DNA from: Asanoa sp. WMMD1127
GTDB taxonomy: Bacteria > Actinomycetota > Actinomycetes > Mycobacteriales > Micromonosporaceae
Reading direction: 5' to 3'
Assembly (NCBI RefSeq): GCF_029626225.1
Contig: NZ_JARUBP010000001.1
Span: 930,001 to 994,000, forward strand
DNA: 64,000 nucleotides
A program made the position numbers and the translations under genes. The notes under the pieces are model-generated. The model did not search any database and was not told the DNA's origin. It saw only the letters and a list, made by a program, of their open reading frames with translations. Shown here piece by piece: positions 1 through 64,000 of the stretch. Positions within the stretch are counted from its first letter, which is position 1. Each line of letters begins with the position of its first letter.

Positions 1-1127
1 CTGGCGTACGCCCGGTCGAAGGAGGTCTGCACCGGCGTGCCGGTGTCGTGCTCGGCCCACAGCCACTCCGCGTAGGTCGCGAAGCCCTCGTTGAGCCAGA
101 TGTCCTTCCAGGCGCCGATCGACACGCTGTCGCCGAACCACTGGTGGGCCAGCTCGTGCGCGACCACCCACTCACTGCTCGAGGTCGAGAAGAACGAGTC
201 GCTGTAGACCGGCCGCGACTGGGTCTCCAGCGCATAGCGGATCCGGTCGTCGTCGACCACGATGCCGCCGTACGCGTCGAAGGGGTAGGGCCCGAACTGG
301 GTGGCCAGGAAGTCGGCGACCTCGCCGGTGCGGGCCATCGCCCGGTCCGCGTCGGAGTCCTTGGCGATCGTGTTGGCGACGGCGTTGACCAGCGGCTTGC
401 CCGCGTGGGTGCCCGTGGTGACCCGGTAGTCGCCGATCACCATCGTGGTCAGGTAGCTGGCCAGCGGCTCGTTCTCGGTCCACCGCCAGGTGGTCCAGCC
501 GCCCTGCGTGGACTTCTCGCCGGGCACGCCGTTGCTCAGCGCGGCGATCCCGTCCGGCACGGTCATCTCCACCGCGAAGGTGGCCTTGTCGCGCGGGTGG
601 TCGTTGACCGGGTACCAGCTGCTCGCCGACTCCGGCTGCCCGAGGGCGATCGCGCCGGTCGGAGTGGCCAGCCAGCCGCCCGTGCCCAGCTCGGGGCTGG
701 TGATCGGCTGCGGCACCCCGGCGTAGGTCACCACCGTCGTGAACGTGGCGTCCTTGCGCAACCCGCTGCCCGGCGTGACGACCAGCTCGTCGGTCTCGCG
801 CTTCTGCTCGGCGGCGGCACCGTCGACGGTCACGGCGGAAACCTCGGGGCCGCGGAAGTCCAGGTTGAACCGCGACAGGTTCTGGGTGGCGGTCGCGGTG
901 ATCGTCGTCGTGCCCTCGAGCCGATCGCTGGCCGGGTCGTAGCGCAGCTTCAGGGCGTAGTTGGTGACGTCGTAGCCACCGTTGCCGTAGGTCGGGAAGT
1001 AGGGGTCGCCGATGCCCGCCGCTCCCGGGGAGAAGTCCTCCCCGGCCTGGCCGGAGTCGGTGCAGGCGGCCGCGCCGCCGATGGTCAGGGTCGCCAGGAC
1101 GGCGATGGCAGCTCGCCTGATCATCAT
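1..1127 (-). CDS. M1 family metallopeptidase, lipoprotein-like (3' end outside window)
   Basis: Zinc aminopeptidase of family M1, probably exported and lipid-anchored. The 375 visible residues begin with a basic N-terminus and a hydrophobic stretch ending in GGAAAC, a weak lipobox with Cys about residue 22. A beta-rich N-domain follows, then the catalytic motif HELAH (residues 324-328) with the third zinc ligand in NEGFA (Glu about 347). The stretch [11 protein letters not shown] upstream of the zinc site stands where many M1 enzymes have the GAMEN-type exopeptidase motif. Translation runs off the window edge, so the C-terminal part is missing. ATG codons at 1127 and 1124 are adjacent, with a GTG just upstream at 1130; I use the upper ATG. 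Family assignment is firm; the natural substrate is unknown. Confidence 0.9.
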
Positions 1128-1150
1128 CACCAGAGCCTATTCTTCCGGGG

Positions 1151-1798
1151 TCACGACCGCGTCTCAGGACGCGGCCTCTGCGCGGAGAAGCGTTGCACCA
1201 CGAACAGCAAGAGGAGCGAAAGCAGCCCGGCGTTGCGGTTGACCAGCGTCAGCAGGATCGCGAGCGCGAACACGGCGGTGGTGCCGACGGTCGGCAGGAT
1301 CTGGTCGCGCAGCGAGCGGGGGTCGTCGGGGTCGCGCAGTTCCGGGTGCATGGCGATGTACCACGCCTGGCACAGCATCAGCGCGCCGATGCCGAAGAGC
1401 ACGAGCAGGTAGAAGATGGCCGCGCCCGCGTCGTTGGCCTCCGTGGAGAACAGCCGGGCGGTCGGGTACGGCAGGAAGACGATCAGCAGCAGCCAGAGCG
1501 TGTTGATCGTGAGCAGGCGCTCGTCGAGGTCCACCAGGTAGGCCCACAGCCGGCGGTGCGCGCCCCAGAATTGCGCGATCACGAGGAACGAGACCACGAA
1601 CCCGAACGCCTGCGGCGCGAACCGGTCGAGCTGGTGGAGGATCGGCTCCTCCGGGTCGTCGGTGGCGATGTCCACCAGCGGCAGCACGAGCAGGGTCAGC
1701 GCGATCGACATGACGGCGTCACTGAAGCTGACGGCGCGGTCGAGGGTTCGACCGCGCCGTTCGCGTTCCGAGGCCGGGGTGCCCGCTGGATCGGACAT
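1151..1798 (-). CDS. TMEM175/DUF1211 family potassium-channel-like membrane protein
   Basis: Predicted integral membrane protein of 215 residues, the size of single-repeat bacterial TMEM175 proteins. The family hallmark is visible near the N-terminus of the first helix: RAVSFSDAVMSIALTLLVL, which contains the FSD motif that lines the pore in characterised members. About six hydrophobic segments follow (around LVSFLVIAQFWGAH, LWLLLIVFLPY, AAIFYLLVLFGIGAL, TTAVFALAILLTLV and the C-terminal LLSLLLLFVV). The start at MSDPAGT precedes the first helix by a short charged stretch. It lies 17 bp downstream of guaB3 on the same strand and may be read as its distal cistron. Potassium conductance is inferred from the family only. 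Confidence 0.85.
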   Translation of the reverse strand: MSDPAGTPASERERRGRTLDRAVSFSDAVMSIALTLLVLPLVDIATDDPEEPILHQLDRFAPQAFGFVVSFLVIAQFWGAHRRLWAYLVDLDERLLTINTLWLLLIVFLPYPTARLFSTEANDAGAAIFYLLVLFGIGALMLCQAWYIAMHPELRDPDDPRSLRDQILPTVGTTAVFALAILLTLVNRNAGLLSLLLLFVVQRFSAQRPRPETRS

Positions 1799-1815
1799 AA
1801 GCCCCAGTATGGCGG

Positions 1816-2934
1816 CTACCGGTCGATGACCAGGCCGACCTTCTGGAACTCCTTGAGGTCGCGGTAGCCGCACTTGGCCATCGCGCGCTTGAGGCCACCG
1901 AACAGGTTGAGCTGCCCGTCGGGGTCGTCGGCCGGGCCGAACAGCAGCTGCTCGAGGCTGCCCAGGGGCGGTCCGGCCACGCCGAAGGCGCCGCGGGGCA
2001 GCTTCGGGTGGCTCGACACGGAGTGCCACCAGGCGCCGTTGGCCGGGGCCTCGCTGGCCTGGGTGAGCGGCTCGCCCAGCATCACCGCGTCGGCGCCGCA
2101 GCCCAGGGCCTTGGCGATGTCGCCGGAGGTCTGCACGTCGCCGTCGGCGATCAGGTGCACGTAGCGGCCGCCGGTCTCGTCGAGGTAGTCGCGGCGGGCC
2201 GCGGCCGCGTCGGCGATCGCGGTGGCCATCGGCACCCGGATGCCCAGCACGGTGTCGGTGGTCGACCACTCGTCGGCGCCCACCCCGACGATCACGCCGG
2301 CCGCGCCGGTGCGCATCAGGTGCAGCGCGGTCTTGTAGTCGGTGCAGCCGCCGACGATGACCGGCAGGTCGAGGTCGGCGATGAACTCCTTGAGGTTGAG
2401 CGGCTCGTCGGTGGTCGACACGTGCTCGGCCGAGACCAGCGTGCCCTGGATGACCAGGATGTCGACGCCCGCGTCGAGGATCACCGGGGCCAGCGCCAGC
2501 GTGTGCTGCGGCGAGACCCGGACCGCGACCGTGACGCCGCCCTCGCGGATCTCGCGGACCCGCTCGCCGATCAGCTCGGGGCGGATCGGCTCGGCGTAGA
2601 CCTCCTGGAGGCGGCGGGTGGCCGGCGAGTCCTCGTCGAGCCCGGCCAGCTCGTCGAGGATCTTGCGCGGGTCCTCGTAGCGGGTCCACAGGCCTTCGAC
2701 GTTGAGCACGCCGAGACCGCCGAGCTGGCCCAGGGCCACGGCCGAGGCCGGGCTCATCGTGGCGTCGCTCGGGTGCCCCACGCAGGGGATCTTGAAGGGG
2801 TACGCGTCGAGCTGCCACGCCGTCGACACGTCGTCGACGTCGCGGGTGCGACGGCTGGGCACGATCGCGATGTCGTCCAGGTGATAGCCGCGCTGCGCGG
2901 TCTTCCCCAAGCCGATCTCGACCACGTCACGCAC
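1816..2934 (-). CDS. guaB3: GuaB3 family IMP dehydrogenase-related protein
   Basis: 372-residue (beta/alpha)8 barrel protein of the IMPDH/GMPR superfamily, corresponding to M. tuberculosis Rv3410c by sequence style and position. It lacks the CBS-domain insertion found in the neighbouring guaB product. Phosphate/nucleotide-binding stretches are visible (VIVGGCTDYKTALHLM, then ADGDVQTSGDIAKALGCGADAVMLG). At the active-site loop where IMPDH carries GPGxICTTR, this protein reads GVGADEWSTTD, without the catalytic cysteine. The GTG start is supported by AGGAG five bases upstream. The gene follows guaB by 15 bp, so the two are probably co-transcribed. The reaction of actinobacterial GuaB3 is not settled from sequence; I claim only family membership. 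Confidence 0.9.
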   Translation of the reverse strand: MRDVVEIGLGKTAQRGYHLDDIAIVPSRRTRDVDDVSTAWQLDAYPFKIPCVGHPSDATMSPASAVALGQLGGLGVLNVEGLWTRYEDPRKILDELAGLDEDSPATRRLQEVYAEPIRPELIGERVREIREGGVTVAVRVSPQHTLALAPVILDAGVDILVIQGTLVSAEHVSTTDEPLNLKEFIADLDLPVIVGGCTDYKTALHLMRTGAAGVIVGVGADEWSTTDTVLGIRVPMATAIADAAAARRDYLDETGGRYVHLIADGDVQTSGDIAKALGCGADAVMLGEPLTQASEAPANGAWWHSVSSHPKLPRGAFGVAGPPLGSLEQLLFGPADDPDGQLNLFGGLKRAMAKCGYRDLKEFQKVGLVIDR

Positions 2935-2949
2935 GGGGGCTCCTAGTTG

Positions 2950-4515
<1,566 letters not shown>

Positions 4516-4603
4516 TCATCCTACCCGCGCAGGCGTGCGGACCGGCCGGCGCGCCCTCCTGCGGGCAGGCGCGCTGGGCCGGAAAACGACTACGGTGGGA
4601 AGG

Positions 4604-5029
4604 GTGAACGACGAGCCCATCGATCCGTTCAAGGACGACCCCACCGCGGGGCTCTCCGACGACGCGGGCGACGACGACCCGAGCCTCGACCCGTTGACCG
4701 AGGTCGAGCGGCAGGACGTGCTCGAAGACCTGGCCGACCTCGAGGTTTACCAGGCCCTGCTCGGGCCGGTCGGGATCCGCGGGCTGGTCATCGAGTGTGA
4801 AGACTGCCACGAGCCGCACTACTTCGACTGGGACCTGCTCCGCGGCAACCTGCGCCACCTGCTGACCTCAGGCCGGCCGCGGGTGCACGAGCCGGCCTAC
4901 GACCCCGACCCCGACCACTACGTGACCTGGGAATACGCCAAGGGCTACGCCGACGGTGTGCACGACACCCTGGCCGACGAGGCCGACGATCCCGAGCCGC
5001 CCGGACGGCCGGGCAGCTCGGGATCATGA
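4604..5029 (+). CDS. DUF5319 family acidic protein (Rv3412-like)
   Basis: Cytosolic acidic protein of 141 residues and unknown function that sits beside guaB across actinobacteria (Rv3412 position in M. tuberculosis). The N-terminal 45 residues are almost all acidic or flexible (DDDPSLDPLTEVER). The conserved core follows, with a helical segment (DVLEDLADLEVYQALLGPVGIRGLVIECEDCHEPHYFDW) that contains a CxxC-like pair, CEDC, and a DPDHYVTWEYAKGYADGV segment near the end. The GTG start at 4604 is chosen because the conserved sequence begins there and upstream in-frame codons overlap the guaB promoter side. It is divergent from guaB and converges on the BldM-like gene. Confidence 0.8.
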   Translation: MNDEPIDPFKDDPTAGLSDDAGDDDPSLDPLTEVERQDVLEDLADLEVYQALLGPVGIRGLVIECEDCHEPHYFDWDLLRGNLRHLLTSGRPRVHEPAYDPDPDHYVTWEYAKGYADGVHDTLADEADDPEPPGRPGSSGS

Positions 5030-5040
5030 TCGTCACCCGC

Positions 5041-5206
5041 TAGGGGTGTCTCGTGGATCAGGGTGGTGCCCCGGCGAGGTCCAGACGGCGTCCGGGCGTG
5101 CGCGGAGGTGGGGCGGATACCGGTGTTGTATCCGGCCCACCTCCGCGTGCGGTCGGTCGTCGTCTGGGCCCGGCGGGGTGCCGGCCTGATCCACGAGACA
5201 CCCCTA
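5041..5206. repeat. Long nested palindrome between convergent genes
   Basis: The 220-bp gap between the DUF5319 gene and the BldM-like gene holds a single long imperfect hairpin. Its outer arms (5041-5062 and 5185-5206) are perfectly complementary over 22 bp. A second paired block lies inside (around 5079-5090 and 5159-5170, one arm containing CCAGACGG and the other CGTCTGG). The tip is a 19-bp stem with one mismatch (5102-5120 with 5128-5146) around a 7-nt loop. No T-tract follows on either strand. It could act as a bidirectional transcription barrier or be a mobile palindromic repeat. Structure is read directly; role is inferred. Confidence 0.75.
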
Positions 5207-5249
5207 CGGACCGGCCAAGGAGAGGGGTGCGGCCGGTCCGCGCGCGGGA

Positions 5250-6074
5250 TCAGGCCACGAGGCCCGACCGGAAGCCCGCGGCCACGGCGTGCGCTCGGTC
5301 GCGCGCGCCCAACTTGCGAAACAGTCGCCGGGCGTGGGTCTTGACCGTGTCCTCCGACACGAACAGCTCACGCCCGATCTCGGCATTGCTCTTGCCGTCG
5401 GCCATGCCCCGGAGCACCTGGAGCTCCCGTTCGGTGAGCGCGGCGCGCCGGGCGACCGGCTCCTCGCGCCCGCCGTAGCGGTTGACCGGGTCCGACTGCG
5501 GGCCGAAGTAGCGACCCTCCTCGGCGTTGTCGCGGACGTCCATGCCGGGCCCCGCGTCGCCGCGCTGCACGGGCACGACGGCGGACGTGGACTCGGCCAG
5601 GCCGATCTGTGGGTGTCCGGCACCCACGCCGGCCTGCATCCGCATGGGCCCGGCGTTGCGGCTGGCGCCCGCGCCGGCGAGCCCGCCGACCGCGGCCGGC
5701 ACCCGGCCCGCGACGCAGAGCAGCAGCACGGCCTTGGCCACGACGCTGACCAGGTCCTGGTCGCCGCCCTGGATCAGGGCCCGGGCGCCGGCGTTGACGG
5801 CGGCGGCCGCGATCCGCGGGTCTTCCGACCCGAAGAGCACGATCGTCGCGCCGGGCGCCCGCCCCAGCACCCGCTGGGTGAATCCGACGGTGTCCGGTCT
5901 GGTGACGGCTGTGTCCGCGAGCACCACATCTGCTGGGCGCTCGGCCAGACGGAGCAATACCTCGGGCTCGGATACCGCAGTTCTGACGGCGCCGGCTACT
6001 CCGAGCCGGGCCGCCGCCGCATTGACGTTCTGCGCGGCCTGCGATGTCCGAACGCAAACGAGGACAGTACGCAC
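5250..6074 (-). CDS. LuxR/NarL-type atypical response regulator (BldM-like)
   Basis: Transcription factor with an N-terminal receiver-like domain (residues 1-115), a Gly/Ala-rich linker and a C-terminal LuxR-type helix-turn-helix (about 210-270: LTERELQVLRGMADGKSNAE, then SEDTVKTHARRLFRKL). An Asp stands at position 54 (VVLAD), the usual phosphoacceptor site. The acidic pair normally near residues 8-9 is replaced by CVRT, and the conserved Lys near the end of the domain is absent (ALIQGG), so phosphotransfer is doubtful. It lies next to a WhiB gene and guaB, the arrangement of bldM and whiD in Streptomyces. The GTG start has GGAGG six bases upstream. The linker makes it longer than classical BldM, so orthology is likely but unproven. 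Confidence 0.8.
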   Translation of the reverse strand: MRTVLVCVRTSQAAQNVNAAAARLGVAGAVRTAVSEPEVLLRLAERPADVVLADTAVTRPDTVGFTQRVLGRAPGATIVLFGSEDPRIAAAAVNAGARALIQGGDQDLVSVVAKAVLLLCVAGRVPAAVGGLAGAGASRNAGPMRMQAGVGAGHPQIGLAESTSAVVPVQRGDAGPGMDVRDNAEEGRYFGPQSDPVNRYGGREEPVARRAALTERELQVLRGMADGKSNAEIGRELFVSEDTVKTHARRLFRKLGARDRAHAVAAGFRSGLVA

Positions 6075-6289
6075 GGTGGTCCTCCTCTCCTCATAGAAGA
6101 GGACCACGACGCGCTGAGATCATTACGGCGTTTCAGTGGAAAGAACAGGAAAGTTCCGGACAGTTCGCCACGCCGATGCGGTAGGTGCGCGCAACGAATC
6201 GATCAGGCACGTGTGAGGTGACATCCCCGGGGGTAGTGACAGCCCTAGTCCAGTACGGCGCGGAGGCGCGCGGGAAAGGAGGGGTGCCG

Positions 6290-6697
6290 ATGTCCAACGT
6301 ACGCAGGCTGCCCGGGCCCATCGACGAGCGTTGGGATTGGCAGCGGCTAGGCGCCTGCCGGGGCCGTGACAGTGCCCAGTTCTTCCATCCCGACGGTGAG
6401 CGCGGCTCGTCCCGCAACCGACGGGAGATGAAAGCGAAGTCGGTGTGCGTCACCTGCCCGGTGCGCGCCCAATGTGCCGCGCACGCCCTCTCGGTGCGCG
6501 AACCCTACGGAGTCTGGGGCGGGTTCTCCGAGTCCGAACGGCTTCGCCTGCTGGCTGTGGGCTGGGAAGACCTGGCCGACCGCCGGCAGACCACGGTCGA
6601 CGTCGAGCGGCTCGAGGCGCGCCTCGGTCGCCCGCACAAGTCAACGGTGCCGGCTGTCCGGCCGACCCCCGCGCCGGCCCAGCGCCGCGCCAGCTGA
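6290..6697 (+). CDS. WhiB family [4Fe-4S] transcriptional regulator (WhiB3/WhiD-like)
   Basis: Wbl protein of 135 residues that binds a 4Fe-4S cluster and works with sigma factor domain 4. The cluster ligands are Cys23, Cys53, Cys56 and Cys62 (C-x29-C-x2-C-x5-C), followed by the turn EPYGVWGGFSESER typical of the WhiB3/WhiD branch. A basic tail (RLEARLGRPHKS ... QRRAS) supplies DNA contacts. ATG at 6290 is set by AAAGGAGG about eight bases upstream; upstream in-frame codons are ignored. Divergent from the BldM-like regulator across a 215-bp gap. The position matches M. tuberculosis whiB3 (Rv3416) and Streptomyces whiD. The family is certain; the exact subfamily is likely. Confidence 0.93.
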   Translation: MSNVRRLPGPIDERWDWQRLGACRGRDSAQFFHPDGERGSSRNRREMKAKSVCVTCPVRAQCAAHALSVREPYGVWGGFSESERLRLLAVGWEDLADRRQTTVDVERLEARLGRPHKSTVPAVRPTPAPAQRRAS

Positions 6698-6714
6698 ACC
6701 CCCCTTTCATTCTT

Positions 6715-6754
6715 CCGGTCCGGGACCCCCGTCAGGGACCCGGACCGGTTTTTT
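6715..6754 (+). terminator. Intrinsic terminator of the whiB gene
   Basis: A 14-position stem (6715-6728 with 6735-6748, one A-A mismatch) around a six-base loop is followed directly by six T residues (6749-6754). It lies 18 bp after the whiB stop. The stop codon of the convergent molybdenum oxidoreductase (6753-6755) overlaps the T-tract, so the two convergent genes share this site. Confidence 0.85.
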
Positions 6755-8306
6755 ATGCCACGGTGACCGTGACCTCGTGGTAGCCGGTGGCCCCGTCGGG
6801 GAGCACGTCGGCCGGCTGCGAGGTCTGCGTCGCTCCCGTCTTGTCGGTCGCCCGCACCCGCAGCGTGTGCTCCCCGGCGGTGGCCTCCCAGTTCCACACC
6901 CACTGCACCCAGGTGTCGTCGGAGACGGCGCCGGCCAGCCGGGCCTCGTTCCACGGTCCGTTGTCGACCTGCACCTCGACCCGGGCGATGCCACGGTGCT
7001 GGGCCCAGGCCACGCCCGCGACGGTGACCGGGCCGGCGGCGAGGTCGTTGCGGCCGCGCGGAGTGTCGATCCTGGACTGCGTCTTGATCGGGCCCTGCGC
7101 CGACCAGCCCCGCGGCACCCAGTAGGCGTCGTAGTCCGCGAAGCTCGTCAGCTCGAGCTCGACCACCCATTTGCACGCTGAGACATAGCCGTACAGGCCG
7201 GGCACGACCACGCGTACCGGGAAGCCGTGTTCGACGGGCAGCGGCGCGCCGTTCATGCCGACGGCGAGCATCGCGTCCCGCCCGTCGCGCAGCACTTCCG
7301 TCGGCGTGCCACAGGTCCACCCGTCCGCTGAGCGTCCTACCACCTGGTCGGCCCCGTCGAGCGGCTGCGCCTCGTCCAACAGACCTTTCAGGGGTACGCC
7401 GAGCCAGCGCGCGTTGCCGATCAGGTCGCCGCCGACCTCGTTGGAGACGCAGGCCAGCGTCACGTAGCGCTCGATCATCGGCCGCGCCAGCAGGTCGGCG
7501 AAGCTCAGCCGGATCTCGTTGCGCACCCGCCCGTGGATCCGCAACGTCCACTCCTGGGGGTCGACCTGGGGCACGACCAGCGCGGTGTCGATCCGGTAGA
7601 AGGCGTCGTTGGGCGTCACGTAGGACGACAGCCCGGCCAGCCGCAGGTCGGCGCCGGCCGGCACCTCGGGGGCCGGGGTGGCCGGGGCCGGCAGGCGGAC
7701 CTCGGCGCGGGCTGCGGTCACGCTGCGCCGGGTCGACAGCCACCGGCCGGCGAACCCGAGCGCGGCCGCGCCGGCGATGAACAGCAGCCCGCCGCGCAGG
7801 AACCGGCGCCGCCCGGCGACCGCCTCCTCTTCCTCCTGGACGGACGGCGCCACGATCTCGGTCACCTCGGCCGGCGCCAGCGGCCCGACCACCAGCAGCC
7901 AGAGCGTGGCGCCGGCGGCGGCCGCGCCGAACAGCGCCGGCAGGGCGGCCGCCGGTCCCGCGTCCGGGCGGGTCAGCGCGGCGGCGACCCCGACCGCGGC
8001 GAACAACCCGATGCCGGCGAAGCCGACGGCGAGCCACCGCACGGACAGCGCGCCGATCACCGCGGCGAACAGGCCCAGCAGCACGGCCGTACCGACCAGC
8101 AGGGCGGTCTTGTCGTGCACGCCGAACAGGGTGATCGCGAACTGCTTGAGCGGCTCGGGCACGTGGTCGACCACGACGCCGCCGACGGCGACCAGCGGGG
8201 CGCTGCGCGACCCGGTCAGCACGGCGACCACCTCGGCCAGGCCGAGCGCGACGGCGGCGGCCGCCACACCGGCCAGCGCGCCGAACTTCCACGACTTGCG
8301 TGTCAC
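6753..8306 (-). CDS. Membrane-bound molybdopterin-dependent oxidoreductase (sulfite-oxidase fold)
   Basis: Predicted molybdenum-cofactor enzyme of 517 residues. An N-terminal membrane part with four or more hydrophobic helices (residues 8-145) is followed by RRRFLRGG (167-173), which resembles a twin-arginine motif, and another helix (174-190). The catalytic domain follows (about 220-395), with the Mo-ligating Cys at about residue 286 in YVTLACVSNEVGGDLIG. A C-terminal beta-sandwich (about 410-517, ending EVTVTVA) matches the Mo-cofactor dimerisation domain. The layout implies an extracytoplasmic active site. No haem domain is seen, so the electron partner is unknown. GTG start. It lies downstream of groEL but beyond a strong terminator, so it is probably transcribed separately. 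Confidence 0.88.
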   Translation of the reverse strand: MTRKSWKFGALAGVAAAAVALGLAEVVAVLTGSRSAPLVAVGGVVVDHVPEPLKQFAITLFGVHDKTALLVGTAVLLGLFAAVIGALSVRWLAVGFAGIGLFAAVGVAAALTRPDAGPAAALPALFGAAAAGATLWLLVVGPLAPAEVTEIVAPSVQEEEEAVAGRRRFLRGGLLFIAGAAALGFAGRWLSTRRSVTAARAEVRLPAPATPAPEVPAGADLRLAGLSSYVTPNDAFYRIDTALVVPQVDPQEWTLRIHGRVRNEIRLSFADLLARPMIERYVTLACVSNEVGGDLIGNARWLGVPLKGLLDEAQPLDGADQVVGRSADGWTCGTPTEVLRDGRDAMLAVGMNGAPLPVEHGFPVRVVVPGLYGYVSACKWVVELELTSFADYDAYWVPRGWSAQGPIKTQSRIDTPRGRNDLAAGPVTVAGVAWAQHRGIARVEVQVDNGPWNEARLAGAVSDDTWVQWVWNWEATAGEHTLRVRATDKTGATQTSQPADVLPDGATGYHEVTVTVA

Positions 8307-8325
8307 GCCCGCAAGTGTGGCCCTA

Positions 8326-8366
8326 CAAAAAGATCCGCGCGACCGGGGTCGCCCCCGGTCGCGCGG
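8326..8366 (-). terminator. Intrinsic terminator of groESL
   Basis: Perfect 14-bp GC-rich stem (8335-8348 with 8353-8366) around a 4-nt loop, followed in the minus direction by ATCTTTTT. It lies 16 bp beyond the groEL stop codon and separates groEL from the molybdenum oxidoreductase gene. Confidence 0.9.
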
Positions 8367-8381
8367 ACCGTAACCGTTTCG

Positions 8382-10088
<1,707 letters not shown>

Positions 10089-10103
10089 TCAGCTTGTGAT
10101 CAG

Positions 10104-10412
10104 TTACTTCTCGATGACCGCGAGGACGTCGCGGGCGGAGAGCACCAGGTACTCCTCGCCGGCGTACTTGACCTCGGTGCCGCCGTACTTCGAGTAGATC
10201 ACCGTGTCGCCGACCTTGACGTCAACCGGAACGCGGTTGCCGTTGTCGTCGACCCGACCCGGGCCGACGGCGATGACGGTGCCCTCTTGCGGCTTCTCCT
10301 TGGCGGTGTCGGGGATCACGATGCCCGACGCCGTGGTCGTCTCAGCCTCGTTGGCCTGGACGAGAATCCGGTCCTCGAGCGGCTTGATCGCAACCTTGGT
10401 CGCGGTAGTCAC
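10104..10412 (-). CDS. groES: Co-chaperonin GroES (10 kDa)
   Basis: Heptameric lid of the GroEL chamber, 102 residues from the start chosen here. All family blocks are visible: [10 protein letters not shown], the mobile loop [43 protein letters not shown] and the end [14 protein letters not shown]. Two starts are possible. The ATG at 10418 lies only two bases from AGGAGG, while the GTG at 10412 lies eight bases from it, so I prefer the GTG ([10 protein letters not shown]). First gene of the groESL operon, with promoter and two CIRCE operators upstream. Confidence 0.96.
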
Positions 10413-10530
10413 GGGCATACCCTCCTGGGGTATCAGGTTCGTAGCCGGCCGAGGGATCCGGCCGGCGCCAATTTGCCTCATGCCACCAGGGCGGGTCCGT
10501 CGTCGCGGGTGCCGGGCCTGCCTGGCGTTG

Positions 10531-10557
10531 TTGGCACCCTCAGACCGAGAGTGCTAA
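10531..10557. promoter_or_regulatory. CIRCE operator 1 (HrcA site) of groESL
   Basis: Nine-base arms TTGGCACCC and GAGTGCTAA separated by exactly nine bases. The right arm matches the CIRCE consensus (TTAGCACTC-N9-GAGTGCTAA) completely, the left at seven of nine positions. It lies downstream of the predicted -10 box relative to groES, where bound HrcA would block transcription. Confidence 0.88.
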
Positions 10558-10561
10558 TCGC

Positions 10562-10590
10562 AGGTTATTCCGCGACTAGCACTCCGTCAA
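10562..10590 (-). promoter_or_regulatory. groESL promoter between the two CIRCE sites
   Basis: On the minus strand a -35 box TTGACG (plus-strand 10585-10590) and a -10 box TAACCT (10562-10567) are separated by 17 bp. The -35 lies in the spacer of CIRCE 2, and CIRCE 1 lies just beyond the -10, so one HrcA-controlled promoter is flanked by two operators. Confidence 0.65.
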
Positions 10591-10602
10591 GGAGAGTGCC
10601 AA
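10576..10602. promoter_or_regulatory. CIRCE operator 2 (HrcA site) of groESL
   Basis: Arms CTAGCACTC and GAGTGCCAA with a nine-base spacer; each arm has one difference from the CIRCE consensus. It overlaps the predicted -35 box. It ends 27 bp before the start of the divergent methyltransferase, so it could also affect that gene. Confidence 0.9.
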
Positions 10603-10629
10603 CCCGCCACACCCGCGAGAATCGGGTAC

Positions 10630-11871
10630 GTGAGCATCGCTGCCCTGCGTACCCCCGATGGCGAAGCCGCCCTGGCCGCGGCGGCCGACCTGGCTGGCGG
10701 CGACCCGCTGGCCGCGGCCGCCAAGCTGCGGTCCCGGGGCGTGCCGCCCGATCTGGCCTCCGCCGCACTCACCCAGGCCACGCTACGCCGCCAGGCGGTC
10801 ACGAAGTTCGGCCCGGCGGCGGCCGGCCTGTTCTTCACCAGGGCCGGGCTGGAGCAGGCAACCCGGGCGGTGGTGGCGGAGCGCCGGGCCGCGCGCCTGG
10901 TCGCCGCCGGCGTGCGGTCGCTGGCCGACCTGGGCTGCGGGATCGGCGCCGACGCGCTGGCCGCCGCCCGGGCCGGGATCGAGGTCGTCGGCGTCGAGAT
11001 CGACGAGACCACCGCCGCGGCGGCGGCCGCGAACGGGGCCGGCCTCTTCTCGGTCGTCCACGGCGATGCCACCGCCTTCGACGTCAGCGGCTTCGACGCG
11101 GTGTTCTGCGACCCGGCACGGCGGTCGACGGGCGGCCGGCGGGTGTTCGACCCGGCCGCGTACTCGCCGCCGTGGGACTTCGTCGAGGCTCTGGCCGCCC
11201 GGGTGCCCCGGCTGGCGGTCAAGGTGGCGCCGGGCTTCGACCACGACCGGGCGCCAGCGGGTGCGGAGACGGAGCTGGTCAGCGTCGACCGCGAGGTGGT
11301 CGAGGCGACGCTGTGGTGCGGCGCGCTGGCCTCGGTGCCGAGGCGGGCTTCGGTGGTGCGCGGCGGGGTCGCCCGGGAGCTGACGGGTTCGGGGACGGTC
11401 GCGGCCCAGGTCGGACCCGTCGGTCGCTTCTTGTACGACCCCGACGGCGCGGTGGTCAGGGCGGGCCTGGTCGCCGAGTTCGCGTCGACGGTCGCGGGCC
11501 GGCTGGGCGACCCGACCATCGCGTACGTCTGGACGGACACCGCCGTGCCGACCAGTTTCGCGCGCTGCTTCCAGGTGACCGAGGTGCTGCCGTTCTCCCT
11601 GAAACGGCTGCGCGCGTGGCTGCGCGCCCGCGAGATCGGCACGGTCGAGATCTTGAAACGCGGCTCGGCCCTCGACCCGGCCCAGCTCCGCCGCGACCTG
11701 CGCCTGTCGGGCCGGGCGTCGACGTCGCTGCTCCTGACCCGGGTGGCGGGTGCCCAGGTGGCGGTGCTGGCGACACCGATAACCTTCGAAGGTGGCCAAG
11801 CGAGCCCAAGGAACCCCGGCGACGGTGGTGCTGACCCGCGAGAAGGTTCCGTTCACGACACACCCCTATGA
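10630..11871 (+). CDS. Class I SAM-dependent methyltransferase with THUMP-like C-terminal domain
   Basis: Predicted methyltransferase of 413 residues. The Rossmann fold is marked by LADLGCGIGADALAAARAG (motif I), VVGVEIDE (motif II acidic residue) and DAVFCDPARR, a DPAR-type motif IV where N6-methyltransferases have NPPY. The C-terminal half (TEVLPFSLKRLRAWLRARE, then EILKRGSALDPAQLRRDLRL) matches the THUMP-like domain attached to these proteins. The substrate, probably a nucleic acid, is unknown. GTG start at 10630, divergent from groES, with almost no leader after CIRCE 2. Its last 80 bases overlap ybaK in another frame, which suggests coupled translation; the extreme C-terminus (GGQASPRNPGDGG and on) looks non-conserved. 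Confidence 0.82.
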   Translation: MSIAALRTPDGEAALAAAADLAGGDPLAAAAKLRSRGVPPDLASAALTQATLRRQAVTKFGPAAAGLFFTRAGLEQATRAVVAERRAARLVAAGVRSLADLGCGIGADALAAARAGIEVVGVEIDETTAAAAAANGAGLFSVVHGDATAFDVSGFDAVFCDPARRSTGGRRVFDPAAYSPPWDFVEALAARVPRLAVKVAPGFDHDRAPAGAETELVSVDREVVEATLWCGALASVPRRASVVRGGVARELTGSGTVAAQVGPVGRFLYDPDGAVVRAGLVAEFASTVAGRLGDPTIAYVWTDTAVPTSFARCFQVTEVLPFSLKRLRAWLRAREIGTVEILKRGSALDPAQLRRDLRLSGRASTSLLLTRVAGAQVAVLATPITFEGGQASPRNPGDGGADPREGSVHDTPL

Positions 11872-12277
11872 CGTCGACCCCAGGACGCCGTCCTATGGGG
11901 AGGCGGTGGCGGCCGCCCTCGGCATCGACCCGCCGCGGGTCTTTAAAACCCTGATCGCCACGGTCGACGGCCAACTCGGCGTCGGGGTGGTCCCGGTGGC
12001 GAGGTCGCTTGACCTGAAGGCACTCGCGGCGGCGCTGGGTGGGAAGCGGGCTTCGATGGCGGAGCCCGCCGCCGCCGAACGGGCGACTGGCTATGTCACC
12101 GGTGGGATCTCGCCGCTGGGGCAGCGGTCGCGGCTGCCGGTCGTGCTGGACGAGTCGGCGATGGGGCACGCGACGATCTTCGTGTCGGCTGGCAAGCGGG
12201 GGTTGCAGCTCGAGCTCTCGCCTGGGGATCTCGTGCATCTCACTGGGGCCGCGGTGGCGGCTATCGCTGCCGCTTAG
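11792..12277 (+). CDS. ybaK: Cys-tRNA(Pro)/Cys-tRNA(Cys) deacylase YbaK
   Basis: 161-residue editing enzyme that hydrolyses mischarged aminoacyl-tRNA, mainly Cys-tRNA(Pro). Family signatures are present: TREKVPFTTHPYDVD at the N-terminus, PPRVFKTLIA with the conserved catalytic Lys, ALGGKRASMAEPAAAERATGYVTGGISPLGQ with the substrate loop, and LPVVLDESAM. Length is normal for the family. GTG start inside the end of the upstream methyltransferase gene, so the two are likely co-transcribed. Its TAG stop abuts the first base of the 22-bp terminus of the repeat region at 12278. Confidence 0.93.
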   Translation: MAKRAQGTPATVVLTREKVPFTTHPYDVDPRTPSYGEAVAAALGIDPPRVFKTLIATVDGQLGVGVVPVARSLDLKALAAALGGKRASMAEPAAAERATGYVTGGISPLGQRSRLPVVLDESAMGHATIFVSAGKRGLQLELSPGDLVHLTGAAVAAIAAA

Positions 12278-12478
12278 CTTTGGTTGCGGTCCGTATGGGT
12301 GGAGCTCCTCGTCGGGCTTCGCTCTAGAGCATCAGGGTCTCCGGATGGGGACAAGGTCGTTCGTCCGGTTGGGCGCTCCACCTTGTCCCCATCCGGAGAC
12401 CCTGATCTGTCTGGCTACGCCCGACGAGGAGCTCCACCCCCCGCCGCCCCCCGGGGGGGTGGGGGTGGGCATGAGGTT
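12278..12478 (+). repeat. Structured repeat unit A (3' of ybaK)
   Basis: Begins with the 22-bp terminus directly after the ybaK stop. Outer stem 12297-12317 with 12419-12439 is a perfect 21 bp; inner stem 12331-12357 with 12380-12406 is a perfect 27 bp around a 22-nt loop (12358-12379). A C-rich then G-rich run (12435-12469) and TTTGTTTTT (12477-12485) follow, so transcripts from ybaK may end here. Loop and stem logic are shared with unit B. Confidence 0.8.
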
Positions 12479-12527
12479 TGTTTTTCGAGGCCGGGTTGTC
12501 GCGCCGGTTGCGGGGTCAGCGACACGG

Positions 12528-12737
12528 GCAACCGCCAGCCCCCGACGGCGGCCAGGTCATCCCGCCAGACCCGCCGACACCGACACAAGCAACCGCCAGC
12601 CGCCAACCTCGGCCAGCTCATCGCGCCAGACCCGCCGCCACCAACACGAGCAACCGCCAGCCGCCGATCGCGGCCAGACCATCGCGCGCCAAACCCCCGC
12701 CACCAACACGAGCCACCACCAGCCGCCGATCGGCGGC
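12528..12737. repeat. Tandem array of about 61 bp, 3.4 copies
   Basis: Units start at 12528, 12589, 12650 and 12712 with period 61, 61 and 62. Each begins GCAACCGCCAGCC and contains CGGCCAG-CATC-CGCCA-ACCC; the last copy is partial and diverged. No reading frame is kept through the 62-base step, so this is not a protein repeat. Confidence 0.8.
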
Positions 12738-13123
12738 ATAGATTGAGCGCCGGAGGAGCCGATGCCCTTGGGCGAGATCTCGCCGATTCGGTCCTCGTGC
12801 CGACCGGCCATGATCACGTGCGCCTGGTCTGGCTTCTGAGGGCGTTTCTCCTTGATCGTGTGGGTCGCGACTGGGCGACACGCCGACGCGCGCCCAGATG
12901 AGCTGCACATGCTCACGAGCACAGTGCGCTAACGACCCGATGAGCTGTACATGATCGAGGTGGCCGAGGCCTCACCACTCGCACTCCGACCCAGCATCAG
13001 CCCACTGCCACCCGCAGCCGGGTGATCCAGCGGGCCCTGGCTCCGACCAGGCATCCGCCGACCGCCACCAGCACGTCCGGGTGATCCCGCGAGTTGGTCA
13101 TCCGCCAGCGGGCGACCGGCGCC

Positions 13124-13393
13124 GCGCGGTTGTCGCCTCCTATCGGCCATCACCGGGGACAACACGCGCCTCGCCCCACGGTCTCGCCGCAACGCAAGCG
13201 CTCATGTCGGTCGACGCGCAGCAGGCGCGATCGCCTAGACCAGAGACCCACCCCGGCCCAACCGCCGGCCGCCCAACGGCCAGCGCCCGACGGACCGCGC
13301 GGTTGTCGCCCCATGGTGGCCCATCACCGAAAGCAACCACGCGCCTCGCCCCACGGTCTCGCCGGAACGGAAGGGCTCGTGTCGGTCAACGCG
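13124..13393. repeat. Pair of 95-97-bp direct repeats
   Basis: Copy 1 (13124-13218) and copy 2 (13297-13393) share GCGCGGTTGTCGCC, GGCCCATCACC-like and ACGCGCCTCGCCCCACGGTC segments with scattered differences and small gaps. Flanking phrases such as CAGCGCCCGACGGACCGCG (13281-13299) recur again near 13410. This suggests repeated local duplication in the region. Confidence 0.75.
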
Positions 13394-13514
13394 ATCGCCC
13401 GGCCCAACCGCCAGCGCCCGACGGACCGCGCCGCCGGATGGCGCCCAGGGCTGTTCGTGGCGCGCGCACCAGGCCCGTCGCAACCGACCAGCTACACACG
13501 ACGGGCCCCAGGCC

Positions 13515-13690
13515 CCACCCCCGGCGGGGGGCGGGGGGTGGATCTCGTCGGCGGGCGTAGCCCGACGGCCAGAAGGTCCGGACGGTGACAAGGTGGAGCG
13601 CCCCACCGGACGAACGACCTTGTCACCGTCCGGACCTTCTGGCTGCCCTAAGCGAAGACCGCCGTCACCCCATACGGACCGCAACCAAAG
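13515..13690 (-). repeat. Structured repeat unit B (3' of the sugar permease gene)
   Basis: Inverted, diverged copy of unit A. The perfect 26-bp stem (13569-13594 with 13617-13642) encloses a 22-nt loop (13595-13616) identical to the unit A loop at 21 of 22 positions when read on the minus strand. The stem differs from that of unit A at six aligned positions, and every change is compensated in the opposite arm. Distal to the stem are the shared phrase CTACGCCCG, then CCACCCCCCGCC and a G-rich run. The terminus coincides with the base of the permease terminator. Confidence 0.8.
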
Positions 13691-13722
13691 AAGGGCCCGG
13701 CGGCAAAGCCGCCGGGCCCTTC
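13690..13722 (-). terminator. Intrinsic terminator of the xylose-type importer operon
   Basis: Perfect 15-bp stem (13690-13704 with 13708-13722) with an AAA loop, followed on the minus strand by TTCTTT-type sequence, about 10 bp beyond the permease stop codon. Its T-rich tail merges into the terminus of repeat unit B. Confidence 0.85.
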
Positions 13723-13732
13723 AACAGAACAG

Positions 13733-15007
13733 CTAAACCCGACCGGTAGACCGAGCCCGCCGGCGCGAGATCGCGTCGACGCTAGCGGCAACCAGAAGGA
13801 CCAGGCCGGTCACCATGTAGACGACGCTGGACGGCTGGTTGAGCAGCCCCATGCCGTTGATGATGATCGCGATCACGAGACCGCCCAGGATGGCGTCGAC
13901 GATTCGGCCCTTGCCGCCGAAGAGGCTGGTGCCGCCGATGACGGCCGCGCCCACGGCGTACAGCAGGGTTGAGGCGCCGCCCGTGCCCGGGGAGATCGAG
14001 TTGTCGCGGCTGGCGAGCATGATGCCGCCGACCGCGGCCAACGTCGAGCCGATCATGAAGCAGGCCAGTTTGACCATGCCCACGTTGATGCCGGCGCGGC
14101 GGGCCGCTTCGGCGTTGCCGCCGACCGCGTAGACGTGCCGGCCGAACGACGTCTTGGTGAGCAGGAAGGTCAGGCTGACCAGCAGGACGAGCAGGACCAG
14201 CACCACGATCGGCACGCCCTTGATGGAGGTGACCGCGGCGTTGCGGCTGCGCTCGATGCTCAGCCAGTAGGTGGCCAGGCCGACCAGGACCGCCAGTGCG
14301 ACGATCTTGGCCAGGGTGACCTGGACGGCCTCGGCGGTCAGGCCGCTGGCCCGCCGCTTGGCGCCGCGCCGCAGCACGATGAACGCGTAGCCGCCGACCA
14401 CCAACGCGAACACGACCCAGCCCAGCCAGACCGGCATGTCGTTGTTGTTGATCGCTCGCAGCGTCTCGTCGCGGATCGCGATCGTGCCGCCCTCGCCGAT
14501 GAGCCGCAGCAGCACGCCCTGCAGGGCGAGGAACGCCGCCAGCGTCACGACGAACGACGGGATGCCCAGCTTGGCCACCAGCAGACCGATCAGCAGACCG
14601 ATCACGGCGCCGGTGACGAGGCAGGCCAGGATGCCCAGCGGCCACGGCCAGCCCCACCGCGTGACGACGATGCCCATCATGGCCGCCGCCGTGCCGGCCG
14701 CGTAGCCGGCCGACAGGTCGATCTCGCCGAGCAGCAGCACGAAGACGAGGCCCATCGCGATGACGATGACGGCCGCCGCCTGGTGGATCAGGTTGGCGAA
14801 GTTGAACGCGTTGGTGAACGTGTTGGGCCGCAGCGCGGCGAACACGATGACCAGCGCGATGATGCCGAGCACCGCGGGCAGCGAGCCGGCGTCACCGCCA
14901 CGGACCCGCGACCACCAGTTGGCGACGGCGGCCCCGAGCGGGTTGCCCGGAGCGGTCGGCTGCTCGGCGACGGGCTCGGTCGCCTCGACCTTGGTCGGGG
15001 TGCTCAT
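13733..15007 (-). CDS. Sugar ABC transporter permease (XylH-like)
   Basis: Membrane permease of a carbohydrate importer of the ribose/xylose class, 424 residues, within the XylH size range. A 30-residue cytosolic tail precedes about ten or more helices, beginning LPAVLGIIALVIVFAALRP. Typical family text is visible: NFANLIHQAAAVIVIAMGLVFVL, then GEIDLSAGY, FGRHVYAVGGNAEAARRAGI (the cytosolic loop that contacts the ATPase) and AAVIGGTSLFGGKGR. A long loop RRGAKRRASGL splits the protein in the middle, as in XylH. Start ATG overlaps the stop of the ATPase gene by four bases. Xylose specificity is inferred from XylH likeness only. Confidence 0.88.
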   Translation of the reverse strand: MSTPTKVEATEPVAEQPTAPGNPLGAAVANWWSRVRGGDAGSLPAVLGIIALVIVFAALRPNTFTNAFNFANLIHQAAAVIVIAMGLVFVLLLGEIDLSAGYAAGTAAAMMGIVVTRWGWPWPLGILACLVTGAVIGLLIGLLVAKLGIPSFVVTLAAFLALQGVLLRLIGEGGTIAIRDETLRAINNNDMPVWLGWVVFALVVGGYAFIVLRRGAKRRASGLTAEAVQVTLAKIVALAVLVGLATYWLSIERSRNAAVTSIKGVPIVVLVLLVLLVSLTFLLTKTSFGRHVYAVGGNAEAARRAGINVGMVKLACFMIGSTLAAVGGIMLASRDNSISPGTGGASTLLYAVGAAVIGGTSLFGGKGRIVDAILGGLVIAIIINGMGLLNQPSSVVYMVTGLVLLVAASVDAISRRRARSTGRV

Positions 15008-15828
15008 TTCAACTCCCCGTTTCCGTTGGTGATGCCGCCGATCGCGTCGGACCGACCGGTCGTGATGACCTCGACGACCTGGTTGCTCTTCACGTCCTTG
15101 GCCTTCATCTGTGCCGCCATGCGACCCAGGTAGAGGACCGAGATCCGGTCGGCCACCTGGAACACGTCGTTGAGGTTGTGGCTGATCAGCACGACCGCGA
15201 GGCCGTTGTCGGCCAGCTGCCGCACCAGCCGCAGCACCTGCTCGGTCTGCGCGACGCCGAGGGCGGCGGTCGGCTCGTCGAGCACCACGAGCTTGGAGTT
15301 CCAGATCACCGCGCGGGCGATCGCGACCGTCTGCCGCTGGCCACCGGAGAGGCTGGCGACCACCTGACGGATCGACTTCACCGTGCGCACGGAAAGGCCG
15401 GCCAGGGTTTCCTGGGCCCGCCGCTCCATCGTCGCCTCGTCGAGGATCCCGTTCTTCGTGACCTCACGGCCGAGGAACAGGTTGTCGACGATGTCCAGGT
15501 TGTCGCAGAGCGCCAGGTCCTGGTAGACGACCTCGATGCCAAGCTCGTTGGCGTGCTTGGGGTTCGTCACCGAGACCGGCCGGCCGTCGAAGACGTACTC
15601 CCCGGAATCGAACGGCTGACTGCCGGCGATCCCCTTGATCAGGGTGCTCTTGCCCGCGCCGTTGTCGCCGACGAGCGCGGTCACCTGCCCTGCGTATGCA
15701 TCGAAGTCCACGTCCTGCAGGACGTGGACCGCGCCGAAGCTCTTGTTGATCCCGCGCAACCGCAGCAACGGCTCGGCGTCGTCCGTCGCCGTCGTCACCG
15801 TCCCCGCAGCGCCCTCCGGCACCGTCAT
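15004..15828 (-). CDS. Sugar ABC transporter ATP-binding protein (single-domain XylG-like)
   Basis: Energises the adjacent importer. The 274-residue protein has one ATPase domain: Walker A GDNGAGKST, Q-loop VVYQDLALCDNL, signature LSGGQRQTVAIARA, Walker B LVVLDEPTAALGV and H-loop ISHN. Classical XylG/RbsA proteins carry two fused ATPase domains in about 500 residues. This one is a single-domain version that would have to dimerise. Of the starts GTG 15834 and ATG 15828, the ATG is preferred because GAGGTGA lies just upstream of it. Four-base overlap with the permease gene; the binding-protein gene is upstream by 97 bp. Confidence 0.9.
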   Translation of the reverse strand: MTVPEGAAGTVTTATDDAEPLLRLRGINKSFGAVHVLQDVDFDAYAGQVTALVGDNGAGKSTLIKGIAGSQPFDSGEYVFDGRPVSVTNPKHANELGIEVVYQDLALCDNLDIVDNLFLGREVTKNGILDEATMERRAQETLAGLSVRTVKSIRQVVASLSGGQRQTVAIARAVIWNSKLVVLDEPTAALGVAQTEQVLRLVRQLADNGLAVVLISHNLNDVFQVADRISVLYLGRMAAQMKAKDVKSNQVVEVITTGRSDAIGGITNGNGELK

Positions 15829-15925
15829 GGTCACCTCACTAGTTGTTTCGCGCCCCGGCAGTAACCGTGGCCCTAAGCGCCCAGAGGGCCCGGCAGGTCA
15901 TGCCTGCCGGGCCCGCTGGCGTTGG

Positions 15926-17035
15926 TTACTGAACGCCGGCCTCGGTGCAGGCCGCCGCGAACTGGCCGGTGCAGATGTCACTGGCCTTCCAGAAACCGTC
16001 GGCGATGACGTCCTTGACGGAGTCCTTGTAGATCGCCTGCGGCACAGCAAGCGCGGACGGGACGTCCTTGTTCAGGACGGTGTCCTTGACCGAGCCGTTG
16101 ACCAGGTCGCTGCCCGGGGTCTCGCCGTTGATCAGCGCGATCGCGAGCTTGGAGGCGGTGTCGGCCTCCTTCTTGATGGCCTTGTAGACCGTCATGCACT
16201 GGTTGCCGGCGAGAATGGCCTGCAGGCCTTCCTTGCTGGCGTCCTGACCGGTCACCGGCACCTTGCCGTTGAGGCCGTTGGCGGTGAGCCGGGCGATGAT
16301 GCCCTGGGCCATGGTGTCGTTGGCGGAGATGACGCCGTCGACCTTGCCACCGGCCTGGGTGTAGAGCTGCTCGAACGCGGTGCCCGCGACGGTGGCGTCC
16401 CACTTACCGGTCTGGTCACCGACGATGGTGTAGTCGCCGGCGTCCACCTTCGGCTTCAGCGCCTCGACGTAGCCCTGCTTGAACAGCGCGGCGTTGTTGT
16501 CGGTCGGGTCGCCGTTGATCTGGACGATGTTGGCCTTGGTCTTGCCGGCGTCGGTCAGGCACTTGGTGAGGCCTTCGCCCATCAGCTTGCCGACCTGGAC
16601 GTTGTCGAAGGAGACGTAGTACGACGCCTCGCCGCCAAGGGTCAGGCGGTCGTAGTCGATCGTCTTGATGCCCGCGCCCTGGGCCTTCTTCAGGCAGGCG
16701 CTGCCGGAGTCGGAGTCCAGGTTGACGATCAGCAGGACGGAGACGCCCTCGTTGATCATGCTGTCACACAGGGTGCCGAACTTGGCCTTGTCGCCGTCGG
16801 CGTTCTGGATGTTGGCTTCGATGCCGGCGTTCTTGAACGCGTCGGCGAGCAGCGGGCGGTCGTTGGCCTCCCAGCGCGGCGAGGTCGCGGCGTCGGGCAG
16901 GATCACGCCGACCTTCTTGGCGGCACCGCCGCCACCGGCGTCGCCGCCGCCCGAGTCATCCGACCCACAACCCGCAAGTGCCAGTGCGCCGACCGCCATA
17001 GTGGCGACGGCGACCGACAGAAATCGGTTACGCAT
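15926..17035 (-). CDS. Sugar-binding lipoprotein of ABC importer (XylF-like)
   Basis: Periplasmic-type binding protein anchored by lipid, 369 residues. The signal peptide MRNRFLSVAVATM... ends in LALAGC (Cys23), followed by a Gly/Ser linker. The mature protein has the sugar-binding fold: KVGVILPDAATSPRWEANDR, IVQINGDPTDNNAALFKQGY, VISANDTMAQGII and KVPVTGQDASKEGLQAILAG are typical of xylose-binding proteins. ATG at 17035 is set by AAGGAG nine bases upstream; the longer open frame upstream is not needed. It heads the operon binding protein-ATPase-permease. A palindromic operator candidate lies about 190 bp upstream. Confidence 0.9.
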   Translation of the reverse strand: MRNRFLSVAVATMAVGALALAGCGSDDSGGGDAGGGGAAKKVGVILPDAATSPRWEANDRPLLADAFKNAGIEANIQNADGDKAKFGTLCDSMINEGVSVLLIVNLDSDSGSACLKKAQGAGIKTIDYDRLTLGGEASYYVSFDNVQVGKLMGEGLTKCLTDAGKTKANIVQINGDPTDNNAALFKQGYVEALKPKVDAGDYTIVGDQTGKWDATVAGTAFEQLYTQAGGKVDGVISANDTMAQGIIARLTANGLNGKVPVTGQDASKEGLQAILAGNQCMTVYKAIKKEADTASKLAIALINGETPGSDLVNGSVKDTVLNKDVPSALAVPQAIYKDSVKDVIADGFWKASDICTGQFAAACTEAGVQ

Positions 17036-17223
17036 AACCTTGGACTCCTTCATGGCCGTTGAGCGGACCGCTCGGGGGCGAACGGCACTGTTGACCTCCC
17101 GGACCCTTGCAATCCGAAACACAAAATACTCGCGCATTTGCGCCCCTACCTCGCGCGGTCGACACGCTGCCGTAACGATCCGGTCACGGCACTGGAACCG
17201 GCTTCGATGCGTTCGGGCGACCC

Positions 17224-17253
17224 GAGAAAGCGCTCTCAGAGCGTACGCTTTCG
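17224..17253. promoter_or_regulatory. Pair of palindromic operator candidates upstream of the importer operon
   Basis: Two adjacent near-palindromes: GAGAAAGCGCTCTC (17224-17237) and GAGCGTACGCTTTC (17240-17253). The centres AGCGCT and AGCGTACGCT are perfectly symmetrical, a form typical of LacI or ROK sugar-repressor sites. They lie between the binding-protein gene and the divergent DUF1707 gene. No repressor gene is adjacent. Confidence 0.45.
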
Positions 17254-17272
17254 GCCGCGGAGAGGGGATAGG

Positions 17273-17551
17273 TTGACTTTGGATACTCGTGCGTCGGACC
17301 ACGATCGACAGCGCGTGGTCGAGCTGTTACAGCAGCACACCGCGACCGGTCACCTGAGCCTCGACGAGTTCACGGAGCGTGTGGGAAACGCCTATGGCGC
17401 CCGCACTCTCGGTGATCTCGCGATCGTGACCAGCGATCTTCCTTCGTTGCCGGAGAAGCCCGGCACCGTGCGCCGGGATCTCCTCGTCCTCTTCGCGATC
17501 GCAGCTGTGACCTTGTTGTTACTTGGGCTCTACATGGCCGTGACCCGTTAA
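17273..17551 (+). CDS. DUF1707 domain protein with C-terminal membrane anchor
   Basis: 92-residue protein. Residues 4-55 form a DUF1707 domain (RASDHDRQRVVELLQQHTATGH, then SLDEFTERVGNAYGARTLGDLAIVTSDLP), a short helical module found in many actinobacterial membrane-associated proteins. A single membrane helix ends the chain (LLVLFAIAAVTLLLLGLYMAV). Start TTG at 17273 is chosen because the domain begins there and GAGAGGGG lies about five bases upstream; it is an unusual start, and a second TTG lies two codons later. Function unknown. Converges on the ABC exporter genes with a 10-bp gap. Confidence 0.8.
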   Translation: MTLDTRASDHDRQRVVELLQQHTATGHLSLDEFTERVGNAYGARTLGDLAIVTSDLPSLPEKPGTVRRDLLVLFAIAAVTLLLLGLYMAVTR

Positions 17552-17561
17552 GGACGACCGG

Positions 17562-19352
17562 TTACGCCACTGTCGAATAAGGACTTTCGCGCCGAATACG
17601 GTCGGAAGGGCCGTCGTCCCCGTGCCAGGAGCGCCAGAGCGCGGCGTACGAGCCTCCGGCCGCGACCAGCTCGGCATGGGAACCCAGCTCTGTGATCCGG
17701 CCGTCCTCCACCACCGCGACCCGGTCGGCGTCGTGCGCCGAGAACAGCCGGTGCGCGATGGCGATCACCGTGCGCCCCTGGAGAACCGCGGCGAGTGACC
17801 GCTCGAGGTGCCGGGCCGCCCGCGGGTCGATCAGCGAGGTGGCCTCGTCGAGCACCAGCGTGTGCGGGTCGGCCAGCACCAGCCGGGCCAGGGCCAGCTG
17901 CTGGGCCTGGGCCGGCGGCACCGAGTAGCCACCCGTGCCGACCACGGTGTCCAAATCGGACGGCAGCGCGGCGACCCAGTCGAGCGCGTCGACCGCGGCC
18001 AGCGCCGTCCGGACCTCGTCGTCGGTGGCGCCCGGCCGGGCCATCACCAGGTTGTCGCGGACCGTACCGATGAAGACGTGGTGCTCCTGCGTCACCAGCG
18101 CGACGTGCGAGCGCAGCTCGTCGAGCGGCAACGACGCCAGCGGAACCCCGCCGACGGTGATCGAGCCGCCGGTGGGCGCGTGGATCCCGGCCAGCAGGCG
18201 GCCCAGCGTCGACTTGCCGGCGCCGGACGGGCCGACCATGGCCAGCCGCTCGCCGGGCTCGATCGTCAGGTCGATGCCGTGCAGGACGTCGCGACCCTCC
18301 ACATAGGCGTATCGCACGTCCTTGGCCACCAACCGCTCACCGCGCGGCGCCGGCACCGTCTCGGCAGCCGGGGCCGGTTTGCCCGCCACGCCGAGCAGCC
18401 GGGCCAGCGAGGCCCCGCCGACCTGGAGCTCGTCGAGCCACGACAGCAGCCGGTCGAGCGGGTCGACGAGCGCCTGCACGTAGAGCGTCGCCGCGGTCAC
18501 CTGGCCCAGCGTCACCCAGCCCTCCAGGTAGAACCAGCCGCCGATCAGCAGCGTGGCCACCACCGGCACCACGTAGCCGACCTCGACGATGGGGAACCAG
18601 ACCGTGCGCAGCATCAGCGTGTAGCGCTCGGCCGCGTAGGACCGGGCGATGTCGGTGTCGGTGCGGGCCCGGCGGCGATCCTGCAGACGCAGCGCCTCGG
18701 TGGTGCGCGACCCCTCGACCGTTTCGCTGATGCCGTCGGTGATGTCGGAGTAGGCGGCGTTCTCCCGCAGGTAGCCGGCGGGCGCGCGGCGCAGGTACCA
18801 GCGGGTGCCGTACCAGAGCATCGGCGCCGCGATCAGGCAGGGCAGCGCCAGCAGCGGGCTGGTGAGGATGATCGCGCCGACCACGAACGCCGCGGTGACA
18901 ATGGCGATCAGCGTCTCGGGCATGGCGAACCGCACGCTGTGCGACAGGGCCGAGACATCGCGGGACGTACGGGTGAGCAGGTCACCGGTGCCGGCCCGCT
19001 CCACGGTGGACAGTGGGATGGCGAGGACCCGGTCGACGAACTCCTCCCGCAGCTCGGCCAGCACCCGCTCGCCCAGCCGGGCCGAGCAGAAGGCGGCGAA
19101 CCGGGTCAGCACCGCCTGCGTCACCACGAACGCGGCGATGGCGATCGCCACCTCGTCGACGGCTCGGGTGGTGGTGCCGGTGGACAGTCCCTCAACCAGG
19201 TTGCCCAGCAGCCGCGGGGCGACGAGGCCCGCGACCGCGGCCAGCCCGTGCAGCCCAATCGCGAGCGCGAGCTGACGGGGATGGCGGCGGACCAGTCGGC
19301 GCGCATAGCGCCGCACCTCCCACGCTTCTGCGACAGGGAGCTGTCTTGTCAT
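17562..19352 (-). CDS. ABC exporter half-transporter, canonical Walker A but decayed signature
   Basis: Type IV ABC exporter subunit of 596 residues: transmembrane domain 1-320 with six helices, then ATPase domain. Walker A GPSGAGKST (374-382), Walker B LVLDE (499-503) and the H-loop His534 (IAHR) are intact. The ABC signature is replaced by YSVPPAQAQQ (476-485) where LSGGQ-type sequence is expected. It therefore can hold ATP in its own Walker site but cannot complete the partner's site. The start overlaps the stop of the partner gene by four bases (ATGA), which indicates a co-translated heterodimer. Substrate unknown; lipids, peptides or drugs are usual for the class. Confidence 0.92.
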   Translation of the reverse strand: MTRQLPVAEAWEVRRYARRLVRRHPRQLALAIGLHGLAAVAGLVAPRLLGNLVEGLSTGTTTRAVDEVAIAIAAFVVTQAVLTRFAAFCSARLGERVLAELREEFVDRVLAIPLSTVERAGTGDLLTRTSRDVSALSHSVRFAMPETLIAIVTAAFVVGAIILTSPLLALPCLIAAPMLWYGTRWYLRRAPAGYLRENAAYSDITDGISETVEGSRTTEALRLQDRRRARTDTDIARSYAAERYTLMLRTVWFPIVEVGYVVPVVATLLIGGWFYLEGWVTLGQVTAATLYVQALVDPLDRLLSWLDELQVGGASLARLLGVAGKPAPAAETVPAPRGERLVAKDVRYAYVEGRDVLHGIDLTIEPGERLAMVGPSGAGKSTLGRLLAGIHAPTGGSITVGGVPLASLPLDELRSHVALVTQEHHVFIGTVRDNLVMARPGATDDEVRTALAAVDALDWVAALPSDLDTVVGTGGYSVPPAQAQQLALARLVLADPHTLVLDEATSLIDPRAARHLERSLAAVLQGRTVIAIAHRLFSAHDADRVAVVEDGRITELGSHAELVAAGGSYAALWRSWHGDDGPSDRIRRESPYSTVA

Positions 19353-21046
19353 CCGTCCTCCTCCCTGGTCACGGTGGCGGCGTAGTCGGGGCGTTGGCGC
19401 AGGAGCTCGCGGTGGGTGCCGGTGGCGACCACCCGGCCGCCCGCGACGAAGGCGACCTCGTCGGCCCGGTCGAGCACGAGCGGGCTGGTGGTGCAGACGA
19501 CCGTGGTGCGCCCGGCGCGGGCGGCGCCGAGGCGGGCGGCGATCCGCGCCTCGGTGTGCGCGTCGACCGCGCTGGTCGGCTCGACCAGCACCAGCGTCTC
19601 GGGGTCGGCGACCAGCGCGCGGGCCAGCCGCAGGCGCTGCTGCTGGCCGCCGGAGAACTCGCGGCCTCGCTCGGCGACCAGGGTGTCGAGCCCGTCGGGC
19701 AGGGCGTCGAGCACGTCGCGGGCGCTCGCGGCGTCGAGGGCCGACGCGACCGCCGCGTCGCCCTTGGCCCGCGGGTCGAGCTCGCCGCGCAGCGGACCGG
19801 AGAACAGCCGCGCGTCGTTGTCGGCCACCAGCACCCGGGCTCGCACGTCGGCCAGGTCGAGATCGGCCAGCGGTACGCCGGACAGCGTGACGGCACCGTC
19901 GGCGAACCGGCCGAGCCGGTCGGCGATCGTGGCCGCCGCCACCGGGTCGCCGGCCGCGATCGCGGTGAACCGTCCTGGCTGGACGGTCAGCCCCGACTCG
20001 GCGTCGACGAGCGGCCCGGGCGGGGCCGAGACCGGCGCCGCCGGCGAAGTGAACTCGGGCTCGATGGTGAACATCCGCACCACCCGGCGGGCGGCGACGT
20101 GCCCCTTGGTCAGCCGGTCGATCGCCTCGGTCAGCTGGCGCAGCGGGCTGACCAGGAAGGCGACGTAGCCGTAGAGGGCGACGAGCTCGCCGGCGCTGAT
20201 CTCGCCGCGCAGGGCGAAGCGGGCGCCGAGCCAGGTGACCAACACCAGGAACATGCCCGGCAGCAGGATCTCGGAGGCGGCGAGGAGGGACTCGATCCGG
20301 GCGACGCGTACGCCGGCCGATCGCAGGCCCTGCGACTCGGCGCGGTAGCGGCCGGCGAACGTCGACTCACCGCCGACGCCGCGCAGCACCCGCAGGCCCG
20401 CGACGAGGTCGCCGGCCCGGGTGGTCAGCTTGCCCTCCTGTTCGCGGTAGACCTGCTGGCGGCGCTGCAGCGGCTTGATCAGGCTGCCGGCGATCAGCAT
20501 CATCACCGGCACGCCGATCACGACGACCAGCCCGAGCGGCACCGAGGTGCGCAGCAGGATGACCGCGACGGTGATGACCGCGACCAGCGATCCGGTGCCG
20601 CGGGCGGTGATGTCGAGTGCCCCGCCGATGTGGTTGATGTCGGCCGTGCCGATGCTGACGACCTCGCCGGTGGCCAGCCGTTTGGGCAGCGTGGCGCCGA
20701 CCCGGTTGGCCTGCCGCACGGTGAGCTGGACGGTGCGGTAGGCGGCGGCGAGCCAGTTGAACCCGGCCATCCGGTGGCGCAGGACGCCGGTCGCGCCGGT
20801 GACCAGGCCGAGCCCCAGCAGCACCCCGCCCCAGCGGAGCAGGCCGTCGGGGTCGCGGTCGGCGAGGCCCGCGTCGATCGCCCGGCCGACGGTGGCCGGG
20901 ATCAGCGCCTGGCTGACCATCCAGAGGGTCGCGAAGCCGATCGCGGCCAGCAACGACGGCCAGGTGCGGGCCGCCAGCCACAGCAGGTAGCGGGTGGCCG
21001 ACCGGACATCGGGATCGCCGGGATCGGCGACGGGTAGGGGGCGCAT
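19349..21046 (-). CDS. ABC exporter half-transporter, intact signature but decayed Walker sites
   Basis: Partner subunit of 565 residues with transmembrane domain 1-330 and C-terminal ATPase domain. The signature FSGGQQQRLRLARAL (464 onward) is intact. The Walker A region reads IAAGDPVAAATIADRL (363-378), without the GxxGxGKS/T loop or its Lys. Walker B is LVLVEP with the Asp replaced by Val, and the H-loop His is missing (VVCTTSP). It should not bind ATP productively in its own Walker site but can complete the site of the downstream partner. First gene of the pair; no convincing ribosome site precedes the ATG at 21046. Confidence 0.92.
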   Translation of the reverse strand: MRPLPVADPGDPDVRSATRYLLWLAARTWPSLLAAIGFATLWMVSQALIPATVGRAIDAGLADRDPDGLLRWGGVLLGLGLVTGATGVLRHRMAGFNWLAAAYRTVQLTVRQANRVGATLPKRLATGEVVSIGTADINHIGGALDITARGTGSLVAVITVAVILLRTSVPLGLVVVIGVPVMMLIAGSLIKPLQRRQQVYREQEGKLTTRAGDLVAGLRVLRGVGGESTFAGRYRAESQGLRSAGVRVARIESLLAASEILLPGMFLVLVTWLGARFALRGEISAGELVALYGYVAFLVSPLRQLTEAIDRLTKGHVAARRVVRMFTIEPEFTSPAAPVSAPPGPLVDAESGLTVQPGRFTAIAAGDPVAAATIADRLGRFADGAVTLSGVPLADLDLADVRARVLVADNDARLFSGPLRGELDPRAKGDAAVASALDAASARDVLDALPDGLDTLVAERGREFSGGQQQRLRLARALVADPETLVLVEPTSAVDAHTEARIAARLGAARAGRTTVVCTTSPLVLDRADEVAFVAGGRVVATGTHRELLRQRPDYAATVTREEDG

Positions 21047-21090
21047 AGCATGGCCGAAGTTAATTGATCAACTTTGACCGGCGCCACCGA

Positions 21091-21357
21091 TTATCGGTCG
21101 ACCTGGGTGAAGTCCCACTCGTGCGGTGGCCTGGCCACCAGCAGCGGCGGCGGGGCGCCCAGCGCCTGCGGATCGCTGCGCCATCTGGAAATCACGACGC
21201 ACCGGTCGTCGGACGACGAGAACACCTCGCTGGCGATGTGCAGCGGGTAGACCTCGATCCGCGGGAGGGCCGTGTCGCAGACCCAGTCGACCAGGTCGGG
21301 CAGGCGCCCGGGCTCGGCCCGCGCCTCCCACATGCGCACGATCACGTGGCCGGACAC
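21091..21357 (-). CDS. Small conserved protein, possible dimeric alpha/beta-barrel (ABM-like)
   Basis: 88-residue protein of unknown function at the end of the tsaD operon. The GTG start shares a base with the tsaD stop (TAGTG), which implies translational coupling. The sequence HVIVRMWEARAEPGRLPDLVDWVC, then ALPRIEVYPLHIASEVFSSS and RCVVISRWRSDPQAL has the beta-alpha-beta-beta rhythm of antibiotic-biosynthesis-monooxygenase-like ferredoxin folds. No active-site motif is recognisable. The call rests mainly on operon position and coding composition. Confidence 0.6.
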   Translation of the reverse strand: MSGHVIVRMWEARAEPGRLPDLVDWVCDTALPRIEVYPLHIASEVFSSSDDRCVVISRWRSDPQALGAPPPLLVARPPHEWDFTQVDR

Positions 21358-22400
21358 TACACACTCACGAGCGTCAACGGCATCGCGGAGTCGGCCGGAA
21401 GATCCAACCGGCTGGGCCGTACGCCGGCCGCGACGAGGTGCGAGCCGAGCGCGGCCACCATCGCGCCGTTGTCGGTGCACAGCTTGGGCCGCGGCACCCG
21501 CACGGTGATGCCCACCTTGGCCGCCCGCTCCTCGGCCATCGCCCGCAGCCGGGAGTTGGCCGCGACGCCGCCGCCGATCACCAGCGTGTCCACGCCGTGC
21601 TGCCGGCAGGCGTCGATGGCCTTGGCGGTCAGCACGTCGCAGACCGCATCCTGGAAGGACGCTGCCACGTCGTTGACGGGCACCGGCTCGCCGGCCCGCT
21701 CGCGCGCCTCGACCCAGCGGGCCACCGCGGTCTTCAGCCCGGAGAACGAGAAGTCGAAGCGGTGCGCGGCCTGGTCCTTGGCCGCGGTCAGGCCGCGCGG
21801 GAAGGCGATCGTGGCCTGGCCCTCGCGGGCCGCGCGGTCGATCGGCGGCCCGCCGGGGAACGGCATGCCCAGCAGCCGGGCCACCTTGTCGAACGCCTCG
21901 CCGGCCGCGTCGTCGATGGTCGAGCCGAGCGGGGTCACGCCGCCGGCCAGGTCGTCGACGAGCAGCAGCGAGGAGTGGCCGCCGGAGACCAGCAGCGCGA
22001 TCGCCGGCTCCGGCAGGGGGCCGTGTTCGAGCGTGTCCACGGCGACGTGGGCGGCGAGGTGGTTCACGCCGTAGACGGGCTTCTCGGCCGCGACCGCGTA
22101 GCCCTTGGCGGCGGCGACGCCGACCAGCAGGGCGCCGGCCAGGCCGGGGCCCGCCGTGACGGCGATCGCGTCGATGTCGGCCAGGGTCACGCCGGCGTCG
22201 TCGAGCGCGCGCTGCATGGTCGGCACCATCGCCTCGAGGTGCGCCCGGCTGGCCACCTCTGGCACGACGCCGCCGAACCGGGCGTGCAGGTCCACACTGG
22301 ACGCCAACGCGTCGGCCAGCAGCGTCGTGCCGCGCACGATGCCCACGCCCGTCTCGTCGCAGGAGGTCTCGATGCCGAGGACCAGGGGTTCGTCAGTCAC
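21357..22400 (-). CDS. tsaD: tRNA N6-adenosine threonylcarbamoyltransferase TsaD
   Basis: Transfers the threonylcarbamoyl group to A37 of ANN-decoding tRNAs (t6A), with TsaB and TsaE. 347 residues, ASKHA fold. Key parts are present: [15 protein letters not shown] at the N-terminus, HAR-type loop [16 protein letters not shown], metal-binding VNHLAAHV (HxxxH), the nucleotide loop [20 protein letters not shown] and FSFSGLKTA, and [13 protein letters not shown]. Start overlaps the rimI stop by eight bases. The partner genes tsaB and tsaE lie upstream in the same operon. Confidence 0.97.
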
Positions 22401-22833
22401 GTCTCATCACCAGCGCATCGGTGTTGCTCGGTTGGTAGTACCCACGGCGTACGCCGATCGGCTCGAAACCGTAGGTGGCGTAGAGCTTCTGGGCCGGGGC
22501 GTTGTCGACCGCGACCTCCAGCAGCACGGCGTGGGCGCGTTGCCGCTCGGCCTCGCCGAGCAGCGCCTCGACCATGACCCGGCCGATGCCCCGTCGCTGT
22601 GCGTCCCGGCGGACCGCGATGTTCTGGATCCACGCCTCGTCGCCGTTGACCGCCAGACCGCCGTACCCGAGGATCCGCTCCTGCTCGTCGAGGGCGACCA
22701 GGTAGAAGTGGCCGCTGGACAGCTCGTTCCAGAACATGCCGGCCGACCACTTCTCGTCGCCGAACAGGTCCTGCTCGATCGGCAGCAGCTGCGCGATGTG
22801 CCACCAGCGCAGCCGGGTGAGCTTGGCCGTCAC
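22393..22833 (-). CDS. rimI: Ribosomal-protein-alanine N-acetyltransferase RimI
   Basis: GNAT acetyltransferase of 146 residues that N-acetylates protein N-termini (ribosomal S18 in E. coli). The acetyl-CoA loop [18 protein letters not shown] (R/QxxGxG/A type) and the following [30 protein letters not shown] are typical RimI. GTG start at 22833 overlaps the tsaB stop by four bases (GTGA). The order tsaB-rimI-tsaD is widely conserved, although the substrate link between RimI and t6A synthesis is not established. Confidence 0.93.
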
Positions 22834-23489
22834 CGCAGCACCGGCTTGTGCCCTCCCGCCGCGACGGCGTCCGGGCGGCGGAGATAGAGCGGGGTGAGCG
22901 GCTCGCTTGGCGCGCCGGCGCGGATCCGGTCGGCGGCGTGCGCGACGAAGCCGTCGATGGTGGGATAGCGCGGCTCGTCGAGGACCTTGACGCCGAGCCG
23001 GTCGGCGTATTTCAGGGCGCCGTCGCCGACCGCGACCGTGGCGGACCGTTCGGCGGCCACGTCGGGCAGGTCGACGTGCGGGCCGTCGACGCGCGCGCCG
23101 GCCTGGTCGTAGAGCGCCCAGTAGACCTCGCGCCGGCGGGCGTCGGTCGCCACCAGCGTGACCTGGCCCGGCATACCGCCGATCGCGTCGAGGGAGCACA
23201 CGCCGTAGGTCGGAATGCCCAGCGCCTGGCCCATGCTGGCCGCGGTGACCAGGCCCACCCGCAGCCCGGTGAACGGCCCGGGGCCGGTGCCCGCGACGAT
23301 CGCCCGCAGGTCGCGGACGGTGGCGCCGGAGCGGCGCAGGGCCTCGTCGACCTCGGGCGCCATCAGCTCGCCGTGCGCGCGCCCGTCGACCGTGCGCAGC
23401 TCCGCTGTCACCGTGTGGCCGGTCGGGGTGACGTCGACCACCGCCGCGGTCACCGCGGGCGTCGACGTGTCGAGGACGAGAACGAGCAC
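22830..23489 (-). CDS. tsaB: tRNA threonylcarbamoyladenosine biosynthesis protein TsaB
   Basis: Inactive TsaD paralog that forms the t6A synthesis complex. 219 residues from the GTG at 23489; another GTG three codons earlier is possible. Family text: LVLDTSTPAVTAAVVD at the start, HGELMAPEVDEALRRSG, GTGPGPFTGLRVGLVTA and YGVCSLDAIG; the ending LTPLYLRRPDAV is also typical. The HxxxH metal site of TsaD is absent, as expected. It is separated from tsaE by an inserted ung gene, whereas the two are adjacent in many actinobacteria. Confidence 0.93.
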   Translation of the reverse strand: MLVLVLDTSTPAVTAAVVDVTPTGHTVTAELRTVDGRAHGELMAPEVDEALRRSGATVRDLRAIVAGTGPGPFTGLRVGLVTAASMGQALGIPTYGVCSLDAIGGMPGQVTLVATDARRREVYWALYDQAGARVDGPHVDLPDVAAERSATVAVGDGALKYADRLGVKVLDEPRYPTIDGFVAHAADRIRAGAPSEPLTPLYLRRPDAVAAGGHKPVLR

Positions 23490-23527
23490 GATATGCACCT
23501 TATCCGGCGGGCTGCCGTGACTGCCGC

Positions 23528-24205
23528 TCAGGCCGAGCGGCTCCAGTCGATGGGAGTCAGGCCCGCGTCGGCGAGGGCCTTGTTGGCGGCGCTGAACGGG
23601 CGGCTGCCGAGGAACCCGCGCGGGTTGAGCGGGCTCGGGTGGCCGGCCTCCAGCACGACGTGCGCCGGGTTGGTGACCAGCGCCGCCTTCTTGCGGGCGT
23701 AGCCGCCCCAGAGCAGGAAGACCACCCGGTCGGGCTGGTCCTGCAGGGCCCGGATGGTGGCGTCGGTGAACGCCTCCCAGCCCTTGTTGGCGTGCGACCC
23801 CGCCGCTCCCTCGCGCACCGTGAGCACCGCGTTGAGCAGCAGCACCCCCTGCGTCGCCCAGCCGCGCAGGTCGCCGCCGTCGGGCGCGGGGACGCCGAGG
23901 TCCGCGGCCAGCTCCTTGTAGACGTTGCGGAGCGAGGGCGGGACGCGTACGCCGGCCTGGACGCTGAAGCTGAGCCCGTGGGCCTGACCAGCGCGGTGGT
24001 AGGGATCCTGGCCGAGGATGACCACGCGGGCGTCGGCCGGCCCGCACAGCCGGTAGGCGGTGAACAGGTCGGTCAGCGGCGGGTAGACGGCGGTCGCCGC
24101 GTACTCGGCGGCCACGAAGGCGCCCAGGTCCGCGGTGGCGGCCGGGTCGAGGTGCGGCCCCAGGGCGCTCGCCCATTCGGGTGGCAGCAGGTCGAGCAGG
24201 TTCAC
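23528..24205 (-). CDS. ung: Uracil-DNA glycosylase (family 1)
   Basis: Removes uracil from DNA as the first step of base-excision repair. 225 residues. The catalytic water-activating loop VILGQDPYHRAGQAHGLSFS (Asp67), the PPSLRNVYKE loop, LLLNAVLTV with its conserved Asn and the minor-groove loop EAGHPSPL are all present. Its start overlaps the tsaE stop region: tsaE begins at 24687 and ends at 24202, and ung begins at 24205, a four-base overlap. ung is thus embedded in the t6A operon, which is not its usual place. Confidence 0.97.
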   Translation of the reverse strand: MNLLDLLPPEWASALGPHLDPAATADLGAFVAAEYAATAVYPPLTDLFTAYRLCGPADARVVILGQDPYHRAGQAHGLSFSVQAGVRVPPSLRNVYKELAADLGVPAPDGGDLRGWATQGVLLLNAVLTVREGAAGSHANKGWEAFTDATIRALQDQPDRVVFLLWGGYARKKAALVTNPAHVVLEAGHPSPLNPRGFLGSRPFSAANKALADAGLTPIDWSRSA

Positions 24206-24687
24206 CGGGCGTCCTCGGTGAGCGTCGCCACGCGGTCGGCCCAGTCGCCGCCGGCCGGTTCGAGCTCGATCACCCGGGTGTCGTCGTCGCGCCGGTCGAT
24301 GCGTACGCGCAGATGCTCGTCGCGCAGTTGCTCGACGATGCCCTCACCCCACTCGACCACGGTGACCGCGTCGTCCATCGAGGCGTCCAGGTCGAGCCCG
24401 TCGATCTCGGCCAGCGGGTCGGCGGCGGCGCCGATCCGGTACGCGTCGGCGTGCACGAGCGGGGTCGCGCCGCCGTTGGCCCGGTCGGGGCGGTGCACCC
24501 GGGCGATCACGAAGGTCGGCGAGGTGACGTCGCCCTGCACGTGCAGGCCGGCGCCGATGCCCTGGACGAGCGCGGTCTTGCCGGCGCCGAGGGGGCCGGT
24601 CAGCACGACCAGGTCGCCGGGGCGCAGCACCGCCGCCAGCCGCGCGCCGAACGCCCGGGTGTCGTCCACAGTGTCCAGTTGGATCAT
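24202..24687 (-). CDS. tsaE: tRNA threonylcarbamoyladenosine biosynthesis ATPase TsaE
   Basis: ATPase needed for turnover of the t6A complex. 161 residues. Walker A GPLGAGKTALVQG near residue 31, switch-like VTSPTFVIARVHRP, HADAYRIG (Walker B-like) and VVEWGEG, the family hallmark, are visible. Overlaps the alpha/beta hydrolase gene by four bases on its upstream side and ung by four bases downstream. Confidence 0.95.
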   Translation of the reverse strand: MIQLDTVDDTRAFGARLAAVLRPGDLVVLTGPLGAGKTALVQGIGAGLHVQGDVTSPTFVIARVHRPDRANGGATPLVHADAYRIGAAADPLAEIDGLDLDASMDDAVTVVEWGEGIVEQLRDEHLRVRIDRRDDDTRVIELEPAGGDWADRVATLTEDAR

Positions 24688-25748
24688 GCCGAGATCTTCT
24701 CCAGGAATGCGAGGACCACCGCGTTCACCTCGTCGGCGTTTTCCAGCATGACGACGTGCCCGCTGTTGTTGACCTTCACGAACTCCGCGTCGGGCAGGTG
24801 GCGCAGGATCTCCTCGGAGTGCGCGACCGGAGTGATCATGTCTTTGTCACCGACGATTATCACGGTCGGGGTGCGCTCGAGCGCCGCCAGTGCCGGGTAG
24901 CGGGCGTGGGTGTAGAGCGTGCGCAGGTAGCGGGCGACCGTGTCGACCGACGTGCGCGAGTTCATCTTCTCCACATAGGACACCAGCGACGGGCTGGGGC
25001 GGGAGTCGCCGAAGCCGTACCGTCGGGTGAGCAGCCAGGCCAGGTCGGTCGCGGCGATGCGGGCGCGGTCGATGGTCGGGCCGGTCAGCCGGGTGGCGCT
25101 GTTGACCAGCGGCAGCAGTGGGCCGCCGACGCGGCCGATCAGCGCGGGCAGGCCCAGGCGGGTCTCGTCGATCAGGCCGCCCGAGGTGGCGATCAGCACG
25201 CAGCCCCGCACCCGGTCGTCGAAGAACTCCGGGTAGAGCTCGGCGAACGCCATGATGGTCATGCCGCCCATCGAGTGCCCGACCAGGATCAGCGGGCCGT
25301 CCGGGACCGTCTCGTCGATCACCGCGCGCAGCGTCTCGCCGAGGGCCGGCAGCTCGTATTCGCCGGTTTCCAGCTTGCCGGAGCGGCCGTGGCCGGGCTG
25401 GTCGTAGAAGACCATCCGGTGCTCGCCCTTGGCGGCGAGAGCCGTGCGCTGGAAGTGGAAGGTGCCCATGTCGAGGCAGAAGCCGTGGACGAACACGATG
25501 GTCGCCGGGGCCGGCTCGGTCACCGTCGGCTCGACCACCTCGACGTGGATGTCCGTGCCGTCGGCGGTGCTGACGGTGAGGACCTCGTCATAGGGCAGGC
25601 GGTCGAACGGCTCGTCCACGTAGGGGTCAGCCACGCCCCGCTTCGAGCGGCGGACGACCGCGCGCTCGACGGCTACTCCGGTGGCGATCCCGGCCGCGGC
25701 CAGACCGACCACCGCGCCGATGATGCCCGCGCGGCGTCGGGTGCTCAT
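24684..25748 (-). CDS. Membrane-anchored alpha/beta hydrolase
   Basis: Predicted serine hydrolase of 354 residues. An N-terminal hydrophobic anchor (RRRAGIIGAVVGLAAAGIATG) is followed by a basic stretch and the alpha/beta fold. The oxyanion loop VHGFCLDMGTFHFQ, nucleophile elbow LVGHSMGGMT (Ser), a late acidic residue (VGDKDMITP) and the His in NSGHVVML complete the triad. It sits between alr and tsaE with ATGA overlaps on both sides, the same place as in other high-GC actinobacteria. Substrate unknown. Confidence 0.88.
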   Translation of the reverse strand: MSTRRRAGIIGAVVGLAAAGIATGVAVERAVVRRSKRGVADPYVDEPFDRLPYDEVLTVSTADGTDIHVEVVEPTVTEPAPATIVFVHGFCLDMGTFHFQRTALAAKGEHRMVFYDQPGHGRSGKLETGEYELPALGETLRAVIDETVPDGPLILVGHSMGGMTIMAFAELYPEFFDDRVRGCVLIATSGGLIDETRLGLPALIGRVGGPLLPLVNSATRLTGPTIDRARIAATDLAWLLTRRYGFGDSRPSPSLVSYVEKMNSRTSVDTVARYLRTLYTHARYPALAALERTPTVIIVGDKDMITPVAHSEEILRHLPDAEFVKVNNSGHVVMLENADEVNAVVLAFLEKISA

Positions 25749-26866
25749 TCACCTTCCTCGCCGTCGTAAACCCGCGGGACTCTGGTGCTCCCGAATCGGG
25801 TGACGATCTCGTAGTTGATGGTGTCGATGGCCGCGGCCCAGTCGTCGGCGGTGGGCGCACCGTCGTCGCCGGGGCCGAACAGGGTCGCCACGTCGCCGGG
25901 CGCGACCGGCTGGTCGCCGACGTCGAGGACGATCTGGTCCATGCAGACCCGGCCCGCGATCGTGTGCCGGACGCCGTCGACCGACACAGGGCCGACGTTG
26001 GACGCGTGCCGGGGCACACCGTCGGCGTAGCCGAGCGGGACCACCGCGAGCGTAGTCTCCCGGGTGGTCGTGTAGGTGTGGCCGTAGGAGACGCCGGTGC
26101 CGGCCGGCACCCGCTTGGTGAGCATGAGGCGGGCCCGGGCGGTCATCGCGGGGCGCAGGCCGAACTGCTCGCCGGGGATGGGCGACAGGCCGTAGACCGC
26201 GATGCCGGGGCGGACCAGGTCGAAGTGGGCGTCCGGGCGGGTCAGCGTGGCCGCGGAGTTGGCGATGTGGCGCAGCGGCGGGCGGACGCCGAGCCGCTCG
26301 GCCACCGCGAGGGCGTCGCGGTAGGCGTCGAGCTGGCGGTCGATGGTCTCGTGGCCGGGCGCGTCCGCGTAGACGAAGTGGCTCCAGATGCCGACGATCT
26401 CGATGGCGCCGTCGGCCTGGGCCTTGGCGGCCGCCTCGACCAGGGCCGGCCAGTCGTCGGCGGTGGCGCCGCCCCGGGACAGGCCCGTGTCGATCTTGAG
26501 GTGCACCCGGGTGGGCTTCCTCGCCTCCTGGCCGGCCTTGATCATCTCGTCGAGCTGGCCGAGGCTGGCGGCGCTCAGGTCGATGTCGTTGGCGACGCCC
26601 TCGTGCAGCGGCAGGCCCGGGGTCAGCAGCCAGGCCAGGACCGGCGCGGTGATGCCGGCCCGGCGCAGGCCGAGCGCCTCGTCGAGGGTGCAGACGCCCA
26701 GCCAGGTCGCGCCCCCGGCCAGCGCGGCCCGGGCGGCCGGGACCATGCCGTGGCCGTAGCCGTCGCCCTTGACGACCGCCATCACCGCAGCGGTGGTGCC
26801 GGCCTTGAGCCGGGCCACGTTGGCGCGGATGGCGTCGAGGTCGACGCGCACTTCGGCTTGCCACAT
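25745..26866 (-). CDS. alr: Alanine racemase
   Basis: PLP enzyme that makes D-alanine for peptidoglycan. 373 residues from the start chosen. The PLP-Lys lies at about residue 33 in AVVKGDGYGHG; the second catalytic residue is Tyr in GVSYGHTYTT; the C-terminal domain contains RVCMDQIVLDVG. A longer frame beginning at 26908 would overlap the nnrD gene, while ATG 26866 has GGCAGG upstream and begins at the conserved WQAEVRVDLDAI, so the shorter form is used. It forms part of the minus-strand operon between nnrD/E and the hydrolase. Confidence 0.95.
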   Translation of the reverse strand: MWQAEVRVDLDAIRANVARLKAGTTAAVMAVVKGDGYGHGMVPAARAALAGGATWLGVCTLDEALGLRRAGITAPVLAWLLTPGLPLHEGVANDIDLSAASLGQLDEMIKAGQEARKPTRVHLKIDTGLSRGGATADDWPALVEAAAKAQADGAIEIVGIWSHFVYADAPGHETIDRQLDAYRDALAVAERLGVRPPLRHIANSAATLTRPDAHFDLVRPGIAVYGLSPIPGEQFGLRPAMTARARLMLTKRVPAGTGVSYGHTYTTTRETTLAVVPLGYADGVPRHASNVGPVSVDGVRHTIAGRVCMDQIVLDVGDQPVAPGDVATLFGPGDDGAPTADDWAAAIDTINYEIVTRFGSTRVPRVYDGEEGE

Positions 26867-26876
26867 GCCTGCCAGG

Positions 26877-28352
26877 CTACCTGCCGGTAGCGGTGATTTC
26901 CGGGTCACCCGGGCGCAGGTCGTTGACCACGGCGCGCAGGGCGGCGGCGACGTCCGGCGCGGTCACCGGGCCGTGCCGGGCCGCTTCCCGCCCCGCGAGT
27001 CCGTGCAGGTAGGCGGCCGTGACGGCGGCCACCTCCGGACGCAGGCCGCCGGCCAGCAGGGAGCCGAGGAGGCCGGCGAGGACGTCGCCCGTACCGCCGG
27101 TGGCGAGGGCCGCGGTGCCGGTCGGATTGGCGTACGCGTGGCCGCTCGGGGTGGCGACGATCGTGCGATCACCCTTGAGGAGGACCACCGCGTTGGTGTG
27201 CGCGGCCAGGCGCAGGGCGGCCGCGACCCGGTCCGTGCCGGGCTCCTCGCCGGCCAGGCGGGCGAACTCGCGGTCGTGCGGCGTGAGCACCATCGGGGCG
27301 CTGCGGCCGCGCATCAGGTCGGCCATCCCGCCGTCGACCAGCAGCGTGAGCGCGTCGGCGTCGAGGACGACGGGGAGGCTGGTGGCGAGGACCGTGCGGA
27401 CGGTGGTGGCGGCGCTCTCGTCCGTGCCCAGGCCGCTGCCGACGACCCAGGCCTGCACGCGGCCGGCGTCGGTGATCCGCTCGGTGGCGACGACGCTGGG
27501 GTGGGCGCGGACGACGTACTCCTTGGCGGTGCCGGCGTAGCGGACCATGCCGGTCGGGCCGGCCAGCGCGCCCCAGGTGGAGAGGATGGCGGCGCCGGGG
27601 TAGGTGCTCGAACCCGTCGCGATGCCGACGACTCCCCGGTTGTACTTCTCGTCCGTCGGCTTGTGGGTCGGCAGCGCGTCGGCGATGTCGGCGCGGTTCG
27701 GGACGAGGACGGCCGGGTCGGCGCGAAGGGTTTCGGCGAGGCCGATGTCGACGAGCTCGATCTCGCCGGCGAGCGGGGCGGCCGGGCCGACGACGTGGGC
27801 GGGCTTCAGGCAGCCGAAGGTGACGGTGACGTCGGCCTGGACCGCTTTCCCGGGTACGTCGCCCGTGTCGACGTCGACGCCGCTGGGGACGTCGACGGCG
27901 ACGACGATCGGGCGCTTTTGGTTGGTGCCGCGGCGCTCGATGGCCCGGTGGAGCGTGGTGGCGGCGCCGCTGCGCAGGCCGCCCTTGGCGCCGATGCCGA
28001 CGATGCCGTCGACGATCAGGTCGATGACCTGCGGTGGGGTGTCGGTGGCCCGGCCGCCGGCCTTCTCGAGGGCGCTCAGTCCGCCCCGGTGGGTGCGGGC
28101 CGGGTCGAGGAGGACGGCGGTGACGGCGGCGCCGCGGCGGGCCAGCAGCGCGCCGGCGTAGAGGGCGTCGCCGCCGTTGTTGCCGGCGCCGACGAGGAGC
28201 GTGACGCGCTTGCCGTAGACCTCTTCGAGGATCAAAACGCAGCGGCGGGCAAGGCCGGCGGCGGCGCGTTGCATCAGGGTGCCCTCCGGGAGGCGGGCCA
28301 TCAGCGCTTCTTCGGCTGCCCGCACGTCGGCGACCCGCCAGGCTCTTCTCAT
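26877..28352 (-). CDS. nnrD: Bifunctional NAD(P)HX epimerase / ADP-dependent NAD(P)HX dehydratase
   Basis: Repairs hydrated NAD(P)H. The 491-residue protein fuses two domains. The N-terminal YjeF-type epimerase covers about 1-215: [19 protein letters not shown], then [19 protein letters not shown]. The C-terminal ribokinase-like dehydratase covers about 225-485: [50 protein letters not shown] and the ATP/ADP loop [17 protein letters not shown]. Both sites look intact. Start ATG overlaps the acpS stop by four bases. Fusion of the two activities is common in bacteria (nnr/yjeF). Confidence 0.95.
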
Positions 28353-28717
28353 TGCTCGGCCACCACCATCGCGGACGCGATGCCGCCGTCGTGGGAAAGG
28401 GACAGGTGCCAGCGGTTGACGCCCCGCTCGGCGGCCGCGGCGGCGACGGTGCCGCTGACCGTGAGCCAGGGTCGGCCGTCGGGGTCGGTGACGATCTCGC
28501 AGTCGTGCCAGCGCAGGCCGGCGGGGGCGCCCAGGGCCTTGGCCACGGCCTCCTTGGCGGCGAAGCGGGCGGCGAGGGACTCCGGTGAGCGCGGGTTGCC
28601 GGAACCGGTGAACCGCTCCCCCTCCGTGAAGAGGCGGTCGCCGAGCAGCGGTGTGCGGGCCAGTGCCCCGGTGAACCGTTCGACGAGGACCACGTCGATC
28701 CCGACAGCGACGATCAT
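28349..28717 (-). CDS. acpS: Holo-[acyl-carrier-protein] synthase
   Basis: Transfers 4'-phosphopantetheine from CoA to ACP. 122 residues. The Mg-binding Asp8 ([13 protein letters not shown]) and Glu in [15 protein letters not shown] are the two family signatures; the ending [15 protein letters not shown] is typical. ATG 28717 is preceded by two consecutive GTG codons; I use the ATG. It is the first gene of the long minus-strand operon down to tsaD and is divergent from the WXG100-like gene. Confidence 0.95.
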
Positions 28718-28871
28718 CACCACAGCCTATTAGCAGCGGGTGTACGCGGTGGGCAAGCCCTGTGGACGGTTGCCGGGTGTTGGTCTCGCTCCTTGTCCAC
28801 AGGCGCGCCTGTCGAGGTTGTGGCCGGCCTAGCTTGGGTTTCTCTTCGCTTCGTCGGTCGGGAGGGTGGTC

Positions 28872-29159
28872 GTGGTGGACGGTGACCTGCGGGTGGAGCC
28901 CGGTCTGTTGCGTGCGCGGGCGGGCGAGCTGGAGCTGGTGGCCTCAGCGTTGGCGTCGGTCTCGGCGCAGGTGTGTGCGGCGGCTGATCCGTCCTTTGTC
29001 GCCGGGCGGGCTCTTGTTGTGCTGTCTGATGCGGTGTCGGGAGCGTTGGGTTCCGCGGCGGCGCGGGTGGCGCGCTCCGGTGGGCTGTTGCGGGAGGCGG
29101 CGCTGTCCTACGAAGACGCCGACTCGCGGGCTGCTCATCGACTCCGGCGGGTGGGGTGA
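28872..29159 (+). CDS. WXG100/EspC-like small helical protein
   Basis: 95-residue, mostly helical protein with features of the ESX-type secreted-partner families. The N-terminus VDGDLRVEPGLLRARAGELE resembles the family in which a first helix begins after a short strand. Two Ala-rich helices follow with a turn near SFVAGRAL. No clear WxG is present, so it fits the EspC/DUF2580-like group better than classic WXG100. GTG at 28872 is chosen because GGGAGG lies six bases upstream. The stop overlaps the next start (TGATG), so it is coupled with the DUF1023 hydrolase. Confidence 0.65.
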   Translation: MVDGDLRVEPGLLRARAGELELVASALASVSAQVCAAADPSFVAGRALVVLSDAVSGALGSAAARVARSGGLLREAALSYEDADSRAAHRLRRVG

Positions 29160-30769
29160 TGGTTTCCTACGCACAGTTGTGGCAGGTCGATCCGGCGGTG
29201 TGGCGGTCGGCCGGGGCTTCGTGGGCGCGGCTCGCGGTGTCGGTCGGGCGGCGGGCGGCCGAGCTCGGGGCGGTGGCCGGGCGGGTCGCCGACGGGTGGC
29301 GGGGTGCGGCCGGCTCGGCGGCCGGCGGGCACGTGCGTGGGCTGCGCGAGCCGCTCGACGCGGCGCGGCTGGCGTTCGTCGAGACCGATCAGGTGCTGTC
29401 CGGGTTCGCGTCCGCGCTGGTCCGGGCGCGCGGGATGCTCGCGGCGGCGGTGGCCGCGGCGGCGCCGGCGCATGTCGAGATCGACCGGTCTGGCCGCACG
29501 GCGCCCGACGTCACGGTCACGGGGATCGACCGGGTCGCCGCCCTGCGCGCGGCCGACCGGGTCGGGGCCGGGATCGCCGCGGCGCTGGCGGCGGCGTCCG
29601 CGGCCGACGAGGCCGCGGCCGCCGACCTGGCCCGGCTCGGCGCGGCGGCCGCCGCCGGGTGGCCGGTGGTGCCCCCGCGGGTCGTGCCGCCGCTCGGCGC
29701 GCCACCCGGGGCGGTGCGGCTGTGGTGGTCCCGGCTGACCGACGCCGAGCGACGCTGGCTGCTGGTGCACCAGCCGACCGTCTTCGGCCGCCTCGACGGC
29801 GTCCCGGTGGCCGCGCGCGACCAGGCCAACCGGTCCCTGCTGGCGGCGCAGCGGGCCGACCTGATGCAACAGCGGGCCGAGGCGGTCCGCACGGCGATGC
29901 CCCGGCACGGTGCGGTCGCCGCCAGCCACCGCCTGGTCGGGCTGATGTCCGGCATCGACGCGGTCGACGCGCGACTGGCGTCGGAGCACGGCGAGCGGGC
30001 CTATCTGGTCGGCCTGTCGACGGGCGGCTACGGCCGGCTCGTGCTCGCCGTCGGCGACCCCGACGAGGCTGACAACGTGCTCACCTACGTGCCCGGGATG
30101 ACGGCCGACCTGACCGGGGTCCGCGACGACCTGGGCCGCGTCGAGGCGCTGGCCGCCCGAGCCGCGGCGGTCGACCCGACCCAGCGCACGTCGACGGTGC
30201 TGTGGCTCGACTACGACGCGCCGTCCTTTCTCGACGAGGCGATGACGGCCGGCAAGGCGCGGGAGGCGGCGCCGGGGCTGCACCGGTTCGCGGAGGGGCT
30301 GCGCGCCACCCATGAGGGCCCGCCAGCGCAACATGCTGTGCTCGGCCACAGCTATGGCTCGCTGACCGTCGGGACGACGGTCCGGACCCAGGGCCTGGCC
30401 GCCGATGACCTGATCTTCGTCGGGTCACCTGGCGTCGGGGCGGACCGGGCGGCCGACCTGGGCGTGCCCCCGGATCGGGTGTGGGCGAGCACGGCGAGCG
30501 ACGACCCGATCGGCTATCTCGCGCCGGGGTGGAAGGAGCCGTTCGCGCGGCTGGGCGAGGCGGTGGCGGGTCCGTTCTGGATGGAGCGGCGGCCGCATCC
30601 CAACGAAGACCTGTGGTTCGGGCGCAATCCGACGAGTCCGTCGTTCGGCGCCCAGGTCTTCACCGGGGACCCGCACGGTCACAGCGGCTACTGGCGCACG
30701 GACAACGACGCCCTGACCGACATCGCCCGGATCGCCCTGGGCCCGGAACACCAGTCGCTGGTGGAGTGA
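29159..30769 (+). CDS. DUF1023 alpha/beta hydrolase with WXG-like N-terminal domain
   Basis: 536-residue protein. The first 130 residues are helical and contain ADGWRGAAGSAAGGHV, a WxG motif between two helices like a WXG100 domain. After a Pro-rich break (PVVPPRVVPPLGAPPG) comes the DUF1023 hydrolase domain (about 300-500): VLTYVPGMTADL, DPTQRTSTVLWLDYDAP, the nucleophile elbow LGHSYGSLTVG (Ser), and the late His region FTGDPHGHSGYW. It pairs with the small helical protein upstream as in type VII secretion-linked cassettes, although no EccC-type ATPase is nearby. Secretion and substrate are inferred, not shown. Confidence 0.82.
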   Translation: MVSYAQLWQVDPAVWRSAGASWARLAVSVGRRAAELGAVAGRVADGWRGAAGSAAGGHVRGLREPLDAARLAFVETDQVLSGFASALVRARGMLAAAVAAAAPAHVEIDRSGRTAPDVTVTGIDRVAALRAADRVGAGIAAALAAASAADEAAAADLARLGAAAAAGWPVVPPRVVPPLGAPPGAVRLWWSRLTDAERRWLLVHQPTVFGRLDGVPVAARDQANRSLLAAQRADLMQQRAEAVRTAMPRHGAVAASHRLVGLMSGIDAVDARLASEHGERAYLVGLSTGGYGRLVLAVGDPDEADNVLTYVPGMTADLTGVRDDLGRVEALAARAAAVDPTQRTSTVLWLDYDAPSFLDEAMTAGKAREAAPGLHRFAEGLRATHEGPPAQHAVLGHSYGSLTVGTTVRTQGLAADDLIFVGSPGVGADRAADLGVPPDRVWASTASDDPIGYLAPGWKEPFARLGEAVAGPFWMERRPHPNEDLWFGRNPTSPSFGAQVFTGDPHGHSGYWRTDNDALTDIARIALGPEHQSLVE

Positions 30770-30801
30770 GGCGATGCCCTTCGACGAGTAGCGTCGAGCA
30801 G

Positions 30802-31845
30802 ATGGAGACGCGGGCGGCGGTCGGTCGGATCGGTGTGTGGAGCCGCGAGTTCCGGGAGGCCGAGTCCGCGGGCGGGTCCGCGGCCAGGGCCGCAGGCGGG
30901 TCCGCAGGCGGGGCGGCGGCCAGGGCCGCAGGCGGGTCCGCAGGCGGGGCGGCGGTCAGGGCCGCAGGCGGGTCCGCGGGCGGGTCCGCGGTCAGGGCCG
31001 CAGGCGGGTCCGCGGTCAGGGCCGCAGGCGGGTCCGTGGGCGGGTCCGCGGGCGGGGCTGCGGGTGGGGGCGTGCTGCGGGACGCGGCGGCGGAGCTCGA
31101 GGCGTTGGGCTACGGAGCGATCTGGATCGGCGGGTCGCCCGGTGTGTCGGCCGCGCTGCCGTTGCTCGCGGCGACGTCGCGGATCGTGGTGGCTACCGGC
31201 ATCCTGAGCGTCTGGCAGCACGACGCCGACGCGGTCGCGGCGGCCATGCCTGGGGACCGCTTCCTGCTCGGGTTGGGCGTCAGTCACGCGCCGGCCGTGG
31301 CGGGCTACCGAAAGCCCTACGAGAAGATGGTCGACTATCTCGACGCCTTGGACGCGGCGGCGCGGCCCGTGCCGGCGGAGCGGCGGGTGCTGGCGGCTCT
31401 CGGCCCGCGCATGCTGCGACTTGCCGCCGCGCGCGCGGCCGGCGCGCACCCCTATCTCGCCCCGGTGGAACACACCGCGGCGGCGCGCGAGACGCTCGGT
31501 CCTGGACCACTTCTCGCGCCTGAGGTCAACGTGGTGCTCGAGGTCGACGCGGAGCGGGCACGCCGCGCGGCCCGGGCGCATCTGGTGCGCTATCTGGAGC
31601 TGCCGAACTACACGAACAACCTGCGCCGCTACGGCTTCGACGATGGCGATTTCGCCTCCGGCGGCAGCGACCGGGTGGTCGACAGCCTTTACCTGTGGGG
31701 TGACGAGGGGCGCATCCGGGCACGGGTCGACGAATATCTGGCCGCGGGCGCGGACCACGTCGCCGTCCAGGTCATCCGGGCGGAGCCGGACGCCAATCCG
31801 GCGCTGCCGGAATACCGCCGGCTCGCGGCCATCCTGATCGGCTGA
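30802..31845 (+). CDS. F420-dependent LLM-class oxidoreductase with internal Gly/Ala/Ser repeat
   Basis: Predicted luciferase-like TIM-barrel oxidoreductase using F420. Strand 1 (VGRIGVWSREFRE, residues 7-19) and helix 1 (RDAAAELEALGYGAIWIGGS, from 93) are typical, as are TSRIVVATGILSVWQHD, RFLLGLGVSHAPAV and ARRAARAHLVRYLELPNYTNNLRRYGF. Between strand 1 and helix 1, where relatives have a short loop, about 69 residues of low-complexity AGGSA/GGAA/RAAGG repeats are inserted (22-90). This brings the length to 347 against about 280 usual for the subfamily. ATG at 30802. The reading frame is kept throughout, so the gene looks intact; activity is uncertain. Confidence 0.85.
   Translation: METRAAVGRIGVWSREFREAESAGGSAARAAGGSAGGAAARAAGGSAGGAAVRAAGGSAGGSAVRAAGGSAVRAAGGSVGGSAGGAAGGGVLRDAAAELEALGYGAIWIGGSPGVSAALPLLAATSRIVVATGILSVWQHDADAVAAAMPGDRFLLGLGVSHAPAVAGYRKPYEKMVDYLDALDAAARPVPAERRVLAALGPRMLRLAAARAAGAHPYLAPVEHTAAARETLGPGPLLAPEVNVVLEVDAERARRAARAHLVRYLELPNYTNNLRRYGFDDGDFASGGSDRVVDSLYLWGDEGRIRARVDEYLAAGADHVAVQVIRAEPDANPALPEYRRLAAILIG
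30868..31072. repeat. GC-rich in-gene repeat tract
   Basis: About 205 bp built from interleaved units GCGGGTCCGC, AGGCGGGGCGGCGG and CAGGGCCGCAG, in spacings of 12, 24 and 36 bases, all multiples of three. It lies inside the LLM oxidoreductase gene and keeps the frame. Such tracts expand and contract easily and are also a possible assembly artefact. Confidence 0.85.
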
Positions 31846-32075
31846 GATCCGCCGCTTCGGGCGTGACGTCGCGGCGTCACCTGACCGGCAGCGCCTGTGC
31901 CACGGCCGAGGTCCCTCATCGGTGTCAGCCTCTCACCCGCGGTCTGCCCAACTCCCCTCGGCGGACCTGAGGAGGACGATCCAGCTCCGACCGTCCGGAA
32001 GCGGATCGCTTGACGCGACAGCCGGGCGGGAGTCGCCGTGCATCGGCGGGCGTTGCGCGGGCGGGTCGTTCGTCC

Positions 32076-33974
32076 TTATTCGACCGTGACCGACTTGGCG
32101 AGGTTGCGGGGCTGGTCGACGTCGTGGCCGCGGGCCGAGGCGATCTCGCAGGCCAGCACCTGCAGCGGGACCGTCGTCACCAAGGGCGCCAGCAGGGTCG
32201 GGGTGCGGGGCACGGAGATGAGGTGGTCGGCGTAGGGCAGGACCGCCTCGTCGCCGTCCTCGGCTATGACGATCGTGCGGGCGCCGCGGGCGCGTACCTC
32301 TTGGATGTTGGACACGATCTTGTCGTGGAGCATGCCGCGGCCCGCCGGTGACGGGACTACGCAGACGACCGGGGTGCCGTGGTCGATCAGGGAGATCGGG
32401 CCGTGCTTGAGCTCGCCCGCCGCGAAGCCTTCGGCGTGCATGTAGGCCAGTTCCTTGAGCTTGAGCGCGCCCTCGAGAGCGACCGGGTAGCCGACGTGGC
32501 GGCCGATGAACAGGACCGTGCCCGTGCCGGCGAGGTCGCGGGCCAGGTCGCGGACCGGGTCCATGCGGTCGAGCACCGTGCGCAGCTTGTCGGGCATCTC
32601 CTGCAGCTGGGCGACGACGGCGCCCACCTCGTCGGCATATTTGATGCCACGGACCTGCGCCAGGTGCAGGCCGATCAGGTAGCAGGCGACGACCTGGGTG
32701 AGGAACGCCTTGGTCGACGCCACCGCGATCTCCGGGCCGCCGTGGGTGTAGAGCACCGCGTCGGACTCGCGCGGGATGGTGGAGCCGTTGGTGTTGCAGA
32801 TGGCGAGCACGCGGGCCTTCTGGTCCTTGGCGTGGCGCAGCGCCATCAGGGTGTCCATCGTCTCGCCCGACTGGGAGATCGCGACGACGAGCGTCGAGCG
32901 GTCGAGCACCGGGTCGCGGTAGCGGAACTCGCTGGCCAGCTCGACCTCGCACGGGATGCGGGTCCAGTGCTCGATGGCGTACTTGGCGACGAGCCCGGCA
33001 TGGTACGACGTGCCGCAGGCGACGATGAAGATCTTGTCGACGTCGCGCAGGTCCTGGTCGGTGAGGCGAACCTCGTCGAGCTGGATCTCGCCGTGCTCCG
33101 TCAGCCGGCCGAGCAGGGTGTCGGCGATCGCCTGCGGCTGCTCGGCGATCTCCTTGAGCATGAAGTAGTCGTAGCCGCCCTTTTCGGCCGCCGACGCGTC
33201 CCAGTCGATGTGGAAGTCGCGGCCGCTGGCCTGCGCGCCGTCGAAGTCGGTGATCTCGACGCCCTCGGGGGTGATCAGCACGACCTGGTCCTGGCCGAGC
33301 TCGATCGCCTCGCGGGTGTGCTCGATGAACGCGGCGACGTCGCTGGCCAGGAAGTTCTCGCCCCCGCCCCGGCCGACCACGAGCGGCGAGTTGCGGCGGG
33401 CCGCGGCCACCGCGCCGGGCGTGCCGGCGTCGGTCGCGAGCAGCGTGAAGGCGCCTTCGAGCCGCCGGCACACGCGGCGCATCGCCTCCGCGAGCGCCTG
33501 CGGACCGTCGAGGTCGGGATTCTCGAGGTGTACGGCGGCCAGCGCGATCTCCATCAGGTGCGCCGCGCACTCCGTGTCGGTGTCGCTGGCGAACTCGATG
33601 CCCGTCGCTTCCAACTCGGCCCGCAGGACCGCGAAATTCTCGATGATGCCGTTATGGATGACCGCGACCCGGCCGTTGCGCGACAGGTGTGGGTGGGCGT
33701 TGCGGTCGGTCGGGCCGCCGTGGGTGGCCCAGCGCGTGTGGCCGATGGCGGTCGTGCCCGTGCCGATGTGGGTGTCGGCGGTGTCGATCGGACGCTCGGC
33801 GAGGGCCTTCTCGAGATTCGCGATCTTGCCCGCGCGCTTCTCGGTCAGCAGGCAGTCAGCCCCGACCACGGCGACGCCGGCCGAGTCGTAGCCGCGGTAT
33901 TCGAGCCGCCGCAGCCCGTCCAGCACGATGCCGAGCGCCGGCCGGGCGCCCACGTAACCCACGATTCCACACAT
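32076..33974 (-). CDS. glmS: Glutamine-fructose-6-phosphate aminotransferase (isomerising)
   Basis: Makes glucosamine-6-phosphate, the first step to UDP-GlcNAc. 632 residues. The N-terminal Ntn amidotransferase domain starts with Cys2 (MCGIVGYVG) and contains HTRWATHG and GIIENF. The isomerase half has two SIS domains: ACGTSYHAGLVAKYAIE, AISQSGETMDTL and FIGRHVGYPVALEGALKLKE, ending NLAKSVTVE. The ATG at 33974 is fixed by the need for an N-terminal Cys. The leader shows no glmS-ribozyme-like core that I can recognise, as expected in actinobacteria. The partner enzyme glmM lies 5.7 kb away. Confidence 0.97.
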   Translation of the reverse strand: MCGIVGYVGARPALGIVLDGLRRLEYRGYDSAGVAVVGADCLLTEKRAGKIANLEKALAERPIDTADTHIGTGTTAIGHTRWATHGGPTDRNAHPHLSRNGRVAVIHNGIIENFAVLRAELEATGIEFASDTDTECAAHLMEIALAAVHLENPDLDGPQALAEAMRRVCRRLEGAFTLLATDAGTPGAVAAARRNSPLVVGRGGGENFLASDVAAFIEHTREAIELGQDQVVLITPEGVEITDFDGAQASGRDFHIDWDASAAEKGGYDYFMLKEIAEQPQAIADTLLGRLTEHGEIQLDEVRLTDQDLRDVDKIFIVACGTSYHAGLVAKYAIEHWTRIPCEVELASEFRYRDPVLDRSTLVVAISQSGETMDTLMALRHAKDQKARVLAICNTNGSTIPRESDAVLYTHGGPEIAVASTKAFLTQVVACYLIGLHLAQVRGIKYADEVGAVVAQLQEMPDKLRTVLDRMDPVRDLARDLAGTGTVLFIGRHVGYPVALEGALKLKELAYMHAEGFAAGELKHGPISLIDHGTPVVCVVPSPAGRGMLHDKIVSNIQEVRARGARTIVIAEDGDEAVLPYADHLISVPRTPTLLAPLVTTVPLQVLACEIASARGHDVDQPRNLAKSVTVE

Positions 33975-34265
33975 GAGCCAGACTCTAACCGAAAATCGCT
34001 CACGGCGCGTGCTCGAAAGTGTGGCTATCAATCATCTGACATGAGCGATACAGCGTGTACGCTACGCGCCTACCGAGCGCTCCCGAGGGTCGGGCGAGAC
34101 CGACCGTTGTGGACAGCAACCGGTACTGTCGGCGCCGTATCGCCGAGGTCGGGCCGAACCGCAACATGACGGCTATCCGCTTGCCCGCGGCATAGGTTTC
34201 CGGAACGCTCAACGGCGTTCCACGCCGCGGGCCGCCGCCCGCAGCCGCCCCCGCTTGGAGCGCAG

Positions 34266-36065
34266 ATGAGCCGTCCCAACCCTCCCGAGCCCGACGAGTC
34301 GGCAGGCGAGGAAGCGTCGGACCGGACACAGGCCTATCCGCCTCCACCTCCCTTCCCCGCCACGACGCCGGCACCGCCCGACCCGTCCGGCGACGCGGCG
34401 CCCACGGCGCCCCTTGCCCCGCCGCCCGCGGCGGCCGACAGCTCGGCACCGCCGGCGCACGCGCCCGCCCCGGAGCCCCCGGCCAGCCCGGAGCCGCCCA
34501 CGGTCGCGTCAGCACCGCCTGCGCAAGAGGCGGAGCCACCGGCAGCCGACGCAGACCCACCCGCGGTGAGCTCGGCATCGCCGGCGGATGAAGAGCGAGC
34601 CAGGCCAACGGATAGCGCGCAGTGGCCGACACCCCCGGTCGCCTCGCCGCCGAGCTCGGCGCCGCCGGTCGCATCTGCCGGCGCCGAGGCGCCTGGACAT
34701 CCGGCGCCCGCCGTCACCTCGGCGCCGCCGGCGCCTGCGGCCGCTGCGGAGGCCACGCCGCCGGTCGGATCGACCGGGTCCACGGGCGTGGAGTCGCCGG
34801 CGCAGGCCGCGCCGCCGATGACCTCGGCACCGCCGGCGCAGCCGGTGAGTGGCGGACCGGCCCACCCCGCGCCGCCGATCACGTCGGCACCGCCGGCGCA
34901 GCCGGTGAGTGGCGGACCGGCCCACCCCGCGCCGCCGGTCTGGGCCCAAAGCGCCGCCACCGCGCCGGACGACGAGCCGCCGACGCTGGCCACGCCCATA
35001 CCGGGCACCGATACCCGGCCCGAGACCGCGACGCCCGCAGGCTCCTTCAGCGTGCCGCCGGCCACGGCGGCCGACGCGCCGCCGCCGGAACCACCGCGAC
35101 CCCCGACGTTCGGCGGCCAACCGACCACTCCACTACCGCCGCCCACGGCACCGATGCCGCAACAGCCGCAGCAGCGCGGCAGCACGCCGATCTTCACCCC
35201 CGGCTCCGCGCCGGTCTATCCGAGCGCGCCGGCCGGCTACCCGACCAGCGCCCCGCCCGGCTATTCCACCGACACGCCCCCGGGCGGACCGACCTACCCG
35301 AAGACCTCGCCGCTCCCCCCGCACGAGGCGGCCCAGAGCAGCCCCTACGCCCGGCCGCCCGGCACCCCGCCGGACGCCCCGTTCGCTCCCCCGGACCCGG
35401 CCGCCGCCTACGCGCCCCAGGCCAACCCCTACGCCCCGCCGCCGCCCCAGGCCAACCCCTACGCGCCGAGCGGGCCGGCCGCGCCGTACAACCCGTACAA
35501 CGCGGCGCCCGCCTATGACCAGCCCGTCAAGCGCAAGCGCGGCAACGGCCCGATCATCGCCCTCGTCGTCGTGCTCGCCCTGCTCTTCTGCGGCGGCGTC
35601 GCCACCGCGGGCGTCCTGCTGGTGGCCAACCGCGCCAACGACGACGACCCGGTGGTCACCCAGCCGACCAACCCGAACCTTCCGGACCCGGACCCGCAAG
35701 GCCCCGACACCGACCCCGTGCCGCCGACCGACGAGCCGGACGACCCGGGCATTCCGACCCAGCTTCCGGGCCTGCCGGGCGTCGCCGGCAAGACCGTCGT
35801 CTACGAGGTGACCGGCAGCGGCCGGGCGGACATCACGTACGTCGACGATCTCGCCGGGCAGACACGCGAGCTCAAGAACGAGAAGCTGCCGTGGAAGCGC
35901 CAGTTCACCAGCACCGAGGGCTCGCTGCTGCTGACCGTCAGCGCGACCCGCTCCAACGGTGACAACGAGGACCTCGGCTGCCGCATCACGGTCGACGGCC
36001 GGGAGGCCGCGGCCGAGGACGGCAGCATCATCGGCGCCTTCTGCATCGGGACGATCTTCAACTAG
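34266..36065 (+). CDS. Proline-rich membrane protein with C-terminal MmpS-like domain
   Basis: 599-residue protein in three parts. Residues 1-420 are disordered, Pro/Ala-rich, and include repeated SAPPAQPVSGGPAHPAPP units and a Tyr/Pro-rich end (NPYAPPPPQANPYAP). After a basic stop-transfer KRKRGNG comes one membrane helix (IIALVVVLALLFCGGVATAGVLL, about 428-450). An acidic Pro linker leads to a C-terminal extracytoplasmic beta-domain (VVYEVTGSGRADITYVDD ... CRITVDGREAAA ... GAFC) that resembles MmpS accessory proteins. No MmpL gene is adjacent. ATG at 34266 has GGAG upstream. Its stop overlaps that of the convergent permease. The MmpS likeness is probable, the role unknown. Confidence 0.78.
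   Translation: MSRPNPPEPDESAGEEASDRTQAYPPPPPFPATTPAPPDPSGDAAPTAPLAPPPAAADSSAPPAHAPAPEPPASPEPPTVASAPPAQEAEPPAADADPPAVSSASPADEERARPTDSAQWPTPPVASPPSSAPPVASAGAEAPGHPAPAVTSAPPAPAAAAEATPPVGSTGSTGVESPAQAAPPMTSAPPAQPVSGGPAHPAPPITSAPPAQPVSGGPAHPAPPVWAQSAATAPDDEPPTLATPIPGTDTRPETATPAGSFSVPPATAADAPPPEPPRPPTFGGQPTTPLPPPTAPMPQQPQQRGSTPIFTPGSAPVYPSAPAGYPTSAPPGYSTDTPPGGPTYPKTSPLPPHEAAQSSPYARPPGTPPDAPFAPPDPAAAYAPQANPYAPPPPQANPYAPSGPAAPYNPYNAAPAYDQPVKRKRGNGPIIALVVVLALLFCGGVATAGVLLVANRANDDDPVVTQPTNPNLPDPDPQGPDTDPVPPTDEPDDPGIPTQLPGLPGVAGKTVVYEVTGSGRADITYVDDLAGQTRELKNEKLPWKRQFTSTEGSLLLTVSATRSNGDNEDLGCRITVDGREAAAEDGSIIGAFCIGTIFN
34824..34943. repeat. Two near-identical 60-bp tandem units within the proline-rich gene
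   Basis: Unit 1 (34824-34883) and unit 2 (34884-34943) are almost identical and each encode a 20-residue block around SAPPAQPVSGGPAHPAPP. A recent in-frame duplication in the disordered arm is the simplest reading. Confidence 0.85.
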
Positions 36066-36826
36066 GACGTACGCCGGCGGAACAGCACCGCGGCCCAGGT
36101 GAACGCGACCACGGTGATGCCGCCGAACCAGAGCAGCGCGATCCACCACGACGACCCGATCGGCGTGCCCATCAGCAGGCCGCGGGTCGTCTCCACGATC
36201 GGCGTGATCGGTTGGTGCTCGGCGACGCCGCGCAGCCACGTCGGCAGGGTGTCGACGGGCACGAAGGCGCTGCTGACGTACGGCAGGAAGGTGATCGCGA
36301 ACGTCGCTCCCCCGGCGGCGTCCACGCTGCGCACCAGCAGACCGAGGCAGGCCGCGAGCCACGAGATCGACAGCATGAACAGCGCCAGGAACCCGGTCGC
36401 GGCCAGCCAGCCGCCGACCCCCGCCGCCGGGCGCCAGCCGATCAGCAGGCCGACGCCGATCACGATGGCCATCGCCACCAGGTTGCGGACGACGCTGGCG
36501 ACCACGTGCCCGGTCAGCACGGCCGAGCTGACCACCGGCATCGAGCGGATCCGGTCGATGATGCCGCCGACCATGTCGTGGGTGACGCTGACCGCGGTCG
36601 TCGACGCCCCGAACCCGGCGCACAGGATGATGATCCCGGGCACCACGTAGTTGACGTACGCGGTGCCGGAGTTGATCGCGCCGCCGAAGATGTAGACGAA
36701 GATCAGCATCAGCATGATCGGCAGCATGACCGCCATCAGCAGCGCCTCGACGTTGCGGGCCGAGATGCGCAGGCTGCGGCCGATCATCGCGAGCGAGTTG
36801 TCGACCGCCCAGTAGGCGCTGGTCAT
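36062..36826 (-). CDS. ABC-2 type permease (DrrB-like)
   Basis: Membrane subunit of a drug- or lipid-type exporter, 254 residues with six predicted helices: first helix MLPIMLMLIFVYIFG, then YVVPGIIILCAGFGAS, and the ABC-2 signature region in LALFMLSISWLAACLGLLVRS. The segment GGIIDRIRSMPVVSSAVLTG is typical of DrrB/daunorubicin-resistance permeases. The start overlaps the ATPase stop by four bases. Its stop codon and the stop of the MmpS-like gene overlap within CTAG. Probable regulator: the divergent TetR protein. Confidence 0.9.
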   Translation of the reverse strand: MTSAYWAVDNSLAMIGRSLRISARNVEALLMAVMLPIMLMLIFVYIFGGAINSGTAYVNYVVPGIIILCAGFGASTTAVSVTHDMVGGIIDRIRSMPVVSSAVLTGHVVASVVRNLVAMAIVIGVGLLIGWRPAAGVGGWLAATGFLALFMLSISWLAACLGLLVRSVDAAGGATFAITFLPYVSSAFVPVDTLPTWLRGVAEHQPITPIVETTRGLLMGTPIGSSWWIALLWFGGITVVAFTWAAVLFRRRTS

Positions 36827-37746
36827 CGCGGGTTACCTCCGGTCAGGGCGAAGAAGACGTCGTCGAGCGTGGGCCGGTGGATGGCGACCTTGTCGACGGT
36901 GACGCCGAGCTTGGCCATGCGGTCGAGCAGGTCCCGCACCTCCATGGCGGTGCCGGTGGTCGCGACTGTCACCGATTGCGCGCTCGACGCCGCCACCGCC
37001 TCACCGAGATCGGCCAGCGCTTGGGCGCAGTCGGCGGCCGAGGCGAACTCCAGCTCCACCCGCTCTCCGCCGATCTGGACCTTGAGCGCCGCGGCGGTCC
37101 CTTCCGCCACCGCGACGCCGTGGTCGATGAGCATGATCCGGTCGGCGAGCTGGTCGGCCTCCTCGAGGTATTGCGTCGTCAGGAAGATGGTCGACCCCCC
37201 GTCGGCCAGCTCCCGCACGAACGACCACATCTGCTGCCGGCTGCGCGGGTCGAGGCCCGTGGTCGGCTCGTCGAGGAAGATCACCGGCGGCGAGGTGACC
37301 AGGCTCATCGCCAGGTCGAGCCGGCGCCGCATGCCCCCCGAATAGGTCTTGACCAGCTTCCCGCCGGCGTCGGCCAGGTCGAACCGCTCCAGCAGCTCGA
37401 CCGCCCGCCGCCGGGACGCCGACCGGCCGAGCCGCCGCAGGCGCCCCACCATCGCCAGGTTCTCCCGGCCGGTCTGCAGCTCGTCGACGGCCGCGTACTG
37501 GCCCGTCAGACTGATCTTCTGGCACACCTCGAACGCCGACGACACGACGTCGTGCCCCGCCACCGACGCGGTGCCGGCATCTGGCGGAACCAGCGTCGCA
37601 AGGATCTTCACCAACGTCGTCTTACCCGCCCCGTTGGGGCCGAGCAGCCCGAACACCGAGCCCGCCGGCACGGTGAGGTCGATGCCGGAGAGCACCCGCT
37701 GACTCCCGTACGACTTCTCGATTCCATGGACCCTGATCGCGTCCAC
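36823..37746 (-). CDS. ABC transporter ATP-binding protein (DrrA-like)
   Basis: ATPase of the adjacent exporter, 307 residues. Walker A GPNGAGKTTLVKI, Q-loop ISLTGQYAAVDE, signature YSGGMRRRLDLAMSLV, Walker B VIFLDEPTTGLDPRSRQQMW and H-loop TTQYLEEADQLADRI are all intact. The C-terminal 85 residues form the DrrA-type extension (VRDLLDRMAKLGVTVDKVAIHRPTLDDVFFALTG). GTG start at 37746. Divergent from the TetR regulator across a 72-bp gap containing an inverted-repeat candidate. Confidence 0.94.
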   Translation of the reverse strand: MDAIRVHGIEKSYGSQRVLSGIDLTVPAGSVFGLLGPNGAGKTTLVKILATLVPPDAGTASVAGHDVVSSAFEVCQKISLTGQYAAVDELQTGRENLAMVGRLRRLGRSASRRRAVELLERFDLADAGGKLVKTYSGGMRRRLDLAMSLVTSPPVIFLDEPTTGLDPRSRQQMWSFVRELADGGSTIFLTTQYLEEADQLADRIMLIDHGVAVAEGTAAALKVQIGGERVELEFASAADCAQALADLGEAVAASSAQSVTVATTGTAMEVRDLLDRMAKLGVTVDKVAIHRPTLDDVFFALTGGNPR

Positions 37747-37760
37747 GCCTCCCCCTACTC

Positions 37761-37806
37761 AAACTGTTTATGCCCTACGCTGATTGGTTTAGGCTATACG
37801 CAGTTT
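37761..37806. promoter_or_regulatory. Operator candidate between drrAB-like genes and tetR
   Basis: Partial inverted repeat: AAACTG (37761-37766) opposite CAGTTT (37801-37806), with inner TATGCC (37769-37774) opposite GGCTATA (37792-37798). The stretch is distinctly AT-richer than its surroundings and must hold both divergent promoters. Symmetry is imperfect, so this is a candidate TetR-type site only. Confidence 0.4.
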
Positions 37807-37818
37807 TAGGATGAAGCA

Positions 37819-38574
37819 ATGCCCGAACTGCCACCCGGCGTCGACGTGCTGTGGGGACGCCGCGAGCCCGCCAAGCGCGGCCCGCGCCCCAACCTGAGCG
37901 TCGAGCAGATCGTCGACGCCGCCATCGACATCGCCTCGACCGAAGGGCTCGGCCCGCTGTCGATGAACAGGGTGGCCGAGAAGCTGGGCAAGTCGGCGAT
38001 GTCGCTCTACCGCTACGTCCGCAGCAAGGACGAGCTCCTGCAGCTGATGACCGACGTCAGCGCGCTCAAGGCGGCGCCGCCCGAGCCCGACGAGTCGCTG
38101 GGCTGGCGACCCAACCTCGAGCGCTGGGCGTACGCCCTGGTCGGGCTCTATCGCAGCCACAACTGGGTGCTGCACGTGCCGCTCGGTCCCACGCCGCCGA
38201 TCGGCCCCGGGCAGCTCACCTGGCTCGACCGCGCGCTGGCCTGCCTGCGCCGGACGCAGCTTCCGGCCGAGGTCCAGATCGGCGTGGTGATGTTGCTGCT
38301 CACGTTCATCCGCGGTCAGGTTCGGATGACCCAGGAGATCAACCTGGAGGCCGTCGACCTCGGGTCCGGTCAGCCCACCTACGGCGAGATGGTCCGCATG
38401 GTGGTCGACAAGGAGCGCCTGCCTGACCTGGCCCGACTGGTCGACGACGGCGTCTTCGACGGTCCCGACACGGGAATCACCGAGCAGGAGTTCGACCTGG
38501 AGGTGCAGTTCGGCTTCATGATGATTTTCGACGGCATCGAACGCCTGATCGCGGCCCACGAGGAGGAACAGTGA
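37819..38574 (+). CDS. TetR/AcrR family transcriptional regulator
   Basis: Repressor-type regulator of 251 residues. The N-terminal DNA-binding domain follows a basic tail: SVEQIVDAAIDIASTEGLGPLSMNRVAEKLGKSAMSLYRYVRSKDELLQLM, the helix-turn-helix typical of TetR, here with the SLYRYV recognition helix seen in the TetR_C_1 subgroup (tetracycline/multidrug class). The C-terminal ligand domain contains WAYALVGLYRSHNWVLHVPLG and a final amphipathic helix. Likely autoregulator and repressor of the divergent exporter genes. Its stop overlaps the start of the aminotransferase (GTGA). Confidence 0.92.
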   Translation: MPELPPGVDVLWGRREPAKRGPRPNLSVEQIVDAAIDIASTEGLGPLSMNRVAEKLGKSAMSLYRYVRSKDELLQLMTDVSALKAAPPEPDESLGWRPNLERWAYALVGLYRSHNWVLHVPLGPTPPIGPGQLTWLDRALACLRRTQLPAEVQIGVVMLLLTFIRGQVRMTQEINLEAVDLGSGQPTYGEMVRMVVDKERLPDLARLVDDGVFDGPDTGITEQEFDLEVQFGFMMIFDGIERLIAAHEEEQ

Positions 38575-39740
38575 CGGATCCGTTGGTCGCCCGGATGCGC
38601 CCGTTCGGCACCACGATCTTCGCCGAGATGTCGGCGCTCGCCGTGCGCACCGGCGCGGTCAACCTGGGCCAGGGCTTCCCGGACACCGACGGTCCACAGG
38701 AGATGCTCGACGCGGCCGCGGCGGCCATCCACGATGGACGCAACCAGTACCCGCCCGGGCCGGGCATCCCCGAGCTGCGGGCCGCGATCAGCGCCCACCA
38801 GCGGCGGTTCTGGGGGCTCGACTACGACCCCGACGGCGAGGTGCTGGTCACCGCGGGGGCGACCGAAGCGGTGGCCGCGACGATCCTGGCGCTCTGCGAG
38901 CCCGGCGACGAGGTGGTCTGCTTCGAGCCCTACTACGACTCCTACGCGGCCTCGATCGCGTTGGCCGGGGCCGTGCGCCGGCCTGTGACGCTGCGCCCGG
39001 GCGCCGACGGCCGCTACGCCGTCGACCCCGACGAGCTGCGCGGCGCGTTCGGTCCGCGTACGCGGCTGGTGTTGCTGAACTCCCCGCACAACCCGACCGG
39101 CAAGGTCTTCACGCGGGCCGAGCTCGACCTGGTCGCGGAGCTGTGCCAGGCGCACGACGTCTACGCGGTGACCGACGAGGTCTACGAGCACCTCGTGTTC
39201 GACGACGCCGCCACCCCGCACGTGCCGCTGGCCACGCTGCCCGGCATGCGCGAGCGCACGCTGCGCATCTCGTCGGCGGGCAAGACGTTCTCCTGCACCG
39301 GCTGGAAGATCGGCTGGGCCAGCGGCCCGCGCGCGCTCGTGTCGGCGGCCCTGCGGGTCAAGCAGTTCCTGACGTTCGTCAACGGCTCGCCGTTCCAGCC
39401 GGCGGTGGCGCTCGCCCTGGGCCTGCCGGACGCCTACTTCGACGGTTTCCGCGCCGGGCTGCAGACCCAGCGGGACCTGCTGGTGTCGGGTCTGCGCGAC
39501 GCCGGGTTCGGCGTGCTCGTGCCCGAGGGCACCTACTTCGTCACCGCCGACATCACGCCGCTGGGCGGCACCGACGGGGTCGAGTTCTGCCGCTCGCTTC
39601 CCGAGCGGTCGGGCGTGGTCGCGGTGCCGACGCAGGTGTTCTACGACCACGAGGACGCCGGCCGCCGCCTGGTGCGGTTCGCCTTCTGCAAGCGGCCGGC
39701 AGTGCTCAACGAGGCGGTGGCTCGCCTCAGGAAGAACTAG
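38571..39740 (+). CDS. dapC: PLP aminotransferase, DapC-like (N-succinyldiaminopimelate aminotransferase type)
   Basis: Fold-type I aminotransferase of 389 residues, closely resembling M. tuberculosis DapC (Rv0858c) in text: [29 protein letters not shown] at the N-terminus, [53 protein letters not shown], the PLP-Lys in [17 protein letters not shown], and RFAFCKR near the end. If that assignment holds, it acts in lysine/meso-diaminopimelate synthesis; kynurenine-aminotransferase-like activity is the alternative. GTG start overlaps the TetR stop. Converges on glmM with a 14-bp overlap of 3' ends. Confidence 0.82.
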
Positions 39741-41082
39741 GCGACGCGGTACGCACGGCGGCGGCGAGCCGTTCCGCGACGTCCTGGGCGGTCTCGGCGG
39801 TCGCGGCCTCGACCATGACCCGCACGAGCGGCTCGGTGCCCGAGGGGCGCAGCAGCACCCGGCCGGTGTCGCCGAGCTCGGCCTCGGCCGCCGCGGCCGC
39901 GTCGCGTACCGCCGGCGCCTCGGCGCCCTCCTTGCGGTCGCCGACCGGGACGTTGATCAGCACCTGGGGCAGCTTGGTGACCACCGACGCGAGCTCGCCC
40001 AGCGGCTTGCCGGTCGCGGCCATCCGGGCCATCAGGTGCAGGCCGGCGAGCACGCCGTCGCCCGTGGTCGCGTACGCGGGCATGATGATGTGCCCGCTCT
40101 GCTCCCCGCCCAGGGCCAGGCCCGAGGCGCGCAGCTCGTCGAGCACGTAGCGGTCGCCGACCTTGGTCTCGACCAGCGCGATGCCCTCGTTCTTCATGGC
40201 GATCTTGAGGCCGAGGTTGCTCATCACCGTCGTGACGAACGTGTCGCTGGTCAGCGTGCCGGCCTCGCGCATCGCCAGCGCGAGGATCGCCATGATCTGG
40301 TCGCCGTCGACCTCGTCGCCCGTGGCCGTGACCGCGAGGCAGCGGTCGGCGTCGCCGTCGACCGCGATACCGAGGTCGGCGCCGTTGGCCAGCACGGCCT
40401 CGCGGACCGTGTCGAGGTGGGTCGAGCCGCAGCCGTCGTTGATGTTGACGCCGTCGGGCTCGGCGTGGATGGCGATCACCTCGGCGCCGGCCTCCCGGTA
40501 GACCACCGGGGCGATGTCGGCGGCCGCGCCGTTGGCGCAGTCGACGACGACCTTGAGGCCGGCCAGCGGCTGGGTGACCGAGCCGACCAGGTGCTGCACG
40601 TAGTGGTCGGCCCCGTCGAGCAGGTCGTGCACCCGGCCGACGGCGGCGCCGGTCGGGCGGCTCCAGCCCGCGGTGCCCGCCTCGATGGCGGCCTCGATGC
40701 GGTGCTCGATGTCGTCGGGCAGCTTGTGGCCGCCGGCGGCGAAGATCTTGATGCCGTTGTCGGGCATCGGGTTGTGCGAGGCCGAGAGCATGACGCCGAA
40801 ATCGGCCTTGGTCTCGCCGACCAGGTAGGCCACCGCCGGCGTCGGCAGCACGCCGACCCGCAGCACGTTGGCGCCGGCGCTGGTCAGGCCCGCGACGGTG
40901 GCCGCCTCGAGCATCTCGCCCGACGCCCGGGGGTCACGGCCGACGACGGCCAGCGGAGGGTGGGACCGGTCGACTTCGGCGAGCGTACGGGCGGCCGCGA
41001 CCGCCACGGCCAGCGCGAGCTCGGGGGTGAGGTCGGCGTTCGCCTTCCCGCGTACCCCGTCGGTGCCGAAGAGACGGCCCAT
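39727..41082 (-). CDS. glmM: Phosphoglucosamine mutase
   Basis: Interconverts GlcN-6-P and GlcN-1-P for UDP-GlcNAc. 451 residues. Start [14 protein letters not shown]; phosphoserine Ser102 in [13 protein letters not shown]; metal loop DGDADRC; sugar-binding loop LGGEQSGHI; phosphate-binding [15 protein letters not shown] at 41082 has GGAGG eight bases upstream; the longer upstream frame is rejected. Its last 14 bases overlap the end of the aminotransferase gene on the other strand. Lies downstream of rplM-rpsI, as in mycobacteria. Confidence 0.97.
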
Positions 41083-41175
41083 CTGGAAACCTCCGCTGTG
41101 ATGTGTCCGGGAATGCCAACGGCCGGGCCGCCGTCGCACATGGCGATGGCTGATCCCGGCCGTATGGTCAGTGAA

Positions 41176-41664
41176 TCAACGCTTGGAGTACTGCGGGGCC
41201 TTACGGGCCTTCTTGAGACCGTACTTCTTGCTCTCCTTGACGCGGGCGTCACGGGTGAGGAAGCCGGCCTTCTTGAGCGCCGGGCGGTCGTCGCTGTCGT
41301 TGGCGATCAGCGCGCGGGCGATCGCGAGGCGCAGCGCGCCGGCCTGGCCGGTGATGCCGCCGCCGCGCAGGTTGGCGATGACGTCGAAGGCCTCGGCCTT
41401 CTCGGCGGTCACCAGCGGCTCGCGGATCAGCTGCTGGTGGACCTTGCTCGGGAAGTACTCCTCGAGCTCACGGCCGTTGCAGGTGATCTTGCCGGAGCCC
41501 GGCACGATGCGGACCCGGACGATGGCTTCCTTGCGCCGGCCGACGGTCTGGATCGGGCGGTCACCGCGCGGGGCGCGGGTCGCGGGAGCGGGCGCCGGAG
41601 CGGTGGCGGTCGCGGTGGGGGCCTCGGCGACGGCGGCCGGGGTGGGAGCGCTGACATCGGTCAT
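41176..41664 (-). CDS. rpsI: 30S ribosomal protein S9
   Basis: 162 residues. The conserved body begins at [21 protein letters not shown] and ends [17 protein letters not shown], whose basic tail reaches the P-site tRNA. A 40-residue Ala/Pro-rich N-terminal arm precedes it, as in related actinobacteria. ATG 41664 is preferred for its GAGGAAG eight bases upstream; GTG 41691, which overlaps the rplM stop, is an alternative. Co-transcribed with rplM. Confidence 0.96.
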
Positions 41665-41687
41665 GTTGGTGACTTCCTCGTCCGCGC

Positions 41688-42131
41688 TCACTGCGCGATC
41701 TGCTTGATCTCGAACGGCACCGGCTGCTGCGCGGCGTGCGGGTGCTCGGCGCCGGCGTAGACCTTCAGCTTCTTGATGAGCTGACGGCCAAGCTTGTTGT
41801 GGGGAAGCATGCCCTTGACGGCAAGCTCGATCGCGTGCTCGGGGCGCTTGGACAGCAGCTCCTCGTAGCCGACCTGCTTGAGACCGCCCGGGTAGCCGGA
41901 GTGGCGGTAGGCGACCTTGGTCTGCCGCTTGTTGCCGGTCAGCGCGACCTTGCCAGCGTTGACGATCACGACGAAGTCGCCCGTGTCGACGTGGGGGGCG
42001 AAGGTCGGCTTGTGCTTGCCGCGCAGCAGCGTGGCCGCGTGGGTGGCCAACCGGCCCAGCACGACGTCAGACGCGTCGATGATGTGCCACTGACGCTCGA
42101 TCTCACCCGGCTTCGGGCTGTACGTACGCAC
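41688..42131 (-). CDS. rplM: 50S ribosomal protein L13
   Basis: 147 residues, typical size. The sequence [20 protein letters not shown], then [21 protein letters not shown] and [26 protein letters not shown] carries the family signature. GTG start at 42131 with AAGG upstream. First gene of the rplM-rpsI unit, with a promoter candidate 45-75 bp upstream. Confidence 0.97.
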
Positions 42132-42175
42132 AGGTTTACCTTGTCTCGTCGTCGGTCTGGGGTCGCACGCCAGAG

Positions 42176-42204
42176 ATTGTCACGTCGCGCACAACAGCAG
42201 ACAA
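42176..42204 (-). promoter_or_regulatory. Promoter candidate of rplM-rpsI
   Basis: On the minus strand TTGTCT (42199-42204) and GACAAT (42176-42181) are spaced 17 bp apart in an AT-richer stretch, 45 bp before the rplM start. Confidence 0.5.
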
Positions 42205-42259
42205 CAATACCTGCTGCGAGCAGGCAGGGTCAAAACGGGGTTTGTGGCCGGGGCCACGG

Positions 42260-43330
42260 TCATTCTACCGCGAGCCGGTAGCCGCGTTTCACCACCGTCT
42301 GCACCACTTTGGGGATGCCCAGTCCGGCCCGCAGCCGGGCCACCGCCATCTCGACCGCGTGCTCGTCGGCGCCCCTCGGCAGCGTACGCAGCAGGGCAGC
42401 CCGGGAGAACACCCGGCCCGGCTCCGCGGCCAGCGCCCGGAGCACCGCCATCGGCCCGGGCGCCAGCGGCTTCAGGGCGCCGTCGACCACCGCGGCGTGC
42501 CCCCGCAGGGTGAGGTCGTGCCCGCCGACCCGCACGCTGACCGCGCGGGGTGGCAGCTCCTTGATGATCGTGCGGACCAGGGCGCCGACCCGGGCGCGGC
42601 CGGGCGCGACGACCGGCACGCCGTGCGCACGCAGCGGGGCCGCGGTGACCGGGCCGACGCAGGCGGCGAGGACGCCGTCGCGGAAGGCGGCCAGCACGTC
42701 GGGGCCGCTCGGTCCGGCCGCACGGAGCAGCGCGTGGACCGCGGGGGCGGAGGTGAAGGTGACCGCGTCGACCAGGCGGCCGGCGATCAGGTCGACCATC
42801 CGGTCCAACGGGGCGGGGTCGAGCGGGGGCGCCCAGCGGTAGACCGGTATCTCGATCACCGTGGCCCCGGCCGCCTCGAGCGCCGCGGTCCACTCCGGCT
42901 GGCGCTCACCGGGCAACTGCATGGCCACCACCTGACCGCGTACGCCGCGGTGGCGCAGGTGGTCGATCACCTCGGCGTAGCTCTCCTCCACGGGTACGCC
43001 GTGGTCGGGGCCGCCGCGTACCCGTGGGTCCCGGGTGACGAGATAGGCCTGGGCGAGCACGCCGCGCAGGGGTTCGGCCAGGCCCCAACCGTCGGCGGCC
43101 TCCAGCCAGCCGCGCATGCCGATCGAGGTGTTGGCCACGACGATGTCGGGCGGGCGGTCGAGGCAGGCCCGGGTCGCGGCCCGGAGCTCCGTGTCGTCGG
43201 CGAGCGGGACGATCCGCAGGGCGGGCGCCAGCACCACCCGGGCGCCGCGCCGCTCGAGCAGCGTGGCCAGGGTGTCCCCGTTGCGGTCAGCGGTGACGCC
43301 GACTGTGAAACCCGTCAGTTCGGCCGACAC
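42260..43330 (-). CDS. Uroporphyrinogen-III synthase fused to OmpR-type winged-helix domain
   Basis: 356-residue two-domain protein. The first about 255 residues have the HemD bilobed fold: GFTVGVTADRNGDTLATLLERRGA, DIVVANTSIGMRGWLEA, VAMQLPGERQPEW, and AVTFTSAPAVHALLRAA followed by ACVGPVTAAPLRAHGV. The last about 95 residues are a Trans_reg_C winged helix (LKPLAPGPMAVLRALAAEPGR ... HAVEMAVARLRAGLGIPKVVQTVVKRGYRLA). The same architecture occurs in actinobacterial proteins such as Rv0260c. It lies away from heme genes, so a DNA-binding sensor role is as likely as heme synthesis. GTG 43330 is a provisional start; no clear ribosome site was seen. Confidence 0.85.
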   Translation of the reverse strand: MSAELTGFTVGVTADRNGDTLATLLERRGARVVLAPALRIVPLADDTELRAATRACLDRPPDIVVANTSIGMRGWLEAADGWGLAEPLRGVLAQAYLVTRDPRVRGGPDHGVPVEESYAEVIDHLRHRGVRGQVVAMQLPGERQPEWTAALEAAGATVIEIPVYRWAPPLDPAPLDRMVDLIAGRLVDAVTFTSAPAVHALLRAAGPSGPDVLAAFRDGVLAACVGPVTAAPLRAHGVPVVAPGRARVGALVRTIIKELPPRAVSVRVGGHDLTLRGHAAVVDGALKPLAPGPMAVLRALAAEPGRVFSRAALLRTLPRGADEHAVEMAVARLRAGLGIPKVVQTVVKRGYRLAVE

Positions 43331-43449
43331 GTCCGAAGCGTGCAGGCGCGCCGTTTCGGCGCCGCGTCCCGTTTGTTTCGAAAGTGCTAAGAGGCGCCGG
43401 TCTGTTTGGCGGGCGTACCTTTCTGATGGCGGTTGGTATGGTCTTTGGT

Positions 43450-43722
43450 ATGACCGCAAAGGTGACCCTGTCGTTCTCCGACGAGACGATCGAGGAGGCG
43501 CGCCGGTTCGCCGCGCGCGAGGGGATGTCCCTGTCCGCGTGGATGGACCAGGCGGCGCGGGAGAAGGCGGTGCGTGAGCTGTTCACCGCGCACGCCGCCG
43601 CGGTCGGCCGGGCCGGGGCCGGCGCCGACGTCGGCTTCGACGAGGCCGCCGCGCTGGCCGACGAAGAGGAGATCGCGATGGTCGACGAGGCCCTCTTCGG
43701 AGGCGACGGGCGTGCCGCGTAG
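43450..43722 (+). CDS. Ribbon-helix-helix antitoxin of a MazEF-type pair
   Basis: 90-residue protein. The N-terminal part TAKVTLSFSDETIEEARRFA, then REGMSLSAWMDQAAREKAVR fits a ribbon-helix-helix DNA-binding domain (beta strand, two helices). The acidic C-terminal region (DEAAALADEEEIAMVDEALFG) is the usual toxin-neutralising arm. It overlaps the toxin gene by 11 bp. ATG 43450 is taken because the strand starts there; an in-frame ATG eight codons upstream is possible. Divergent from the HemD-fusion gene. Confidence 0.82.
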   Translation: MTAKVTLSFSDETIEEARRFAAREGMSLSAWMDQAAREKAVRELFTAHAAAVGRAGAGADVGFDEAAALADEEEIAMVDEALFGGDGRAA

Positions 43723-44005
43723 GGGCGAGATCTGGCGCATCAACGGCGCCCGTGAACGCCTCGGCCTGGTGATCAGCTCCGACCTCTACAACAGCACCGA
43801 CGTGCCCATCGTGATCGTGGCCGAGGTGGTCGACTCCGACCTGCTGCGGGACTCGCCGCTGGCCGTACCCATGGGCTCCTATGTGGTCATGCCCGACCGG
43901 CTCTCGTCGCCGATGAAGAAGTGGTTCGAAGAAGTGGTCGACGTCGCCGACAGCGACACGATGTTCCGGGTCTCGCGGGCGCTGCGGATACTCCAGAACC
44001 TCTGA
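43712..44005 (+). CDS. PemK/MazF-type endoribonuclease toxin
   Basis: 97-residue toxin of the MazF/PemK fold. The strand PRRGEIWRINGARERLGLVISSD shows the RGEIW start typical of the family. IVIVAEVVD and SSPMKKWFEEVVDVADSD occupy the places of the catalytic and RNA-binding segments. GTG start with GGAGG eight bases upstream, inside the end of the antitoxin gene. Cleavage specificity cannot be read from sequence. The classic Arg/Thr catalytic pair is not unambiguous here (SSP in place of RPV-type text), so activity is likely but unproven. Confidence 0.82.
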   Translation: MPRRGEIWRINGARERLGLVISSDLYNSTDVPIVIVAEVVDSDLLRDSPLAVPMGSYVVMPDRLSSPMKKWFEEVVDVADSDTMFRVSRALRILQNL

Positions 44006-44075
44006 CACTGCGTAGTTATCCACAGTCTCCAATCGGCGGGTGGCGGTCCGCTTGTGAGGGCCGTACCGTGCCCGC

Positions 44076-46835
44076 ATGGCCTATCGGACCTGGGGCAGGG
44101 TGCTGCTCGCGGCGCTTGTCGTCGGCCTGCTCGCTGGTGCCGGCCAACTCGGCTTCGCCTACGGGCTGGGCGTGGTGCGGTTCGCCCGTGACTTTTCGCA
44201 GTTGTCCGGCCAGTGGACCGCGCACCTGGCCTGGGTGGCCTGGTTCGCGATGCTGGCCGCGGTCGCTGGCGGTGTCGCCGGCAGTTTCTTCGGTGCCCGG
44301 GCCGGCCTGACGGCGACCGTCGGCACGCGCGTCGCGGTGTCGGTCGCCGGCGGCGTCGGCGCCCTGGCCGTGGCGCCGCTGGCGATGCTGCCGGCGCGGG
44401 GGGCCGTGGCGGCGTCCGGCGATGCGGTGACGATCGCGGGGCTGTCGGCGGCGTTGGGGGCGCTCGTCGGCGTGTTCGCGGCCGTCGCCGTGCTGTCACA
44501 GCGCGTGGCCGGCCTCAACCTGGGCGCGATCACGGTCGTGGTCTGGCTGGTCGCGCTGCTGTCGGTGGCGCCGTCGCTGGGCCCCGACGACCCATTGCCC
44601 GAGGTACGCCTCGGCGTGCTCGACGCGGCCTGGCTCGGCGACGGTCTGGCGCAGCGGCTGGCCGTGATCCTGATGCCGGCCCTGGCGCTGGCGGTCGGCG
44701 CCGGCATCGGCGCGCTGGCCCGGTGGCGCGGGCTGCCGTTGATCCCGGTCGCCGTGTCCGGGGTGGTGGGGCCGGCGATGCTGGCGCTGGCCTATCTCAT
44801 CGCGGGGCCGGGCGACGGTGGCGATCGTTACCAGGCGGCGCCTTACTGGGGTGCGCTGATCGCGGTGGCGGCGGGCGGGCTGGGGTCGGTGCTGGCCGCG
44901 GTGGCCCGGCAACTCACCGGAGGCGAGAGCGGCGCGTCCGTGCCGCGGCACGGTGACCACACGGCCGAGGTCTTCCCCGGAGCCGCCACGGACGACACGG
45001 TTGTCGCGACCGGCGCCAAGGCGGAGGCCGACGAGCCGTCCCGAGGCTCCTGGGGCGGCGAGAAGCCGTCGGCGGGCGGGCGCGATGACGATTCGTTCAG
45101 CAGCCGGTCGTTCGGTGGCGAATCCGCGGACCGCGACGGTCCCGGTGGCTCGGCGTCGGGCTTCGGCGACCGCGATGCGCTTGGTGGCTCGGCCGCCGGC
45201 GGCTTTGGCGGTCGCGGCGACCGCGACCCGCTGGGCGGGTCGGCGTCCGGCGGCGCCTTCGGCGGTCGGGACGACCGCGACCCCCTAGGTGGGTCGACCT
45301 CCTCGTTCGAGGGTGGCTTTGGCAGCGGAGCGGCGCTTGGCCGCGAACGCGCGGGCGACGACCGTCCGGGTGCCGCACGCGACGACGACCGGTCGGCGTC
45401 CGGTGGCGACTTCGGGTCGTCGCGGGCGCGGGACCTGGGCGACGTCGAGCGCTCCTCGACACCTCGGGTCGGCGACGGTTTGTCGCCGTCGAGCTCGGGG
45501 GCGTCGTTGTTCAATCCGCCGACGCCGGTGGCGCCGCCGCGTCAACCCGAGGTCCTGTCGCCGCCGCCCGGGCCTGAGCCGACGCCGATCCGGCCGTTCG
45601 ACCGGCAGCCGTCCGCGGGCCCAGGCGACTGGCGCACCGACAGGACCTCGACGTTCTCGACGCCGTCCGTGCCCGTCGTGCCGGCCCAGCCGACCGGCGC
45701 TTCCGAGCGGCGCGACGACGGTGAGGCCCGTCAGCGGCCGACCGCGATCCGGCCACGGCCGTTGGACCGCGAGCCGCGGGACACCCCCGAGGCGCCCGCG
45801 AAGGACGACTGGCGCACGCGCGGCTCGCAGTCCGGCGGTCCGTCGGCGCGGCCCGCGGACGAGATGCCCGACTGGCGGCTCGCGCCACCGGCCTGGACGC
45901 CGCCGGCCCCGGTGCAGCCCGGTGAGCCGACCAACGAACCGACCAGCGAGCCGACCGGCGACGCCGGAGCCGACTACGAGGCCGTGCCGGCCAAGGCACC
46001 GGAGCAAAAGCGGCGCGGGCTGTTCCGCCGCAAGAACAAGCCGGAGCCGGCCGCTCCGAAACCGGCCGCCGACGGTGACGACGATTGGGTGCAGGTTTCC
46101 GAGTCGGCCGCGTCGAACGCCGACGCCGGACCGTCGGCCACCAGCGAGCAGGCGCCGACCGGGCCGCGGGGCTTCGGCTTCGGCGGCCTGGTCACCAGCC
46201 GCTTCGGCCAGGAGAAGGAAGATCCGGAGAACGGCGTCGACGCCTTTGGGGAGCGCATCGGGGACAGCGCAGCTGATCGACGGTCGGGCACGCTTCGGGG
46301 TGGCGACCAAGGCGCAGCCGCGCCGCGGTCTGGTGGCTCCTACTCGGCCGGTGACGACGGGGCGGCCACGGGCGTCCGGTCGTGGGCCGACCGGGCCGGC
46401 GCCCGCGCGGCGGCCCCCGCCGAGCCGGAATCCGACCCGAAGGAGCGCAGCGGCCGGCGGTCCGACCGCCACCTGCGCAGCGTCGACCTGGGCGACTCCG
46501 ACACGGGCAGCTGGGACATCGACGACCCGGCCCCGGCCGCCGACAAGGACGACGACAAGACGTCGGACGACGCCGACGCCAAGCCGGGCCGGACGGGTCT
46601 GTTCCGCCGCAACCGCGCCGCCGCCGAACCGGCCGAAGCGCAGCCCGAGGCGTCGGCCGACGAGACGTCGCCGGAGCCGCCCCGCGGCCGCCGCGGCAAG
46701 GCCGAGAAGCAGCGCGACGACGACTACGTCGACTGGGTGGCGGGCCTCAGCGCCCCGGAGCCGGTCAACGAACGCCGCCGCGACGACACCCCACGCCGCA
46801 GCCTCCGCTCCACCACCCGCCAAACAGAGGACTGA
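44076..46835 (+). CDS. Large multi-spanning membrane protein with 600-residue disordered tail
   Basis: 919 residues. Residues 1-285 hold about seven or eight hydrophobic helices (VLLAALVVGLLAGAGQLGFAYG, LAWVAWFAMLAAVAGGVAGSFFG, LGAITVVVWLVALLSVAPSL, ALALAVGAGIGALARWRGL and others). The rest is disordered, rich in Gly, Asp, Ser, Arg and Pro, with a degenerate GGRGDRDPLGGSASGG repeat around residues 350-420 and a repeated RRGLFRRKNKPE / RTGLFRRNRAAAE motif. I do not recognise a Pfam domain. The tail could be a scaffold or cell-wall-facing region. ATG at 44076 follows the TA pair by 70 bp. Confidence 0.75.
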   Translation: MAYRTWGRVLLAALVVGLLAGAGQLGFAYGLGVVRFARDFSQLSGQWTAHLAWVAWFAMLAAVAGGVAGSFFGARAGLTATVGTRVAVSVAGGVGALAVAPLAMLPARGAVAASGDAVTIAGLSAALGALVGVFAAVAVLSQRVAGLNLGAITVVVWLVALLSVAPSLGPDDPLPEVRLGVLDAAWLGDGLAQRLAVILMPALALAVGAGIGALARWRGLPLIPVAVSGVVGPAMLALAYLIAGPGDGGDRYQAAPYWGALIAVAAGGLGSVLAAVARQLTGGESGASVPRHGDHTAEVFPGAATDDTVVATGAKAEADEPSRGSWGGEKPSAGGRDDDSFSSRSFGGESADRDGPGGSASGFGDRDALGGSAAGGFGGRGDRDPLGGSASGGAFGGRDDRDPLGGSTSSFEGGFGSGAALGRERAGDDRPGAARDDDRSASGGDFGSSRARDLGDVERSSTPRVGDGLSPSSSGASLFNPPTPVAPPRQPEVLSPPPGPEPTPIRPFDRQPSAGPGDWRTDRTSTFSTPSVPVVPAQPTGASERRDDGEARQRPTAIRPRPLDREPRDTPEAPAKDDWRTRGSQSGGPSARPADEMPDWRLAPPAWTPPAPVQPGEPTNEPTSEPTGDAGADYEAVPAKAPEQKRRGLFRRKNKPEPAAPKPAADGDDDWVQVSESAASNADAGPSATSEQAPTGPRGFGFGGLVTSRFGQEKEDPENGVDAFGERIGDSAADRRSGTLRGGDQGAAAPRSGGSYSAGDDGAATGVRSWADRAGARAAAPAEPESDPKERSGRRSDRHLRSVDLGDSDTGSWDIDDPAPAADKDDDKTSDDADAKPGRTGLFRRNRAAAEPAEAQPEASADETSPEPPRGRRGKAEKQRDDDYVDWVAGLSAPEPVNERRRDDTPRRSLRSTTRQTED

Positions 46836-46839
46836 ACGC

Positions 46840-46903
46840 CGCGCGGCTCCGCACCGCGCGAGGCCCGCGGCGGCCACACGGCGCACGGCGCGGAGCCGCG
46901 CGG
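46840..46903. terminator. Hairpin between convergent membrane-protein and thiD genes
   Basis: A perfect 14-bp GC-only stem (46840-46853 with 46890-46903) with a 36-nt loop fills the 82-bp convergent gap. No T-tract follows, so it is a weak candidate for an intrinsic terminator and may act as a bidirectional barrier. Confidence 0.4.
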
Positions 46904-46917
46904 GCGGGCGCGGAGCG

Positions 46918-47742
46918 CTAGGCCGAGAAGCCGGCGAAGGTCGACGCCGCGAAGCTCGGCCAGCCGAAGTGGTTGAGCGGTCCGCTCCCGTTGCCGAGCT
47001 CCCAGTCGCGGGCGCCGACCAGGCTGCGTGACACGTAGTCCTTGGCCGCCACCAAGGCCTCCAGCACGTCGTCGCCCAGGGCCAGTCGGGCCGCGATCCC
47101 CGCTGAGAAGGTGCAGCCGGTGCCGCGGCTGTTGCGGGTCTGGACCCGTGGGTAGCGCAGGAAGCGCGCCCCCGCGTCGGTCCACACGGCGTCGACCGCC
47201 TCGTCGCCGGCCACCATGTCGCCGCCCGTTACCACCACGAACTTCGGGCCGTTGGAGGCGATCTGGGCCGCCGCTCCCGCCATGTCGGCCGGGGTCGAGA
47301 CCTGCCAGCCGACCAGCGCCGACGCCTCGTCGCGGTTGGGGGTGGCGACCGCCGCGTAGGGCAGCAGCCGCTCCAGGGCGCTGACCACGCCGCGCCGCCG
47401 GCCCGAGGCTGATTCCAGCACCGGGTCGACGACCAGGTTGGGCAGCACCCCCGAGCGCGCCTTGGCGGTCACCGCGGCGGCCGCCTCGGCCGTGGCCAGC
47501 ATGCCGACCTTGACCGCGGCCACCGGCAGGTCGTCGAGCACCGCGGTCAGCTGCGCCGAGACCACGTTGCCGGGTAGTTCGAACACGTCCTGGATGCCGC
47601 GGGTGTTCTGCGCGGTCACCGCCGTCGCCACCGATGCGCCGTAGAGCCGCATCGCGGCGAACACCTTCAGGTCGGCCTGCAGCCCGGACCCGCCGCTGGA
47701 GTCCGAGCCGCCGATCGCGAGCACCGCGAGTGGTGTCGTCAT
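46918..47742 (-). CDS. thiD: Hydroxymethylpyrimidine/phosphomethylpyrimidine kinase
   Basis: Phosphorylates HMP and HMP-P in thiamine synthesis. 274 residues, ribokinase fold. LAIGGSDSSGGSGLQADLK (substrate loop), TAVTAQNTRGIQDVF, VKVGMLATAE, VVDPVLESASG and the anion-hole motif NSRGTGCTFSAGIAA are present. No TPP-riboswitch element is recognisable in the 95 bp upstream. It stands alone, without other thi genes. Confidence 0.93.
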   Translation of the reverse strand: MTTPLAVLAIGGSDSSGGSGLQADLKVFAAMRLYGASVATAVTAQNTRGIQDVFELPGNVVSAQLTAVLDDLPVAAVKVGMLATAEAAAAVTAKARSGVLPNLVVDPVLESASGRRRGVVSALERLLPYAAVATPNRDEASALVGWQVSTPADMAGAAAQIASNGPKFVVVTGGDMVAGDEAVDAVWTDAGARFLRYPRVQTRNSRGTGCTFSAGIAARLALGDDVLEALVAAKDYVSRSLVGARDWELGNGSGPLNHFGWPSFAASTFAGFSA

Positions 47743-47837
47743 GGATCCTCCCGCCTCTCGTCCTACACGGGTAGCACCCGAGCCGGGACGAGCAACGGAC
47801 TAAATCGCACTAACGATCGACAGCCGGAGCAACCAAG

Positions 47838-48791
47838 TCACCCGAGCGCGCGCAGCTCCGCCAGGTCCCCCGCCGACGGCTGCCACGCGACCGCCGCCGC
47901 GTTCTCCCGAACCTGCTCCGGCGTCGTGGCCCCCGCGATCACCGACGCCACCGCCCGCTCGGCCGCCAGCCCGCCGATCGCGACATCGAGCATCGACAGG
48001 CCACGCGCCGACGCGTACGCCGAAAGCGCGTCGAGCCGATCCCACGGCGCCTCCGCGAGCCGCCGCGCGAACCGCTCCTTCTCCAACCGGGTCCCGGCCG
48101 GCGCCGACTGCCCACGCCGGTACTTGCCGGTCAGCAGCCCGCTCTCCAGCGGGAAGAACGGCAGCACGCCCAGCCCGAACCGCTCACAGGCCGGCACCAC
48201 CTCAGCCTCGATCGACCGGTTGAGCAGGCTGTAGTGGTTCTGCACGCTGACGAACGGCGCCCAGCCGCGGGTCCGGGACACCCAGGCCGCGTCGACGACC
48301 TCCCAGGCCGCGAAGTTCGAGCAGCCGACGTAGCGCACCTTGCCCGCGGTGACCAGATCGTCCAGCGCCGACAGCGTCTCCTCGATCGGCGTCGCCGGGT
48401 CCGGCTCGTGCATCTGGTAAAGATCGATGTAGTCGGTCCCGAGCCGGCGCAGCGACCCCTCGACCGCCCGCAGCACGTATCGCCGGGCACCGCGCGCCCC
48501 GAAATCCGGCCCGTTGATCCCCGACATCGGCTTGCCGAACTTGGTCGCCACCACGACGTCGTCCCGGCGACCTTGGAGAGCGGCTCCCAGAAAACGCTCA
48601 GACAACTCGTGGCCCGCGCCGCCATATGTATCCGAGGTGTCGAAGAAGTTAATTCCCAGTTCGAGGGCGGCATCGACGACCGCACGCGCCGCGCGCTCGT
48701 CGATATCGCGGCCGAAGGTGTTGCAGCCGACGCCGGCGACCGAGACCACGAGTCCCGAATTGCCGAGCCGGCGGTAGCTCATCGCGCTCAC
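47838..48791 (-). CDS. Aldo/keto reductase
   Basis: NADPH-dependent TIM-barrel oxidoreductase, about 317 residues. The catalytic tetrad is visible: Asp in FFDTSDTYGG, Tyr in the same segment, Lys in VVVATKFGKP and His in LYQMHEPDP. The cofactor region SVIAGATTPEQVRENAAA is near the end. It resembles the YajO/general-stress (AKR11/12-type) branch. GTG 48791 is preferred, with GGAG six bases upstream; ATG 48782 is the alternative. Divergent from the GT2 gene; substrate unknown. Confidence 0.9.
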   Translation of the reverse strand: MSAMSYRRLGNSGLVVSVAGVGCNTFGRDIDERAARAVVDAALELGINFFDTSDTYGGAGHELSERFLGAALQGRRDDVVVATKFGKPMSGINGPDFGARGARRYVLRAVEGSLRRLGTDYIDLYQMHEPDPATPIEETLSALDDLVTAGKVRYVGCSNFAAWEVVDAAWVSRTRGWAPFVSVQNHYSLLNRSIEAEVVPACERFGLGVLPFFPLESGLLTGKYRRGQSAPAGTRLEKERFARRLAEAPWDRLDALSAYASARGLSMLDVAIGGLAAERAVASVIAGATTPEQVRENAAAVAWQPSAGDLAELRALG

Positions 48792-48976
48792 GCCGTACTC
48801 CAGAAAAGAGGGTTCTGTCACACCGCGCGCGCATTTACACACCGCGTGCGACGGTGTCGGCCGATAGCCCACGCGGGTTCGCGTGGCACTATCCTTTGCG
48901 CGGGCATTGCTAGAGTCTGACACCTTGCGGCGGCCGCCCGTTTCGGTCGCCCCCGATCGGAGAGCGTGGTCCGGAA

Positions 48977-49930
48977 ATGACGGCACCAAACAGGTTCCAG
49001 CAGCGGTCTGCCGCGGCGGAGCCAGCTGACGTCACGGCGCCGGAGCGGTTGGACGTGACGGTCGTGCTGCCGTGCTACAACGAGCAGGACCACGTGCTGA
49101 AGGAGATCGAGCGCATCTCCGCGGCGATGGACCGCAGCGGCTACAGCTACGAGCTGCTCGCCATCGACGACTGCTCCACCGACAACACCCTGGCCGTCCT
49201 GCGCGAGGCGGAGCTGCGGTACCCGAGCCTGCGCGTGATGCCGTTCCACCGCAACGGCGGCTCGGGCACGGCCCGGCGGATCGGCACGCAGCAGGCGCGC
49301 GGCGAGATCGTCGTGTGGACCGACGCCGACATGACCTACCCCAACGAGCGCATCCCCGAGCTGGTGCAGCTGTTGGAGAAGGACCAGACCATCGACCAGG
49401 TGGTCGGCGCCCGCACCAGCGAGCAGGGCACCCACAAGCTGCTCCGCGTGCCGGCCAAGTGGGTCATCCGCAAGATCGCCGAGCGGCTGACCGGCACGAA
49501 GATCCCCGACCTCAACTCGGGCCTGCGGGCGTTCCGCCGCGACGTGTCACTGCCCTACCTGCGCCTGCTGCCCCCCGGCTTCTCCTGCGTGACGACGATC
49601 ACGATGGCGTTCCTGCACAACCAGCACGACGTGCGTTACGTCTCGATCGACTACGCCAAGCGCGCCGGCTCGTCGAAGTTCCACTTCGTCCGCGACGCCT
49701 ACCGCTACATCCTCCAGGTCGTCCGCATGGTCATGTACTTCAACCCGCTCAAGGTGCTGATGCCCCCGGCGCTGTGGTTGATCGCCATCGGCCTCGTGAA
49801 GATCGTCTACGACGTCATCGCCCACCCGGTGCGGGTCGCCAACAACACGGTGATGCTCCTGATGGCAGGACTGATGATCGCGGCCGTGGCACTGCTGGCC
49901 GACCTCATCGTGCGGTCGCGCTCCGAATAG
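48977..49930 (+). CDS. GT2 family glycosyltransferase with C-terminal membrane helices
   Basis: DPM1-like glycosyltransferase of 317 residues. GT-A motifs: VVLPCYNEQDHV, AIDDCSTDNTLAVL and the metal-binding WTDADMTYPNE; PDLNSGLRAFRR is typical for polyprenyl-phosphate sugar transferases. Two hydrophobic helices end the chain (PALWLIAIGLVKIVYDVI and TVMLLMAGLMIAAVALLADLI). It is likely to make a lipid-linked sugar at the inner face of the membrane. It is followed after 13 bp by a GT-C-type protein that could use the product. Confidence 0.88.
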   Translation: MTAPNRFQQRSAAAEPADVTAPERLDVTVVLPCYNEQDHVLKEIERISAAMDRSGYSYELLAIDDCSTDNTLAVLREAELRYPSLRVMPFHRNGGSGTARRIGTQQARGEIVVWTDADMTYPNERIPELVQLLEKDQTIDQVVGARTSEQGTHKLLRVPAKWVIRKIAERLTGTKIPDLNSGLRAFRRDVSLPYLRLLPPGFSCVTTITMAFLHNQHDVRYVSIDYAKRAGSSKFHFVRDAYRYILQVVRMVMYFNPLKVLMPPALWLIAIGLVKIVYDVIAHPVRVANNTVMLLMAGLMIAAVALLADLIVRSRSE

Positions 49931-49943
49931 AGGCTGCCCCGCG

Positions 49944-51455
49944 ATGACCGCAACCGACGTTGCCACCCCTGACAAGACCACGGAAGAAGAGCCGCCCCGG
50001 CCGACCCGCACCCGGGAAGACCGCTGGGGCTGGCTCGGCGTCGGCGCGATCACGCTGGCCCTCGCGGCGACCTGGATCCCCCGGGTCAACCTGCCCTTCG
50101 GCGACAACCACATGGGCCGGATCATCAGCCGGTACGCGCTGCATCTGGCCAACCTGCACGAGAAGGGCATCGTCGGCTCGGACTTCAGCGCCGACTGGGA
50201 GCCCTACGCCAACTCGGCGTACGCGCACCACCCGCCGCTGCTCAACATCCTGACCGCGCTGTTCGGCTCGTTCCCCGGCGACCAGCCGATCGAGGTGTGG
50301 CTCTCGCCTTACCTGCTGGCCCTGCTGATCGTCCCGGCCGGCGCGCTGCTGCTGCGGGGTCTCGGCCTGCGCTGGTCGGCCACGCTGCTCGCCGTCGGCC
50401 TGATGGCGGCGACCACGTTCTTCTGGGTCTACGCCCCGATCATGTTCGACCTCGGCCCGATCCTGCTGATCTCCGCCGTGGTCGTGATCGCCCGCCGCCG
50501 CGACTACCAGCCGTCCCGCGGCCTCATCGCCATCGGCGTGGTCGCCGGCCTGCTGTCGACGCTGGTCTCCTGGCCGGGCATCGGCTTCGCCGGCGCGATG
50601 GGCCTGTGGCTGCTGATCGGCCGCCGCCGCATCGACCGGGTCGTCCTCTGGATCGGCGGCGCGATGGTCGTCGGCCTGCTGATCAGCCTGACCTTCATCG
50701 TCGGCGTCAGCGGCATCGCCGACCTGACCAACCAGGCCGAGTTCCGCACCCAGGGCGGCACGTTCACGGCGCGCGAGTTCGCCAGCCGCCAGGTCCGCTA
50801 CCTCGACGCCCTGCTCCCGGTCTGGTACCTGGTGCTCCTCGTCATCGGCACCGTCGCCGGCCTGCTCGACAAGCGCACCCGCCTGTTCATGGCCTTCGCG
50901 GTCGTGTTCCAGGGCTTCTGGACGATCGTCCTCAACAACGGCGCCTACATCCACGAGTACTGGAACTACCCGGTGCTCATCCTCGGCCTCGTCGGCATGG
51001 GCGCGCTGCTGGACCGGCTGATCGGCTGGCTGACCAACCGTGGCCCGGCGCGGGTCGCCCTCGCCGCCAGCGCGGCCGCCGGCCTGGCCCTGGTGGTCGC
51101 GCTCGGCGTGATCGTGACGGGCCGCGTCGACCGCAACTACGTGGAGAACCCGACGGACGCCGGCGCGCTCGTCTCGGAGCACGGCCCGGGCCCCGACCAG
51201 AAGGTCGCCTGGGTCGCCGGCGGCGGTCTCTCGACCCCCCGCTGGTACGCCTACTACTGGGACCTCGCGCCCAAGGGCGTCACCCCGGAGGTCCTGGACG
51301 GCACCGAGGCCAACCCGACCGACCTGGTGCTGATGGACCTCCGCCGCGTCCCGAAGTGGCTGCCCCCCACCATCGGCGACCGCGCGTTCGCCAAGGACGG
51401 CACCTACGCCCTGATCCGCATCTCCGACCTCAAGGCCGCGGAGATCACGCCCTAA
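49944..51455 (+). CDS. GT-C/PMT-fold membrane glycosyltransferase-like protein
   Basis: 503 residues with about nine to eleven helices after a charged N-terminal tail. The first periplasmic loop has IPRVNLPFGDNHMGRIISRYALHLANLHE with an Asp of the type used by GT-C enzymes, and SAYAHHPPLLNIL is typical of glycosyltransferase-39-like proteins. The C-terminal 90 residues are soluble (TDAGALVSEHGPGPDQKVAWVAGGG). Co-directional with the GT2 gene, suggesting that it transfers the polyprenyl-linked sugar outside the membrane. The acceptor is unknown. Confidence 0.78.
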   Translation: MTATDVATPDKTTEEEPPRPTRTREDRWGWLGVGAITLALAATWIPRVNLPFGDNHMGRIISRYALHLANLHEKGIVGSDFSADWEPYANSAYAHHPPLLNILTALFGSFPGDQPIEVWLSPYLLALLIVPAGALLLRGLGLRWSATLLAVGLMAATTFFWVYAPIMFDLGPILLISAVVVIARRRDYQPSRGLIAIGVVAGLLSTLVSWPGIGFAGAMGLWLLIGRRRIDRVVLWIGGAMVVGLLISLTFIVGVSGIADLTNQAEFRTQGGTFTAREFASRQVRYLDALLPVWYLVLLVIGTVAGLLDKRTRLFMAFAVVFQGFWTIVLNNGAYIHEYWNYPVLILGLVGMGALLDRLIGWLTNRGPARVALAASAAAGLALVVALGVIVTGRVDRNYVENPTDAGALVSEHGPGPDQKVAWVAGGGLSTPRWYAYYWDLAPKGVTPEVLDGTEANPTDLVLMDLRRVPKWLPPTIGDRAFAKDGTYALIRISDLKAAEITP

Positions 51456-51470
51456 ACGCGAGAAACGACA

Positions 51471-51514
51471 AAGCCGCCGTCTCCGGGTTCGCCTGGAGAC
51501 GGCGGCTTCTTCTT
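51471..51514 (+). terminator. Intrinsic terminator after the GT-C gene
   Basis: Perfect 13-bp stem (51472-51484 with 51495-51507), 10-nt loop, followed by TCTTCTT. It lies 16 bp beyond the stop of the two-gene glycosyltransferase unit. Confidence 0.85.
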
Positions 51515-51540
51515 GCTCGGGTCCGCGGTGGGCACGACCG

Positions 51541-51592
51541 TTAGGAAGGGACCCTTCCTATGCGAAACGCGTTAATAAGGGGCCGTTCCTTG
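51541..51592. repeat. Short palindromic intergenic repeat (GGAAGGG family)
   Basis: Contains TAGGAAGGG and CCCTTCCTA as a tight inverted repeat (51542-51550, 51552-51560), then GTTAATAAGGGGCCGTTCCT. I associate this phrase with a repeat scattered through Micromonosporaceae intergenic regions, from memory and not checked. The remaining about 95 bp of the gap to the next gene show no clear feature. Confidence 0.6.
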
Positions 51593-51687
51593 CTCTTCGT
51601 CAGCGGTTGCGCGTCCACCAGGCCGCGGCCGCGGCGCGAAGGGCGCCGCCGCGCGACGTCTGCGGCGACCGAAGGGCCGCGCCGGGG

Positions 51688-52425
51688 TCAGGCGGGGCGC
51701 TGGGCGACCGCGACCAGGCCGGGGCCCTTACCCGGGCGGAGGCGCTGCAGGCCGATCCAGGGCGCGACCGCGGCCTTGACCAGGGTGCCCGCGGCAGCAC
51801 CGCTCGGCTGCAGGATGCGGCCCGAGCCCGAGGTGCGCTCCTCGGGCGTCTCGCCCTCGGCGGTCTTCCCACCGGCCAGCCGGTCCCGCACCGAATCGAG
51901 CAGATACCCCAACGGCCAGCCGTAGTGGATCATCCGGACGTCGACCGCGCCGGCCTCCGTCAGGCGGGCGGTCAGCGACGCGGCGTCGTAGCGGCGGTAG
52001 TGGCCCACCAGCTCGTCCCACGGCCCGAAGCGGTGCGGCTCCGACGGGACCGACAGCACCAGGTGGCCGCCCGGCTTGACCAGGGGCAGCCAGCCGGCCA
52101 GCGCGGCCGCGTCGTCGGCGATGTGCTCCAGGACCTCGAAGGCGCAGACGACGTCGTACGTCGTGCCCTCGGGGACCTTGTTGTGGTCGCCGTGGATGAC
52201 CGTGCCGCCCAGCGGCGTGATGCGGGCGTGCGCGGTCTCGAAGCTCTTGTCGTCGGGCTCGGCGGCCAGATAGGTCCCCATTCGCGCCAGCCGGGTGCCC
52301 ATCGCGCCCTGGCCGCAGCCCAGCTCCAGGATGGTCGTGGGCGCCAACCCCGACACCACCCGGCGTACGACGTTCCAGCGCAGCGCGGCCCGCGGGGCCA
52401 GGGGTGGGGTCTGCGGCGTTGTCAT
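51688..52425 (-). CDS. Class I SAM-dependent methyltransferase (glycan cluster)
   Basis: 245-residue methyltransferase. Motif I ILELGCGQGAMGTRLARMG, the acidic motif II AAEPDDKS, motif IV-like DVVCAFEVLEHIADDA and post-motif VKPGGHLVLSVPSEP match the UbiE/Methyltransf_11-23 class. ATG at 52425 overlaps the stop of the glycosyltransferase gene by four bases, with AGGAG upstream. Co-transcribed with that gene, so it may methylate a sugar or lipid made in the cluster; substrate unproven. Confidence 0.85.
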   Translation of the reverse strand: MTTPQTPPLAPRAALRWNVVRRVVSGLAPTTILELGCGQGAMGTRLARMGTYLAAEPDDKSFETAHARITPLGGTVIHGDHNKVPEGTTYDVVCAFEVLEHIADDAAALAGWLPLVKPGGHLVLSVPSEPHRFGPWDELVGHYRRYDAASLTARLTEAGAVDVRMIHYGWPLGYLLDSVRDRLAGGKTAEGETPEERTSGSGRILQPSGAAAGTLVKAAVAPWIGLQRLRPGKGPGLVAVAQRPA

Positions 52426-53564
52426 CGGGTCTCCTGCATGGCGGGGGGCGTGGGGGAAGAACTGCCGACCCGGGCCCGGATCGGCTCGACAACGGTGGCG
52501 GCGGCGAACTGGTCGGCCGCCCGCGCCGCCGCCGACCGCTGGTACCTGGCCAGCAGCGCCGGGTCGGCAGCCAGCGCCCGCAACGTCTCGGTCAGCGCGA
52601 CCGCGTCGCCCGGTGGGACGAGCAACGCGTCGTCGCCCAGCGTACGGCGCTGCGGCGCGGTGTCCGAGGTGACGATCGCGCACCCGGCGGCGGCGCCCTG
52701 GAACACCTTGGTCGGCACCACGTTCTGGGCCTTGTCGGTCGTGCCGAAGATGCCCAACGAGACGTCGTGTGCGGCGACCAGGCCGGGCAACTCCGCCGCG
52801 GTGACCCAGTCGACCCAGGTGACGCGCGGGTTGGCGGCGGCCGCGGCCCGGCAGGCCGCGTAGTCCTGGCCCTTGCCGACCATCGTGACCTGGATGCGCT
52901 CGTCGGCCGCCAGCGCGGCCAGCGCCTCACCGAGGTAGGCGGTGCCGTGCAGCGGCGTGAACAGCCCGACGAAGATCACCTTGAGCGGGCCGGCGGGCCG
53001 GACGGCGGGTCGGGCGGCCCCGGCCGCGAACCACTGCGCGCCGGCGCCCACCAGCGCGACCACCCCGCGCGGCGCGGCCGAGGCCGGCAGCGCGGCCAGG
53101 TGCTCGTCGGTGTCGACGACCACCACGTCGGCCGAGCGCAGCGCGCCCCGGTCGATCCAGCGCATCAGCTTGCTCTTGAGCCCACCGCCGCCGGCGGCGG
53201 TCAGGCTGCGGTCGCGGGCCGTGCCGGCCGCCGAGACGAGGTGGTCGAGCACGATCGGCGTGCGGCGGAACAGCCGGCGGGCCAGCCGCACGTCGAAGTG
53301 GCCGAGGTAGCCGACCAGCACCGCGTCGGCCGGCGGCGCCTTGCGGGCGCGCAGCGCGAGCAGGGTCCAGCAGCGGCCGAGCAGCCAGGCGAGCTTGGGC
53401 AGGCGCCACGGCTGGCGCAGCATGGCCACCCGCCCGGCCGTGTCGAGCTCAAGCGGGACGTTGACCTCGACGACCTCGTCGCCGGCCGCCCGGAGGCCCT
53501 CGATCAGGACGCCGACGCGGGGGTGGCGGTGCACGTCGTAGGTACCGAAAGCGAGCCAGCGCAC
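52422..53564 (-). CDS. GT4/GT1-type glycosyltransferase
   Basis: 380-residue GT-B fold protein. The N-terminal Rossmann half starts MRWLAFGTYDVHRHPRVGVL; the linker VVVVDTDEHLAALP leads to the C-terminal half with LKVIFVGLFTPLHGTAYLGEALAAL, VTMVGKGQDYAACR, and a donor-binding region around KVFQGAAAGCAIVTSD with a late acidic motif. GTG start. It lies in an operon with the methyltransferase (four-base overlap) and 59 bp downstream of a flippase-like membrane protein. Confidence 0.85.
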   Translation of the reverse strand: MRWLAFGTYDVHRHPRVGVLIEGLRAAGDEVVEVNVPLELDTAGRVAMLRQPWRLPKLAWLLGRCWTLLALRARKAPPADAVLVGYLGHFDVRLARRLFRRTPIVLDHLVSAAGTARDRSLTAAGGGGLKSKLMRWIDRGALRSADVVVVDTDEHLAALPASAAPRGVVALVGAGAQWFAAGAARPAVRPAGPLKVIFVGLFTPLHGTAYLGEALAALAADERIQVTMVGKGQDYAACRAAAAANPRVTWVDWVTAAELPGLVAAHDVSLGIFGTTDKAQNVVPTKVFQGAAAGCAIVTSDTAPQRRTLGDDALLVPPGDAVALTETLRALAADPALLARYQRSAAARAADQFAAATVVEPIRARVGSSSPTPPAMQETR

Positions 53565-53623
53565 CGCGGTAGCCTAACGGACCCCCGCTCCGCCGAAGGA
53601 TCCGGGCAACCGGGCGAAATGTC

Positions 53624-54631
53624 CTATTCGGTAGCGGCCGCGGCCGGCGTCGAGTCCGGCACCGTGTCGATGTCCGGTGTGTTGACCACCGGCCGGCGGC
53701 GCTTGCGGTCGGTCAGCAGCGCGATCGCCGGCCAGGCCAGGTCGGCCACCGTCATCAGCAACCGGGAGATCAGCGCGGCGACCAGCGCCACGGGCTCCGT
53801 CACCGAACCGGCGAGCAGCACGACCAACGCGGTCTCGCGCGGGCCGAGGCCGGCCGGCGCGATGGCCAGCAGGAAGCCGATCGACCACGCGCCGGCGAAC
53901 GCGGCCACCGAGCGGATGATCAGGTCGGAGCCACCGGCGCCGAGGTCGAGCAGCAGCGCCCACAGGTGCGCGCCGTAGCAGAGCCAGGTGGCGACCGCCC
54001 AGAACACCGCGAGGCCGATCCCCCGCGCCGACAGCGGCTGGGGCATGGGCTCGCGGCGGGCCAGCCGCATCGCCAGCGCCAACAACCGGTTGAGCACCGG
54101 CGGGAGCAGCACGACGAACGCGACCGGCACCGTGAACAGCGTCCACCAGTAGTCGTCCCACGCCTGCCCGCCGAGCAGCGGCAGCACCACCGCGGTGAGC
54201 AGCAGCCCGGTGCCGAGCGTGATGAACATGGTGATCAGCACGGCGGCGGCCGACGAGCGGCCCGGCACCTGGTAGGCCTTGCCGAGCCGCATCTGGGTCA
54301 GCACCGGCCAGACCTTGCCCGGCAGGTATTTGCCGAGCTGGCCGACGAAGAAGATGCGCATCGCGCCGGTCAGCGGCACGTGGCTGCCGAAGTCGGCCAG
54401 CAGCACCCGCCACCCGAGGAACGAGCACCAGACGGCGGCCAGCGAGCCGACCAGGGAGAGCGCGATCGCCGTGACCGACAGGTCGCCGATCACGCCCTGC
54501 ACCTCGGACCAGCGCTTGCTGACCGCGTAGGCGACGTAGGCCAGGAACGCCGCCGTGATGACGATCTCGGCGACCCGGCGCAGCGTCGACTTGCGCTTCT
54601 TCACCGGGTTGGCGGCGGCGGTGGCTGACAC
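53624..54631 (-). CDS. Flippase-like lysylphosphatidylglycerol synthase-type membrane protein
   Basis: 335 residues with about eight helices and no soluble synthase domain, matching the LPG_synthase_TM/UPF0104 family (AglD/MprF-type N-terminal half). Typical motifs: GSLAAVWCSFLGWRVLLADFG, FVGQLGKYLPGKVWPVL (family signature GKYLPG) and ALISRLLMTVADLAWPAI. GTG start. It heads the unit flippase-glycosyltransferase-methyltransferase on the minus strand, consistent with lipid or glycolipid movement, but transport activity is inferred. Confidence 0.85.
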   Translation of the reverse strand: MSATAAANPVKKRKSTLRRVAEIVITAAFLAYVAYAVSKRWSEVQGVIGDLSVTAIALSLVGSLAAVWCSFLGWRVLLADFGSHVPLTGAMRIFFVGQLGKYLPGKVWPVLTQMRLGKAYQVPGRSSAAAVLITMFITLGTGLLLTAVVLPLLGGQAWDDYWWTLFTVPVAFVVLLPPVLNRLLALAMRLARREPMPQPLSARGIGLAVFWAVATWLCYGAHLWALLLDLGAGGSDLIIRSVAAFAGAWSIGFLLAIAPAGLGPRETALVVLLAGSVTEPVALVAALISRLLMTVADLAWPAIALLTDRKRRRPVVNTPDIDTVPDSTPAAAATE

Positions 54632-54650
54632 ACGAGCACGATACCCGCGT

Positions 54651-56330
54651 TCATTCGTCGCCCCAGACCGGCTCCGGCGTCTCGGTCACCTCGCCGTCGC
54701 CGGCGAACCGGATGAAGCGGTCGAACGACCGCGTGAACCAGCGGTCGTGGGTGACCGCGATGACCGTGCCGGCGAACGCCCGCAGCCCCTGCTCCAGCGC
54801 TTCGGCCGAGGCCAGGTCGAGGTTGTCGGTCGGCTCGTCGAGCAGCAGCAGCGTGCAGCCGGACAGCTCCAGCAACACCACCAGGAACCGGGCCTGCTGG
54901 CCGCCCGAGAGCGTGCCGAACCGCTGGTCGCCCTGCCCGGCCAGCTCGTAACGGTTGAGCACCTTCATCGCCTGGTGCCGGTCGAGCCCGTCCCGGTGCT
55001 CGTCGCCCCGCCAGAGGATCTCGACCAGCGTGCGGTCCATCAGCTCGGGCCGGTCGTGGGTCTGCGAGAAGTGCCCGGGCCGCACGCGGGCGCCGAGCCG
55101 GGCCACGCCGGCGTGCGCGACCGGTGGCAGCTTCTCGCCGCCGTCGACGGGCAGGTTGGCCGGGTCGGGGTCGGTGCCGCCGCGGGCGAGCAGGCGCAGG
55201 AAATGCGACTTGCCCGTGCCGTTGGCGCCGAGCACGGCCAGCCGGTCGCCGTACCAGAGCTCGAGATCGAAGGGGTACGTCAGCCCGTCCATCTCCAGCG
55301 CGGAGCAGATCACGGCCCGCTTGCCGGTGCGCCCGCCGGTGAGCCGCATCCGGATGTCCTGGTCGCGCGGCGGGGTCGGCGGCGGGCCGGCCTCCTCGAA
55401 CTTGCGCAGCCGGGTCTGGGCCGCCCGATAACGGGAGGCCATGTCGGAGTTGTAGGCCGCCTTCTGCTTGTACATCAGCATCTGCTCGCGCAGCTTCTGG
55501 TGCTCCTCCTCCCAGCGCCGCCCGTCTTCCTCGAGCCTCTCGTGGCGGGCCACCCGGGCCTCGTGCCACGACGCGAAGCCGCCCGGATGCACCCAGGCGC
55601 TCCCGCCCTCGACGGCGACCACCCGGTCGGCGGTCTGCGCCAGCAGCTCCCGGTCGTGCGAGACGTAGAGCACCGACTTGGCCGACTCGCGCAGCCGGCC
55701 CTCGAGCCAGCGCTTGCCGGGCACGTCGAGGAAGTTGTCGGGCTCGTCGAGCAGCAGCACCTCGTCGGCGCCGCGGAGCAGCAGCTCCAGGGCGACCCGC
55801 TTCTGTTGACCGCCGGAGAGCGTACGCACGGGCCGGTGCCGGGTCTCCTCCCACGACTTGCCGAGCACGATCGTCGACACGGTGTCGAAGAGCACCTCCG
55901 CGTCATAGCCGCCCGCCTCGCCCCAAGCGGCCAGCGCGTCCGCGTAGGCCACCTGGGCCTTGCCCGCCGCGGTGCTGAACTTGCCGCGGAGCTCGGCCGC
56001 GTGCATGGCGGTCTCGGCGCCGGTCAGCCGCTCGCCGGCCGCGCGCAGGGTCGGCGCGGCCAGCGAGAGCACCAGCTGTTGCAGGGTGGTCTCGTCGCCG
56101 ACCATGCCGATGAACTGGCGCATCACGCCCAGCCCGCCGGAGCGGGCCACCACGCCGGTGCGCACCGGCAGGTCGCCGGCCACCATCCGCAGCAGCGTCG
56201 TCTTGCCGGCGCCGTTGGGGCCGACCAGCGCCACCTTGGCGCCCTCGCCGACCCGGAACGACACGTCGGCGAACAGCTCACGCCCGTCGGGCAGCACGTG
56301 CCCGACGTTGGCGACGTCGATGTAACCCAC
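54651..56330 (-). CDS. ABC-F family ATPase (ribosome-associated type)
   Basis: Soluble protein with two ATPase domains and no membrane part, 559 residues. Domain 1: GPNGAGKTTLLR, LSGGQQKRVALELLL, LLLDEPDNFLD. Linker about residues 245-315 with a charged helical stretch (ARHERLEEDGRRWEEEHQKLREQ). Domain 2: GANGTGKSHFLR, LSGGQQARFLVVLLEL, LLLLDEPTDNLD. Both sites look functional. ABC-F proteins act on the ribosome, some giving antibiotic resistance; the linker here does not allow assignment to a known subtype. GTG 56330 is set by the conserved YIDVANVGHVLPDGRELF; no strong ribosome site was seen. Confidence 0.92.
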   Translation of the reverse strand: MGYIDVANVGHVLPDGRELFADVSFRVGEGAKVALVGPNGAGKTTLLRMVAGDLPVRTGVVARSGGLGVMRQFIGMVGDETTLQQLVLSLAAPTLRAAGERLTGAETAMHAAELRGKFSTAAGKAQVAYADALAAWGEAGGYDAEVLFDTVSTIVLGKSWEETRHRPVRTLSGGQQKRVALELLLRGADEVLLLDEPDNFLDVPGKRWLEGRLRESAKSVLYVSHDRELLAQTADRVVAVEGGSAWVHPGGFASWHEARVARHERLEEDGRRWEEEHQKLREQMLMYKQKAAYNSDMASRYRAAQTRLRKFEEAGPPPTPPRDQDIRMRLTGGRTGKRAVICSALEMDGLTYPFDLELWYGDRLAVLGANGTGKSHFLRLLARGGTDPDPANLPVDGGEKLPPVAHAGVARLGARVRPGHFSQTHDRPELMDRTLVEILWRGDEHRDGLDRHQAMKVLNRYELAGQGDQRFGTLSGGQQARFLVVLLELSGCTLLLLDEPTDNLDLASAEALEQGLRAFAGTVIAVTHDRWFTRSFDRFIRFAGDGEVTETPEPVWGDE

Positions 56331-56367
56331 GCCGAAATGGTGCCGGACGAGCCCGCCCGGCGTCGCG

Positions 56368-56988
56368 CTAATTCCGCGCGACCCGGGAGACGCGCAAGAC
56401 CCGGAAGCCCTTCTGGCTCGCCTGCCGGGCGACCGCCCACCCCTCGTCGACCAGCCACCGGTGCAGCGAGTCGCCACCCAGGTGACGGCCCGCCACCAGC
56501 CAGGCCACGCCGTCGGGGGCCAGCCGCGGCAGCCACCGGCCGAGCAGCGCGTGCAGCTCCGTCTTGCCGACCCGGAACGGCGGGTTGGACCAGATCTGCG
56601 CGAACCCGACACTCTCGTCGACCTCGTCGGGCGCCGAGACCCGTACGCCCAGCGCCTCGCCGTTGGCCGCCGCCAGCGCCCGGGCCCGCGCGTTGACGTC
56701 GACCGCGTAGACGGTTGCCCGGGGCGCCACGGTGGCCAGCACGCAGGCGATCGGCCCGTAGCCGCAGCCGAGATCGAGCAGGTTGCCGGTCGTCGCCGGG
56801 TCGGGCAGCGTCGCCTTGCGCAGCAGCACCGCGGTGCCCGGGTCGAGCCGGTCGGCGGAGAAGACGCCGCCCGCCGCGCGCAGCCGGAACTCGTGCCCGC
56901 CGGCGGCGAACTCGACGACGCGCTGCGCGCCCGCGCTGGCCGAGGACGGCTCGGCGGTGAAGTAGTGGTCCCCGGTCACGCCCCGCAT
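56368..56988 (-). CDS. RsmC-like small-ribosomal/guanine methyltransferase
   Basis: 206-residue MTS-domain methyltransferase. GVFSADRLDPGTAVLLR, motif I LLDLGCGYGPIACVLATVAP and the nucleic-acid NPPF motif (IWSNPPFRVGKTELHALL) match the RsmC/RlmG-like family that methylates the N2 of guanine in rRNA. It is single-domain, about half the size of E. coli RsmC, as usual in actinobacteria. ATG 56988; a GTG three codons later is possible. Position 37 bp upstream of the ABC-F gene suggests a translation-related unit. Confidence 0.87.
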   Translation of the reverse strand: MRGVTGDHYFTAEPSSASAGAQRVVEFAAGGHEFRLRAAGGVFSADRLDPGTAVLLRKATLPDPATTGNLLDLGCGYGPIACVLATVAPRATVYAVDVNARARALAAANGEALGVRVSAPDEVDESVGFAQIWSNPPFRVGKTELHALLGRWLPRLAPDGVAWLVAGRHLGGDSLHRWLVDEGWAVARQASQKGFRVLRVSRVARN

Positions 56989-57087
56989 TGTCGCCCACGA
57001 CCCGGTCACCCGTACGGGCGCCACCCGTTCGGCGGGCGCCGCGCGGATTCCGTCCGGCGGGCCGCGGCCGATGCCTACCGTGTCGGC

Positions 57088-57831
57088 GTGCTTCTCGGGC
57101 GCATCCTCGAGGCCTGGCGGTCACCGGACTGGCGGCCGGGCCGACGCTGGCGACTGGCCTGCGTGTGCACCGCGCTGGCGGTGCTGGCCGTGTGCGGCTA
57201 CGGCAGCTGGCTGGTCGCCGCCGACGAGCCACCGGTCACCACCGTCGAGGCCACCGGACAACCGGCGGCCGCCACCGTGCTGCGCGAGCTGGCCTCGCGG
57301 GCCGACGACCCGCGCCCGCTGACCACCGCCGAGGTGTTCCCGGGCCAGCTGGTGGTGGCCGGTCCGGAAGCCGCCGGTTACCAGGTGCTGCGGGTGCAGG
57401 CGCTGCAGCGCTGTGCGGTGGCGGCGTCGGGCGAGATCGTCGCGCTGCTCGAGACGGCCGGCTGCAGCCAGGTGGTCCGGGCGACGCTGCGCTCCCCCGA
57501 CGGCCGCTACGTGATCACCGCCGGCCTGCTCAACCTGGCCGATGCGGCCGGCGCGGAGACGGTGCACGGCGGGATCAAGGCGCGGCTCGACGCGGAGACC
57601 GGGCGGCTGCGTGGCCTGCCCGCCGGGGCGGGCACGGGCGGGCTCGGCAAGGACACCACCCAGCTCGGCTGGCACGTCCGGGGCCACTTCCTGGCGTACG
57701 CGGTGATCGCGCGCAGCGACGGCGGCCGGATCTATGCCGACGATCCGGAGGCCCGGCAGATCCTCTCGGACCTGATCGAGCAGCACCTGCGCACCCGCGT
57801 CCTCGACCGCCGCGCCGCGGCGCGGGACTGA
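57088..57831 (+). CDS. Conserved hypothetical single-pass membrane protein
   Basis: 247 residues. After a short basic N-terminus (RSPDWRPGRRWRL) comes one membrane helix (LACVCTALAVLAVCGYGSWLV), then an extracytoplasmic domain with two well-spaced Cys (LQRCAVA and AGCSQVV) that could form a disulfide. I recognise no domain. GTG start; the upstream ATG is out of frame. Divergent from the RsmC-like gene; its stop abuts that of the convergent truA. Confidence 0.65.
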   Translation: MLLGRILEAWRSPDWRPGRRWRLACVCTALAVLAVCGYGSWLVAADEPPVTTVEATGQPAAATVLRELASRADDPRPLTTAEVFPGQLVVAGPEAAGYQVLRVQALQRCAVAASGEIVALLETAGCSQVVRATLRSPDGRYVITAGLLNLADAAGAETVHGGIKARLDAETGRLRGLPAGAGTGGLGKDTTQLGWHVRGHFLAYAVIARSDGGRIYADDPEARQILSDLIEQHLRTRVLDRRAAARD

Positions 57832-58647
57832 TCACTCCGCCGGCGTGCGGAGGCGCCGGGTCGCCGCGGCCCGGGCGGCCAGCGCGCCCGCGTCGTCGGG
57901 ATAGCCCACGGCGACCAGCGTCAGCCCGTGCGGCGGCGCCACGGTCACCGCGCTGCTGCGCTCGCGCCGGGTGAGCTGGCTGGCCGGCCAGTCCGGCGCC
58001 CGGCGACCGTCGCCCGCGACCAGCATCGCGCCGACCAGGCTGCGCACCATGGCCTGGCAGAACGCGTCGGCCTGCACGGTCGCCACCAGCACCCCGTCGG
58101 GGCCGCGGGCCCAGTCCAGCCGGGTCACCTCGCGCAGCGTTGTGGCGTTCTCCTTGCGCTTGCAGAAGGCCGCGAAGTCGTGCTCGCCGACCAGGCCCGC
58201 AGCGGCCGCGTTGAGCCGTTCCACGTCGAGCGGGCGGGGCCAGGCCAGGGTGTCGTGGCGGCGCAGCGGGTCGGCGCCCCAGGGCGCGTCGGTGACCCGG
58301 TAGGCGTAGCGGCGAAACGTCGCGGAGAACCGCGCGTCGAACTCGGGCGGCGCCTCGGTCAGCGCCATGACGCGCACGTCGCCGGGCAGCAGGCCGGCCA
58401 GCCGGCGCAGCAGGGACGGTCCGGTGCCCGCCCAGACCGCGTCCGGCAGGTCGACGTGCGCGACCTGGCCGGTGGCGTGCACGCCGGCGTCGGTGCGGCC
58501 GGCCACGGTCAGGCCGGTGGCCACCCCCGCGCCGAGGATCTGCTCCAGGACGGACAGCAACGAGCCCGCGACGGTACGCCGGCCCGGCTGCACCGCCCAG
58601 CCGGAGAAGTCGGTGCCGTCGTAGGCGATGTCCAGTCGCGCGCGCAC
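57832..58647 (-). CDS. truA: tRNA pseudouridine(38-40) synthase
   Basis: Isomerises uridines 38-40 in the anticodon arm. 271 residues. [22 protein letters not shown], the catalytic Asp in [19 protein letters not shown], and [16 protein letters not shown] are the family blocks. GTG start. Last gene of the ribosomal alpha-operon region, 69 bp after rplQ, beyond a hairpin. Confidence 0.95.
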
Positions 58648-58670
58648 GCCGTACCCCCAGACGAGACGAA

Positions 58671-58696
58671 GAAGGCGCCCCGCGAAGGGCGCCTTC
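58671..58696 (-). terminator. Hairpin after rplQ
   Basis: Perfect 10-bp stem (58671-58680 with 58687-58696) and six-base loop, followed on the minus strand by TTCGTCTCGT. The T-content is modest, so it may only attenuate transcription into truA. Confidence 0.55.
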
Positions 58697-58716
58697 TCCG
58701 GTGTCGCTGTTACCGC

Positions 58717-59292
58717 TTACTTGGTGTCGGTGTCGTCGCCCTCGGCCTGCGTGCCGGGGCCCTCGGCGACCTTGTCGCCGGAGGCCGAAACCGGCGCCTC
58801 GGCGTCCTGGTCGTCCTGCTCGTCCGCGGAGGAACGAGCCGGCGGCTCCTCCTCGCGGGCGAGCGCCTCGACCTTGTCCCGCTGCGCGGCGGCCTTGCGG
58901 GCCGTCTTCTTCGCCGGGGCGGCGGGCGCCTCGACGAGCTCCTCGACGAGCTCGATGATCGCCATCGGCGCGTTGTCGCCCTTGCGGGGAACGGTCTTGA
59001 CGATCCGCGTGTAACCGCCGCTGCGGTTGGCGTACCGCGGGGCGATCTCGTCGAACAGGTTGAAGACCACGTCCTTATCCCGGACGACGGTCAGCACCCG
59101 GCGCCGGGCGTGCAGGTCACCGCGCTTGGCCTTGGTGATCAGCTGCTCGGCGAGCGGACGCAGGCGCTTCGCCTTCGTCTCGGTCGTGGTGATCTTCCCG
59201 TGCCGGAACAGCGCCGTGGCCAGGTTGGCCAGCAGCAGCCGCTCGTGCGCCGGGCTACCGCCGAGGCGGGGACCCTTGGTGGGCGTGGGCAT
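58717..59292 (-). CDS. rplQ: 50S ribosomal protein L17
   Basis: 191 residues. The L17 core occupies the first about 118 residues ([70 protein letters not shown]). An extra 70-residue tail follows, first Ala/Lys-rich, then acidic ([19 protein letters not shown]). Such tails occur in actinobacterial L17. It is 32 bp downstream of rpoA. Confidence 0.97.
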
Positions 59293-59324
59293 CGTTGGTG
59301 CTCCTCAGGTGTCGCAGCGGGGTG

Positions 59325-60347
59325 TCAGAGCTGCTCGGTCTCGCGGTAGTCGTCGGTGTCGTAGTCAACCTCGCCGAAGGAGTCCACGACGTGCGCGGGG
59401 TCGAAGTTGGGCGCCGAGTCCTTCAGGCCCAGACCCATGCCGGCGAGCTTCATCTTGACCTCGTCGATCGACTTCTGACCGAAATTCCTTATATCGAGGA
59501 GGTCGGCCTCCGTGCGCCCGATGAGCTCACCGACGGTGTTGATGCCCTCGCGCTTGAGGCAGTTGTAGGAGCGGACGGTCAGGTCCAGCTCCTCGATCGG
59601 CAGCGCCAGGTCGGCAGCGAGCTGCGCGTCCTGCGGCGACGGGCCGATGTCGATGCCCTCGGCGGTCTCGTCCAGCTCCCGGGCCAGGCCGAACAGCTCG
59701 ACCAGGGTGGAACCGGCGGAGGCCAGGGCGGTACGCGGGCCGATCGACGGCTTGGTCTCGACGTCGATGATCAGCCGGTCGAAGTCGGTGCGCTGCTCGA
59801 CACGGGTCGCCTCGACCTTGTAGGTGACCTTGAGGACCGGCGAGTAGATCGAGTCGACCGGGATCCGGCCGATCTCGGCGCCCGCGCTCTTGTTCTGGTT
59901 CGCGGTCACGTAGCCACGACCCCGCTCGACGGTCAGCTCCATGTCGAGCCGACCCTTGCTGTTGAGCGTCGCGAGCTTGAGGTCGGGATTGTGCACCGAG
60001 ACACCGGCCGGGGGCTGGATGTCGCCCGCGGTCACGTCGCCGGGGCCCTGCTTGCGCAGGTACATGCTGACCGGCTCGTCGTGCTCGGAGCTGACGCACA
60101 GCTCCTTGACGTTCATGACCAGCTCGACGACGTCTTCCTTGACGCCCGGGATGGTGGTGAACTCGTGCAGCACGCCGTCGACCTTGATGCTGGTGACGGC
60201 CGCACCCGGGATGGAGCTGAGCAGGGTGCGCCGCAGCGAGTTGCCGAGCGTGTAGCCGAAGCCGGGCTCGAGCGGCTCGATGGTGAACCGGGAACGGGTC
60301 TCGCTGATCGACTCCTCGGAGAGGGTCGGCCGCTGAGTGATGAGCAC
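59325..60347 (-). CDS. rpoA: DNA-directed RNA polymerase subunit alpha
   Basis: 340 residues. The N-terminal dimerisation domain ([30 protein letters not shown]) and C-terminal domain ([26 protein letters not shown] ... [24 protein letters not shown]) are complete, including the Arg of the UP-element determinant in DIRNFG. Acidic C-terminus. Between rpsD and rplQ as in most bacteria. Confidence 0.98.
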
Positions 60348-60437
60348 TTCGTTCTTCCTTCTGTCGGGGACCGCCCACTATTTGACGGTCGCCTGGTGGG
60401 TCCCACGCCACCGAAGTGGCGCGGGACCCGCGAGCTC

Positions 60438-61064
60438 TTACTTGGAGTAGAGCTCGACGATCAGCTGCTCCTGGACCTGGGTGTCGATCACCTGGCGGGC
60501 CGGGAGCGTGTGCACCAGCACCTTGTGCTGGCTGGGGATCGCCTCGAGCCACGCGGGGACGGTCTTCGAACCGGCCTCGGCCTGGGCGACGATGAACGGG
60601 GTCAGGTCCTGCGACTTCTCCCGCACCTGCACGATGTCGTGCTCCTTGACGCGGTACGAGGGGATGTCGACCTTCTTGCCGTTGACCACGAAGTGGCCGT
60701 GCTTGACGAGCTGACGCGCGTGGTCGCGGGACTTGGCCAGGCCGGCCCGGTAGACCACGTTGTCGAGCCGCGACTCGAGGATCTGGAGCAGGACCTCACC
60801 GGTCTTGCCCTTCTTCGAGACGGCTTCCTCGTAGTAGCCGCGGAACTGCTTCTCCAGCACGCCGTAGACGCGGCGGGCCTTCTGCTTCTCGCGGAGCTGC
60901 AGGAGGTATTCGGTCTCCTTGGTCCGGCCGCGGCCGTGCTGTCCAGGCGGGAAGGGCCGGGACTCGAACGGGCACTTGGGACCGTCGCACTTGCTGCCCT
61001 TGAGGAACAGCTTCATCTTCTCCCGCCGGCAACGGCGGCAGTCAGCACCGGTGTAACGAGCCAT
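60438..61064 (-). CDS. rpsD: 30S ribosomal protein S4
   Basis: 208 residues. This is the zinc-binding type: Cys9, Cys12, Cys26 and Cys31 lie in the N-terminal segment (DCRRCRREKMKLFLKGSKCDGPKC). The S4 RNA-binding motif SRLDNVVYRAGLAKSRDHARQLVKHGHFVVNG follows. Primary assembly protein of the 30S body. Confidence 0.98.
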   Translation of the reverse strand: MARYTGADCRRCRREKMKLFLKGSKCDGPKCPFESRPFPPGQHGRGRTKETEYLLQLREKQKARRVYGVLEKQFRGYYEEAVSKKGKTGEVLLQILESRLDNVVYRAGLAKSRDHARQLVKHGHFVVNGKKVDIPSYRVKEHDIVQVREKSQDLTPFIVAQAEAGSKTVPAWLEAIPSQHKVLVHTLPARQVIDTQVQEQLIVELYSK

Positions 61065-61078
61065 CTCTCTCTAACCTC

Positions 61079-61486
61079 TCAGACCCGGCGACGCTTCGGC
61101 GGACGGCAACCGTTGTGCGGCTGCGGGGTGACGTCGGCGATCTGGCCGACCTCGAGGCCCACGGCCTGCAGCGAACGGATGGCGGTTTCCCGGCCGGAGC
61201 CGGGGCCCTTGACGAACACGTCGACCTTGCGCATGCCGTGCTCCATGGCCCGACGCGCGGCGGCCTCGGCGGCCAGCTGCGCGGCGAACGGAGTCGACTT
61301 GCGGGAGCCCTTGAAGCCAACCTGGCCCGCGGAGGCCCAGGAGATGACCGCACCGGTCGGGTCGGTGATCGACACGATGGTGTTGTTGAAGGTGCTCTTG
61401 ATGTGCGCCTGCCCGTGGGCGACGTTCTTGCGTTCCTTGCGCCGGACCTTCTTGACAGCGGCCCCGGCACGAGCCTTCGGTGGCAT
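61079..61486 (-). CDS. rpsK: 30S ribosomal protein S11
   Basis: 135 residues. [27 protein letters not shown], then [23 protein letters not shown] and [18 protein letters not shown] are conserved to the basic C-terminus. It lies 20 bp from rpsM and 15 bp from rpsD. Confidence 0.98.
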
Positions 61487-61505
61487 AAGTCTTCTGCGCT
61501 CCTAG

Positions 61506-61886
61506 TTACTTTTTGCCGGGCTTCTTCTTGCCGGCGACCGTGCGCTTGGGGCCCTTGCGGGTACGCGCGTTGGTGCGCGTCCGCTGGCCACGCACTGGCA
61601 GACCACGGCGGTGGCGGATGCCCTCGTAGCTGCCGATCTCGACCTTGCGTCGGATATCAGCGGCGACCTCGCGGCGCAGGTCACCCTCGACCTTGAAGTT
61701 GGCCTCGATGTAGTCGCGGAGCTGGACCAGCTCCTCGTCCGTGAGGTCCTTCGCACGCTTGTCCAGGGAAACGCCGGTCGCGCCGAGGGCTTCCTTGGCG
61801 CGGGTCCGACCGACCCCGTAGATGTAGGTGAGCGCGATCTCCATGCGCTTTTCGCGCGGGAGGTCGACGCCGACTAGACGTGCCAT
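61506..61886 (-). CDS. rpsM: 30S ribosomal protein S13
   Basis: 126 residues. [33 protein letters not shown] and the C-terminal [26 protein letters not shown] contact tRNA and h42. It follows rpmJ after 150 bp, a gap in which I see no gene. Confidence 0.98.
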
Positions 61887-62039
61887 GTGCGGGCGTGCTC
61901 CTCGTGTGTTCGCGGAGGTCTGTGCCCATCCCGCCCCGCGTGCCCGCGCGGGCCCTGGCCTCCGACCAGGGGTGTGCCACGAGTCGCCTTAGCTCCCGCG
62001 GCTGGGACGAGCTTGTTCAGTTTTGGTGCCGCCCGGGAC

Positions 62040-62153
62040 TCAGCCCTGGCGCTGCTTGTGGCGCGGGTCGGTGCAGATCACCATGACCCGGCCGTGCCGG
62101 CGGATGACCCGGCACTTGTTGCAGATTCGCTTGACGCTCGGCTTGACCTTCAC
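62040..62153 (-). CDS. rpmJ: 50S ribosomal protein L36
   Basis: 37-residue protein. Cys11, Cys14, Cys27 and His32 form the zinc site (CNKC ... [13 protein letters not shown]), so this is the C+ zinc-type L36. GTG start at 62153 with AAAGG six bases upstream. Located between infA and rpsM as in mycobacteria. Confidence 0.95.
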
Positions 62154-62246
62154 GGTTTGCCTTTACTTCCCATCAACGCCCGGCGGCGCCGCACTGGCAT
62201 GCCGGACCGTCGTAACGGACGGGGACTGGAGTCCCGCCGTCAGGTG

Positions 62247-62468
62247 TCACTTGTAGCGGTAGACGATGCGCCCACGGGTCAGGTCATATGGCGAGAGCTC
62301 CACCACGACCCGATCCTCGGGCAGGATGCGGATGTAGTGCTGCCGCATCTTGCCGCTGATGTGAGCCAAAACCTTGTGGCCGTTGGCGAGCTCAACCCTG
62401 AACATGGCGTTCGGCAATGGCTCGATGACCCGGCCTTCGATCTCGATGGCCCCGTCTTTTTTCGGCAT
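62247..62468 (-). CDS. infA: Translation initiation factor IF-1
   Basis: 73 residues, S1/OB fold. [41 protein letters not shown] and the ending [15 protein letters not shown] are nearly invariant. First gene of the alpha-operon transcript, about 145 bp downstream of a good promoter candidate. Confidence 0.98.
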
Positions 62469-62611
62469 GTCCTCCGCTGTCCTGACGTCGGTGTTCCGGA
62501 TCGGTGCACAGAATCTCCCGAGCGAGGGATCACTCAGGCCAGCCGCGGGCCCTGTCGACCGCCGAAGCGCGTGGCGGGCATGACAGAGCGGACGCTGTGC
62601 GCCGACAGGTA

Positions 62612-62641
62612 ATACTACGCGGGGGTAAGCATCGACGCCAA
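62612..62641 (-). promoter_or_regulatory. Promoter candidate of the infA-rpmJ-rpsM operon
   Basis: On the minus strand TTGGCG (62636-62641) and TAGTAT (62612-62617) are separated by 18 bp. It lies just beyond the stop of the upstream DUF1707 gene and about 145 bp before infA, in an AT-richer patch. Confidence 0.55.
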
Positions 62642-62648
62642 ACCGGCG

Positions 62649-63179
62649 TCAGTCCTCGTCGCCCTCGGCGTCTTCCTTGGCCCGTTTGCGCTGCTGCTCG
62701 CGGGCCTTCTCGGCCGCCCACTTCTGGGGTTCGCCGCTGGCCAGGCCGCCGATCGTGGAGACCAGCAGGACGGCGCCCCACGGCCCGGCAACCCAGGCGG
62801 GCCAGAAATAGAGCCACTCCGCGGTCATCAGGCAGATGACCGCCCAGATCGCCACGACGATCGCGACCGTGGCGAAATAGCCGTCCCAGGTGTGCGCCAG
62901 CCAGCGGGCGGTGGCGTTGGGGAACCGGCCGTCCGGCCCGGCCACGAGACCGTCGTTGCCGCTGGGCACCATGAGCTGCGCGCCGGCGGTGGGTGGCACG
63001 GTGTCCGGGAGGTCGTCGAGGAGCCCGTCGAGATCGCCGAAGGTCTTGGCCGCGTAGGTCCGCTGCACCCGCTCGTCGTATTCGTGCAGGTCGAGGCGCC
63101 CGAGTTCGAGGGCTGTCCGCAGCTGCTCGGCCACGTGCTGCCGTTCCGCGTCACCCGCCCGCATCTGGCGCCGGTCCAT
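62649..63179 (-). CDS. DUF1707 domain protein with two membrane helices
   Basis: 176 residues. The N-terminal DUF1707 domain (RAGDAERQHVAEQLRTALELGR, then LDLHEYDERVQRTYAAKTFGDLDGLLDDLP) is followed by a 45-residue linker, two membrane helices (GYFATVAIVVAIWAVICLMT and WVAGPWGAVLLVSTIGGLAS, a 2TM arrangement) and a charged C-terminal tail (KAREQQRKRAKEDAEGDED). It shares its domain with the protein at 17273 but differs in the membrane part. Function unknown. Upstream of infA on the same strand. Confidence 0.85.
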   Translation of the reverse strand: MDRRQMRAGDAERQHVAEQLRTALELGRLDLHEYDERVQRTYAAKTFGDLDGLLDDLPDTVPPTAGAQLMVPSGNDGLVAGPDGRFPNATARWLAHTWDGYFATVAIVVAIWAVICLMTAEWLYFWPAWVAGPWGAVLLVSTIGGLASGEPQKWAAEKAREQQRKRAKEDAEGDED

Positions 63180-63220
63180 AGTTCGAGGATGCCATCAGCG
63201 GGCCGCTAACGTGCGGGCAC

Positions 63221-63997
63221 ATGAATGTCTCCGCGAATTACGAAACAGACCAGAACCTCCGGACCCGGCAGGGCATCTGGGCGTACGGTGCCGGCGCCCC
63301 ACTGGTTGATCGGGTGTTGGATCTGGCCGCGGTGGCGGAGACGGCGACCACGGTCGACGTGGGCTGCGGAAACGGCGGTTATCTGGCGCGCCTCCGGCAG
63401 CGCGGGCACCGCGGGTCGCTGCTCGGCGTCGACCTGTCGCCCGGGATGGCGGCCAAGGCCGGGGCGGCGTCCGGCGCGACCACCGCGGTCGCGGACGTTC
63501 AGTTCCTTCCCCTGCGCACCGGCGTCGCCGACCTCACGCTCGCGCCGCACATGCTCTACCACGTCCCTGACATCCCCCTGGCCATCGCCGAGATCCGGCG
63601 CATCACCGCCCCCAGCGGCCGCGCGGTGATCGTCACCAACACCCCCCGGCATGCGTACGAGGTGCACGCGATGTTCGCCGGGGTCACGGCCGATCTTCTG
63701 GGTCGCGCGGCCACCATCGCCTGGGACGGCCCGCGGTTCCGCAGCGACCAGGCCGAGGAGCTGCTGCCCGCCGCGTTCGACGTGGTCGAGCGACACGACC
63801 TCGGCCGGGTGTCCGCGGTGCCGGCGGCGGCCGCGGTCAGCGGCTATGTGGGCAGCCTGCCGCCCGACGCGTTGGGTGTGCCGGCGGACCGGCGGGCCGA
63901 GGTGCTGGCCGAGCTGGAGCGGCGGGTGGCCGCGCACATCGCGGCCCACGGCAGCTTCGAGGTGACCAGCGGAGCGGTCGCTTTCGTCTGCCGGTGA
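63221..63997 (+). CDS. Class I SAM-dependent methyltransferase
   Basis: 258-residue UbiE-like methyltransferase. Motif I TVDVGCGNGGYLARLRQRG, motif II GVDLSPGMAAKAG, motif post-II FLPLRTGVADLTLAPHMLYHVPD and ITAPSGRAVIVTNT are typical of Methyltransf_11. The C-terminal helical region has no recognisable substrate motif. ATG at 63221, divergent from the DUF1707 gene. The stop lies four bases from the window end, so the gene is complete. Confidence 0.86.
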   Translation: MNVSANYETDQNLRTRQGIWAYGAGAPLVDRVLDLAAVAETATTVDVGCGNGGYLARLRQRGHRGSLLGVDLSPGMAAKAGAASGATTAVADVQFLPLRTGVADLTLAPHMLYHVPDIPLAIAEIRRITAPSGRAVIVTNTPRHAYEVHAMFAGVTADLLGRAATIAWDGPRFRSDQAEELLPAAFDVVERHDLGRVSAVPAAAAVSGYVGSLPPDALGVPADRRAEVLAELERRVAAHIAAHGSFEVTSGAVAFVCR

Positions 63998-64000
63998 GGT

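Follow-up and report, generated by a model that had tools for sequence, protein, structure and literature searches.

Introduction

REP elements have a conserved stem and a variable loop. The attC sites, by comparison, are recognised by structure, with stems that are compensated, and they possess a RYYYAAC end consensus and an integron integrase. Long stem-loops also form the sti single-strand origins of Streptomyces rolling-circle plasmids. Every element of an IS110/IS1111 lineage encodes a bridge RNA adjacent to its transposase, and an intrinsic terminator consists of a GC-rich hairpin followed directly by a U run. In the passages cited, REP and BIME sequences with their RAYTs are described as dispersed intergenic palindromes that occur in several copies, sometimes as inverted pairs, and that are linked to mobile elements; the roles suggested for them include transcription termination (PMC2817692, PMC1525189). 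Another candidate mobile or repeat element, MRSC-65-2, comes from diverse phyla and carries a repeated UYCCGG; the cited description gives it one long stem that covaries, numerous copies within a genome, an occasional position near a transposase, and a possible function as DNA (PMC11109978).

Here, we describe a family of long hairpins, two copies of which (A and B) lie in a 64-kb stretch of the Asanoa sp. WMMD1127 genome; the whole of this stretch is referred to as the window. The best reading of the family is that it is REP-like with inverted conservation. It shares with REP/BIME sequences its dispersed intergenic palindromes, multiple copies, inverted pairs and link to mobile elements, but its loop is conserved and its stem is free, it occupies 1-16 places per positive genome among 61 relatives where REPs, in the source cited, usually number >100 per genome (PMC2817692), and no Y1 transposase is found in the source genome (G000) or in four of its congeners (G002-G005). 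The family thus fails the REP/RAYT comparison on both transposase and conservation pattern. It resembles attC sites and the attC-like OTH-22-1, as these are described in the passage cited, in being structured DNA defined by a hairpin (PMC8632094), but its conserved part is the apical loop and not the stem base. The single covarying stem, copy number and occasional nearby transposase recall MRSC-65-2; a comparison by description only places UYCCGG outside the conserved loop of the hairpin family, and the loop-pattern stretches listed here are all from actinobacteria rather than from diverse phyla. Like sti origins, family members are long stem-loops with copies on plasmids (pMR2 and a pIJ101-like plasmid of S. 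longwoodensis), but the source-genome copies lie between chromosomal genes and not in plasmid gene sets; identity with the sti of pIJ101 was rejected because a search of pIJ101 did not find the loop motif. The hairpin is not described in the open-licence literature matches listed, and older or subscription papers may hold it.

Results

Two facing hairpins in a gap between convergent genes

Hairpin A occupies 12331-12406 on the plus strand and hairpin B 13568-13643 on the minus strand. Each has a perfect 27-bp stem and a 22-nt loop; the initial annotation had measured A correctly and had stopped one base short in B, to which it gave 26 bp. Its observation of six stem differences within an aligned 25 bp, all compensated, holds for the inner 25 bp, and over the full 27 bp the two stems differ at 8 positions (1, 2, 6-9, 16 and 19), every change being compensated in the opposite arm. 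The loops differ, as had been noted, at a single base (GGTT/GGTG). Perfect arms of at least 16 bp with a short spacer occur at two places in the 64-kb window, and those of at least 14 bp at six, against 0-1 in each of 20 shuffles; together with single-strand DNA fold z scores of -10.6 for A and -11.4 for B, these counts indicate that the hairpins did not arise by chance. A and B are oppositely oriented and face each other across non-coding DNA that separates two convergent genes. More structure is present than was first described: a second, outer helix surrounds A, the 149-nt DNA fold that includes this second helix reaching -68 kcal/mol, and a 22-bp inverted repeat bounds the A-B block. The features of the locus are as follows.

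11825..12277, plus strand: upstream gene, aminoacyl-tRNA editing (YbaK-like) domain protein (Pfam PF04073, E 1.3e-24; gene call)
12278..12299, plus strand: left outer inverted repeat of the A-B block, 22 bp, 100% complementary to 13669-13690, beginning directly after the upstream gene stop codon
12297..12322, plus strand: left outer arm of element A, 92% complementary to 12414-12439, paired in the DNA fold
12331..12357, plus strand: 5' stem arm of hairpin A, 27 bp (sequence, DNA fold)
12358..12379, plus strand: conserved loop of hairpin A, CGTTCGTCC-GGTT-GGGCGCTCC, 22 nt (pattern in 85 stretches of the genome collection; alignment A1)
12380..12406, plus strand: 3' stem arm of hairpin A (sequence, DNA fold)
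12414..12439, plus strand: right outer arm of element A, partner of 12297-12322, paired in the DNA fold
12437..12468, no strand assigned: C-run/G-run imperfect palindrome 3' of element A (sequence, repeat analysis)
12489..12732, no strand assigned: interior, a degenerate direct repeat of 61 bp present about four times (repeat analysis)
13568..13594, minus strand: 3' stem arm of hairpin B in the minus-strand reading (sequence, DNA fold)
13595..13616, minus strand: conserved 22-nt loop of hairpin B, CGTTCGTCC-GGTG-GGGCGCTCC (sequence, DNA fold)
13617..13643, minus strand: 5' stem arm of hairpin B in the minus-strand reading (sequence, DNA fold)
13669..13690, minus strand: right outer inverted repeat of the A-B block, 22 bp, perfect partner of 12278-12299
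13690..13722, minus strand: 15-bp terminator-like hairpin outside the family, just past the minus-strand convergent gene and ahead of element B (terminator-like in the pattern scan)
13733..15007, minus strand: downstream convergent gene, ABC transporter permease, BPD_transp_2 (Pfam PF02653, E 4.5e-33; gene call)

The C-run/G-run palindrome beside A has a counterpart at 13513-13541, adjoining B, and the sequence TTTGTTTTT lies at 12477-12485, 8 nt beyond the A-side copy. None of the seven interior open reading frames between A and B matched a protein family above the Pfam cut-off, and a decayed transposase in this interval was rejected on these grounds, the one chance match having an E value of 0.23. 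At the orthologous place hairpin A is kept in A. siamensis with two compensated changes (L069/L044) and in A. iriomotensis with a one-base deletion in one arm (L112/L042). Hairpin B was not found at these orthologous places, where the matches were to its outer parts only.

Copies, distribution and the conserved apical module

The homologue search and covariance model proposed in the initial annotation were carried out, and the resulting model, R1, found the family in many actinobacteria. The 8.0-Mb source genome holds about eight copies, of which R1 recognises seven distinct places plus one half copy; besides A and B they comprise an inverted pair 1.3 kb apart (L009), two further loci (L010, L011), the half copy (L012) and a degenerate copy (L013). 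Inverted pairs are known at A/B, L009 and L174. Searched within this phylum, R1 matched 24 of 61 relatives at 1-16 distinct places per positive genome, with 16 in the congener G003, and 20 of 396 genomes sampled phylum-wide; these copy counts are lower bounds, as 79 candidates per genome were scored in the survey of relatives and 12 in that of the phylum. An exact scan for the loop pattern in a one-genome-per-species collection returned 85 stretches, and the 80 listed are all from named actinobacteria.

Between genera the stems are wholly different yet paired, while the loop, CGTTCGTCC-N4-GGGCGCTCC, barely varies in 50 diverse copies (alignment A1). Its conservation between distant actinobacteria bears out the earlier suggestion that the loop sequence matters. 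The loop folds into an apical module composed of a 4x4 internal loop (CGTT/CTCC), a 5-bp stem (CGTCC/GGGCG) and a variable tetraloop. Within the 5-bp stem, one copy (L008) has swapped a C-G pair for G-C, and in a Streptomyces type this stem is varied further. Some copies, such as L005 and L055, have 21-nt loops. Apical loops of 30-39 nt occur in several copies from outside the class and also in two copies belonging to the same order. A protein-coding reading was rejected: although some frames are open on both strands, the 21-nt and longer loops break the frame. A phage origin was also rejected, since a 111-nt query had no match in a phage collection and scans of viral contigs for the loop pattern gave 0, 0 and 3 stretches, the three being L276, L277 and L278.

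Compensatory change in the stem

Alignment A1, built on sequence alone, contains 50 copies that are at most 85% identical and in which 13 or more of 18 stem positions pair. Double changes occur at 26 of the 27 long-stem pairs, and over all 32 pairs there are 350 doubly changed cells against 125 after shuffling; because the copies are related by descent, these counts are not independent. Paired cells make up 86.8% of the alignment compared with 63.8% in shuffled controls. The covariation score is 0.523 against 0.131 for shuffled columns and at most 0.135 when the partner position is slid, a control in which the true register has some advantage because the structure used is that of copy A. That stem pairing is maintained by compensatory change, as was first argued from A and B, is strongly supported.

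Similar copies within G003 display stages of this process when compared by eye. One arm is changed in L165, leaving C·C, and the same change is present in both arms of L168; L169 has two compensated changes, and L166 and L167 each retain a single mismatch (G·T and T·T, respectively).

The mismatch spectrum of the stems

Among 1184 stem cells there are 1085 Watson-Crick pairs, 36 G·T and 24 A·C; these come from 74 clusters, out of 97 formed from 147 copies, in which 13 or more of the first 16 positions pair. The cluster filter scored G·T as paired and so favoured it over A·C, which makes the observed symmetry conservative. As a control, 23 distinct tRNAs from the same loci contain 27 G·U and 0 A·C in 473 pairs (Fisher p = 4e-5 for the two spectra), a comparison biased by the tRNA finder, which itself penalises mismatches. 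Among clusters in which 18 or more of 22 pairs are Watson-Crick, 55 in all, pair 22 from the loop is A·C in 28 and pair 24 in 33. The near-symmetric mismatches point to pairing as DNA, or to pairing needed on both strands, rather than to a one-strand RNA.

Rfam searches gave no hairpin a score at the gathering threshold. Within window positions 11500-14500, searched to E 5, there were sub-threshold matches only, several of them microRNA models on the hairpins, and at the gathering threshold 16 loci yielded three matches, none on a hairpin. A group II intron domain (RF00029) was observed at 3878-3953 of L092, about 1.1 kb from a hairpin.

Genomic setting

When the count is limited to hairpins in which 10 or more of 18 stem positions pair, 130 of 133 lie outside predicted genes; genes were called by codon usage, which makes distances approximate and misses some genes. 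Within the genus, 15 of 32 copies are between convergent genes, a class that accounts for 12% of intergenic DNA, and one of 32 is between divergent genes, which account for 27%. Outside the genus the same tendencies appear, with 18 of 60 copies in convergent gaps (17% of intergenic DNA) and 14 of 60 in divergent gaps (37%), and every gene orientation is found. Since the copies share ancestry, p-values for these enrichments are optimistic. The upstream gene of genus copies is co-oriented in 21 of 30 cases, and in 19 of these it is no more than 300 bp away.

None of 129 copies had TTTT on the loop strand at 18-42 nt past the loop, where the U run of an intrinsic terminator would be sought, and 2 of 129 had it on the other strand. 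A terminator pattern scan of 12200-13760 left A and B unflagged, its 8-nt loop limit excluding the family by design; it flagged 13690-13722, a hairpin already placed 3' of the permease gene.

Hairpins on IS110-type elements, at tRNA-Gly genes and on plasmids

Of 168 hairpin-bearing loci, a figure that includes overlapping fetches, 10 have an IS110-type transposase no more than 500 bp from the hairpin. In one IS110 lineage (L079, L125, L224, L228 and L281) the hairpin is just inside the right end, TTGACACAGAGGGGAGCC, with the transposase on its other side. Thirty-seven loci were scanned for this right end, which was recognised in 29 of them, representing 27 distinct places (L239/L287 and L241/L288 are duplicates); L079 and L125 had been chosen for the scan because they bear hairpins. 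The hairpin is present in 5 of the 29 right ends, and R1 matched 2 of 30 IS110 relatives fetched by protein. It is therefore an optional module in IS110-like elements, in contrast to a bridge RNA, and is missing from close relatives such as L219, which has an 84% identical transposase. Its orientation varies as well, being opposite to the transposase in L079 and L125 and the same in L188, L197 and L207. Three candidate half hairpins (L109, L059 and L012) were considered, and none was shown to be an IS110 insertion.

Other hairpins were observed at IS110-like right ends. Those of L234 and L238 carry a comparable hairpin with another loop, GTCAAGC-GCAGTCT-GCTTGAC (z -5.5 and -6.4), and that of L283 carries a weaker one with the loop CGCTCCT (z -2.1).

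Ten of 133 copies are followed on their own strand, 246-263 nt downstream (about 255 nt), by a tRNA-Gly 3' fragment. Of 13 loci examined for an intact tRNA-Gly, L098, L104, L113 and L049 contain one and the other nine do not; in the first three it is kilobases away on the opposite side of the hairpin. We infer that the tRNA-Gly loci are integrative elements whose hairpin lies close to one of the attachment ends. L098, L104, L113 and their relatives have the appearance of small integrative elements in tRNA-Gly(CCC) of Streptosporangiales, and a gene of the inositol-monophosphatase family is found repeatedly, in 10 loci, no more than 4 kb from the hairpin. Sixteen plasmid records matched a long query, among them pMR2 and the pIJ101-like plasmid of S. 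longwoodensis. The hairpin of pMR2, which is treated as an actinomycete integrative element in the passage cited (PMC3218068), is about 300 bp from the integrase gene.

A hairpin-bearing block present in one congener

In G003, the two conserved convergent genes of the L169 locus are separated by about 800 bp that contain a hairpin. This block of about 0.8 kb is missing at the same site in five other genomes of the genus: in the source genome the stop codons of the convergent genes appear to overlap, with no hairpin between them, and in G001 and G004 about 100 bp are present, containing one other repeat of the G003 block. Its presence in G003 only suggests that the block was gained there, or else lost repeatedly. 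The block is a mosaic of several repeats, and neither a target-site duplication nor an exact empty site was resolved at this locus; in an empty-site comparison at the rplA locus the flanks were not collinear. In the orthologous junctions of G002 (L294) and G005 (L299), a palindromic array of AGGAACGGTCCGTTGTTAAC-like units and their reverse complements fills the gap.

No recombinase for the hairpin family was identified by searching the genus genomes for two candidate transposase families. Y1_Tnp (PF01797) was absent from G000, G002, G003, G004 and G005, and G001 had one weak match with a stop; DEDD_Tnp_IS110 gave no match in G000-G004, each of which carries several hairpins, and one match in G005. 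Because each family is missing from most of the multi-copy genus genomes tested, neither explains the copies there, and mobilisation in this genus by RAYT/Y1 or by IS110 was rejected.

Other repeats were observed near family members. In G004, 3' of the ribosomal protein L1 gene (L045/L213/L273), another long hairpin, whose loop of 24 nt is GGCCGCAAAGAGCGCGACCTCTAT, sits a few hundred bases from a family hairpin; by eye, a similar stem with another loop is found in L216. Inspection by eye also located a palindromic stretch around GATCATGTGTG in or near hairpin loci of the source genome (L009 4790-4885, L012 5410-5475 and L013 4850-4905), and in the corresponding interior of L009 a tandem repeat different from the 61-bp repeats between A and B.

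Discussion

The hairpin family of many actinobacteria is probably a mobile structured-DNA element. More specifically, we favour its being a non-autonomous structured-DNA repeat that is recognised in folded form through the apical module and is copied or carried by other activities, a reading to which we assign a probability of about 0.48. The covariation of the stem, the conservation of the loop, the symmetry of the mismatches, the intergenic position of the copies, the optional module in IS110-like elements and the L169 block count for it. Weighing against it are the absences of Y1 and IS110 transposases, which leave no enzyme linked to the family, the mosaic make-up of the L169 block, copy numbers that are low for REP, and the fact that a need for pairing in RNA of both strands would give the same mismatch symmetry.

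The last of these points belongs equally to the strongest rival, a bidirectional terminator or insulator whose GC-rich stem blocks transcription from both sides, whose loop is the site of a termination or RNA-processing factor, and which spreads by hitch-hiking. This explanation, which is compatible with the structured-DNA repeat, accounts well for the enrichment of copies in convergent gaps and their depletion from divergent ones, for the close co-oriented upstream genes in the genus, and for the different palindromic array that fills the convergent L169 junction of G002 and G005. The near-complete lack of TTTT past the loop argues against it, as do the 14 of 60 copies between divergent genes outside the genus, the 22-nt loop common to different genera, which a terminator does not need, and the convergent stop codons that appear to overlap without a hairpin in the source genome at the L169 locus. 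At the window locus itself the permease gene is already served by another terminator-like hairpin, and A and B went unflagged in a scan whose loop limit excludes them. We regard the terminator or insulator as unlikely on balance, though well worth setting beside the preferred reading. A structured non-coding RNA transcribed from the loop strand, acting in trans or regulating in cis, would explain the strong covariation and the conserved internal loop, and its distribution would be that of the R1 matches (24 of 61 relatives and 20 of 396 phylum genomes). It is improbable given a mismatch spectrum that is not RNA-like, the occurrence of all gene orientations outside the genus, the lack of an Rfam match at the gathering threshold, and a presence in close IS110 relatives that is optional and of variable orientation to the transposase. 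Of the three possibilities raised by the initial annotation (a structured RNA, a protein-binding cruciform and a hairpin recognised by a recombinase), a DNA hairpin or cruciform recognised by a protein fits best and a plain one-strand RNA is least favoured, on the strength of the symmetric mismatches, the gene orientations and the Rfam result.

Quasi-palindrome correction is a recognised process that gives double changes in one step, and a neutral palindrome kept perfect by template switching or by gene conversion between its arms would thereby acquire compensated differences of the kind observed. Simple gene conversion, raised earlier as a threat to the argument from covariation, fails to explain the persistence of A·C at pairs 22 and 24, which speaks against blind correction, or the uncorrected single-arm changes of L165, L166 and L167 beside the compensated L168 and L169 among recent copies; nor does it predict a loop conserved between distant genera, and we consider this origin very improbable. 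Scarcely any weight falls to the hairpin as part of IS110, either as a bridge-RNA loop or as a preferred target of the transposase. The proximity of transposases in 10 of 168 loci and the place of the hairpin just inside several right ends speak for this idea, which is already weakened by the scarcity of hairpins among fetched relatives (2 of 30) and by five genus genomes that each have several hairpins and no IS110 match. Moreover, the hairpin loop is nearly constant, whereas the loops of bridge RNAs are described in the source cited as programmable (PMC11208158).

Under the structured-DNA repeat reading, A and B would be two copies of a dispersed actinobacterial repeat of about 140-190 bp including the outer arms. 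The long inverted-repeat body may form an extruded cruciform, or fold as single-stranded DNA, the letters of the stem being free provided that they pair and the apical module serving as the putative recognition feature. A trans-acting actinobacterial protein would recognise the folded DNA, and the element would be copied into intergenic sites, preferentially at the 3' ends of genes, and would also travel with IS110-type elements, with elements integrated at tRNA genes and with plasmids. Copies already in place may double as bidirectional transcription barriers. A wider and more doubtful proposal is that the family represents a phylum-wide class of mobile structured DNA, with a nearly fixed 22-nt apical tag, a free but paired stem, and host-encoded copying of extruded or single-stranded hairpins. 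In view of the hairpins with other loops in L234, L238 and L283, several types of loop may exist, each having a different partner.

The covariance model and the list of loci provide a means of telling the RNA, terminator and DNA readings apart. If the preferred reading is true, the family would be a clean natural case of selection on DNA secondary structure in which stem sequence is released, and it would add a module common to unrelated mobile elements. It would also open a way to finding a new actinobacterial protein that binds or copies DNA in a structure-specific manner.
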